Part shown: in pieces, positions 1-44,996 of the stretch
Layout of the letters: each line of letters starts with the position of its first letter
Position numbering within the stretch: the stretch's first letter is position 1
Origin: Labilibaculum sp.
GTDB taxonomy: Bacteria > Bacteroidota > Bacteroidia > Bacteroidales > Marinifilaceae
Direction of reading: 5' to 3'
Length of the DNA stretch: 44,996 nucleotides
NCBI GenBank assembly: GCA_016760525.1
Contig: JAESUW010000042.1
Coordinates: 1-44,996, forward strand
Translations under genes and position numbers: made by a program
Notes under the pieces: generated by a model
What the model was told of the DNA's origin: nothing
The model's input: only the letters and a program-made list of their open reading frames with translations
Database searches by the model: none

Positions 1-1017
1 ATTCGTTTGCTGGATCCTCAAAACACAAAAATTCCATCTTTTTATATTTATGACAATTATTCGATAGAATTGACCGAAGCCCGAAAAGAATTGAAATTAG
101 CTAAAAGTAAGAATGGAGAATCAGATTTAGATACAGAAGTTTTGTTTGTGAAAATGCAAGGGATTGAAGCGAACGTTCGCGAAGAACTTTGCACAAATAT
201 TTCTCAGTTTGGTGATGTTCTGGCTAATGCACTAAATCAATTGGCGCATTTCGATTTACTGATAGCGAAAGCTGTCCAGGCCAAAAAATGGGTTTTAAGT
301 AAGGCTAAAATATCCGGAGAGAAAACTTTGTATGTGGGAATGTTTAACCCGATGATTAAAAATGAACTGGCAAATCAGAAAAAGGAATATCAAGCAATTG
401 ATATTGAACTTGAAAAATCGGTTTGCCTGATTACCGGGGCGAATATGGCAGGGAAAACAGTGGTGTTAAAAACGCTCGCCCTTTGTCAGTATCTGTTCCA
501 ATTTGGCTTTTTTGTTCCAGCCACATCGGCGCAAATTAGCATTGTTGATAAAGTAATGATATCGGTAGGCGATGAGCAATCAGAAGTAAATGGTTTGTCT
601 TCTTTTGCTTCGGAAATGTTGAATGTGAGCCGTATGGTAAAAGATTCTAAAAGTCAGAACAATGTCTTGATTTTGATTGATGAATTGGCTCGAACAACAA
701 ATCCGGTGGAAGGTTTGGCAATTGTAAATGCTGTTGCAGATATTTTTTATCAGGGAAAAATTAAAAGTGTAATAACCACGCATTACAGTGGTTTAAAATC
801 CAAGTTCAGAAAATTGAGGGTAAAAGGTCTGGACAAGGATTTGGGTGTAAATACAATCACCCACAAAAATATTAACAGTTATATGGATTATTCATTGGTA
901 GAGGATTTGGAAGGGGAAGTTCCTCATGAAGCGCTTCGAATTGCTTCTTTATTGGGAATAGATAAAGAGATTATTGATGGGGCGCAGAACCAATTAACGA
1001 GTAAGAACAAATTATAA
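1..1017 (+). CDS. kamC: MutS-like ATPase of the lysine aminomutase cluster (KamC-like reactivase component), 5' truncated by window edge
   Basis: Frame is open from base 1 (I-R-L-L-D-P-Q...). Walker A GANMAGKT, Walker B LILIDELARTTNP and ITTHY are typical of the MutS C-terminal ATPase. It lies immediately upstream of kamD/kamE. Confidence 0.8.
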   Translation: MRLLDPQNTKIPSFYIYDNYSIELTEARKELKLAKSKNGESDLDTEVLFVKMQGIEANVREELCTNISQFGDVLANALNQLAHFDLLIAKAVQAKKWVLSKAKISGEKTLYVGMFNPMIKNELANQKKEYQAIDIELEKSVCLITGANMAGKTVVLKTLALCQYLFQFGFFVPATSAQISIVDKVMISVGDEQSEVNGLSSFASEMLNVSRMVKDSKSQNNVLILIDELARTTNPVEGLAIVNAVADIFYQGKIKSVITTHYSGLKSKFRKLRVKGLDKDLGVNTITHKNINSYMDYSLVEDLEGEVPHEALRIASLLGIDKEIIDGAQNQLTSKNKL

Positions 1018-1027
1018 TCAGGAAGAA

Positions 1028-2581
1028 ATGGAGAGGAGTAAACTAGGTCTTGACTTTGAGAAAGTTAGACATGCAAAAGAGGTGTCGAAGCGAATTGCAG
1101 ACGATGTTCAAAAATTCGTAGACAACTACTCAACTGTTTCAGTTGAGCGTACTTTGTGTCGTCTTTTAGGAATCGACGGAGTTGATAACAATGAAGTACC
1201 ACTACCAAATATTGTTATTGATGAACTTCAGGAAAAAGGAGTTTTGAGCGAAGGTGTAATGTTCTTTTTGGGAAATGCTGTTTTGGAAACAGGTTTAAAC
1301 CCACAAGATATTGCAGAGAAAATTGCGGTTGGAGAATTGGATATAACTAAGATTCCGGTTCGTTCAACAGAAGAAATTCACAAGGCAATTCAACCTTATG
1401 TAACGAAAAGCATACAGGTAATTAAAGATCGAAAAGCGAAAAGAGATAATTACATAGATACAATTGGAGAAGGAGTCAAACCATATTTGTACGTGATTGT
1501 TGCGACAGGTAATATCTACGAAGATGTTGTTCAGGCAGAGGCTGCAGCTCGTCAGGGTGCTGATATTATTGCGGTAATTCGTACCACCGGACAAAGTTTG
1601 TTGGATTACGTTCCTTATGGTGCTACAACCGAAGGTTTTGGAGGAACTGTTGCAACACAAGAGAACTTCCGAATTATGCGTACTGCCTTAGATAAGGTGG
1701 GTGAAGAAGAAGGTCGTTACATTCGTTTGTGTAACTACTGTTCTGGTTTGTGTATGCCCGAAATTGCTGCAATGGGAGCAATAGAAGGATTGGATGTGAT
1801 GTTGAACGATGCATTGTACGGTATCCTTTTTCGCGATATTAATATGCAACGCACCATTGTAGATCAGTATTTCTCTAGATTGTTGAATGGTTTTGCTGGT
1901 GTAATTATTAATACCGGAGAAGATAATTACCTAACAACTGCTGATGCATTTGATGAGGCTCACACAGTGTTGGCTTCTGATTTTATTAATGAGCAGTTGG
2001 CTTTGGCCGCAGGTTTGCCTGAAGAGCAAATGGGATTAGGTCATGCTTTTGAAATGACTCCCGATTTGGAAAATGGGTTTCTTTATGAGTTGGCACAAGC
2101 GCAGATGATCAGAGAAATTTTTCCGAAAGCGCCTCTGAAATATATGCCTCCAACAAAATTTATGACCGGAAATGTATTTAAAGGTCATGTTCAGGATGCA
2201 TTATTCAATCAAATTTCAATTTGGACAGGACAAGGAATTCAGTTGTTGGGAATGCTGACTGAAGCAATTCACACACCATTCATGTCCGATAGATATCTTT
2301 CTATTGAGAATGCAAAATACATCTTTAATAATATGAAGAGTATTGGCGATGAAATGGAATTTAAAGAAGGCGGAATTATTCGTTCGCGTGCAGCAAAAGT
2401 TCTTGATGATGCAACCGAACTGGTTGAGAAAATCGAAAAAGAAGGATTGTTTACAGCACTTGAAAAAGGGATTTTTGCAGCTATAAAACGTCCCAAAGAT
2501 GGTGGTAAAGGTTTAGCAGGTGTTGTGGAAAAAGGAAGCAACTACTTCAATCCGTTTATAGAATTATTACATAAAAAGTAA
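1028..2581 (+). CDS. kamD: lysine 5,6-aminomutase alpha subunit
   Basis: 517 aa; MERSKLGLDFEKVRHAKEVSKRIADDVQKFVDNYSTVSVERTLCRLLGIDG and TTGQSLLDYVPYGATTEGFGGTVATQENFRIMR are recognisable as KamD; adjacent to KamE. Confidence 0.93.
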   Translation: MERSKLGLDFEKVRHAKEVSKRIADDVQKFVDNYSTVSVERTLCRLLGIDGVDNNEVPLPNIVIDELQEKGVLSEGVMFFLGNAVLETGLNPQDIAEKIAVGELDITKIPVRSTEEIHKAIQPYVTKSIQVIKDRKAKRDNYIDTIGEGVKPYLYVIVATGNIYEDVVQAEAAARQGADIIAVIRTTGQSLLDYVPYGATTEGFGGTVATQENFRIMRTALDKVGEEEGRYIRLCNYCSGLCMPEIAAMGAIEGLDVMLNDALYGILFRDINMQRTIVDQYFSRLLNGFAGVIINTGEDNYLTTADAFDEAHTVLASDFINEQLALAAGLPEEQMGLGHAFEMTPDLENGFLYELAQAQMIREIFPKAPLKYMPPTKFMTGNVFKGHVQDALFNQISIWTGQGIQLLGMLTEAIHTPFMSDRYLSIENAKYIFNNMKSIGDEMEFKEGGIIRSRAAKVLDDATELVEKIEKEGLFTALEKGIFAAIKRPKDGGKGLAGVVEKGSNYFNPFIELLHKK

Positions 2582-2645
2582 TTATAAGTATCAGGTATCA
2601 AGTAGAAAGTTCCAAGTCTAAAAAATTAAGTTTTTGGAGCTGGGA

Positions 2646-2678
2646 AGTCCCCATTTCAGGGGGGATTTAGGGGGGTGT
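2646..2678. repeat. G-rich intergenic repeat with small hairpin (TCCCC-atttca-GGGGGA ... TTTAGGGGGGT)
   Basis: Sequence agtccccatttcaggggggatttaggggggtgtt in the kamD-kamE gap. Confidence 0.4.
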
Positions 2679-2733
2679 TAAAAGGTTCAACTAAGATAAC
2701 TTCTTGATATTATAAAATAAAGGAGACAAAAAA

Positions 2734-3522
2734 ATGAGTGGAGGTCTTTATTCAACCGATTCCAACGAATTTGATAAAACACTTGATCTAACTAAGATCA
2801 AGCCTTATGGTGATACCATGAATGATGGTAAAACTCAGCTTAGTTTTACTTTGCCGGTAGCGAAAGGCGACGAAGCAATTGAAGCTGCCAAGCAGATGAT
2901 GAGAAAAATGGGTTTTGAAAATCCTCAGGTAGTTTATGTACAGGAATTGATGGCTGGGTTTACATTTTTCAATTGTTATGGCAATTGTGTTCATACTGTA
3001 GATTTTACGGGAATTACCGTTCCTAAAGTGGAAGCAACAGCTATGGATATGCACGAAACGGATGATTTTATTAAAGAAAATATTGGTCGCCCGATTCGTA
3101 TTCTTGGAGCCAGTACTGGCAGCGATGCACATACCGTAGGTATTGATGCAATTATGAATATGAAAGGTTTTGCCGGACACTATGGTTTGGAGCGTTACGA
3201 CATGATGGAAGCTTTGAATATGGGAAGTCAGGTGCCAAACGAAGAATTTATTGCGAAAGCGATTGAATTTGAGGCAGATGTCCTTTTGGTATCTCAAACG
3301 GTAACTCAAAAGGATGTTCACATTAAAAATCTTGTTGAGCTTGTTGAACTAATGGAAGCTGAAGGATTACGCGAAAAAGTAATTCTGATTTGCGGTGGAC
3401 CGCGAATTTCTCATGAGCTGGCAAAAGAATTAGGCTACGATGCAGGATTCGGAATGAACAAATATGCCGATGATGTAGCATCATATGCGGCACAAGAATT
3501 AAGCAGAAGATTAAATCAATAG
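2734..3522 (+). CDS. kamE: lysine 5,6-aminomutase beta subunit (B12-binding)
   Basis: 262 aa; cobalamin-binding DxHxxG motif in ASTGSDAHTVGIDAIMNMKG; follows KamD. Confidence 0.93.
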   Translation: MSGGLYSTDSNEFDKTLDLTKIKPYGDTMNDGKTQLSFTLPVAKGDEAIEAAKQMMRKMGFENPQVVYVQELMAGFTFFNCYGNCVHTVDFTGITVPKVEATAMDMHETDDFIKENIGRPIRILGASTGSDAHTVGIDAIMNMKGFAGHYGLERYDMMEALNMGSQVPNEEFIAKAIEFEADVLLVSQTVTQKDVHIKNLVELVELMEAEGLREKVILICGGPRISHELAKELGYDAGFGMNKYADDVASYAAQELSRRLNQ

Positions 3523-3523
3523 T

Positions 3524-3571
3524 CAAAAAGTCAAAAGGTCGAAGAGTCGAAAAGTCAGAAAGTTCAATGTC
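3524..3571. repeat. degenerate 8-bp tandem repeat (AGTCRAAA-type, about 6 units)
   Basis: Phased reading: agtcaaaa agtcaaaa ggtcgaag agtcgaaa agtcagaa agttcaat between kamE and the CoA-transferase gene. Confidence 0.6.
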
Positions 3572-3636
3572 ACTAACCATTAGGTAATCATCTGAAACTA
3601 ATGACCAATGATTAATCAACCAATAACTAAAAAGAC

Positions 3637-4296
3637 ATGGATAAAAAAGAAATCAGAGAGGTGATTGCCAAGAGAGCTGCTCTCGAATTACAAAATGGGG
3701 ATGTAGTAAATCTTGGAATTGGATTGCCTACCATTATCCCGAATTACGTTCCCGAAGATGTAAATGTGATTTTACAATCTGAGAATGGATTGTTAGGTAT
3801 GGGTGCTGCTCCTGCTGAAGGTGAAGAAGATCCTGATTTTGTGAATGCAGGAGGTGGATTCATAACATGTAAAAATGGAGCAAGCAGTTTCGATAGTTGT
3901 CTTTCTTTTGGAATTATTAGAGGAGGACATGTTGATGTGACTGTTTTAGGTGCTCTTCAGGTTGACGAAAAAGGAAATTTGGCGAACTGGATTATTCCGG
4001 GTAAAAAGACTCCTGGCATGGGAGGAGCTATGGATTTGATCGTTGGAGCTAAGCGTGTGATTCTTGCCATGGAGCATACCGCACGTGGAAATCACAAAAT
4101 TATGACTGATTGTAATCTTCCTTTAACTGCTGCTGGTCAGGTAAACATGATTATCACCGAAATGGGTGTTATGGATATCGTTCCTGAAGGAATTCTTTTG
4201 AAAGAGATCAATCCATTGTTTACGATTGAGCAAATTCAGGAAGCTACTGATGCAAAATTAATAATTGCTGAGAATTTAATTGAAATGCGTAAGTAG
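3637..4296 (+). CDS. atoA: acetoacetate/butyrate-type CoA-transferase subunit beta
   Basis: 219 aa; VNLGIGLPTIIPNYVP, SENGLLGMGAAP, GGHVDVTVLGALQVDEKGNLANW are hallmark SCOT/AtoA sequences. Confidence 0.85.
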   Translation: MDKKEIREVIAKRAALELQNGDVVNLGIGLPTIIPNYVPEDVNVILQSENGLLGMGAAPAEGEEDPDFVNAGGGFITCKNGASSFDSCLSFGIIRGGHVDVTVLGALQVDEKGNLANWIIPGKKTPGMGGAMDLIVGAKRVILAMEHTARGNHKIMTDCNLPLTAAGQVNMIITEMGVMDIVPEGILLKEINPLFTIEQIQEATDAKLIIAENLIEMRK

Positions 4297-4336
4297 GGGG
4301 ACACGACATGTCTCTGCAAAAATCATAAAATAAACT

Positions 4337-5542
4337 ATGAGCAAAGTATATATTGTTGCAGCAAAGAGAACTGCAATCGGAAAATTTTTGGGAGCACTAA
4401 CTCCTGTTAAAGCTGCTGATTTGGCAGCTGTAGTAATAAAAAATATCATTTCTGAAACAGGTATTGATGCAGCTAAAATTGATGAGCTTGTTGTGGGTAA
4501 TATTCTTATGGCCGGTCAAGGGCAGGGAATTGCTCGTCAGGCTTCTATTAAAGCAGGTATTCCTCAGGAAGTTCCTGCTTACGGGATCAACATGATTTGT
4601 GGTTCTGGAATGAAAACAATCAATTTGGCTTATGCTAACATTAAAGCTGGTGAAGCGAATTTGATTCTTGCCGGTGGAACAGAGAACATGTCTAATGCAG
4701 GTTTTGTAATGCCGGGAACTGTTCGTACAGGACACAAAATGATGGATTTAAAAGCAGTTGACCACATGGTTTTTGATGGTTTGACAGATGCTTTTGAAGG
4801 ATATCATATGGGAATTACAGCAGAAAATATTGCTGATAAATATAACTTAACCCGCGAAGAGCAGGATGCTTTTTCTTTTGCTTCTCAGCAAAAAGCAATG
4901 GCAGCTCAGGATAATGGGAATTTTAAGAATGAAATCGTTCCTGTAGAGATTAAATCCCGCAGAGAAACAATCATTTTTGATGCTGATGAATTTATCAACC
5001 GTAAAACCAGCGAAGAGAAATTAGCTGGCTTGCGTCCGGCTTTTAAAAAGGATGGAACTGTAACTGCTGGTAATGCCTCAGGTATTAACGATGGTGCTGC
5101 TTTTGTATTGGTGGCGTCAGAAGAGGCTGTGAAAGAGTTTGGTTTAACTCCTCTTGCCGAAATTGTATCTACCGGTCAGGCTGGTGTAGATCCTGCAATT
5201 ATGGGTATGGGACCAGTTCCTGCTGTAGCAAATGCATTGAAGAAAGCTGACATGAAATTGGAACAAATGGATGTATTGGAATTGAATGAGGCTTTTGCCG
5301 CTCAATCATTGGGCGTTGTAAAACAATTGTGCGAAGATCACGCTGTTAATGCTGATTTCTTTGCCGAAAGATGCAATGTGAACGGTGGAGCTATTGCTTT
5401 AGGTCACCCAATTGGAGCATCAGGAACCCGTATTACTGTTAGTTTGATTCACGAAATGAAGCGTACTGGAAAAGAGTACGGTTTGGCTTCGCTTTGTATT
5501 GGTGGCGGAATGGGTACTGCAATTATTTTGAAAAATGTGTAA
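4337..5542 (+). CDS. atoB: acetyl-CoA C-acetyltransferase (thiolase)
   Basis: 401 aa; NMICGSGMKTI active-site Cys, GGAIALGHPIGASGTR, CIGGGMGTAII motifs. Confidence 0.9.
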   Translation: MSKVYIVAAKRTAIGKFLGALTPVKAADLAAVVIKNIISETGIDAAKIDELVVGNILMAGQGQGIARQASIKAGIPQEVPAYGINMICGSGMKTINLAYANIKAGEANLILAGGTENMSNAGFVMPGTVRTGHKMMDLKAVDHMVFDGLTDAFEGYHMGITAENIADKYNLTREEQDAFSFASQQKAMAAQDNGNFKNEIVPVEIKSRRETIIFDADEFINRKTSEEKLAGLRPAFKKDGTVTAGNASGINDGAAFVLVASEEAVKEFGLTPLAEIVSTGQAGVDPAIMGMGPVPAVANALKKADMKLEQMDVLELNEAFAAQSLGVVKQLCEDHAVNADFFAERCNVNGGAIALGHPIGASGTRITVSLIHEMKRTGKEYGLASLCIGGGMGTAIILKNV

Positions 5543-5625
5543 ATAGTACTGAGTAATTAGTTTATAGTAGTTGGTACAAGACAAAACTTGATTTATAGTA
5601 CGAACTATTGGAGTCAAGTCAAGCG

Positions 5626-5672
5626 AAACCTGTCAGGTTTGAATGTGACTTGCTAAAAAACCTGACAGGTTT
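5626..5672. repeat. nested palindromic intergenic repeat (AAACCTGTCAGGTTT ... AAACCTGACAGGTTT)
   Basis: Two 15-bp near-palindromes forming an outer inverted repeat. Confidence 0.8.
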
Positions 5673-5867
5673 TATACGTCATTTAATGTTTTGCTTGTCA
5701 CTCATGTTACGTTGAACCTGAAAATAGGCTTAACCTGTCAGAGTGCGAAGCTCCTGACAGCGTTAATTCCGCAGATATTCGACTGTTCGGTTAGTAAATT
5801 ATCTGAAATAGCATGGTGGACCTGATACTGGTTACTAATGACTAATTACTATTATTTAAATAAAAGA

Positions 5868-7007
5868 ATGAATTTTAGCTTAACAAAAGAACAAATGTTA
5901 TTTCAGCAAATGATTAAAGATTTTGCTGAGAGAGAGGTGAAGCCTTTGGCTGCTGAAGTGGATGATTTGGAACGATTCCCAATTGAAACAGTAGAGAAGA
6001 TGGCCAGAATTGGAATTATGGGTATTCCAATTCCCAAGCAATATGGTGGTGCAGGAGGAACAAATGTAATGTACTCAATGGCAGTTGAAGAATTATCAGC
6101 TGTGTGTGCAACTACAGGAGTTATTGTGTCGGCTCATACTTCATTGTGTGCTGCTCCTATATTGGAGCATGGAACAGAGGCACAAAAGCAAAAATACCTT
6201 CCTAAGCTTGCTTCAGGAGAGTGGATTGGTGCTTTTGGTTTGACAGAACCTAATGCCGGTACCGATGCTTCAGGACAACAGACAACTGCAATTGAGGATG
6301 GTGATAACTATATCATCAACGGAAGTAAGATATTTATTACCAATGCAGAATTTGCTCATGTTTATGTGATTATGGCAATGACTGATAAGTCTCAAGGAAC
6401 ACGTGGTATTACTGCTTTCATTATTGAAAAAAATACTCCTGGTTTTTCTATCGGAAAGAAAGAGAAGAAAATGGGTATTCGTGGTTCTGCAACTTGCGAA
6501 TTAGTGTTCGAAAACTGTATTCTTCCTAAGGAAAACCTATTGGGTAAATTGAGCAAAGGTTTCGGTATCGCTATGAAAACTTTAGATGGTGGACGTATTG
6601 GTATCGCAGCACAAGCTTTGGGTATTGCTCAGGGAGCTATCGACGAAACTGTGAAATATGTGAAAGAAAGAAAGCAATTCGGTCGTCCGATTTCTGCATT
6701 CCAAAATACACAATTTCAGTTGGCTGATATGAATACCAAAACGGAAGCATCCCGTATGTTGGTTCGCAAAGCGGCTTACAAAAAAGATGCTAAACTTCCT
6801 TATTCGGTTGATGCTGCTATGGCTAAATTGTACGCTTCAGAAACAGCAATGGAGGTAACCAATAAAGCTGTTCAACTTCACGGAGGATATGGTTATACAA
6901 GAGAATATCCGGTAGAGCGTATGATGCGTGATGCAAAAATCACCGAAATCTACGAAGGAACATCAGAAGTTCAGAAAATGGTGATTTCAGCTAACATGTT
7001 GAAATAA
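5868..7007 (+). CDS. bcd: short-chain (butyryl-type) acyl-CoA dehydrogenase
   Basis: ORF runs from 5838 but the homologous start is likely MNFSLTKEQ at 5868; motifs GAFGLTEPNAGTDA, QLHGGYGYTREYPVERMMRDAKITEIYEGTSEVQ. Confidence 0.88.
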   Translation: MNFSLTKEQMLFQQMIKDFAEREVKPLAAEVDDLERFPIETVEKMARIGIMGIPIPKQYGGAGGTNVMYSMAVEELSAVCATTGVIVSAHTSLCAAPILEHGTEAQKQKYLPKLASGEWIGAFGLTEPNAGTDASGQQTTAIEDGDNYIINGSKIFITNAEFAHVYVIMAMTDKSQGTRGITAFIIEKNTPGFSIGKKEKKMGIRGSATCELVFENCILPKENLLGKLSKGFGIAMKTLDGGRIGIAAQALGIAQGAIDETVKYVKERKQFGRPISAFQNTQFQLADMNTKTEASRMLVRKAAYKKDAKLPYSVDAAMAKLYASETAMEVTNKAVQLHGGYGYTREYPVERMMRDAKITEIYEGTSEVQKMVISANMLK

Positions 7008-7071
7008 TGATTTAATAATTCGTAGGGACACGACATGTCGTATCCGTACAGTTTCAATAAAATCAAAAAAA

Positions 7072-7857
7072 ATGAAAATAGTTGTCTGTATTAAACAGGT
7101 ACCGGATACAACCGAAATAAAAATTGATCCGAAAACGGGAACTTTGATCCGTGACGGTGTGCCAAGTATTATGAATCCTGATGATAAGAGTGGTTTGGAA
7201 ATGGCACTGCAATTAAAAGATGAAAAAGGAGCTCATGTAACAGTAATTACCATGGGACCTCCTCAGGCCGATTTAATTCTTCGTGAGGCGTATGCCATGG
7301 GAGTTGATCGCGCAATTCATTTAACGGATCGAAAATTTGCAGGAGCAGATACTTTGGCTACTTCTCATGCTTTGGCAGGTGCATTACGGAAGATCGATTT
7401 TGATCTTTTGATTACAGGTCGTCAGGCGATTGATGGTGATACTGCTCAGGTAGGTCCTCAGATAGCTGAACATTTGGATTTACCTCAGGTATCATATCTT
7501 GAAAATTTAAAATTCGATGGAGATAAAACCTTCACAATGAAACGTCATATTGAAGAAGGATACCAAATGCTGGAGGTGGAAGCTCCTTGTGTGGTAACTG
7601 TTCTTTCATCGGCAAACACTCCCCGTTACATGAATGTTGGTGGTATTGTTGATGCTTATCAAAATGAAGTTGAGCTTTGGGGATTCAATGAAATAGAAGT
7701 TGATGAGAAAGATCTTGGCTTAAAAGGATCTCCAACAAGTGTACACAAAGCATTTTCCCGTGGTTTGAAACCATCAGGGGAGCTTTACGAAGTAGAGACC
7801 GATGAGGCAGTAGGAATCATTATCAAGAAATTAAAAGAGAAATTCATTCTTAATTAA
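7072..7857 (+). CDS. etfB: electron transfer flavoprotein beta subunit
   Basis: 261 aa; MKIVVCIKQVPDTTEIKIDPKTGTLIRDGVPSIMNPDD, DLLITGRQAIDGDTAQVGPQIAEHL. Confidence 0.92.
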   Translation: MKIVVCIKQVPDTTEIKIDPKTGTLIRDGVPSIMNPDDKSGLEMALQLKDEKGAHVTVITMGPPQADLILREAYAMGVDRAIHLTDRKFAGADTLATSHALAGALRKIDFDLLITGRQAIDGDTAQVGPQIAEHLDLPQVSYLENLKFDGDKTFTMKRHIEEGYQMLEVEAPCVVTVLSSANTPRYMNVGGIVDAYQNEVELWGFNEIEVDEKDLGLKGSPTSVHKAFSRGLKPSGELYEVETDEAVGIIIKKLKEKFILN

Positions 7858-7865
7858 TTGTTTTT

Positions 7866-7988
7866 AAAACTCAATTTCTGATCATAAGGCGTTCAAGACA
7901 AGGCTTTTGAGTTTTTACAGTTGGGAGTTTACTTTATGTAAATGACTGACTGGAAAAAGGAGAATAACGCAGTATTGGGCGGATTATA
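7866..7988. repeat. structured intergenic element between etfB and etfA
   Basis: 9-bp perfect inverted repeat AAAACTCAA(7866-7874)/TTGAGTTTT(7907-7915), then hairpin ...GTTTAC-TTTAT-GTAAAT...; no ORF. Confidence 0.45.
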
Positions 7989-8010
7989 ACAGAAATTAAT
8001 AAATAGTGAC

Positions 8011-9003
8011 ATGAATTTAGAAGAATATAAAGGCATATATGTTTTCATTGAGCAACGTGAAGGTATCATTCAGAACGTAGCTTTGGAATTGTTAGGACAA
8101 GCCAGGAAACTAGCTGATGAGTTGAATAACAAAGTGTACGCAATGTTGTTGGGAGATCAGATTGCTGATCAGGCAAAAGGCTTAATTGCCCGTGGTGCCG
8201 ATGAGGTGATTGTTGTTGATGCTCCTGAACTAAAAGAGTATACTACAGAACCATATACGCAGGCAATTTGCCAAATTATCAACGAAAGAAAGCCGGAATC
8301 CTTATTTATTGGAGCTACTACATTGGGTCGCGATTTGGGACCAAGAGTATCAGCTCGTGTTGAAACTGGTTTAACAGCCGATTGCACCAAAATTGAGATT
8401 GGCGAAAATGGTGAAATGTTAATGACTCGTCCTGCTTTCGGAGGTAACCTTATGGCAACTATCGTTTGTAAGAATCACCGTCCGCAAATGGGAACTGTTC
8501 GTCCTGGCGTATTGTTTGCTATGGATGCCGAAGAAAGTCGTACAGGAGCTATCGTGAACTACCAAGTGAAATTCAATGCAGGCAAGTTCAAAGTGAAGTT
8601 GTTGAAAACCGTAAAAGAGGAAACGAATTTAATTGATATTACCGAGGCCCGAATTTTAGTTTCCGGTGGTCGTGGAATTGGCAACAAAGAAGGTTTTGAG
8701 GCTATGGATGCATTGGCGACTACTTTGGATGCAGAAGTTTCGGCTTCTCGTGCTATGGTTGATGCCGGTTACATTGGTCACGATCGTCAGGTGGGTCAGA
8801 CAGGTAAAACGGTTCGTCCTGATTTATATTTTGCATTTGGTATTTCAGGAGCCATTCAGCACGTTGCAGGTATGGAAGATTCCGATTTAATTATTGCCGT
8901 AAACAAAGACAAGCACGCGCCAATTTTTCAGGTTGCCGATTTGGGTATCGTTGGCGATGCCAAACAAATCATTAAGAAGCTAACCGAGAGATTGGAAAAA
9001 TAA
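8011..9003 (+). CDS. etfA: electron transfer flavoprotein alpha subunit
   Basis: 330 aa; VSGGRGIGNKEGFE, VDAGYIGHDRQVGQTGKTVRPDLYFAFGISGAIQHVAGM, DLGIVGDAKQII. Confidence 0.93.
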   Translation: MNLEEYKGIYVFIEQREGIIQNVALELLGQARKLADELNNKVYAMLLGDQIADQAKGLIARGADEVIVVDAPELKEYTTEPYTQAICQIINERKPESLFIGATTLGRDLGPRVSARVETGLTADCTKIEIGENGEMLMTRPAFGGNLMATIVCKNHRPQMGTVRPGVLFAMDAEESRTGAIVNYQVKFNAGKFKVKLLKTVKEETNLIDITEARILVSGGRGIGNKEGFEAMDALATTLDAEVSASRAMVDAGYIGHDRQVGQTGKTVRPDLYFAFGISGAIQHVAGMEDSDLIIAVNKDKHAPIFQVADLGIVGDAKQIIKKLTERLEK

Positions 9004-9029
9004 GATAATACATTAACCACTACTAATGG

Positions 9030-9068
9030 GAAGACCTGTTCGATTAATTTCGGATGGGTCTTTTTTTG
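9030..9068 (+). terminator. putative rho-independent terminator after etfA
   Basis: gaagacctgttcgattaatttcggatgggtcttttttt: GACC...GGTC stem plus T-run. Confidence 0.55.
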
Positions 9069-9076
9069 TTGATGAT

Positions 9077-9127
9077 AAAAACCTGTCAGGTTTAAGTAAA
9101 TGATGTAAATAAACCTGACAGGTTTCT
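9077..9127. repeat. nested palindromic intergenic repeat
   Basis: AAACCTGTCAGGTTTA ... TAAACCTGACAGGTTT, exact 16-bp inverted arms around agtaaatgatgtaa. Confidence 0.8.
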
Positions 9128-9213
9128 AAAACGTTAAATAAAATTCTCAGTTTCTGATTATTTACACCCTGAAGGATAATTAATTAGGCTGAATTGATTC
9201 CATCAGAAGTCTT

Positions 9214-9420
9214 TTATTCCTTAATTGTGCATACACATACAGCTTCGAATTCTCCATTTTTTTCTTCAAACTCAAATTTGATATTTTCGATAACTACGTT
9301 TTTAGGGTATTTCAACAATTCGAGATTCAGTGTAAAGATAGCTTCTTCAAATGATTTCTTTTTCAATGATGTTTGTGAGTCTGAACTCACTTTTATTATT
9401 TTCGATTTTTTTTTAGTCAT
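9214..9420 (-). CDS. small hypothetical protein (68 aa)
   Basis: Intact short ORF MTKKKSKIIKVSSDSQTS...FEAVCVCTIKE in an otherwise intergenic space; predicted beta-alpha-beta-beta pattern. Confidence 0.45.
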   Translation of the reverse strand: MTKKKSKIIKVSSDSQTSLKKKSFEEAIFTLNLELLKYPKNVVIENIKFEFEEKNGEFEAVCVCTIKE

Positions 9421-9632
9421 AATGATTAGTTTAAATTAATTTTTAGAAAGAATCAATAGTTTTCATTTCCTAAACTTGATCTTTCTAAAGAATAGTCCTT
9501 TCTGCATGGAATGGTTTAAAAGATTAAATTTCCAGCCATTCATCCATCTTCATAAAATCGACCTGTTGCTGATGCACAAATCTGTCGGGTTAAGAAAACA
9601 TAGATTGATTTACGAAAAGCAATAATGAAGGT

Positions 9633-9666
9633 TAATCTGGCAGGTTTTTTAAACCTGCCAGGATTA
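9633..9666. repeat. hairpin repeat variant (GCCAGG core)
   Basis: aatctggcaggttttttaaacctgccaggatt immediately downstream of the 9671-12469 gene on the minus strand. Confidence 0.7.
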
Positions 9667-9670
9667 AGGA

Positions 9671-12469
9671 TTACTTATTGTTCCCCGGAGTTGAATTCGG
9701 GTCTAAACGTGAGCTTGTCATTATCTCGGCAGTACTGGAGATTTTGCGACAGCTTGGACCTATTTTAACGGTAACGGTTAATGTCTCGGTGTCGGTTACA
9801 TTCAATGTTTTCGAAGAAAAATCCCAAATCCCAATACCGGAAGTTGAATTGTAATTGTAAGTTCCTGCGGATGGATTACTGGAGACATAAATCAAGCCGT
9901 CAGGCAACAAATCTTTAACGCTTATATCAGTAGCATCACAAGGACCGTTATTTTTTACAGTAACAGTAAATATAATGGTGCTTTCTACACTTGGTGTTGA
10001 GGTACTAACTGTTTTTGTCAGTATTAAATCGGCTTCGTTTATTACATTTAAAGTAGCCTCAGCTTCTGCTCCACATATATTCGCTTCATTGGTGAATATT
10101 GTTTTGTAAATATTATTGTCCATTGCAGTGGTCACATTTGCGATAGTTAATGATACTTCAGTACCACTGGTAACTGTTCCCAATTCTCCTGATATGTTGG
10201 TAAAAGTTGTACCTCCATTTGTACTTACCTGCCATTGATAATTAACATCGGTACTTGCCGTAGTGGCAGGGTTGGTTGTTAATATGGTTGTTATAGCCAC
10301 TGCTGTAAATTCTGCATCGCTGCCAGAACAAGTACTTCCATTAACTGGAGGTGTTGTTACTGAAACAGATATTCCTTGTTGAAAAGTATATTCTCCTCCA
10401 GTTGTGGTAGCAGGTGTTGCATAGTTTGCTGTTGTTACTTTCCCATCAGAATCTACCGTTGGGGTACCTGTTCCATAAATTCCATTACCATTGCCGTCTG
10501 TACCTGTATCACCATATGCTTCGTTGGCATCGCTGCAACCATCGGCATCACTGTCTAAATCAAGTCTATCTTCTGTTCCGTCATTATCGGTATCTCCAGC
10601 CCCTTCTACAGTATCTAAAATGCCGTCATTGTCATCATCTTCATCGCAGGCATCAACAATTCCATCTTTATCAGTATCCGTGGTTGTTGAACCTATTGCA
10701 CCACAGGTAATATTTAGCTTATAATCTTCTACTTCTCCTCCTATTGCAATTCCTTTAGGGCTACTACAACCACTTGTGCATAATCGAACTCTGGCATAAC
10801 TAACACCTATTGAAGCTCCTGACGGCACTGCAAAGGTAATGGGTAAATCATTTCCATTAGGCGCTATGCGATCTCTGATAACCTGTTCACCGGCATCCCC
10901 AAAGTCTCCATCTCTGTTAAAATCTATCCATATATTCAGGTAGGCGCTACTTCCTGTCTTATTAACTACATCCAGATAAGTGGTATAAGTTTCACCAGCT
11001 ATTAGGTTCCTCCAACTAACACCATCTTCGTCGTCAAAAAGATAATGAAATTGGGGATTATCACGATCATCTCCTGAAGCATTAACACCAGGAACACCAT
11101 CATCATCACTATCAATAGTAACCCCCATTTTTAAGGTGGAATCATATCTCGGGCTGTCATAGTCCGAAATAATATGGCGGGGACCATTGTCCGAAAGAAG
11201 AGTGCCATAGCTACTTGGAGCATCTCCAAAGTCCAGATCCAGAGGAGATTGTTCTACTCTAATGTCATCTATAGCGAAATCATTTCCTGCTCCCCCGGCA
11301 ACATTAGTTATCAATACTATTTGGAGTTGAGTGTTGTTTTCAGAGATCACAGAGACTTCGTAATTGTGCCACTCCCCATCTTGCGATATATCCCCAGTGC
11401 TCTTTATTCCCAGCTCGTTTCCCGACATATCTTCTAATTTTATAGATATATTGGGAGAAGTATAGTTCTTTTCTCCAGGATTTATTTTATTTTTTATCCA
11501 TATACGCATTGTCACATTTTGGTTAGCACTAACCGAATTAATAGTTCGCCTGTAGAACTCGCCAGCTGATTTTCTTGCATTCACTACCAACATTCTTCCA
11601 CTTGCATCTCCTGTATGGTCTCCATCAGTTTCGCTCCACTGCCCAAAATTATAAATGTTGTTAAATAGAATGGCGTATTCTCCATCGGAAATTAGTTCTT
11701 TAGGCACCGCCCCTGAACAAGAACCTTCGCCATTTTCATAACAATAGTCTGTATGATTTGAATGTGTTCTGCTTCCTGTTCCAAATGTTTCTAAGAAGAT
11801 AGTTTCTTGTAAATTCCATTTCCAATTATTCACGGCAACAGCTTGAGTTTGTACTATTCCTGAAAACACTTCTAACTGCCAGTCACCATCTATACCTGTA
11901 ATATTATTTGATGCAGCTATATTTATTTGTAATGTTTTCTCAAGATACGAAACGGCTTGTTTTCCTTTTTCGCCTTTGGCAAAGTTGCAACCGTAAATAT
12001 TTAAATTTGTTTTCCCTTGAAGTTTGTTGTTTTTGAGTAACCATGCCACTATTTGACCTGGAGTTTTCCATTGGTCGTCAATTAATAATTCTCCCGAACG
12101 GCCATGTGTAAATAGGTGAAAAGAATTTTTTCTAGTTTTGCTATTTATCTCATTAATAAGTATCTGCGAATCGTGGAGGGTTTTGTCGATGTAGTAATTG
12201 GTATCTTTTTTATTTATACTACTGGTGTTGGTTGATGCCCTTGTCAGGGATAGGCATCGGTTTGTCGGCGTAGCCAAACTGAAGGATTGTGTGCTTGCTT
12301 TATTGCTTATTAATAATAAGATAAATACAGTTATTAGCATATGTGCCGTATTTAGGGATTTGCATAGCCCCCCTCTCCCCTCGGAAATATATGATAAACA
12401 AGGGGCTTGCGGGTTGTGCTTCGCATTATTTGTTTGACTTGTAAAGAAGTCTAAGCAAAATTGTTTCAT
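9671..12469 (-). CDS. large secreted/surface protein: DUF4347-like N-terminus, GEVEDY region, thrombospondin type-3 repeats, C-terminal DUF11-like domain
   Basis: FHLFTHGRSGELLIDDQWKTPGQIVAWLL (DUF4347-like); GIAIGGEVEDYKLNITCG; DTDKDGIVDACDEDDDNDGILDTVEG; LTKTVSTSTPSVESTIIFTVTVKNNGPCDATDISVKDLLPDGL (DUF11). Signal-like MLITVFILLLISNKAST suggests the true start may be near 12340. Confidence 0.75.
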   Translation of the reverse strand: MKQFCLDFFTSQTNNAKHNPQAPCLSYISEGRGGLCKSLNTAHMLITVFILLLISNKASTQSFSLATPTNRCLSLTRASTNTSSINKKDTNYYIDKTLHDSQILINEINSKTRKNSFHLFTHGRSGELLIDDQWKTPGQIVAWLLKNNKLQGKTNLNIYGCNFAKGEKGKQAVSYLEKTLQINIAASNNITGIDGDWQLEVFSGIVQTQAVAVNNWKWNLQETIFLETFGTGSRTHSNHTDYCYENGEGSCSGAVPKELISDGEYAILFNNIYNFGQWSETDGDHTGDASGRMLVVNARKSAGEFYRRTINSVSANQNVTMRIWIKNKINPGEKNYTSPNISIKLEDMSGNELGIKSTGDISQDGEWHNYEVSVISENNTQLQIVLITNVAGGAGNDFAIDDIRVEQSPLDLDFGDAPSSYGTLLSDNGPRHIISDYDSPRYDSTLKMGVTIDSDDDGVPGVNASGDDRDNPQFHYLFDDEDGVSWRNLIAGETYTTYLDVVNKTGSSAYLNIWIDFNRDGDFGDAGEQVIRDRIAPNGNDLPITFAVPSGASIGVSYARVRLCTSGCSSPKGIAIGGEVEDYKLNITCGAIGSTTTDTDKDGIVDACDEDDDNDGILDTVEGAGDTDNDGTEDRLDLDSDADGCSDANEAYGDTGTDGNGNGIYGTGTPTVDSDGKVTTANYATPATTTGGEYTFQQGISVSVTTPPVNGSTCSGSDAEFTAVAITTILTTNPATTASTDVNYQWQVSTNGGTTFTNISGELGTVTSGTEVSLTIANVTTAMDNNIYKTIFTNEANICGAEAEATLNVINEADLILTKTVSTSTPSVESTIIFTVTVKNNGPCDATDISVKDLLPDGLIYVSSNPSAGTYNYNSTSGIGIWDFSSKTLNVTDTETLTVTVKIGPSCRKISSTAEIMTSSRLDPNSTPGNNK

Positions 12470-12813
12470 AATTATATCTGTTATTTATTGTTGTAATTAT
12501 GCTATTTGGATACTGACACAGTCAGTTATAGCAACGGCGAATATACATAAAATATACGGGGAATGCTTTTTTTAGTAAACTTATTGTTATAGTATGTTAA
12601 GAGGATGTTTAGGAACTATCCTTACAGCTTATTATGTGTTTTCTCACTGTATACGGCATTTTTTTATCCTAAAATAGCTGATATTATTTTCATTAAATTC
12701 GCCTTGTTTAGGCAAATGTGGATTTTTTTTATATAAAAAATCTGTCTATTTAGTGGTCGGTTGACAGGATTATTTGTGCTTTGTTAAGCTGACCTGTTAG
12801 ATTTTAAAAATAT

Positions 12814-13020
12814 TTAATTCTTCAAGATCTTATAGCTCACCACGCCACTTTCCGATTGAATTTTTAGAATGTACATACCGCTTTTAAAGTTAGAAATATT
12901 CAATTGACCTGATCTTAAATAGCTTTCTTGTTGAAGCATGATTTTACCTTTTAGATCGTAAATGTAAATTATTCGGTCTTCGTTTTGTCTGCTGATTGTT
13001 TTACTCCCTTTTTTTAAACT
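12814..13020 (-). pseudogene. orphan remnant of a T9SS type A C-terminal sorting domain (copy 1)
   Basis: Reverse-strand translation SLKKGSKTISRQNEDRIIYIYDLKGKIMLQQESYLRSGQLNISNFKSGMYILKIQSESGVVSYKILKN*, preceded by an in-frame TGA and with no start codon or upstream body. Confidence 0.8.
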
Positions 13021-13029
13021 TAAAAATCA

Positions 13030-13077
13030 AAACCCTGCCAGGTTTATTTGCATGATGTAAATAAACCTGGCAGGGTT
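13030..13077. repeat. nested palindromic intergenic repeat (AACCCTGCCAGGTTTATTT ... AAATAAACCTGGCAGGGTT)
   Basis: About 22 of 23 arm positions complementary; sits exactly between the two CTD remnants. Confidence 0.8.
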
Positions 13078-13094
13078 CTAGGTTAAAAAAACAT

Positions 13095-13245
13095 CTATTT
13101 TTTCAATATTTTATAGCTCACCTTACCACTTTCCGATTGAATCTTAAGAATGTATATGCCATTTTTAAAGTTGGAAATATTCAATTGTTCTGAATTTGAA
13201 TAGTTTTCTTGCTGAAAATATGAGGTTTGGTAGAATTCGGTTTCC
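13095..13245 (-). pseudogene. orphan remnant of a T9SS type A C-terminal sorting domain (copy 2)
   Basis: Reverse-strand translation ETEFYQTSYFQQENYSNSEQLNISNFKNGIYILKIQSESGKVSYKILKK*, preceded by an in-frame stop; near-identical to copy 1 over the last ~35 residues. Confidence 0.8.
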
Positions 13246-13332
13246 TATGAATTCTATGTCTTATTTGATGTGGAGAGGGATTGAAAATACAGTGTCTGCT
13301 GATTGTAAATTAGCAGAAGCTGAGTTAAATAC

Positions 13333-13815
13333 TTATTTACTAATTGCTTTTTTAAACCTTCTTACAAATTGAGTCAAGCCTTGTGGTAACCACAACTTCC
13401 CAGTACTTGTCCTATATCCTCTATCATTAAGATAATCTGCCACATAAACATTTTTCTTCTTTTCAGCTCTTAGTTGAATAATAATTTCATAAGCGGCTTT
13501 TAAGGATGGGTTGTTGACTAATGCTAATCGACATAACTTAGCATTTGCATTACGCCTTAACTCTGCAGCACTTTTTGTTAATTTCCCCTGACTATCAAAG
13601 CGTTCTGCATTAAGAAATGGATTACCAAACGAGGTTATAATATTACCTCTATTAGATTTACGACTCCCTTTTTCATTAATTTCAGCTTTTGCCTTTTTAA
13701 GACCGTCTTTGGTTTTTTCAGATCTTTCATTTTTTTCTTTTAAGGCAAGCATAGCTCGTTTCCATAGATCTTTGTCCACTTCAATTGTTTCTTTAGCCTG
13801 ATTTTTATCCTCCAT
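13333..13815 (-). CDS. hypothetical protein with recombinase-like C-terminal motif
   Basis: 160 aa; C-terminus IIQLRAEKKKNVYVADYLNDRGYRTSTGKLWLPQGLTQFVRRF resembles the 'IA.YLN..GY.T..GK.W' pattern of the serine-recombinase Recombinase domain; charged N-terminus. Confidence 0.5.
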   Translation of the reverse strand: MEDKNQAKETIEVDKDLWKRAMLALKEKNERSEKTKDGLKKAKAEINEKGSRKSNRGNIITSFGNPFLNAERFDSQGKLTKSAAELRRNANAKLCRLALVNNPSLKAAYEIIIQLRAEKKKNVYVADYLNDRGYRTSTGKLWLPQGLTQFVRRFKKAISK

Positions 13816-14018
13816 AAATTTAAAATATCCTTTATACAGTTTTGTTATCTCAATACTAAGTATAATATTTTTAATAATATATGATGCTCCTATACTTATT
13901 TAAAATATGATTTATTAGTATTCGTTAAAAGGGGAAACAAGTTGTATAGTTATATAGAGGTAGGGGGGATTTCAAAAGTAAACGCTGACAGGTCTTCAAC
14001 TCTGCTAGGTTTGGTTTG

Positions 14019-14052
14019 AAACCTGACGGAGTCTTTAGACCCGTCAGAGTTT
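14019..14052. repeat. hairpin repeat variant (CTGACGG/CCGTCAG)
   Basis: gaaacctgacggagtctttagacccgtcagagtt. Confidence 0.65.
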
Positions 14053-14155
14053 AATTGTGTTGAAATCTTCAGCTTTTCTAATTTCGAAATTCATGTAGTG
14101 GATTGTATTTGTTGTTTGGAAATCAAAATTACACAAAAATGTGCCGGTTTATAGT

Positions 14156-14200
14156 TAAAAAGAAGAAGGGAATCCATCCTTACGAATGAATTCCCTTCTT
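14156..14200 (-). terminator. rho-independent terminator of the S9 peptidase gene
   Basis: AAGAAGGGAAT(14163-14173)/ATTCCCTTCTT(14190-14200) perfect 11-bp stem followed on the minus strand by cttctttttaac. Confidence 0.75.
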
Positions 14201-14223
14201 GTATAAATTTGAAAGTAGCAGGC

Positions 14224-16650
14224 TTATTCCATCTTTCTGTTTTTAACGTATTTCTCGAGCCACTGATCTTGTTCCCATAACATGTGCAGGATACTTTCTT
14301 TGGCTCTGTAGCCGTGGCTTTCTTTTGGGAAAATCACCAATCGAACGTTTGCTCCCAATCCTTTTAGGGCGTTAAAATATCGCTCACTTTGCATTGGGTA
14401 AGTTCCTGAATTGTTGTCAGCCTCGCCATGAATTAAGAGCAAAGGAGTTTTCATTTTATCGGCATGCATAAAAGGTGACATCTTATAGTATACCTCTGGT
14501 GCATCCCAGTAGGAGCGCTCTTCGCTCTGAAAACCAAAAGGTGTTAGTGTTCGGTTGTAAGCTCCGCTTCGGGCAATTCCTGCAGCAAACAAATCGGAAT
14601 GACTTAAAAGATTGGCCACCATAAATGCACCGTAACTATGTCCGCCAACCGCTACTTTATTTCTATCGATATATCCCAATTCATCTACAGCATCAATTGC
14701 AGCCTTGGCATTTGAAACCAATTGCTTTCGGAAAGAATCGTTTGGTTCTGTTTCGCCTTCTCCAATAATAGGGAAAGAGGCATCGTCAAGTACCACATAT
14801 CCTTTGGTTACCCAATAAATAGGCGATGCCCAGTAAGGATAGGTAAACTCATTTGGATTCTGAGTATTTTGTGAGGCACTTGCTTTATCCTTAAATTCTT
14901 CAGGATAGGCCCACAAAATCATTGGCATTTTTTCTTTTTTATTCACATCATATCCTACAGGAAGATATAGAGTTCCAGAAAGTTCCAATCCATCTTCACG
15001 TTTATATTTTATAACTTCTTTGTGAACATTTTGAATGCTTTTAAATGGATTCTCGAAGCTTGTAAGTTGCTGAAGTTCGTTCTTTTTTACATTTCTGAAG
15101 TAGTAATTAGGATATTCAGTTTTAGATTCGATTCGAACTAGTAATTTGTTGTTGGCAGGATCATAATCTTGAATATCCTCAATTTTTTCTTCGTAGTTTG
15201 ATTGATACAAACGTTCAGTTTTTTCAGTACTTAAATTCAACTTGTCAACAAAAGGGTATTGTCCTTTTTCAGAGTATCCATCGCCAATTAGGAAGGCATT
15301 CTTACCTTCTAATGCCAGTATGTAATTCCCAAATTTATTTCTTTTATGCACAAAGTTTCCGGGATCACTGTATTTATCCTGATAATTTCGGTCTGAAATA
15401 ATTTTAACTTCCCGGCTGGCATCCGATGGATTGAATACATAGGTTTTAATGTTTCGGGAATTCCACCAATAATCCATGGCAACAGCAGTGTTATCGTTAG
15501 CCCAGTTGATGGTATACAACCTGTTGATTGTTTTTAAAATGCTTTTTGGGTTTCCGTTAAAAGGGGGTGACAGTTCAAAAACTTCATCACGAAAATCTAC
15601 TTTGTTTTCAGGATCTCCGCCATCAAGAGCTTCGGTAAAGATGAGGTTGGCAGGTTTGTCGGCGCGCCATTCCAAATTTCTTCTCCCCGTTCTTGTTGCC
15701 ATAAATCCCTTTGGTAATTCTTCAATTAAAGGAACTTCCAAAACAGTTTCGATCATTTCACCAGTACTCGAATAAATTGTTGATTTTGATGGGAATCTGC
15801 TGTAAGGAACTAGATAGGAAAAAGGTTTTTCTATTGTTGTTAACATTATAAATTTACCGTCAGGAGAGAAGCTGACATCATCGTACATTCCCGCGGGTAA
15901 CCATTTTTTTTGATCTCCCTTAAGTGATACTTTGTAAAGATCGGAGAGGGTTAATTGCTCAAAATTGTATTCGTCATTTTTGTTTTTCAATAAATCCTGA
16001 TACGTTCTGTTTTGAGCTTTACTTCCCTCGTTAACCGAGATTGTTGGTCCGGTAGGAATACTATTTTTTGTATCTATAAGTTCCTTTTTTTCTTCAGAGA
16101 TCATTTTAACCAATAAAGACTCGCTGTCTTCGAACCAATTAATTACATTATTTAGATTCGCATTAACCCTGGCTTCTGTTAATTTTGTAACCATTGCTTT
16201 TTTAAGATCTAAAACCCAAATTTCAACACCAGACTGACTGGTGTGAGTAAAGGCTATTTTTTTCTGGTCGGGAGACCATTTAAAATTAGTCAAACGAGGA
16301 TTTTCAGGTAGTCCAGATACGGATTTTGGATTCGTATTTCCCCTGTTTAAGTATATTATTTTCAGGTCGTTGTAGTAGTTTGTTCTGCTGCCGATATTTG
16401 TTTTAGGATTAATTCGCAAGCCCCCTAAACGCAATTCAACTTCAGAGAGCTCTGCAATGGTTTTGTATGAGTCACGATAACGTAAAATCATAAATTCTTT
16501 GCTTTCATCAATAAGTACCGATGGAGCCACCTTCACATCAACCAGATCTAAAATTTCTGATGAGGGTTTTTGGTAGTTCAGGTTTTCCTGGGCATTGGCA
16601 CTTGTTATGGTAAGAAAAAGCACCAAATAAATTATTCGTTTCATAATCAA
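14224..16650 (-). CDS. secreted S9 family (prolyl oligopeptidase-type) serine peptidase
   Basis: 808 aa; signal peptide MKRIIYLVLFLTITSANAQ; catalytic GGHSYGAFMVANLLSHS; LLIHGEADNNSGTYPMQSERYFNAL; SHGYR. Confidence 0.9.
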   Translation of the reverse strand: MIMKRIIYLVLFLTITSANAQENLNYQKPSSEILDLVDVKVAPSVLIDESKEFMILRYRDSYKTIAELSEVELRLGGLRINPKTNIGSRTNYYNDLKIIYLNRGNTNPKSVSGLPENPRLTNFKWSPDQKKIAFTHTSQSGVEIWVLDLKKAMVTKLTEARVNANLNNVINWFEDSESLLVKMISEEKKELIDTKNSIPTGPTISVNEGSKAQNRTYQDLLKNKNDEYNFEQLTLSDLYKVSLKGDQKKWLPAGMYDDVSFSPDGKFIMLTTIEKPFSYLVPYSRFPSKSTIYSSTGEMIETVLEVPLIEELPKGFMATRTGRRNLEWRADKPANLIFTEALDGGDPENKVDFRDEVFELSPPFNGNPKSILKTINRLYTINWANDNTAVAMDYWWNSRNIKTYVFNPSDASREVKIISDRNYQDKYSDPGNFVHKRNKFGNYILALEGKNAFLIGDGYSEKGQYPFVDKLNLSTEKTERLYQSNYEEKIEDIQDYDPANNKLLVRIESKTEYPNYYFRNVKKNELQQLTSFENPFKSIQNVHKEVIKYKREDGLELSGTLYLPVGYDVNKKEKMPMILWAYPEEFKDKASASQNTQNPNEFTYPYWASPIYWVTKGYVVLDDASFPIIGEGETEPNDSFRKQLVSNAKAAIDAVDELGYIDRNKVAVGGHSYGAFMVANLLSHSDLFAAGIARSGAYNRTLTPFGFQSEERSYWDAPEVYYKMSPFMHADKMKTPLLLIHGEADNNSGTYPMQSERYFNALKGLGANVRLVIFPKESHGYRAKESILHMLWEQDQWLEKYVKNRKME

Positions 16651-16795
16651 AAATTTATGTTCTTAATAATTATAGTGTGTTAATCAATAGTTTGTTAATG
16701 TTTGTAAGTATCTGATTATCAGCGGGATCTATTCGAATAAATCTTCACCGTAAGGGTTTGGTAATAAACACCTTGTAAATCAATCTAATATCTCA

Positions 16796-16813
16796 TCCCG
16801 AAAGCTTTCGGGA
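16796..16813. repeat. perfect 18-bp palindrome TCCCGAAAGCTTTCGGGA
   Basis: Directly readable palindrome in the intergenic region. Confidence 0.8.
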
Positions 16814-16854
16814 CTAACGATCTATTGTTAATGATATTAGTAAGTTAAGAAAAA

Positions 16855-16941
16855 GCCGAAAATAACAATGACCTCTATTTCCGTGTAATTTTCGGCAACT
16901 TTATGTCTGTTCAGATTTTAAAAAAAAGTAGGCGAACAGAC
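16855..16941. repeat. two consecutive inverted repeats (GCCGAAAAT/ATTTTCGGC and GTCTGTTC/GAACAGAC)
   Basis: Stems 16855-16863/16888-16896 and 16905-16912/16934-16941. Confidence 0.55.
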
Positions 16942-17199
16942 CCCTGTAATTCCTTTTGCATCGCTTCCTAATAAAAGCTAATTCAGTAAAATGAGAACGA
17001 AACTCAATTCATTTGAGGTGATCAAAGGAGAGATGAGCTCCGTCTCATTTACACTTAATTGTCCAGTTAATGATGTAGTTGTTATTTCCAGCTCTAGTTG
17101 TTATGTTGTAAAGATTTTAATAGATGTATTTTTGATACCTGCTAAACACTTCGTTCAAAAAGAAGAAGTGTTCGTTTGCAGGATCATTGATTACACAGA

Positions 17200-20100
17200 C
17201 TATTTTTCATCAATTTCTTTTAGTAGGTGCTCAACAGCTTTTTTAAGTTGCTGATCATCACCTTTGGTTACAACTTCATAGTCATTTGTAACTCTAATGT
17301 CTGGTTCAATCTGTTGATTTTCAATGTATCTGCCTTTGGTGTCTTTTATTCCAACCATTGGCATTCCAAAATACAGGGAGCGATCTTGAAGAGTTTCCCA
17401 CCATACCGCTGTCATTGTACCTGGAACAGGCATCCCAACCAGTTTCCCAAGTTTTAAAGTCTGATAAACGTATGGGAATGCACAAGCATCGGAATAATTA
17501 CTTTCACTTATAAGAACAGCTGATGGCTTTTTCCATTTATTCATAGGTTCGGTTCCAAAATCCTGTCCTCTTGGCGAAAGGGTAGAGTATATCTTACCAC
17601 TAAGAAGAGTAGCTAAATCATCGTGCAGCCAGCCACCACCATTAAATCGGGTGTCAACAATAATGGCTTCGTAAGTACCATATTTACCCAGCATTTCAGA
17701 ATATACTTTTCGGTAGCTTGGCGAATCCATACCTTTTACGTGAACATATCCTATTCGTCCGTTCGATAAGCGCTCGCATTCTGTCTGACGCTTTTTTACC
17801 CAACGCTCGTACAATAGAGTATTAATGCTCGAAACAGGTTTAACCGTTTCCTCCCATCTTTCTTTTGTGTAAGGATTGTACAAACCCAATAATACCTTTT
17901 TACCGGCCTTGTGATTTAATAATGGATAATGACTCTCGTTTTTAGAAATTACATTTCCATCAATTTTTTCAATGATAGTACCGGCTTTAATTTTCGAATC
18001 AGCTTGATTTAGCGGACCTTTCTCCAATACCTCAGCAACTCGTAAACCATCACCTTCAAAATTCCAATCGAAGAATGCACCTAATTCAGCTGTCTTATCG
18101 GCATTACTGTGTTTAGCACGATAACCAGAACCAGTATGCGAAGCATTTAACTCGCCCAGCAACTCGCTTAGCATTTCGGCAAAATCATAGTTGTTGTTGA
18201 TATAAGGTAAAAATCGCTTGTATTCACTTTTGTAAAAATCCCAGTCAAGCTGATGCATTTCCGGATCGTAGAATTTTCTTAGCATGGTGCGCCAAACGTG
18301 CTCAAAAAGATATTCTCTTTCCTTGGCCTTATTTAGATACATTTCGGCTGTATAGCTAATATCTTTTCTTTTGTTTGAAGAAACATCAACTTTAATAATA
18401 CTTTTTCCAGACATCAAGAAAAGGTTTTTTGCATCCTTATCGAATTGCATAGCGCCGCCGCCACCTTTTAAGGCAAGAACTTTTTTAGTTTCTTTTTTTT
18501 CCAAATCATTTACCCAAAGGTCATATCCATCTTCGAATTTACTTAGGTAGAATAATTTTTTCCCATCAGGAGTTAATATTGCATCAGAAAGATTCGATGG
18601 ATTGATCGTTAAGCAAACCTGACGATCTTCTATGCCGGAAAATTCAATGTTTAAATCTTCAACTTTATCCTCATCTTTTTTGTTCTTCTTATTTTTTTTC
18701 TTGTCTTTATCATCGTCCTTTTCTTCCTCTTTCTTTTCTTTTTCAGCCTCTTCTTTTATTTCTCTTTCTTCTTTCGAAAGTTTAAAATCATCGAATGCCT
18801 TCTGATTAAAGAATTGAACGTATACATCCGATTGTGAACCCCAGCTTCCATGACTGCGATATCCCCGCTTGTCGGTGAACCAAATCATGGCATTTCCTTT
18901 TAACGACCACTTGGCATTAGAATCGCTGTATCCACTTTCGGTAAGATTTATTACCTTCTGATTTCCTTGAGCATCTACCATTGCAGCATCTGGCATGAAA
19001 ATAGTGTGAGGATATATATTAACAAGAAACCATTTCCCATCAGGCGACCAGTCGTAATGTTGATCTCCATCAGAATAAGAGTAGTTCCACTCTTTACCCA
19101 AAATGGTTCTAACTTTTTTCGATTTTAAATTGATTACTTTAAGGATTACCCGATCTTCAAGAAAAGCAATTTCTTTTCCATCAGGAGAATATTTAGGTTG
19201 GAACGTTTCTGCATCAATTTCAAGAATAGCTTCTTCTTTTAAGATGGTAGAGTTTGAAAACTGTTTTTCGTCTTCACGAGTCATCTTTGATTGGTACAAA
19301 TTCCAGCTTCCATTTCTCTCCGAAGCATAAAGTAAGGCTTTGCCGTCGGGACTGTAACTTACCGAGCGTTCCTGTTCCGGAGTGTTGGTAATTCGTTTCG
19401 TTGTTCCATATTCAACAGAAGTTACAAAAACTTCTCCGCGAATGATAAAAGCAACTTCTTTGCCATCGGGTGAAACACTCATCTCTCGAGCGCCGCTTTT
19501 TAGCTTTTCAAAACTTATTTCATTTTCCTTACTATCGGCAGCAATATTTACAGCCAGCTTAATTGGTTCTTTACCTTCTTCCTGAGTATAAATTTCTCCA
19601 TTCCAGGAATAACAAAGCTTGTCGTTATCAGAAATACTTAAGAACCGAACAGGGTGCTTTTCGAATGTACTGATTTGTGTAAGTTGAGATTTATTATTTA
19701 CAGGAGCTTTCCAAACATTAAAACTTCCACTTTTTTCTGATAAATAATAGATTTCATTGTTAGATGCATTAAAAACAGGATATAAATCCTCGCCTTTAAA
19801 TGTTGAAAACATGCTGTGTTTTTTATTTCTAACATCATACAACCAAATATCTCTGGTTACAGATGATGTGTGATGTTTTCTCCAATGATTCTCATATCCC
19901 TTACTATCGCGATACAGGATGTAATTCATATCTTTACTATACTTCGCATCTAAAGCAGGAGAAGTAAGTATCTGACTTACTTTGCCTCCATTTACAGGAA
20001 CACTATATAGTTCAGGAAGCACACCTGATGGAAACATAGCATTTCTGGAATCGTCACTAATTGTTGATGAAAACAAAATGTCTTGACCGTCTGGAGTAAA

Positions 20101-20448
20101 ACTCGATGGCGTCTCTCCTTTCGAATTTAAAGTAATTCTGGTAGGAGCTCCTCCAACAGCAGGCATTGTGAAAATATCAAAATTTCCATATCGGTCAGAA
20201 GCAAAAGCAATCGTTTTGCTATCGGGAGACCAAATTGGTTGGTAATCGTATGCTTGGTTACTTGTTAGTGCTGTGGCAGTTCCACCTTCCGATGGAATGG
20301 TGAATAAATCACCGCCGTATTCAAAAACAATAGATTGACCATCTGGAGAGATTGATGGATAACGAAGCCATTGAGGCGTATCCATACCAAGAAGACTTTG
20401 TGCAAGAGCAATTAAAAATGTGGTGATGAAAAACAGCTTTTTAATCAT
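17200..20448 (-). CDS. Tricorn-like S41 family protease with PD40 beta-propeller and PDZ domain
   Basis: 1082 aa; repeated W(S/P)DGK-type PD40 blades, C-terminal S41 region (IGYVHVKGM, IVDTRFNGGGWLHDDLATLLSGK, ISESNYSDACAFPY). Confidence 0.92.
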   Translation of the reverse strand: MIKKLFFITTFLIALAQSLLGMDTPQWLRYPSISPDGQSIVFEYGGDLFTIPSEGGTATALTSNQAYDYQPIWSPDSKTIAFASDRYGNFDIFTMPAVGGAPTRITLNSKGETPSSFTPDGQDILFSSTISDDSRNAMFPSGVLPELYSVPVNGGKVSQILTSPALDAKYSKDMNYILYRDSKGYENHWRKHHTSSVTRDIWLYDVRNKKHSMFSTFKGEDLYPVFNASNNEIYYLSEKSGSFNVWKAPVNNKSQLTQISTFEKHPVRFLSISDNDKLCYSWNGEIYTQEEGKEPIKLAVNIAADSKENEISFEKLKSGAREMSVSPDGKEVAFIIRGEVFVTSVEYGTTKRITNTPEQERSVSYSPDGKALLYASERNGSWNLYQSKMTREDEKQFSNSTILKEEAILEIDAETFQPKYSPDGKEIAFLEDRVILKVINLKSKKVRTILGKEWNYSYSDGDQHYDWSPDGKWFLVNIYPHTIFMPDAAMVDAQGNQKVINLTESGYSDSNAKWSLKGNAMIWFTDKRGYRSHGSWGSQSDVYVQFFNQKAFDDFKLSKEEREIKEEAEKEKKEEEKDDDKDKKKNKKNKKDEDKVEDLNIEFSGIEDRQVCLTINPSNLSDAILTPDGKKLFYLSKFEDGYDLWVNDLEKKETKKVLALKGGGGAMQFDKDAKNLFLMSGKSIIKVDVSSNKRKDISYTAEMYLNKAKEREYLFEHVWRTMLRKFYDPEMHQLDWDFYKSEYKRFLPYINNNYDFAEMLSELLGELNASHTGSGYRAKHSNADKTAELGAFFDWNFEGDGLRVAEVLEKGPLNQADSKIKAGTIIEKIDGNVISKNESHYPLLNHKAGKKVLLGLYNPYTKERWEETVKPVSSINTLLYERWVKKRQTECERLSNGRIGYVHVKGMDSPSYRKVYSEMLGKYGTYEAIIVDTRFNGGGWLHDDLATLLSGKIYSTLSPRGQDFGTEPMNKWKKPSAVLISESNYSDACAFPYVYQTLKLGKLVGMPVPGTMTAVWWETLQDRSLYFGMPMVGIKDTKGRYIENQQIEPDIRVTNDYEVVTKGDDQQLKKAVEHLLKEIDEK

Positions 20449-20692
20449 GTTTTATCGAATTGTGTTAAAATTTAGAACATAGGAATTCCATGAACAATAA
20501 TATTAATTCGATGGTAGCATCATAATTTGTACCAAAGACAATAAGCCGTTGATTGTGTGTTGAGTTGAGTGAAAGTGCTTGTGTTGCAGATAATTGTTAC
20601 TGTTCGGAAGTGAACAAAATACTGTTCGTTTTCGGACTGTTGATTTGTAGTTGAATTCTGGTTTTTGTTTAAGAAAGTTAGTGAATATACCT

Positions 20693-20733
20693 CAAAAAAA
20701 AAAACAACTAAATTGAATAATTCAATTTAGTTG
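20693..20733 (-). terminator. rho-independent terminator of miaB
   Basis: CAACTAAATTGAA-TAA-TTCAATTTAGTTG perfect stem with a run of A on the plus strand (T-tract on the minus strand). Confidence 0.88.
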
Positions 20734-20752
20734 GGTCTTACTATTTTATAAA

Positions 20753-22117
20753 TTACACAGCTTCTCCGATAAGGGTTGCTTTGGTACACTTTTTTACAAT
20801 CACGTTTGCGAAATCACCTACCTGGTAATCTTTTTTTGGAAACACGATCACTTTGTTTTGTGAAGTTCTTCCGTAAACATCCTGTTCTGATCTTTTTGAA
20901 ATTCCTTCAATCAAAACTTCGAAAATTTTTCCAATGTCACTTTGATTGTTTTCAAGTGAAATTTGATTTTGCAGAACGATCATTTCTTCCAATCTGCGTT
21001 GTTTTACGTTCTCAGGGACATTGTCGTCTAAATTCTTATAGGCAAATGTGCCTGGGCGTTCTGAATATTTGAACATGTATGCCAAATCAAATTTTGCCCA
21101 TTTCATTAATTCAATGGTATCATTAAAATCTTCTTCACTTTCATTATGAAATCCACAAAAAATATCAGATGAAATGCCACATCCCGGTATAATTCTTCGG
21201 ATTGCTTCAATTCGGTCTTTATACCAATCTTGTGTGTATTTTCTGCGCATGTCTTTCAAAACAGAATCACTACCCGATTGCACAGGTAAATGAATAAAAT
21301 TGCAAATATTGTTATACTTGGCAATAATATTCAATGTGTCATCGCTCATGTCTTTTGGGTGCGACGTTGCGAATCTTATTCTCAGGTTTGGAACCGAAAT
21401 TGCAACCATTTCTAAAAGTTCAGGGAAGCTAACTTCTGAAACGGAATTTTTGTAAACAAAAGAATTTACATTTTGCCCTAGTAAGGTTACTTCTTTGTAT
21501 CCTTTTTCTGCTAAATCCAGAACTTCCTTTAAAATGCTTTCCGGATTCCTGCTGCGTTCTCTTCCTCTGGTGTACGGAACAATGCAGTAGGTGCAGAAGT
21601 TGTTGCATCCTCTCATGATAGAAACAAAACCAGAAATAGAAGTCTCATCTATTCTCGATGGACAAATGTCTTTGTATGTTTCAGTTAGGGAAAGTTCAAT
21701 ATTGATTGCCTTTTCTCCATTCTCAGCTTTTTTTACCAAAAGAGGAAGATCCATATAGGCATCAGGACCAACAACGATATTTACATTTTTTTCTTGCTCG
21801 AATAGTTTTTCTCCCAATCGTTCAGCCATACAGCCAATAACTCCTATTAAAAGTTTTGGGTTCTTTTTCTTTAGCTCGCTAAATCCTTGTACTCTTCCGC
21901 GAACTCTGGTTTCTGCATTTTCACGAACCGAGCAGGTATTTACCAGAATTACATCAGCTTCTTCGCGTATTTTTGTAATTGTAAAACCATCATGCTCCAT
22001 AATCGAAGCTACAACTTCACTATCAGCAACATTCATTTGGCAACCATAAGTTTCCAAAAATAATTTCTTGTTGTTATTGCTCATTTTTGTATTTCCCTTA
22101 TTTAAAATTTTGTGCAA
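20753..22117 (-). CDS. miaB: tRNA-2-methylthio-N6-dimethylallyladenosine synthase MiaB
   Basis: 454 aa; ETYGCQMNVADSEVV, radical SAM RGCNNFCTYCIVPYTRGRERSR, C-terminal TRAM region. Start may be the internal Met (MSNNNKK). Confidence 0.95.
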   Translation of the reverse strand: MHKILNKGNTKMSNNNKKLFLETYGCQMNVADSEVVASIMEHDGFTITKIREEADVILVNTCSVRENAETRVRGRVQGFSELKKKNPKLLIGVIGCMAERLGEKLFEQEKNVNIVVGPDAYMDLPLLVKKAENGEKAINIELSLTETYKDICPSRIDETSISGFVSIMRGCNNFCTYCIVPYTRGRERSRNPESILKEVLDLAEKGYKEVTLLGQNVNSFVYKNSVSEVSFPELLEMVAISVPNLRIRFATSHPKDMSDDTLNIIAKYNNICNFIHLPVQSGSDSVLKDMRRKYTQDWYKDRIEAIRRIIPGCGISSDIFCGFHNESEEDFNDTIELMKWAKFDLAYMFKYSERPGTFAYKNLDDNVPENVKQRRLEEMIVLQNQISLENNQSDIGKIFEVLIEGISKRSEQDVYGRTSQNKVIVFPKKDYQVGDFANVIVKKCTKATLIGEAV

Positions 22118-22510
22118 AGTTATATTATCTCAACTGATTGACAAGAAAAGGGTCCGTGATTTAGAATCTGTAAAAAGTATTAAATTTCAATTGCTTGTAA
22201 TGATTTAATCTTATGATTATTAATGGTGTGGTTTTTAAACGATTAATTTGTATTTTAGTAATAAGGCATATTGATTTTAATCCAGATACAAGTAAAGGGG
22301 ATTTAAGTTAAGATTGGCCTGAAAATTGTGTTTGTTGCTAAATAATTTTGTGTATTTTTAACCCGCAAATTAAGGGGAAGAGAAGGGCTTGATTAATAGT
22401 GGGTTCACGAAAAATATATTTCTTTCAAATCCTGTTTGATTAATGAGTATTGCAAATCAGGAATAATTCTTGCGTTACAGTTATAAAGTGTTAATGTAAA
22501 AATAAACATC

Positions 22511-23344
22511 ATGAAGCGTATTTTAGTTCCAGTCGATTTTTCTGGTGATTCTCTCAAGGCATTGAGATTTGGTCTTTATTTGTCTAACAAATTGGATTGT
22601 CATCTTAGGATGATTCATGTACAAAAATCGGAGAAATTTGAAATTCCTTTTCATTTTGAGGAATTAAAAAATGAAATAATTCATACCGTACAAGAGTATT
22701 TCGAGAAACTGATTGAGCTTCATTCTGCTGACTATTACGTCAAGAATGGAGTTTTTGATTTTAAAATACGAACCGGAAGTGTGTATCGCGAAATTGTAAA
22801 TCAAGCGAAATATGGCGATGCATATATGGTGCTTATGGGAGCTTATGGTGCTTCGGGCTTCGAAGAGTTTTTTATTGGAAGCAATGCTGTTAAAGTAGTA
22901 ACGAATGCTAACTGTCCTGTTGTAACAGTTCAAAAAGAATTCACTAAGGGGCAATTGAAAACAATTGTAATGCCTATTGACGCTAGTCCTGATACAAGAA
23001 AGAAAATTCCATTTGTAGCTGGAATAGCAACCAGATGTAATGCAAGAATTCACATTTTAGGTGTGCATGAAACTTCCGATACGAATGTGATCGGGAAGAT
23101 TGAACACTATATGAGGCAGGCTGAAGATTATTTAAAGGAAGGAAAAATAGACTATGTGAAGAGTATTCGTAAGGGAGATAATAATACTTTTTCTTGTCTT
23201 GAGTATGCTCGTGAAGTGGATGCTGATTTAATTGCTATCATGACTGAGCAAGCCGAAAGTTCTATTAATATGTTTTTTGGATCATATGCTCAGCAAATGA
23301 TTAATCGTTCTGAAATTCCAATATTATCTGTTCCTAACGATTAA
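22511..23344 (+). CDS. universal stress protein, two UspA domains
   Basis: 277 aa; MKRILVPVDFSGDSLKAL; LMGAYGASGFEEFFIGSNAVKVV; second half TIVMPIDASPDTRKK...FFGSYAQQMINRSEIPILSV. Confidence 0.9.
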   Translation: MKRILVPVDFSGDSLKALRFGLYLSNKLDCHLRMIHVQKSEKFEIPFHFEELKNEIIHTVQEYFEKLIELHSADYYVKNGVFDFKIRTGSVYREIVNQAKYGDAYMVLMGAYGASGFEEFFIGSNAVKVVTNANCPVVTVQKEFTKGQLKTIVMPIDASPDTRKKIPFVAGIATRCNARIHILGVHETSDTNVIGKIEHYMRQAEDYLKEGKIDYVKSIRKGDNNTFSCLEYAREVDADLIAIMTEQAESSINMFFGSYAQQMINRSEIPILSVPND

Positions 23345-23433
23345 TTAAAAGAATAATATTGAAATGAAACAGGCATCTAATTGGGAATAGAGAACACATT
23401 TTCTGTTGCAATAGTGTCGATAAACAAAGAAAA

Positions 23434-23931
23434 ATGCAATACGTTAAAATAGTAATCCTATCTTTTTTTATTCTATTTGGTATCTCATCAAATGCTCAAT
23501 TTGTTGGAGATGTTCAAAATAGTTATGAGCAGAGTGCAGATTCCTTAGGAGAGGTAAATATTATTCAAGATGCTCGGATTCAAGAATTACTTGATACAGA
23601 TAAAATGATTAATTCTAAAGATCCTGGTTTTTTAGGCTATAGAATTCAAATTTTTTCCGGTAAAAGCACCGATAGAGAGAAGGCATTTGAGATTAAGAAA
23701 GAATTTAATGAACTATTTCCTGAAGAAAGGGCTTATGTAGTATACAAGGCACCCGATTTTAGAGTTAGTGTAGGGGATTTCCGTAGTAAAATTGAATCAA
23801 TTGAGCTTAAAAAAGCTTGTTTAAAGTTTTTTCCGAATTGTTATCCGGTAAAGACTTATATTTTATTTTCAGATTTAATACCAAATCAACAGGAGGTTGA
23901 TGAGGGTATTTTGGATGAAGAGAATAAATAA
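23434..23931 (+). CDS. exported SPOR-domain protein
   Basis: 165 aa; signal peptide; GYRIQIFSGKSTDREKAFEIKKEFNELFPEERAYVVYKAPDFRVSVGDFRSKIES is SPOR-like. Confidence 0.8.
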   Translation: MQYVKIVILSFFILFGISSNAQFVGDVQNSYEQSADSLGEVNIIQDARIQELLDTDKMINSKDPGFLGYRIQIFSGKSTDREKAFEIKKEFNELFPEERAYVVYKAPDFRVSVGDFRSKIESIELKKACLKFFPNCYPVKTYILFSDLIPNQQEVDEGILDEENK

Positions 23932-23968
23932 CAAAATACAAACTAAATAACCATTTAAGAAGTTAATA

Positions 23969-25870
23969 ATGAGTGACCAACTAAAGCACGAGTGCGGGAT
24001 AGCAATGATTCGACTGCTAAAACCTCTTGAGTACTATCAGGAAAAATATGGATCTTGGAGATATGGTATTCAGAAGCTCTATCTGTTAATGGAAAAACAA
24101 CACAACAGAGGCCAGGAAGGTGCTGGAGTTGTTGGATTAAAATTGGATATGCCTCCTGGGAATAAATACATTCATCGTGAGCGTTCCTGTAGTGATCAGC
24201 CAATAAAAGATGTTTTCGACGGAGTGTATAAAGAACTGGCGATAGCAGAGGCAAAAAATCCTGAGAAATTTAATGATCCTGTTTGGGCAAAAGCAAATTT
24301 ACCTTTTGTAGGAGAGTTATACCTTGGGCATTTACGATATGGGACTTTTGGGCGAAATAGTATTGATTTTGTTCATCCTGTAATGAGAGAAAATAACTGG
24401 AAATCGAGAAATTTGGTATTGGCTGGAAATTTTAACCTGACCAATGTTGACGAGCTTTTTGATTTGTTAGTTGGTTTGGGGCAACATCCAAAGGATTATA
24501 CCGATACAGTAACGATATTGGAAAAAGTAGGTCACTATTTGGATGAGGAAAATCAGATGTTGTTTCGTCAGTATAAGAATGATGGACTTTCTAATCAGGA
24601 TATATCTCCTCAAATAGAAAGAAATATTGATATACAGCAAGTGCTTTCAAATGCCAGTAGAGATTGGGATGGAGGCTATGCAATTGCAGGTATGTTTGGC
24701 CATGGTGATTCTTTCGTAATGAGAGATCCCTGGGGAATTCGTCCCGCATTTTATTATCAGGATGATGAAATCGTTGTGGTTGCTTCGGAAAGACCGGTAA
24801 TTCAAACGGCTTTAAATGTTAGAGCCAATACCATTAAAGAAATTGCTCCTGGAAATGCAGTAATTATTCGTAAAAATGGTAAGGTTGCAGAAGTTCCTGT
24901 ACGTGTAGCTCAAAAGAGAAGATCTTGTTCGTTTGAGAGAATTTATTTTTCTCGGGGAAGTGATAAGGATATTTATAAAGAAAGAAAAAAGCTGGGACAT
25001 TTGTTGACTTCTGCCATATTAGATTCTGTTGGTCATGATATAAAAAATACTGTTTTTTCATTTATTCCTAATACGGCTGAGACTGCATTTTATGGGATGA
25101 TGGAAGGAGTTAGAGATCACTTGACGGAACTTAAAAAACAACAGATACATGATTTAAATGGAAGCTGGACTGAGGAAAAACTTCAGGAGATTATTTCTGT
25201 AGAGCCAAGAGTTGAGAAAATTGCTATTAAGGATGTGAAAATGAGAACTTTCATATCGAATGATGAAGGGCGTGACGACTTGGTAGGGCATGTTTATGAT
25301 GTTACATACGGGATTGTTAAGAATCAAGAGGATAATCTGGTTGTTATTGATGACTCAATTGTAAGAGGAACAACTTTAAAACAAAGTATTCTTCGAATTT
25401 TAGATCGTCTTCATCCAAAAAAGATTGTTATTGTTTCTTCTGCTCCTCAAATTCGCTACCCGGATTGTTATGGTATAGATATGACTCGTATGGGTGAATT
25501 TATTGCCTTTAATGCAGCCATTGCCATGTTGAAAGAGCAAGGAAAGGAAAGCATTATAGATGAGACTTATAAGAAATGTAAAGCTCAGGAAAACTTACCT
25601 AAAGAAGAGGTGGTTAACTTTGTGAAAGAAATTTATAAGCCTTTTACTGCGGAAGAGATATCGGATAAAATTGCGGTATTATTAACCCCGGAAGTGATGG
25701 ATGCTGAGGTGAAGATTGTTTATCAAACAATTGAAAATCTGCATGTAGCGTGTCCTGAAAATAAAGGAGATTGGTATTTTACAGGAAATTATCCAACCCC
25801 TGGAGGAAATAAGGTGGTTAATACTTCTTTTATTAACTACTGCGAAGGAAGTGATAAAAGAGCTTATTAG
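23969..25870 (+). CDS. purF: amidophosphoribosyltransferase (long Bacteroidota form)
   Basis: 633 aa; N-terminal HECGIAMIRL glutaminase, QHNRGQEGAG, PRPP motif LVVIDDSIVRGTT. Confidence 0.85.
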   Translation: MSDQLKHECGIAMIRLLKPLEYYQEKYGSWRYGIQKLYLLMEKQHNRGQEGAGVVGLKLDMPPGNKYIHRERSCSDQPIKDVFDGVYKELAIAEAKNPEKFNDPVWAKANLPFVGELYLGHLRYGTFGRNSIDFVHPVMRENNWKSRNLVLAGNFNLTNVDELFDLLVGLGQHPKDYTDTVTILEKVGHYLDEENQMLFRQYKNDGLSNQDISPQIERNIDIQQVLSNASRDWDGGYAIAGMFGHGDSFVMRDPWGIRPAFYYQDDEIVVVASERPVIQTALNVRANTIKEIAPGNAVIIRKNGKVAEVPVRVAQKRRSCSFERIYFSRGSDKDIYKERKKLGHLLTSAILDSVGHDIKNTVFSFIPNTAETAFYGMMEGVRDHLTELKKQQIHDLNGSWTEEKLQEIISVEPRVEKIAIKDVKMRTFISNDEGRDDLVGHVYDVTYGIVKNQEDNLVVIDDSIVRGTTLKQSILRILDRLHPKKIVIVSSAPQIRYPDCYGIDMTRMGEFIAFNAAIAMLKEQGKESIIDETYKKCKAQENLPKEEVVNFVKEIYKPFTAEEISDKIAVLLTPEVMDAEVKIVYQTIENLHVACPENKGDWYFTGNYPTPGGNKVVNTSFINYCEGSDKRAY

Positions 25871-25887
25871 AACAAACTCATATAAAA

Positions 25888-25921
25888 AAGAAACCCGTCT
25901 TGTGAAAGACGGGTTTTTTGT
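25888..25921 (+). terminator. rho-independent terminator after purF
   Basis: aagaaacccgtcttgtgaaagacgggttttttg. Confidence 0.9.
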
Positions 25922-25967
25922 TGGTTTGTGTCACTAAAAAAGCATTCTTTTCAGAATATTTTTGAGG

Positions 25968-27017
25968 CTATTTCTTTTTAAAGATATTCAGTTTTGTTTT
26001 TGGAAACCTGATGTGTAATAAAGAAAGGTAAGAAGAAGTGTGTCTTTCTACCTTAGTGTCATATACATCAGCAATTGTAATCATGATTCCTGTTTCTTCA
26101 ACATCTCCAAAGTGCGTGTTTACAGCGGTACCAAAACATTTCATTGTAGGTGATAAACCCATGTATGCATTGATAAGTGGAGGTACATTCTCTCCATTTT
26201 TACGAACGTTTTGCGATAGAACTTTATAGTTCTCTTCGAATGTATCTTTGCAAAAATCTTTTTTCAGCTGTTCCGTATCCATATTGGTTATCAGTGGAGT
26301 TGTAGGGGTTGCTAAATTGTCTGGATCATTGAACATTTTACCCATAAAATAAAGGATATGATTACGAGCATCTCTGTTGTAATCTGGATACATAGTTACT
26401 TTTCCAAAGAAATATTTAATTTCAGGATAGTCAACTATTAAAGCGCCTAATCCATCCCATAAATTATCCAGAGCATATAAGCTTTTTCTCCCTTTCTTTA
26501 TTGATTGATAATCAGGTTGAACAAAAGAACGCCCTAACTCAATTGTATGAGGTATATAGTTCTTCTTAAAATCATCTGAAAAGTTGAAAAGTCTGGAGGT
26601 TGCTAAATATGCATCACCGTTCTCGTCAACGGGAGCATCTTTGCATAAAATATAACGGTATCCACCAAGAATTTCTTTGTCTTTGGGATCCCAAACAATT
26701 AATTGATGATATGGTTTCTCGTCCAAATCAAAATCATCAATATCGATATCTTTACCTGTACCTCCTCCGGCTTTACGGAATGAGATTTCGCGTAATCGGC
26801 CGACTTCTCGCATTAATTTTGGAGAGTCGTGATGAGTGAAACAGTAGATTTCATTCGATCCCTTGTTGGTCTTGCGTACAAATCTTTCTTTAGTCAGCTC
26901 CTTTTCGAGTTCCTCTCGCGGTACAGGGGGAATAATTTCTTTCATCAGTCGGTGTATTGGTTCCTTATATTGAGGATGATTATTATTTGGTTTTTTTTTA
27001 GTTGAAATAATTTTCAA
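25968..27017 (-). CDS. glsB: GNAT/hemolysin-type N-acyltransferase, GlsB-like (glycine lipid synthesis)
   Basis: 349 aa; LREISFRKAGGGTGKDIDIDDFD, GGYRYILC, ELGRSFVQPDYQ typical of the OlsB/GlsB acyltransferase family; adjacent PlsC-family gene. Confidence 0.72.
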   Translation of the reverse strand: MKIISTKKKPNNNHPQYKEPIHRLMKEIIPPVPREELEKELTKERFVRKTNKGSNEIYCFTHHDSPKLMREVGRLREISFRKAGGGTGKDIDIDDFDLDEKPYHQLIVWDPKDKEILGGYRYILCKDAPVDENGDAYLATSRLFNFSDDFKKNYIPHTIELGRSFVQPDYQSIKKGRKSLYALDNLWDGLGALIVDYPEIKYFFGKVTMYPDYNRDARNHILYFMGKMFNDPDNLATPTTPLITNMDTEQLKKDFCKDTFEENYKVLSQNVRKNGENVPPLINAYMGLSPTMKCFGTAVNTHFGDVEETGIMITIADVYDTKVERHTSSYLSLLHIRFPKTKLNIFKKK

Positions 27018-27097
27018 AAATACTTACATTATAAGTGATAATGAATAGTATTGTGGCTAATATTTGATAAAACGAATTGAATCTTAGGTGACATGAT

Positions 27098-27934
27098 TTA
27101 TTGGCTTACCAATTTATATGTTTTCTTTTTCATTTTTTCAGCCCATTTATCATACGACATACTTTTGTCAAAGGTTTGGTATGATACTGGCTTCCCTATG
27201 CGAATTGTAAATTTTTTTCCTCGTTGCTTAAATAATTCGTTGGGCAAATATAACATTTCCAAATTAGATTTTAAACCTAGAAACTTCCTAAAATTTGCAA
27301 GATTGTAGAAAAAATTAGAGTTTCTTCCATCAATATGAATGGGCACGATATCCCGTTTGTATTTCTTTGCCTTTGAAATAAAACTTTTTTTCCATTCTAA
27401 ATCTTCAATTTTTCCTTTTTGTTTTCTGGATACCAAACCTGCCGGAAAAGTAAGTATAGTTGCCTCCGATTGATAAGCATCTTCTATTATTCTTGCAGCT
27501 TCCTTAGCTTGTCCTCCATGTTTGTTTATCGGGACAAACACATTTGATAGGTTTTTGATATTCATTAGGATGTCGTTAACCAGAAATCTAATTTTCGGAA
27601 AGTATTTGCCAAATATGCTGATTAGAATAATTCCGTCGGGACCACCTAAAGGATGATTGGAAGCGAAAATGTATTTGCCGTCTTTGTTAATGTTTTCCAA
27701 GCCTTTAATCTCAAAAGTTATCTGAAGCTCCTCTAAAACACTGTCCGCAAATTCTATGCCTTGCTTTTTATGGCTTCGTGATAAAAAATCATTAAGTTCA
27801 TCTTGATGAATGATTCTTTTAAGGTAGCGAATTATAAAGCCGGGCAGTAGTTTTGAAATTTTTTCACTTTTGCTCGAAAAAACTTTCTCAATGTCAATTT
27901 TTAAATAGCTCTCGGGAGTGTTCTCTTTTTGCAT
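27098..27934 (-). CDS. glsA: PlsC-family 1-acyl-sn-glycerol-3-phosphate-type O-acyltransferase, GlsA-like
   Basis: 278 aa; FASNHPLGGPDGIIL (NHxxxxD) and TFPAGLVSRKQKGKIEDLEWK; same strand as and next to glsB. Confidence 0.72.
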   Translation of the reverse strand: MQKENTPESYLKIDIEKVFSSKSEKISKLLPGFIIRYLKRIIHQDELNDFLSRSHKKQGIEFADSVLEELQITFEIKGLENINKDGKYIFASNHPLGGPDGIILISIFGKYFPKIRFLVNDILMNIKNLSNVFVPINKHGGQAKEAARIIEDAYQSEATILTFPAGLVSRKQKGKIEDLEWKKSFISKAKKYKRDIVPIHIDGRNSNFFYNLANFRKFLGLKSNLEMLYLPNELFKQRGKKFTIRIGKPVSYQTFDKSMSYDKWAEKMKKKTYKLVSQ

Positions 27935-28071
27935 GAAAATTTGAAATCATTTAATGTGGTGAGCAAATATCGCAATTTTCTGGCATTGTTTTTCCAAGTT
28001 TTATAACAATCTCAATATAATTGAATGATAATTAGTTGGTGCGTGTGTGAAAAGTTATCAACAAAACAATA

Positions 28072-28101
28072 AAAGTGGGGATATGTGGTTGAAAGTGGGT
28101 A
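28072..28101 (+). promoter_or_regulatory. MraZ-type operator: three GTGG(G/T) direct repeats with exact 10-bp period
   Basis: aaagtgggga tatgtggttg aaagtgggta, 40 bp upstream of the mraZ ATG. Confidence 0.75.
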
Positions 28102-28140
28102 AATTTTCTCTAATTTTACAATTGTAAATTAATTTTCTCA

Positions 28141-28602
28141 ATGGTAACATTTATAGGCGATTATCCTTGTAGATTGGACTCTAAAGGCCGTGTTTTACTG
28201 CCTTCTGCTTTTCGGAAGCTCTTAAATGGAGGTTCTGAGAGTCGTTGTGTGTTGCGGAAAAATCTGTATGAAAAATGTTTGGATTTATATTCTATTTCAG
28301 AATGGGAGAATCAAACAGAAATCGTGAGAGCAAAGGTAAATCCTTTTAACAAGAAGCATGCAGGTTTTTTGAGGGAGTTTTTTAGAGGTACAGCAGAGGT
28401 GTTGATTGATGGAAATGGACGGATTTTAATACCGAAGAAATTCTTTGAATTTGTTGGGTTTTCAAAAGATGTAACCTTGGCCGGACAGGATGGGAAAATT
28501 GAAATATGGGATACTGAAACTTACGAAGAATCGGCTCTTGGACAAGATGGGTTTAGCGATTTGGCAGATGAGATTTTAGGTGGTGATTCAAATAACGTAT
28601 AA
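28141..28602 (+). CDS. mraZ: transcriptional regulator MraZ
   Basis: 153 aa; FIGDYPCRLDSKGRVLLPSAFRK and second SpoVT/AbrB-like half VLIDGNGRILIPKKFFEFVGF; first gene of the dcw cluster. Confidence 0.96.
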   Translation: MVTFIGDYPCRLDSKGRVLLPSAFRKLLNGGSESRCVLRKNLYEKCLDLYSISEWENQTEIVRAKVNPFNKKHAGFLREFFRGTAEVLIDGNGRILIPKKFFEFVGFSKDVTLAGQDGKIEIWDTETYEESALGQDGFSDLADEILGGDSNNV

Positions 28603-28659
28603 TCGTTGAATATGAGAATTTAGTGTTGTTCCTTTGTGATTGAATTAAAAGATAATAAA

Positions 28660-29565
28660 ATGAGTACGTATCATATTCCAGTTTTACTAGGAGAGAGTAT
28701 CGAGGGGTTGGATATTAAACCAGACGGGATTTATGTGGATCTTACTTTTGGTGGCGGAGGTCATTCAAAAGAAATTTTAAAGCATCTTACTACGGGTAAA
28801 TTGATTGGCTTTGATCAGGATGTTGATGCTGAGAGGAATGTACCGAAAGATGATCGGTTTATATTTGTTCGTCATAATTTCAGATACTTTAAAAATTTCA
28901 TGAAATATTTAGGTTATCTTAAAGTGGATGGGATTTTAGCTGACCTTGGTGTTTCGTCTCATGAATTTGATGTGGCTGAGCGTGGGTTTTCTTTTCGTTT
29001 TGACGGAGATTTGGATATGAGGATGAATCAAGATGCAAATTTTACAGCTGCTGATTTATTGAACGAATATAGCGTTGAGGATTTGTATCGAATCTTTAAG
29101 TTTTATGGAGAGGTGAAAAATCCAGGGAAACTAGTTCGCTTAATAGACAATCAAAGAAAAGAAACACCCTTTACTACCATTCAGCATTTTAAAGAAGTGA
29201 TTGCTCCGTGTACGCCTAAGTTTAAAGAACATAAATATTTAGCGCAGGTGTTTCAGGCTATTCGAATTGAAGTGAATCAAGAAATGGATGTTTTGAAAGA
29301 AATGCTCTTGCAATCTGCGGATATGTTGAAGCCTGACGGAAGATTGGTGGTGATAACTTATCATTCTTTGGAAGATAGATTGGTGAAGAATTTTATTCGT
29401 GATGGGAAGTTTGATGGTCGTGCTGAGAAGGATTTCTTCGGTAATATTCAAACACCGCTGGTGGCTATTAATCGAAAGGTAATTCTTCCGGGTGAAAAGG
29501 AGATTGAACTAAATGGCCGGTCACGAAGTGCGAAACTTCGAATAGCTCAGCCTAAAACAGTGTAA
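28660..29565 (+). CDS. rsmH: 16S rRNA (cytosine(1402)-N(4))-methyltransferase RsmH
   Basis: HIPVLLGESIEGL, VDLTFGGGGHSKEIL, DGILADLGVSSHEFDVAERGFSFRFDGDLDMRM; likely ATG at 28660 (ORF track starts at a GTG at 28636). Confidence 0.96.
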   Translation: MSTYHIPVLLGESIEGLDIKPDGIYVDLTFGGGGHSKEILKHLTTGKLIGFDQDVDAERNVPKDDRFIFVRHNFRYFKNFMKYLGYLKVDGILADLGVSSHEFDVAERGFSFRFDGDLDMRMNQDANFTAADLLNEYSVEDLYRIFKFYGEVKNPGKLVRLIDNQRKETPFTTIQHFKEVIAPCTPKFKEHKYLAQVFQAIRIEVNQEMDVLKEMLLQSADMLKPDGRLVVITYHSLEDRLVKNFIRDGKFDGRAEKDFFGNIQTPLVAINRKVILPGEKEIELNGRSRSAKLRIAQPKTV

Positions 29566-29568
29566 GTA

Positions 29569-29949
29569 ATGTTTAAATTTCGTAAAAAATATAATGATTT
29601 CATTAAACCTAGCGAGGAGCTGAAGGAAACTTCGTCGGGTTCAATCAAGGATTTTATTGATGGAAGTATTTTAACGAAAACTGAAGTGGTGCAACAGTTG
29701 CCATTTATTATTTTTTTAGTCGTTTTAGGGATTTTTTATATCAGTAACAGATATCGTTCCGAAAGGGTTTATCGTGATATGGTTGGTTTAGAGAAAGAAT
29801 TAAAGGAGCTAAGGTTTGAGTCGATTACAACAGCGTCCGATTTAATGTATATGAGCAAACAATCGGAAGTAGTAAAAAGAGTAAAGAAAGAAGGGCTTGA
29901 GTTGATTGAAGCAACCGAGCCTCCAATTAAAATATATTTAGAGAAGTAG
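29569..29949 (+). CDS. ftsL: FtsL-like single-pass membrane division protein
   Basis: 126 aa; one TM (LPFIIFLVVLGIFYI) then a coiled-coil region; conserved position between rsmH and ftsI. Confidence 0.8.
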   Translation: MFKFRKKYNDFIKPSEELKETSSGSIKDFIDGSILTKTEVVQQLPFIIFLVVLGIFYISNRYRSERVYRDMVGLEKELKELRFESITTASDLMYMSKQSEVVKRVKKEGLELIEATEPPIKIYLEK

Positions 29950-32066
29950 TGCCAATAAAAAAGGATATCATATGGCGGGTTGGGGCGATCTATACTCTGG
30001 TGATTATTTTTGCAATACTCATTGTAGGTAGAGTGGTAAGCTTGCAATTGTTCGAAGGAGATAAATGGCGTAGTAAAGCTCAATCTCTTTCGCAACGAGA
30101 TGTGATCGTAACGGCCAATCGCGGGGATATTTGTGCTGCAGATGGTAGACTGCTTGCCAGTTCATTGCCTTATTATCAGCTTCGAATGGATTTTCGGGCT
30201 TCTGGATTAACCGATTCATATTTTCGTTCGAATGTGGATTCTTTGGCTTTGTGTCTTTCTCGTTTTTTTAAAGATAAATCCGCTAAGGAGTATCGTAATA
30301 TGCTTTGGAAGGCTAAGTACCGAACTAAATCGAATCGATACGTTCTAATTCATCGAAAAAAAATCAATTACAACGGACTTAAAAAAATCAAGACTTTTCC
30401 CATTTTTCGACTTAGTCAAAATAAGGGCGGATTAATCTGTGAACAGGAAAACAGACGTATACAGCCTCATTTAAATCTGGCCAACAGGACAATCGGATAT
30501 TTGTTGGACGGTGATCATAATCAGCAAATTGGTAAAGTAGGTCTTGAAGGTGCTTTTGAAAGTGATCTAAAAGGAATTGATGGCATTAGTGTTATTCAGA
30601 AAATGTCGGGTAGATGGTTGCCTGTAAACACGGTTGAGCCAAAAGATGGCAATGATTTGATTACAACAATTGACGTGAATTATCAAGATGTTGCTCAATC
30701 TGCTTTGGAGCAGCAGTTGATAAAATACAACGCACGACATGGATCTGTTGTATTGATGGAGGTGAAAACTGGTGCGATTAAAGCAATTGCTAATTTGGGC
30801 TTCGACGAAAAATCTCAATCTTATAAGGAAAATTATAATTATGCTATTGGTGAGGCAACAGAACCGGGCTCTACATTTAAGTTGGCTTCAATAATGGCTT
30901 TGTTCGAGGATGGATACGTTGGGCCGATGGATTCTGTTGATACCGGCAATGGTGTGTATAGTTATTATAAAGAAAAAATGCGAGATTCTCATTATGGCGG
31001 ATATGGGAAAATTACAGTGCAAGAAGCTTTTGAGAAATCATCGAATGTTGGGATTTCTAAATTGGTAAACGAATATTATAAGGACAAACCAAGATCATTT
31101 ATTAATCGTCTTTATGAGTTTCGATTAAATGAGCCATTGGGTATTATTATAAAAGGAGAAGGGATTCCTAGCATAAAGTATCCAGACGATCCTACTTGGT
31201 CGGGAGTTTCTTTACCATGGATGTCGATAGGTTATGCGGTGAAACAAACACCTTTACAGACACTTACATTTTATAATGCAATCGCTAATAATGGCAAGAT
31301 GATGAAGCCTCAATTTGTTAAGGAGTTGAGGTATCATGGCGATGTAATTCAAACTTTTGATAAGGAAGTCTTGAAATCCAGAATTTGTTCGGAAGAAACA
31401 CTTAAACATGTGAGGAGTATGTTGGAAGGTGTTGTTTTAAGAGGAACCTCAAGAAATCTTCGTAACAAGAATTATACAATTGCCGGAAAAACAGGAACCG
31501 CGCAAATTGCTGATAAAAATAAAGGTTATAAGGATAAGGTATACCAGGCATCATTTGTTGGATATTTCCCTGCTGATGAGCCGATGTATTCTTGTATTGT
31601 TGTGATTAATCGACCAAATAAAACAAAAGGGTTTTACGGAAATCAGGTAGCTGGACCGGTTTTTAAAACAATAGCTGATAAAGTTTATGCAATGAGTTAT
31701 TCAATGCATCCAATAAAACCAGATGAGGAAAGTTTCGAACCAAAAGTGCCGGTTTCATTGAATGGTTATAAAGACGATTTGGATATTGTGTTTGATGAAT
31801 TAAATATTGAAATTGCAAATAAAGATATTCAGTCCGATTGGGTTATGACTTCCCGGAAAGACTCTATTATAGAATACAAATACAGAACAATTAAGAAATT
31901 TATGGTTCCTAATGTAAAAGGAATGGGAGTTCAGGATGCTTTGTATATATTAGAAAATGCAGGACTTAAGGTTAGGGTAAGAGGTTTGGGATCTGTAAAT
32001 AAACAGTCTGTTCAGCCAGGAGCCTATTTTAATAAGGGAGATAGAATCACGATTGATTTATCTTAA
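29949..32066 (+). CDS. ftsI: penicillin-binding protein FtsI/PBP3-type transpeptidase with C-terminal PASTA
   Basis: 705 aa; PGSTFKLAS (SxxK), KSSN (SxN), AGKTGTAQ (KTG); C-terminal VPNVKGMGVQDALYILENAGLKVRV PASTA. Confidence 0.94.
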   Translation: MPIKKDIIWRVGAIYTLVIIFAILIVGRVVSLQLFEGDKWRSKAQSLSQRDVIVTANRGDICAADGRLLASSLPYYQLRMDFRASGLTDSYFRSNVDSLALCLSRFFKDKSAKEYRNMLWKAKYRTKSNRYVLIHRKKINYNGLKKIKTFPIFRLSQNKGGLICEQENRRIQPHLNLANRTIGYLLDGDHNQQIGKVGLEGAFESDLKGIDGISVIQKMSGRWLPVNTVEPKDGNDLITTIDVNYQDVAQSALEQQLIKYNARHGSVVLMEVKTGAIKAIANLGFDEKSQSYKENYNYAIGEATEPGSTFKLASIMALFEDGYVGPMDSVDTGNGVYSYYKEKMRDSHYGGYGKITVQEAFEKSSNVGISKLVNEYYKDKPRSFINRLYEFRLNEPLGIIIKGEGIPSIKYPDDPTWSGVSLPWMSIGYAVKQTPLQTLTFYNAIANNGKMMKPQFVKELRYHGDVIQTFDKEVLKSRICSEETLKHVRSMLEGVVLRGTSRNLRNKNYTIAGKTGTAQIADKNKGYKDKVYQASFVGYFPADEPMYSCIVVINRPNKTKGFYGNQVAGPVFKTIADKVYAMSYSMHPIKPDEESFEPKVPVSLNGYKDDLDIVFDELNIEIANKDIQSDWVMTSRKDSIIEYKYRTIKKFMVPNVKGMGVQDALYILENAGLKVRVRGLGSVNKQSVQPGAYFNKGDRITIDLS

Positions 32067-32077
32067 AAATGTGACAG

Positions 32078-33535
32078 ATGGGAATAAATATAAATGAACT
32101 ATTTGGTTCAGTAAACATAGAGTGTATAAAGGGAGACAAGGATGTCGAAGTGAACGAGATTCATTTTGATTCCCGAAAAGTGAAAGATGGCGACATGTTT
32201 GTTGCATGCCGAGGAACCGTTTCGGATGGTCATGATTTTATTGAAATTGCTGTTGAAAAAGGAGCTGGAGTTATAGTATGTGAAGAATTGCCTAAAAGCA
32301 GTACTTCAGAAACAAGCTTTGTGTTGGTCGAAGATTCTTCGAAAGCACTTTCACAGATTGCTCATAATTTTTACAACAAACCGACAGAGAATATTCAATT
32401 GGTAGGAGTGACTGGAACAAATGGCAAGACTACAATTGCAACTCTTCTTTATGATTTGTTTAAAAAATTGGGTTATAAAGTTGGATTGTTGTCGACGGTT
32501 TGCAATTATGTCGATGAAAAAGAAATAAAAGCAACTCATACAACTCCTGATGCTTTGCAGTTGAATGCATTATTAGCAGAAATGGTTGAGGCTGGATGCG
32601 AATATTGTTTTATGGAGGTTAGTTCGCATGCTATCGATCAAAAAAGGATTGAAGCATTGAACTATAAAGGTGGAATTTTTACCAATATCACTCACGATCA
32701 TCTGGATTATCACAAAACATTTGATACTTATTTGAAGGTGAAAAAAGCATTTTTTGATCAGTTAGGGAAGAAATCATTTGCAATTACAAATGTCGACGAT
32801 AAGAATGGGAAATTAATGCTTCAGAATATGAAAGGGCATAAGTTTTCCTACTCGACTCGTTCTTTTGCCGATTATCGTTGTCAGGTTATCGAAAAGCACT
32901 TTACTGGTATGCTTTTAGAAATAGATGGTGTCGAGATATGGACAAATTTTATTGGCGATTTTAATGCTCACAATTTACTTGCGGTTTATGGAACGGCTTG
33001 TTTGTTGAATCAAAATAAGGAAGAAGTATTAAAAGGAATCAGTGAACTTAAATCTGTTGATGGAAGATTCGAAAGCATCATTTCTACGGATGGCATTATG
33101 GCTATTGTCGATTATGCTCATACTCCGGATGCATTGAAAAATGTTTTGGAAACAATTGGTACTTTACGATCAGGAAACGAACAAGTAATCACGGTTGTTG
33201 GTGCCGGTGGCGATAGAGATAAAACAAAAAGACCCTTAATGGCGAAAATAAGTGCCGAATTAAGCGATAAAGTAATTCTGACTTCTGATAATCCAAGATC
33301 AGAAGATCCTGATCAGATTATTAAGGAGATGAAAGAAGGAGTAGCTGCAAATAATACTCGAAAAGTATTGGCGATAACAGATAGGAAAGAAGCCATTCGC
33401 ACTGCGCATATGTTAGCGAACAAAGATGATATTATTTTGGTCGCAGGAAAAGGTCATGAAAATTATCAGGAGATAAAAGGAATTAAGCATCATTTTGATG
33501 ATAAGGAGATAATAAGAGAAATTTTTAAGCTGTAG
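32078..33535 (+). CDS. murE: UDP-N-acetylmuramoyl-L-alanyl-D-glutamate--diaminopimelate ligase
   Basis: 485 aa; [39 protein letters not shown] (DNPR, mDAP-type). Confidence 0.95.
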
Positions 33536-33537
33536 CT

Positions 33538-34791
33538 ATGTTATATTATTTATTTAGATATTTAAATCAATTGGATTTTCCTGGAGCAGGAATGTTTGAG
33601 TACATCTCGTTTCGTGCGGCATTAGCCATTATGACCTCCTTGTTTATTGCAACTGTATTTGGGAAAATGATTATCCAATTATTACAAAAGCAACAAATTG
33701 GAGAAGTTGTTCGCGATTTAGGTTTAGAAGGACAAATGGAGAAAAAAGGAACTCCTACTATGGGTGGAATTATTATCATTCTTTCCATTATAGTTCCGGT
33801 TTTACTGTTTGCTAAATTGGATAACATCTACATATTACTAATGATCATTACAACCATTTGGTTGGGCTTCATTGGTTTTATCGATGATTATATTAAAGTT
33901 TTTAAAAAGGACAAAGCAGGTTTAAGCGGGAAGTTTAAAATAGCTGGTCAGGTTGGATTAGGTTTAATTGTTGGGCTAACCCTCTATATTAATGATGATG
34001 TAGTTATTCGTGAAAAAACAGCTATTGATGAAATAGGAACTCAAACCGAAATGGTTGATGAGGGATTTTTATCCGGAGTTCCGGGAACAACTCGTTTAAC
34101 AAAAGATGTTAAGTCAACAAAAACAACGATTCCATTTTGTAAGAACAATGAATTTGATTATGAATCGTTGGTTTCCTTTGGGGGAGAACACGCACCAATG
34201 TTAGCTTGGGTGGTTTTTATAATCATTACCATATTTATTGTGACAGCAGTTTCAAATGGGGCTAATATTACCGATGGCTTAGATGGTCTGGCAACAGGAT
34301 CATCAGCCATTATTGGTGCAACCTTGGGAATATTGGCCTATGTGTCTGGTCACGTTGTATATGCCGATTATCTGAATATCATGTATATTCCAAATTCTGG
34401 TGAACTCGTAATTTTTATTGCGGCTTTTATTGGAGCAACCATCGGATTTATGTGGTACAATTCGTATCCGGCACAAGTATTTATGGGAGATACAGGAAGT
34501 CTTTCTCTGGGTGGAATCATAGCAGTATTTGCTATTATTATTCACAAAGAAATGTTGATTCCTATTTTATGCGGAATATTTCTTGTTGAGAATATCTCAG
34601 TAATGATACAGGTTTCTTGGTTTAAATATACAAGGAAAAAATTTGGTGAAGGGAGAAGGATCTTTAAAATGGCGCCACTTCATCATCATTATCAGATGAA
34701 GGGATATCCAGAGCCAAAAATTGTGACTCGGTTTTGGATTATTGGAATATTTTTAGCGATAATAACAATCGTAACTTTAAAAATTAGATAA
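33538..34791 (+). CDS. mraY: phospho-N-acetylmuramoyl-pentapeptide-transferase
   Basis: 417 aa; [46 protein letters not shown]. Confidence 0.96.
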
Positions 34792-36135
34792 GTGCAAATG
34801 ACAAAACGAATCGTCATATTAGGTGCAGGGGAAAGTGGTGTTGGTGCGGCTGTGTTAGCTAAATCAAAAGGCTTTGATGTGTTTGTTTCGGACTTTGGAG
34901 AGATCAGCCCCAAGTACAAGATGGCGCTGAATAAATATAAGCTTGATTTTGAGGAAAAGCAACATACGGAATCTCTTATATTCTCGGCAGATGAAGTAGT
35001 GAAAAGTCCGGGTGTTCCGGACACGGTACCTTTAATTGTTAAGCTGATTGAAAGAAATATTCCGGTTGTTTCAGAAATTGAATTCGCAGGAAGATTCTCC
35101 GATGCAAAGATGATTTGTATTACCGGCAGCAATGGAAAAACAACAACAAGCTTGCTTTTGTATCACATGCTAAAAAAGGCTGGTTTGCATGTTGGTTTAG
35201 CAGGCAACATCGGTGAGAGTCTTGCCTGGCAAGTCGCAGAAAAAGATTTTACGCACTATGTAGTCGAACTAAGTAGTTTTCAGCTTGATGGAATGTATGA
35301 TTTTAGAGCCAATATTGCAATATTATTGAATATTACGCCAGATCATTTGGATCGGTACGATTATAAGATGGGAAATTATATCAATTCAAAATTCAGAATT
35401 TTACAAAATATGAGGTCTGAGGATTCTTTCGTGTTTTGCACAGATGATGAAATCATCAAAAATGAACTAATGAATTGCGACACTCTAGCTCAATTATTGC
35501 CATTTTCTGTTCAGGAAGAAAAGGAAATGTGCGGATGGATTGAGAACGAACTTTTAAAAATTCAATACAACGAAAACCTATTTTCTATGGATAAAAAAGA
35601 TTTGTCTTTACCAGGAATTCACAACGTATATAATTCCTTGGCATCTGGAATTGCAGGTAGTGTACTACAAATCCGCAAAGAAGTAATTCGAGAAAGTTTA
35701 AGTGATTTTCAAGGAGTCGATCATCGTCTCGAAAAAGTTGTTCGGGTTAGAGGGATTCAATTTATTAATGATTCAAAAGCTACGAATATCAACTCTACCT
35801 GGTACGCTTTAGAAAGTATGGAAGAGCCGGTTGTTTGGATTGTTGGTGGTGTTGATAAAGGCAACGATTACTCTGTTCTAGCTGATTTGGTGAAAGAAAA
35901 AGTGAAAGGAATTATATGTCTGGGTATTGATAACTCAAAAATTCATGATGCATTTGATGGCAAAGTGGATGTGATTGTTGATGCCGGATCAATGAATGAA
36001 GCAGTAAAACAATCATATCATATCGCCAATAAGGAAGATATTGTTTTGTTATCACCAGCTTGTGCAAGTTTCGATTTGTTCAAGAATTATGAAGATCGCG
36101 GTAATCAGTTCAAAGAAGAGGTTAGAAATCTATAA
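34792..36135 (+). CDS. murD: UDP-N-acetylmuramoylalanine--D-glutamate ligase
   Basis: 447 aa; VVKSPGVP, ITGSNGKTTTSLLLYHML, NDSKATNINSTWYAL, LLSPACASFDLFKNYEDRG. Confidence 0.95.
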   Translation: MQMTKRIVILGAGESGVGAAVLAKSKGFDVFVSDFGEISPKYKMALNKYKLDFEEKQHTESLIFSADEVVKSPGVPDTVPLIVKLIERNIPVVSEIEFAGRFSDAKMICITGSNGKTTTSLLLYHMLKKAGLHVGLAGNIGESLAWQVAEKDFTHYVVELSSFQLDGMYDFRANIAILLNITPDHLDRYDYKMGNYINSKFRILQNMRSEDSFVFCTDDEIIKNELMNCDTLAQLLPFSVQEEKEMCGWIENELLKIQYNENLFSMDKKDLSLPGIHNVYNSLASGIAGSVLQIRKEVIRESLSDFQGVDHRLEKVVRVRGIQFINDSKATNINSTWYALESMEEPVVWIVGGVDKGNDYSVLADLVKEKVKGIICLGIDNSKIHDAFDGKVDVIVDAGSMNEAVKQSYHIANKEDIVLLSPACASFDLFKNYEDRGNQFKEEVRNL

Positions 36136-36144
36136 ATTGAAGAG

Positions 36145-37332
36145 ATGGCAAAGTTGTTAAAGAATTTAAACTTAAGAGGAGATAAGACCATTTGGATCAT
36201 TATCTTCTTTTTGTCCATGATTTCTTTACTGGTTGTTTATAGCTCAACCGGAACTCTTGCTTATAAAGTAAAGGGAGGGAATACGTCCTATTTTTTTATT
36301 AAGCAATTGATTCTTTTGGGTGGTTGTTACATGATTATTTACGTAATTCATAGGATTCCCTATACAGTTTATTCCAGTTCGGCTAATTTGGTTCTCGTTA
36401 TTTCTATTGGTTTGCTCATTTTAGCGAAACTCGTCGGGACCAATTTAAACGATGCTTCAAGATGGATTACAATACCAGGAATTGGATTCAATTTTCAACC
36501 ATCGGAACTCGCAAAGCTCGCATTAATACTCCATGTTTCCAGAACATTATCACGATATCAGGCCGAAGATTCTTGTAAAAAAGAGGCTTTCTGGCAAATT
36601 ATTATTCCTGTAGGAATTGTGTGTTTACTGATTTTTTTGGATGATTTTTCAACCTCGGTCTTGTTGGGTGGAGTATGTTATTTGTTGATGTTTATAGGGC
36701 GGGTAGCCAAAAAATATTTATTAGGTTCGGTTGGTGTTGTTTTAGGATTGGTAATTATGCTGATTGTTTTGGCACCACTGCTACCGAGTATTGGACGTGT
36801 TCAAACAGTACGCAGTCGAATCGTCAACTTTTTCGATAAAGATGAAACGAATGTAAATAATAGTCAGAATTATCAGGTAGAACAAGCAAAAATTGCGGTT
36901 GTTTCAGGTGGTATTTTTGGGAAATTTCCTGGGAATAGCACGCAGCGGAATTTTTTACCACATCCATATTCCGATTTTATTTATGCCATTATTCTGGAAG
37001 AAATGGGATGGATTGGAGGTTTTGTTATACTGGCTTTTTATCTTATATTAATGTACCGGGCCGGTTTGATTGTGAGGAAATGCAATCGGACTTTTCCCGC
37101 ATTTCTTGTGATTGGCTTAGCCTTGAGTATCGTTTTTCAGGCATTGACAAATATGGCTGTGTCTGTAAATCTAATCCCGGTAACGGGGCAACCTTTACCT
37201 TTGGTAAGTATGGGAGGAACATCATTAATTTTTACCAGTGCTGCATTTGGCATGATATTGAGTGTAAGTAATTGGGTGAATGAGGAAGAAAAATTGAACG
37301 AAGAAGCAAAATTGAATGAAGGAGAAAATTAA
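36145..37332 (+). CDS. ftsW: FtsW/RodA/SpoVE-family peptidoglycan glycosyltransferase
   Basis: 395 aa; multi-TM; FNFQPSELAKLALI, NSTQRNFLPHPYSDFIYAIILEEMGWIG, GQPLPLVSMGGTSLI. Confidence 0.93.
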   Translation: MAKLLKNLNLRGDKTIWIIIFFLSMISLLVVYSSTGTLAYKVKGGNTSYFFIKQLILLGGCYMIIYVIHRIPYTVYSSSANLVLVISIGLLILAKLVGTNLNDASRWITIPGIGFNFQPSELAKLALILHVSRTLSRYQAEDSCKKEAFWQIIIPVGIVCLLIFLDDFSTSVLLGGVCYLLMFIGRVAKKYLLGSVGVVLGLVIMLIVLAPLLPSIGRVQTVRSRIVNFFDKDETNVNNSQNYQVEQAKIAVVSGGIFGKFPGNSTQRNFLPHPYSDFIYAIILEEMGWIGGFVILAFYLILMYRAGLIVRKCNRTFPAFLVIGLALSIVFQALTNMAVSVNLIPVTGQPLPLVSMGGTSLIFTSAAFGMILSVSNWVNEEEKLNEEAKLNEGEN

Positions 37333-38416
37333 AATAATTGTAAGTGGTGGTGGTACCGGCGGACATATTTTTCCTGCCATATCAATTGCAAATGCACTTA
37401 AAAAAAAGCATAGCGATTGTGAAATTCTATTTGTAGGTGCCGAAGGTAAAATGGAAATGGAGAAAGTTCCGGCCGCAGGTTATGATATAATAGGATTACC
37501 AATTCGCGGATTGCAAAGAAGTTTCTCAAAAGAGAATCTGAAATTTTTTTCTCGATTGCTTCGAAGTATTTGGAAAGCAAAAGCTATAGTAAAAGGATTT
37601 CAACCTGATGCGGTAGTTGGTGTTGGAGGATATGCAAGCGGACCTCTTTTACATGTTGCGACTAGATTGGGAGTTCCAACAGTTATACAAGAGCAGAATT
37701 CTTATGCAGGAATTACCAACAAGCTTCTGGCTAAAAAAGCAAAGAAAATTTGTGTTGCTTACGAAGGAATGGAGCGGTTTTTTCCTGCTGATAAAATATT
37801 ATTAACAGGAAATCCTGTTCGAAAAGACTTATTGGATATTGCTTCGAAAAGACAGGAGGCAATGGATCATTTTCAATTAAATCCTGATCAAAAAACCATT
37901 TTAATTGTTGGAGGTAGTTTGGGTGCCAGAACAATTAATAATAGTGTTCTGGGTTCTCTTTCACAGATTTCCGAGTCTGAAGTTCAGGTAATCTGGCAAA
38001 CAGGGAAATTTTACATTGAAAAGGTTCGGGAAGAATTGAAAAACTGGGATGTTCCCGGATTAAAGGTTTTTGATTTTTTAGGAAGAATGGATTTGGCTTA
38101 TGCTGCTGCCGATATGGTTATATCCAGAGCTGGTGCAGGTACAATTTCTGAACTTTGCTTGGTCGAGAAAGCTTGTATTTTGGTGCCTTCTCCAAATGTT
38201 TCTGAAGATCACCAAACCAAGAACGCCATGGCATTGGTAAATAAAAATGCAGCGATAATGGTAAAAGATATTGATGCTGAACGTGAATTGGTTCATGTAG
38301 CATTAAATTTGATAAATGATACTGAAAAATTAGCTGAACTTTCGTTTAATTGTAAGGCTTTGGCTAAGCCTGATGCTGCTGATGAAATTGCAGAACAAAT
38401 AATTGCATTGATATAG
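37316..38416 (+). CDS. murG: UDP-N-acetylglucosamine--N-acetylmuramyl-(pentapeptide) pyrophosphoryl-undecaprenol GlcNAc transferase
   Basis: 366 aa; GGGTGGHIFPAISIANAL, GVGGYASGPL, EQNSYAGITNKLLAK, SRAGAGTISEL. Confidence 0.96.
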   Translation: MKEKIKIIVSGGGTGGHIFPAISIANALKKKHSDCEILFVGAEGKMEMEKVPAAGYDIIGLPIRGLQRSFSKENLKFFSRLLRSIWKAKAIVKGFQPDAVVGVGGYASGPLLHVATRLGVPTVIQEQNSYAGITNKLLAKKAKKICVAYEGMERFFPADKILLTGNPVRKDLLDIASKRQEAMDHFQLNPDQKTILIVGGSLGARTINNSVLGSLSQISESEVQVIWQTGKFYIEKVREELKNWDVPGLKVFDFLGRMDLAYAAADMVISRAGAGTISELCLVEKACILVPSPNVSEDHQTKNAMALVNKNAAIMVKDIDAERELVHVALNLINDTEKLAELSFNCKALAKPDAADEIAEQIIALI

Positions 38417-38419
38417 ATT

Positions 38420-39793
38420 ATGCGGATTGAGGATTATAAAAATATTTATTTTATTGGTATTGGTGGAATTGGAATGAGTGCTATTGCCCGTTATTTTAAT
38501 TCCATTGGGAAGAATGTGTTTGGTTACGATCGAATGGCAACTCAGCTTACTGCAGAATTATCCGAAGAAGGAATTGGAATAACATTTCAAGAGGATGTTA
38601 ATAATATTCCTACTATGTATCAATCAAAAGAAGATACCTTAGTTGTTTATACACCGGCTATTCCTGTAAATCATCCTCAGTTGATTTATTTTCAGGAACA
38701 GCAATTTACAATTAAAAAGCGATCACAGGTACTCGGATTACTTTCAGATAATTTGAATGGAATTGGTATAGCTGGAACTCATGGTAAAACTACAGTTTCA
38801 ACAATAACATCACATATATTTAAAACATCAGCTTTAGGCTGCAATGCTTTTTTAGGAGGAATTTCCCGAAACTATCAATCCAATTTATTGCTGTCTAAGG
38901 ATAGTGACTGGATGATTCTGGAGGCTGATGAATTTGATCGCTCATTTCTGCAATTGCATCCGTATTTGGCTCTCATTACCTCAATGGATGCAGATCATTT
39001 GGATATCTACGGAGATAAATATGAATTGGAAAAGAGTTTTCAGCAGTTTGTAAATCAGGTTAAAGAGGGAGGAATACTTGTTCATAAAAAAGGACTGGTT
39101 CTTGATCATGATCAACTAACGGCTTACACATATTCATTAGAAGGGAAAGCGGATTTTTACGTTGAGAATATAAAATTAGTAGAAGGATTTTACCAATTTG
39201 ATTTGGTGTATCCCGATGGAGTAATCAAGGAATTATTGTTTTCGTATCCAGGGAAGATTAATGTGGAAAATGCAATTGCTGCATCTGCTGTTGCTTTACT
39301 TTGTGGTGTAGAAGAGGCTGAATTACGAAAAGCACTTTCAACTTTTAAAGGGGTAAGAAGAAGATTTGATTATCACATTAGAAATGAAAAAATGGTTTTT
39401 ATTGATGATTATGCACATCATCCAAAGGAGTTATGGGAAAGTATTTCATCGGTAAGGGAATTGTATCCTGAAAAGAAGATAACTGGAATTTTTCAACCGC
39501 ATTTATATACCAGAACAAGAGATTTTGCAGATGGCTTCGCCGCAAGTTTAAATTTATTGGATGAAGTAATTTTATTGGATATTTATCCGGCAAGAGAATT
39601 ACCAATTGAAGGAGTTACTTCGGGAATTATATTTAAAAACCTGCAAGTGCCTTCTAAATTGTGCAAAAAAGAAGAATTGTTAGAGCTTTTGAGAGAGAAA
39701 GACTTTGAAGTTTTATTAACTTTAGGAGCAGGTGATATTGACAAGTTGGTAGAGCCGATTAAAAACCTAATTAGTGAGCGATTAGAATGCTGA
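38420..39793 (+). CDS. murC: UDP-N-acetylmuramate--L-alanine ligase
   Basis: 457 aa; FIGIGGIGMSAIARYF, GTHGKTTVSTI, DDYAHHPKEL, FQPHLYTRT. Confidence 0.95.
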   Translation: MRIEDYKNIYFIGIGGIGMSAIARYFNSIGKNVFGYDRMATQLTAELSEEGIGITFQEDVNNIPTMYQSKEDTLVVYTPAIPVNHPQLIYFQEQQFTIKKRSQVLGLLSDNLNGIGIAGTHGKTTVSTITSHIFKTSALGCNAFLGGISRNYQSNLLLSKDSDWMILEADEFDRSFLQLHPYLALITSMDADHLDIYGDKYELEKSFQQFVNQVKEGGILVHKKGLVLDHDQLTAYTYSLEGKADFYVENIKLVEGFYQFDLVYPDGVIKELLFSYPGKINVENAIAASAVALLCGVEEAELRKALSTFKGVRRRFDYHIRNEKMVFIDDYAHHPKELWESISSVRELYPEKKITGIFQPHLYTRTRDFADGFAASLNLLDEVILLDIYPARELPIEGVTSGIIFKNLQVPSKLCKKEELLELLREKDFEVLLTLGAGDIDKLVEPIKNLISERLEC

Positions 39794-40518
39794 AAAAAGT
39801 TGCAAACATATTAGTTTGGGTATGCTTATTTGTATACTTAATTGTGGTTTTTTCTTTTGTTAATGGCAAATCGGAGAAGCTTGTAATTTCGGGCACTAGT
39901 GTGAACGTTGTTGATAGTGTGAAAAGGGGATTTGTTCGTGATGCAGATGTTGAAAGAATTATTAAAAAGAAATATCCGGAAATTGTGGGAGCAGCTGTTT
40001 CGGGGATTAATAAAGAAATACTGGAAGATTTGATTGATAAGCTTCCATATGTGAAAAAATCGGAAGTGTATAATTCTCTTTCGGGTAAACTAATTATCGA
40101 TATTAAACAGCGGAATCCAATTGTTAGAATTTTAGCTGGAAATGGTTATTATATTGATGCCGAAGGAAAGAAAATGCCTTTGTCCACAAATTTTACGTCA
40201 AGGGTTTTAGTGGTTTCAGGGGCAGTAAATGATCAGTTGATAAAAGAAGAACTGTTTGAGCTGGTAAAGTTTATTACAAATGATGAATTTTGGAAGTCGC
40301 AGATCACTCAGATATATGTAGACAAGAACAAGGAGTATATTTTAATTCCTCGTGTTGGAGCTCATAAAATAGAATTGGGGAGTATAGAAAACTACGAACG
40401 AAAATTTCAAAAATTGAGTGCTTTGTATACCAAAGGATTTTCAAAAAAAGGTTGGAATACATATACAAAAATCAATTTGAAGTATAAGGATCAGGTAGTT
40501 TGCACAAAAAAGAATTGA
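39787..40518 (+). CDS. ftsQ: cell division protein FtsQ (POTRA)
   Basis: 243 aa; N-terminal TM, POTRA-like region, conserved position murC-ftsQ-ftsA. Confidence 0.85.
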   Translation: MLKKVANILVWVCLFVYLIVVFSFVNGKSEKLVISGTSVNVVDSVKRGFVRDADVERIIKKKYPEIVGAAVSGINKEILEDLIDKLPYVKKSEVYNSLSGKLIIDIKQRNPIVRILAGNGYYIDAEGKKMPLSTNFTSRVLVVSGAVNDQLIKEELFELVKFITNDEFWKSQITQIYVDKNKEYILIPRVGAHKIELGSIENYERKFQKLSALYTKGFSKKGWNTYTKINLKYKDQVVCTKKN

Positions 40519-40519
40519 A

Positions 40520-41782
40520 ATGACTAATAGAAATAATATAATTGCAGCTATCGACATTGGCACAACAAAAATTGTGGCCATTATGGGAGAGGTAGACTCT
40601 GATGGGAAGTTGAGAATTATCGGTATGGAGAAAATCGTATCGAGAGGCGTTAAGAGAGGAGTGATTCACAGTATCGAGGATACAATTGGAGCTATTCGTG
40701 AGGTTGTTGATCGATTGTTGGAGAAAACAAACAAGGAGATTTCTAAAGTTTATGTAGGTATTGCGGGACAACATATTCGTAGTATTAAAAATAGACAATT
40801 TAAATACATCCAAAATGGGATTGGTGAAATAACTAAATTGGATATTGATGAAATCGTTAGTGAAAATTTTAGAATTCCAATTGAGGTAGGAGAACAAATA
40901 TTACATGTTATTCCGCAAGATTATGTGGTTGATAAAGAAGCCGGTATTCGTAACCCAATAGGAATGGCTGGTAGAAGATTAGATGGCAATTTTAATATTA
41001 TTATTGGAAGAACTGCTTCTGCACGCAATATTGAGAAATGCGTGAAGGAAGTTGGTTTGGAAATAGAAGAATTAGTATTGGAACCGCTGGCCTCTTCATT
41101 GGCTGTTTTAAGCGAAGAAGAAAAGGAAGCAGGAGTTGTTTTAGTTGATATTGGTGGTGGAACCACTGATATTACCGTCTATTTTGATGGCATACTTAGA
41201 CATACTGCGGTTATCCCTTTTGGTGGTGATATTGTTACACGCGACATAAAGGAAGGTTGTGCGGTACTAATTAAGCAGGCCGAAGCTTTAAAAATTCAGT
41301 TTGGTGAAGCGGTTGCCGATATGGTTGAAGAAGAAAAAGTGGTTACCATTCCAAGTGTTGGAGGTTGGGATCCGAAAGAAATTTCTTTTAAAACTTTGGC
41401 GCAAATCATTCAATGCCGAATGGAGGAAATTATCGATAGCATTAAATTTCAAATTGAAATTACCGGCTTGTACGATAAGATTGGTGCAGGAATCGTATTG
41501 ACTGGTGGTGGTGCATTATTGACAAATCTGGATGTACTAACACAAAAACAAACAGGAATTGATGTTCGCATCGGATATCCTGAGACTTCGACTAAAATTA
41601 TATTGGATGAAACATTGAATCAGCCAATTTATTCAACAGGAATAGGATTGATGTTAAAAGGTCTGAATAAGCCTGTTAAAAGAATATCAGATCAGAATGC
41701 ACAAAAGAATAAAACAAGCCAAAAGAAAGGATTACAGAGATTCTTTGGTGCTTTATTTGATATGGATGATTCAAAAATGTAA
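40520..41782 (+). CDS. ftsA: cell division protein FtsA
   Basis: 420 aa; actin-like AAIDIGTTKIVAIMGE, GVVLVDIGGGTTDITVY, GIVLTGGGALL; C-terminal amphipathic GLQRFFGALF. Confidence 0.95.
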   Translation: MTNRNNIIAAIDIGTTKIVAIMGEVDSDGKLRIIGMEKIVSRGVKRGVIHSIEDTIGAIREVVDRLLEKTNKEISKVYVGIAGQHIRSIKNRQFKYIQNGIGEITKLDIDEIVSENFRIPIEVGEQILHVIPQDYVVDKEAGIRNPIGMAGRRLDGNFNIIIGRTASARNIEKCVKEVGLEIEELVLEPLASSLAVLSEEEKEAGVVLVDIGGGTTDITVYFDGILRHTAVIPFGGDIVTRDIKEGCAVLIKQAEALKIQFGEAVADMVEEEKVVTIPSVGGWDPKEISFKTLAQIIQCRMEEIIDSIKFQIEITGLYDKIGAGIVLTGGGALLTNLDVLTQKQTGIDVRIGYPETSTKIILDETLNQPIYSTGIGLMLKGLNKPVKRISDQNAQKNKTSQKKGLQRFFGALFDMDDSKM

Positions 41783-41816
41783 ATAAAATTATTGTAACCC
41801 TAATACTTGTGACATC

Positions 41817-43133
41817 ATGATTGACGAATTGTTACCGGTTGATTTTGAACCTAAAGAGAAATCCATTATTAAAGTGATTGGTGTGGGTGGCGGTGGAAGT
41901 AATGCTGTTAATCACATGTTAAAAGAAGGAATCACTGGGGTTGATTTTGTAATTTGCAATACCGATTCTCAAGCCCTGGAGAACAGCCAGGTGCCCATTA
42001 AGGTGCAGCTGGGTAAATTGCTTACCGAGGGAAGAGGTGCTGGAAATAAGCCGGAAAGAGGGAGAGAATCTGCACTTGAGAGTATTGATGATATCAATAA
42101 AGTTTTAAGTCAGAAAACTAAAATGATATTTGTGACTGCAGGCATGGGCGGGGGAACTGGAACAGGTGCCGCTCCTATTATTGCAGAAACAGCCCGACAG
42201 CAAGGTGTGCTTACAGTTGGAATAGTAACCATTCCTTTTCGTTTCGAAGGAAAGCGAAGAATTGAGCAGGCCATGGAAGGCATAGCCAATTTAGAAAAGC
42301 ATGTTGATGCACTTCTAATCATCAATAACGAAAAGTTACGGATGATGTATGGTGATTTGAAATTGTCGGATGCCTTTGCAAAGGCCGATGATGTTTTATC
42401 TATTGCAGCTAAAAGTATTGCGGAAATAATTACTGTTCATGGTTATGTAAATGTCGATTTTGCCGATGTGGAAACTGTGATGCGTGATAGTGGTGTGGCA
42501 GTGATGGGATCGGCTTCGGCATCAGGGGAAGACAGAGCTATTCGCGCTATTGAGGAAGCTCTTACTTCTCCATTATTAAATAGTAATAATATATGTGGCG
42601 CTCGAAATATCTTATTAAATATCATCTCGGGTAAAAATGAGGTGACCATGCAAGAGGTAAGTATAATTACCGATTACGTTCATGATGTTGTAGGTGATGA
42701 GGTGAGTATTATTTGGGGAAATGGCAATAGCGATAGAATGGATGATGAGTTAGGCGTAACGATTATTGCGACTGGGTTTTCTGAAAGTCCTATTCCTGAA
42801 TTGAATATTGAACCAAGAAAATCGATTCGGGAAGAAGCTCCTAAATTGGAATTGATTATTGAGAACCCTGCCGAAGCTGAGGAGGTTTTCGCAACGAAGA
42901 AACGGGATGAAAAGCAACGAAGGGAAGAGTTAATGAGAAAACGTTCAGAGGAAGTTCGTGAGGATTATTCTGAGCTTGAAGAGGAAAAAGAAGTTGTAAC
43001 TGTAAGTAAGGATCCTATTCCGGTGAAGGAAGAGAAAGAAGCAGAAGATACCGAACACAAAAAAGGAAGCCTGGACAATTGGTTTAAAGATAAGTTTACA
43101 CAGATTTTTGATAATAATGATTCTTCGATGTAG
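41817..43133 (+). CDS. ftsZ: cell division protein FtsZ, paralogue 1 (non-canonical C-terminal tail)
   Basis: 438 aa; GVGGGGSNAVNHM, AGMGGGTGTGAAP, T7-loop VNVDFADVETVM; long charged linker ending LDNWFKDKFTQIFDNNDSSM. Confidence 0.95.
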   Translation: MIDELLPVDFEPKEKSIIKVIGVGGGGSNAVNHMLKEGITGVDFVICNTDSQALENSQVPIKVQLGKLLTEGRGAGNKPERGRESALESIDDINKVLSQKTKMIFVTAGMGGGTGTGAAPIIAETARQQGVLTVGIVTIPFRFEGKRRIEQAMEGIANLEKHVDALLIINNEKLRMMYGDLKLSDAFAKADDVLSIAAKSIAEIITVHGYVNVDFADVETVMRDSGVAVMGSASASGEDRAIRAIEEALTSPLLNSNNICGARNILLNIISGKNEVTMQEVSIITDYVHDVVGDEVSIIWGNGNSDRMDDELGVTIIATGFSESPIPELNIEPRKSIREEAPKLELIIENPAEAEEVFATKKRDEKQRREELMRKRSEEVREDYSELEEEKEVVTVSKDPIPVKEEKEAEDTEHKKGSLDNWFKDKFTQIFDNNDSSM

Positions 43134-43176
43134 CTTATAGCTTACGAGAAATTGTAAAAGATAATTTTAGATATTA

Positions 43177-44412
43177 ATGACTGAGGATTTAATTGATTTT
43201 AGCTTACAGGAAAACGAATCGTCGATTATAAAAGTGATCGGTGTTGGTGGTGGTGGTGGTAACGCTGTAAATTATATGTACAAGCAGGGCATAAAGGATG
43301 TAGATTTTATTATTTGCAATACCGATGCCCAAGCTCTTGAAACAAGTGAAGTTCCTGTGAAAATTCAGTTAGGGGAATCACTTACTGAAGGTCGGGGAGC
43401 AGGAAATAAGCCTGAACGAGGTGAGCAATCTGCAATTGAGAATTTAGAAGATATAAATGAGGTGCTTGCGGATAATACAAAAATGGTTTTTATTACTGCA
43501 GGAATGGGAGGTGGAACCGGAACAGGAGCTGCTCCTGTTATCGCAAAAGCGGCCAAAGACATGGGGATTTTAACCGTTGGTATTGTTACAATTCCATTCC
43601 GGTTTGAAGGACGTCAGCGATTGCATCAAGCCATTGCAGGTATTAATAAACTAAAAGAGAATGTAGATTCACTTTTAGTGATCAATAATGAAAAACTGAG
43701 TGAAATTTATGGCGATTTAAAGTTGTCAACAGCCTTTTCGAAGGCCGATGATGTATTGGCTACTGCGGCCAAAGGAATTGCCGAAATCATAACTCTTCAC
43801 GGTTATATAAACGTTGACTTTGAAGATGTAAAAACGGTAATGACTGATAGTGGTGTTGCTGTAATGGGATCTGCTTCTGCCGAAGGTGAGAATCGTGCTG
43901 TTAATGCCATTCGAGGAGCTCTTACATCGCCATTGTTGAATAGCAATGATGTTAGAGGTGCTAGAAATATTCTTCTAAATATTAGTTCGGGTGAGGATGA
44001 AGTAACCATGGATGAGGTTGGTCAAATAACCGACTACGTTCAGGAAGCTGTTGGCGATTATGCTTCTATTATTTGGGGAACGGGTCAGGATTTCTCATTG
44101 GAGAATAAGGTCTCTGTTACAATTATTGCAACTGGCTTTGATAATGGCTTAATACCAGAAGAGAATATAAGTCCAAAACCTGAATCTTTTAAAGCAGGAA
44201 GAGGGCGTAGTAGTGTTGCGGAACAAGTGAAAATGCATCTGGAAGAAGAAGAAGACAAATTGGAAGATAATAAGTTGATCTTGACAGATTTGAAGGATAC
44301 TGAAATTGATGAAATTGAAAACATCCCGGCTTACAAACGAAAATTGAATAATTTAGGGGATCATAACTTTCAATCGGGTAAAATTATCCGATTCAAACTA
44401 GATGATGAATAG
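43177..44412 (+). CDS. ftsZ: cell division protein FtsZ, paralogue 2 (canonical-like C-terminal peptide)
   Basis: 411 aa; GVGGGGGNAVNYM, AGMGGGTGTGAAP, T7-loop INVDFEDVKTVM; C-terminal EIENIPAYKRKLNNLG. Confidence 0.95.
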   Translation: MTEDLIDFSLQENESSIIKVIGVGGGGGNAVNYMYKQGIKDVDFIICNTDAQALETSEVPVKIQLGESLTEGRGAGNKPERGEQSAIENLEDINEVLADNTKMVFITAGMGGGTGTGAAPVIAKAAKDMGILTVGIVTIPFRFEGRQRLHQAIAGINKLKENVDSLLVINNEKLSEIYGDLKLSTAFSKADDVLATAAKGIAEIITLHGYINVDFEDVKTVMTDSGVAVMGSASAEGENRAVNAIRGALTSPLLNSNDVRGARNILLNISSGEDEVTMDEVGQITDYVQEAVGDYASIIWGTGQDFSLENKVSVTIIATGFDNGLIPEENISPKPESFKAGRGRSSVAEQVKMHLEEEEDKLEDNKLILTDLKDTEIDEIENIPAYKRKLNNLGDHNFQSGKIIRFKLDDE

Positions 44413-44449
44413 TTAGTAAGACAGATTTAAAATTAAAATATACAGAATA

Positions 44450-44896
44450 ATGAGCTTATTAGAACAGATCAATTCGGATATAAAAACCGCCATGAAGGCG
44501 AAAGAAAGAGAAAAGTTAGAAGCTCTTCGAGCAGTTAAAGCGGCTTTTATTATGGAAATGACAAAAACGGGTGCAAGTGAAATCGATGAAGATTCAGCAC
44601 TTAAAATTATTCAGCGATTGGTTAAGCAACGTAAAGATTCTGCAAGTATTTTTAAATCTGGTGGTCGTGAAGATTTAGCAGATAAAGAGCTTTTAGAGTT
44701 AAGCTTTTTAGAAGTTTATCTTCCTGCTCAATTATCTGCAGAAGAGTTAACTGTGGCAGTTCAGGCAATTGTTACTAAAACAGGTGCTTCTTCTATGAAA
44801 GATATGGGAAAAGTAATGGGAATGGCCTCAAAAGAATTAACAGGAAAAGCAGACGGGAAAGCTATTGCTGATAAAGTAAAGGAACTATTGTCATAA
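44450..44896 (+). CDS. yqeY: GatB/YqeY domain-containing protein
   Basis: 148 aa; SLLEQINSDIKTAMKAKEREKLEALRAVKAA, QRLVKQRKDSASIFKSGGREDLADKELLELSFLEVYLPAQLS. Confidence 0.93.
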   Translation: MSLLEQINSDIKTAMKAKEREKLEALRAVKAAFIMEMTKTGASEIDEDSALKIIQRLVKQRKDSASIFKSGGREDLADKELLELSFLEVYLPAQLSAEELTVAVQAIVTKTGASSMKDMGKVMGMASKELTGKADGKAIADKVKELLS

Positions 44897-44900
44897 TGTC

Positions 44901-44947
44901 TTATACCAAATGGACTTTAGGCTTGGCTATAAAGCTAAATGGTATAA
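44901..44947. repeat. structured inverted-repeat element downstream of yqeY
   Basis: TTATACCA ... CTTTA ... TAAAG ... TGGTATAA nested stems (44901-44908 / 44940-44947). Confidence 0.45.
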
Positions 44948-44996
44948 TGCCGATGTATGTTGAGTTGAGGCGTAGATGAGCTTGCTAATTTATGGT

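Follow-up and report, generated by a model that had tools for sequence, protein, structure and literature searches.

The first of two tandem ftsZ genes at the end of the dcw cluster of Labilibaculum sp., a member of the Marinifilaceae, is likely to encode a self-tethering FtsZ paralogue, FtsZ1, that would form a composite ring with a sister protein, FtsZ2, which bears the C-terminal peptide (CTP). FtsZ1 is without a CTP and instead possesses a greasy, FtsA-like segment that is predicted to be helical, and so the protein probably holds itself to the membrane. The best reading of the sequence is that FtsZ1 is a natural fusion of FtsZ with a membrane-targeting sequence (MTS), that the MTS probably is derived from FtsA, and that membrane anchoring is predicted. 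Self-tethering of FtsZ1 was suggested in a preliminary description of the window, which is the entire stretch of 44,996 nucleotides that was analyzed, and this interpretation is supported by the comparisons reported here. The tail peptides of FtsZ1 and FtsA and their coordinates as described at that stage match the window sequence exactly (Table 1).

Two FtsZ paralogues at the end of the dcw cluster

In the window the dcw cluster terminates with ftsA, ftsZ1 and ftsZ2, which are flanked by genes that we take to be ftsQ-like (first) and GatB/YqeY-like (last). Pfam and the TIGR00065 equivalog both identify the two products as full FtsZ proteins, and the GGGTGTG GTP-binding signature and the NxDxxD motif of the T7 loop are both present in FtsZ1. 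The nearest named loci to FtsZ1 are those of Labilibaculum species, with 87–92% identity over the protein, followed by those of Marinifilum.

Table 1. Coordinates of ftsA, the two ftsZ genes and their C-terminal elements in the window
Feature	Position	Strand	Description
ftsA	40520..41782	+	420 aa; TIGR01174 362 bits, PF14450, PF02491
FtsA C-terminal tail KKGLQRFFGALFDMDDSKM	41723..41779	+	FtsA-type MTS, judged from position and pattern
ftsZ1, tail-type FtsZ paralogue without CTP	41817..43133	+	438 aa; TIGR00065 364.6 bits (cut-off 295.2), PF00091 155.7 bits, PF12327 75.9 bits
FtsZ1 linker, residues 322-418	42780..43070	+	Fast-evolving, with indels
FtsZ1 C-terminal amphipathic tail LDNWFKDKFTQIFDNNDSSM	43071..43130	+	Conserved motif; FtsA-tail profile 15.0 bits; low-confidence model helix
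ftsZ1 stop codon	43131-43133	+	
ftsZ2, CTP-type FtsZ paralogue	43177..44412	+	411 aa; TIGR00065 374.5 bits; PAYKR motif
FtsZ2 CTP ENIPAYKRKL	44317..44346	+	Presumed FtsA-docking site

Of 60 family genomes examined, 59 yielded ftsZ and every one of these encodes two FtsZ proteins; the remaining genome is incomplete and yielded no FtsZ. The genes are in tandem at the ~50 family loci that were read, are split over two contigs in one draft genome, and follow ftsA at all but one of the loci. At this exception (L062; G019:C64) the ftsZ1-ftsZ2 pair has no ftsA upstream, and loss of FtsA was considered but rejected as the gene is located on another contig (G019:C19:713-1822). Every family genome that has FtsZ also has FtsA. 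Other families of the order mostly possess one FtsZ which usually is CTP-bearing.

The CTP that is usual at the C-terminus of FtsZ is a protein-docking peptide which binds FtsA and other partners. At all family loci read, the upstream copy FtsZ1 is without this element and the downstream copy FtsZ2 possesses it; by inspection of the loci read, a PAxxR CTP is absent from every non-last copy and a CTP is present in every last copy. A CTP profile yielded ~27 bits for CTP-type or single FtsZ proteins and decoy-level scores for tail-type FtsZ, among which 0 of 67 exceeded the 99th percentile of the decoys, a set of 331 genes drawn from the window and from 19 stretches of another genome of the genus. 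A disguised CTP within the FtsZ1 tail was rejected on these scores. The GGGTGTG signature is intact in all 67 tail-type proteins and the T7 loop in 62, with one of the misses due to a truncated reading at locus L071. The latter (ftsZ1 of G029:C8) contains an in-frame TAA after NAVNHM, between two compensating indels relative to G017, that probably is an assembly error. As the GTPase motifs are kept, tail-type FtsZ should still bind GTP and polymerize. On these signatures, FtsZ1 is classified as an FtsZ by its body and as non-canonical by its tail.

The C-terminal tail of FtsZ1

The tail that replaces the CTP in FtsZ1 has the consensus W-[FLI]-x3-[FLI]-x2-[ILMF]-F, the first six positions of which constitute a short form. 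Within the last 45 residues, the pattern W-[FLIV]-x3-[FLIMV] is present in 51 of 52 family FtsZ1 proteins; by comparison, it is absent from all 94 CTP-type or single FtsZ and occurs in 10 of the 331 decoy gene ends. The full 10-residue pattern W-[FLIV]-x3-[FLIMV]-x2-[FLIMV]-[FIL] is matched by 45, 0 and 2 members of the same three sets, respectively. Thus, conservation of the FtsZ1 tail is far beyond chance. Among 44 distinct anchored tails the Trp residue is found in 43, and columns 0, 1, 5, 8, and 9 are 82–100% hydrophobic with most other columns polar. Degraded tails occur at L058, L068, L070, L108, and L130. Lack of conservation among FtsZ1 orthologues had been set beforehand as an outcome that would refute self-tethering; instead, the tail is present family-wide and is found again in further families of the order.

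Conservation of the tail also was compared with that of the fast-evolving linker. In 17 close relatives, residues on the hydrophobic face of the tail remain in the same class and mostly are invariant whereas those on the polar face vary, and the tail is free of indels compared to an average of 15 gap columns in the adjoining linker. Owing to the variable polar face, mean omega for the 20-residue tail (0.20) is no lower than for the linker (0.16); the globular domain has a value of 0.044. Slower evolution of the tail than the linker overall is therefore untrue by omega, and conservation is confined to the length of the tail and its hydrophobic face. It is very improbable that FtsZ1 is a decaying duplicate with an incidental tail: although the omega of the tail is no lower than that of the linker and the G029 gene has the in-frame stop described above, the globular-domain omega is low, the GTPase motifs are intact, the hydrophobic face is conserved without indels, and ftsZ1 is kept in every family genome with FtsZ. 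The purifying selection measured largely refutes decay.

Amphipathicity of the FtsZ1 and FtsA tails, which had been proposed from the sequence, was assessed by the helical moment (Fauchere-Pliska, 14 residues). The values were 0.53 for FtsZ1 and 0.59 for FtsA, and in comparison with shuffles of the last 30 residues the moment stood out for FtsA (p ~0.03) but was unremarkable for FtsZ1 (p ~0.12). Median moments of FtsA tails are 0.56 in the family and 0.63 in other families, and those of CTP-bearing FtsZ ends are 0.32–0.38, so that the window FtsZ1 value is intermediate. The column-averaged moment of the tails gave p 0.11 at 100 degrees. On the basis of the latter value and that for the window tail, the hydrophobic moment was rejected as sole evidence. 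As it is unremarkable for a single sequence, the case is built on conservation and on profile similarity to FtsA. The FtsZ1 tail has a net charge of ~-1 and is not basic. An AlphaFold model built on a shallow alignment of 12 close sequences (mean pLDDT 50) places a helix at residues 419-432, which coincides with the conserved segment, following a low-confidence coil linker, and lends weak support as the model is poor overall.

The tail alternatively may be a protein-interaction motif, that is, a rewired peptide that docks FtsZ1 on FtsA, FtsZ2, or another divisome protein. A generic lipid anchor would not require so strict a pattern as the near-invariant Trp and the fixed spacing, the window tail has a modest hydrophobic moment, and the normal CTP at the same place is itself a docking peptide. 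Nevertheless, such a role is unlikely: tail-type FtsZ proteins are without a CTP signal, their tails resemble those of FtsA whose known role is membrane binding, and FtsA tails in the Odoribacter-like half of the family also are W-[FL]-rich. Direct tethering of FtsZ1 by its tail remains the preferred reading.

Relationship to FtsA tails and a predicted composite ring

The FtsZ1 tail and the tail of Bacteroidales FtsA have in common the spacing of bulky hydrophobic residues, an F-D-rich ending, and a location at the very end of the protein, where each follows a flexible linker. The FtsZ1 tail differs in being attached to a tubulin-like protein, in the addition of the near-invariant Trp, and in being less basic than many FtsA tails. 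The F-D-x-x-D-S-x-M ending to which attention was first drawn is literally present in both window tails, but the Ser is confined to these and to one relative, whereas an F-D-x-x-D-x-x-M ending is kept in most Labilibaculum and Marinifilum relatives.

A profile of FtsA tails was assembled from 30 genomes of the order with a single FtsZ at the locus, with exclusion of the family and of tail-type FtsZ. The window FtsZ1 tail scored 15.0 bits and tail-type FtsZ had a median of 10.5 bits, whereas the 331 decoys had a median of -0.4 and reached 5.8 at the 99th percentile and 8.5 at most. The maximum for CTP-type proteins was 4.3, and no CTP-type or single FtsZ surpassed the decoy 99th percentile. Permutations then were done in which residues were swapped only within chemical classes, so that amphipathicity and charge pattern were kept. 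When 13 family representatives were considered jointly, the observed mean score was 11.8 versus 5.8 (SD 0.95, maximum 8.6) in 200 permutations, a result that overstates independence as the representatives are related. Singly, the tails at L066 and L134 were at the floor of 0.005 and the window tail gave p 0.12; for most single tails, 5–20% of permutations reach the FtsA-profile score.

These latter proportions, the short, low-complexity nature of the tail, and the different-looking tails in copy 1 of families f32 and f69 and in f16 accord with a tail that binds the membrane but that converged from linker sequence rather than arising from ftsA. This explanation has nearly an even chance. It is countered by the joint permutation result and the two tails at the floor, by the spacing and the F-D-x-x-D-x-x-M ending common to FtsA of relatives, and by a gene order that fits a fusion. 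Two results that were not part of the preliminary description, loss of the CTP from FtsZ1 and the match of FtsZ1 tails to the FtsA-tail profile, which few other protein ends equal, strengthen the case for self-tethering. Of the two origins considered in that description, acquisition is favored over convergence by moderate evidence, with convergence still a sizeable possibility. Transplantation of an FtsA membrane tail onto a duplicated FtsZ, where it took over the position of the CTP, such that the ring would contain one self-anchored and one FtsA-anchored FtsZ and, in three-copy families, a second, different self-anchored FtsZ, is proposed tentatively and falls a little short of an even chance.

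The two FtsZ proteins, both with intact GTPase motifs, stem from a tandem duplication of old date within the dcw cluster. The upstream protein lost the CTP and, past a variable linker, ends in the conserved FtsA-like amphipathic segment (residues ~419-432), whereas the downstream protein retained the CTP. In the mechanism envisaged, this segment would form a helix that lies on the inner membrane and thereby anchors FtsZ1 filaments directly, and FtsZ2 would dock on FtsA through the CTP. Copolymerization of FtsZ1 and FtsZ2 would generate one ring with both direct and FtsA-mediated attachment, the ratio of which could tune membrane residence and treadmilling. Less certainly, the tail may have come from ftsA by duplication of ftsA-ftsZ followed by a deletion that fused the linker of the first ftsZ to the 3′ end of the second ftsA, events which would give the exact gene order seen, namely ftsA, tailed ftsZ, and ftsZ with CTP. 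SepF was rejected as an alternative anchor as none of 31 relatives carries the protein.

As a separate observation, the Odoribacter-like half of the family has a shorter FtsA of strongly diverged sequence (L053, L054, L056, L058, L061, L063-L065, L067, L068, L070, and L072-L076). In about half of the family genomes FtsA fails to reach the cut-off of TIGR01174, and the SHS2 domain was undetected at L058. Some single-FtsZ relatives also have a diverged FtsA. Perhaps constraint on FtsA was relaxed in the Odoribacter-like half because FtsZ1 anchors itself.

Engineered E. coli FtsZ with the FtsA MTS binds membrane and forms treadmilling rings in vitro, with membrane coverage ~six-fold over that with the MinD MTS and with vortex rotation slowed from 35 to 23 nm/s (PMC7320174). 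As the FtsA MTS alters coverage and rotation in that system, the FtsZ1:FtsZ2 ratio could set ring dynamics. In these FtsZ-YFP-mts proteins, as predicted for FtsZ1, the C-terminal hub is replaced by an amphipathic MTS, in one construct that of FtsA itself, but the chimeras are man-made whereas FtsZ1 is natural, conserved, and paired with a CTP-bearing FtsZ (PMC5979038, PMC7320174). Why FtsZ delegates membrane attachment, and the effect of attaching directly, so far have been studied with artificial FtsZ-mts chimeras. FtsZ1 is a conserved natural candidate that shares an operon with its CTP-bearing sister in Bacteroidales from the environment and probably also from the gut, and the pair makes a division of labor between two tethering modes directly testable.

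Paired FtsZ proteins of which one dispenses with an adaptor are known elsewhere. Land-plant chloroplast FtsZ1 binds membrane and has lost the interaction with ARC6 that FtsZ2 keeps, so that here too an adaptor-free protein with a membrane-binding C-terminal motif accompanies an adaptor-bound one; however, this was a separate event and the plant protein ends in a short motif of the RR/KLFF type instead of an FtsA-like helix (PMC11285052). No such end is present in the window FtsZ1, which terminates in QIFDNNDSSM, and the two ftsZ genes of the window differ from the chloroplast pair in being in tandem in the dcw cluster. Chloroplasts are not known to possess FtsA. OdinFtsZ1 of Odinarchaeota binds membrane by an amphipathic helix and OdinFtsZ2 uses the adaptor SepF on its C-terminal tail, but the archaeal helix is N-terminal whereas the candidate helix of the window FtsZ1 is C-terminal and the adaptor presumably is FtsA (PMC12583498). 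Alongside these parallels, the Bacteroidales proteins suggest a concrete route to a self-tethering FtsZ, the transfer of an ftsA tail onto ftsZ. No description of a natural self-tethering FtsZ in Bacteroidales, or in any bacterium, was found in the open-access literature searched, in which few subscription journals and preprints are represented. Bacteria have been stated to have one FtsZ (PMC11285052), and in a survey of the few with two ftsZ genes the extra copy was outside the dcw cluster (PMC9871819); the tandem ftsZ genes of Bacteroidales contradict both statements.

Distribution and history of tail-type FtsZ

Beyond this family, about six more within the Bacteroidales have tail-bearing ftsZ tandems. 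The tailed copy is first and the CTP copy last in f72 (L106, L107), f23 (L080, L115, L116), f16 (L078), and f84 (L108, with a diverged tail). Families f32 and f69 (L098-L101) have three consecutive FtsZ, of which copies 1 and 2 are tailed and without a CTP and copy 3 has a CTP. These triplets (L098, L099, and L100 in f32; L101 in f69) are located after ftsA and include two tail types, for example LQQAKQFLINFFDDLEE and NWIQTTFDVLFNADEE. No tandem intact FtsZ pair was seen outside the order among ~130 class-mates and ~50 further members of the phylum.

In a tree of globular domains, family FtsZ1 proteins form one clade (93/63) and family FtsZ2 proteins another (77/68), with moderate support. These separate clades indicate that the duplication probably is older than the family. 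Copy 2 of f32 and f69 and copy 1 of f84 are placed near family FtsZ1 (99/94), as are single FtsZ proteins that form a long-branched group. A single origin is compatible with the data for the clade of family FtsZ1, f32/f69 copy 2, and f84 copy 1 (p-AU 0.33). One origin for all tail-type FtsZ of the order is disfavored, albeit not rejected (p-AU 0.079).

Two further arrangements were observed. At L157 (G243, f90; positions 736-3741) the ftsZ genes are in tandem with the CTP copy first, and in the second copy GGGTGTG is replaced by GGVVGTG and there is neither a CTP nor a tail, which denotes a duplication without a tail. Second FtsZ-like genes with reading frames of ~230–260 aa are located away from the main ftsZ at G139:C5:37533, G235:C1:238600, and G204:C14:49257.
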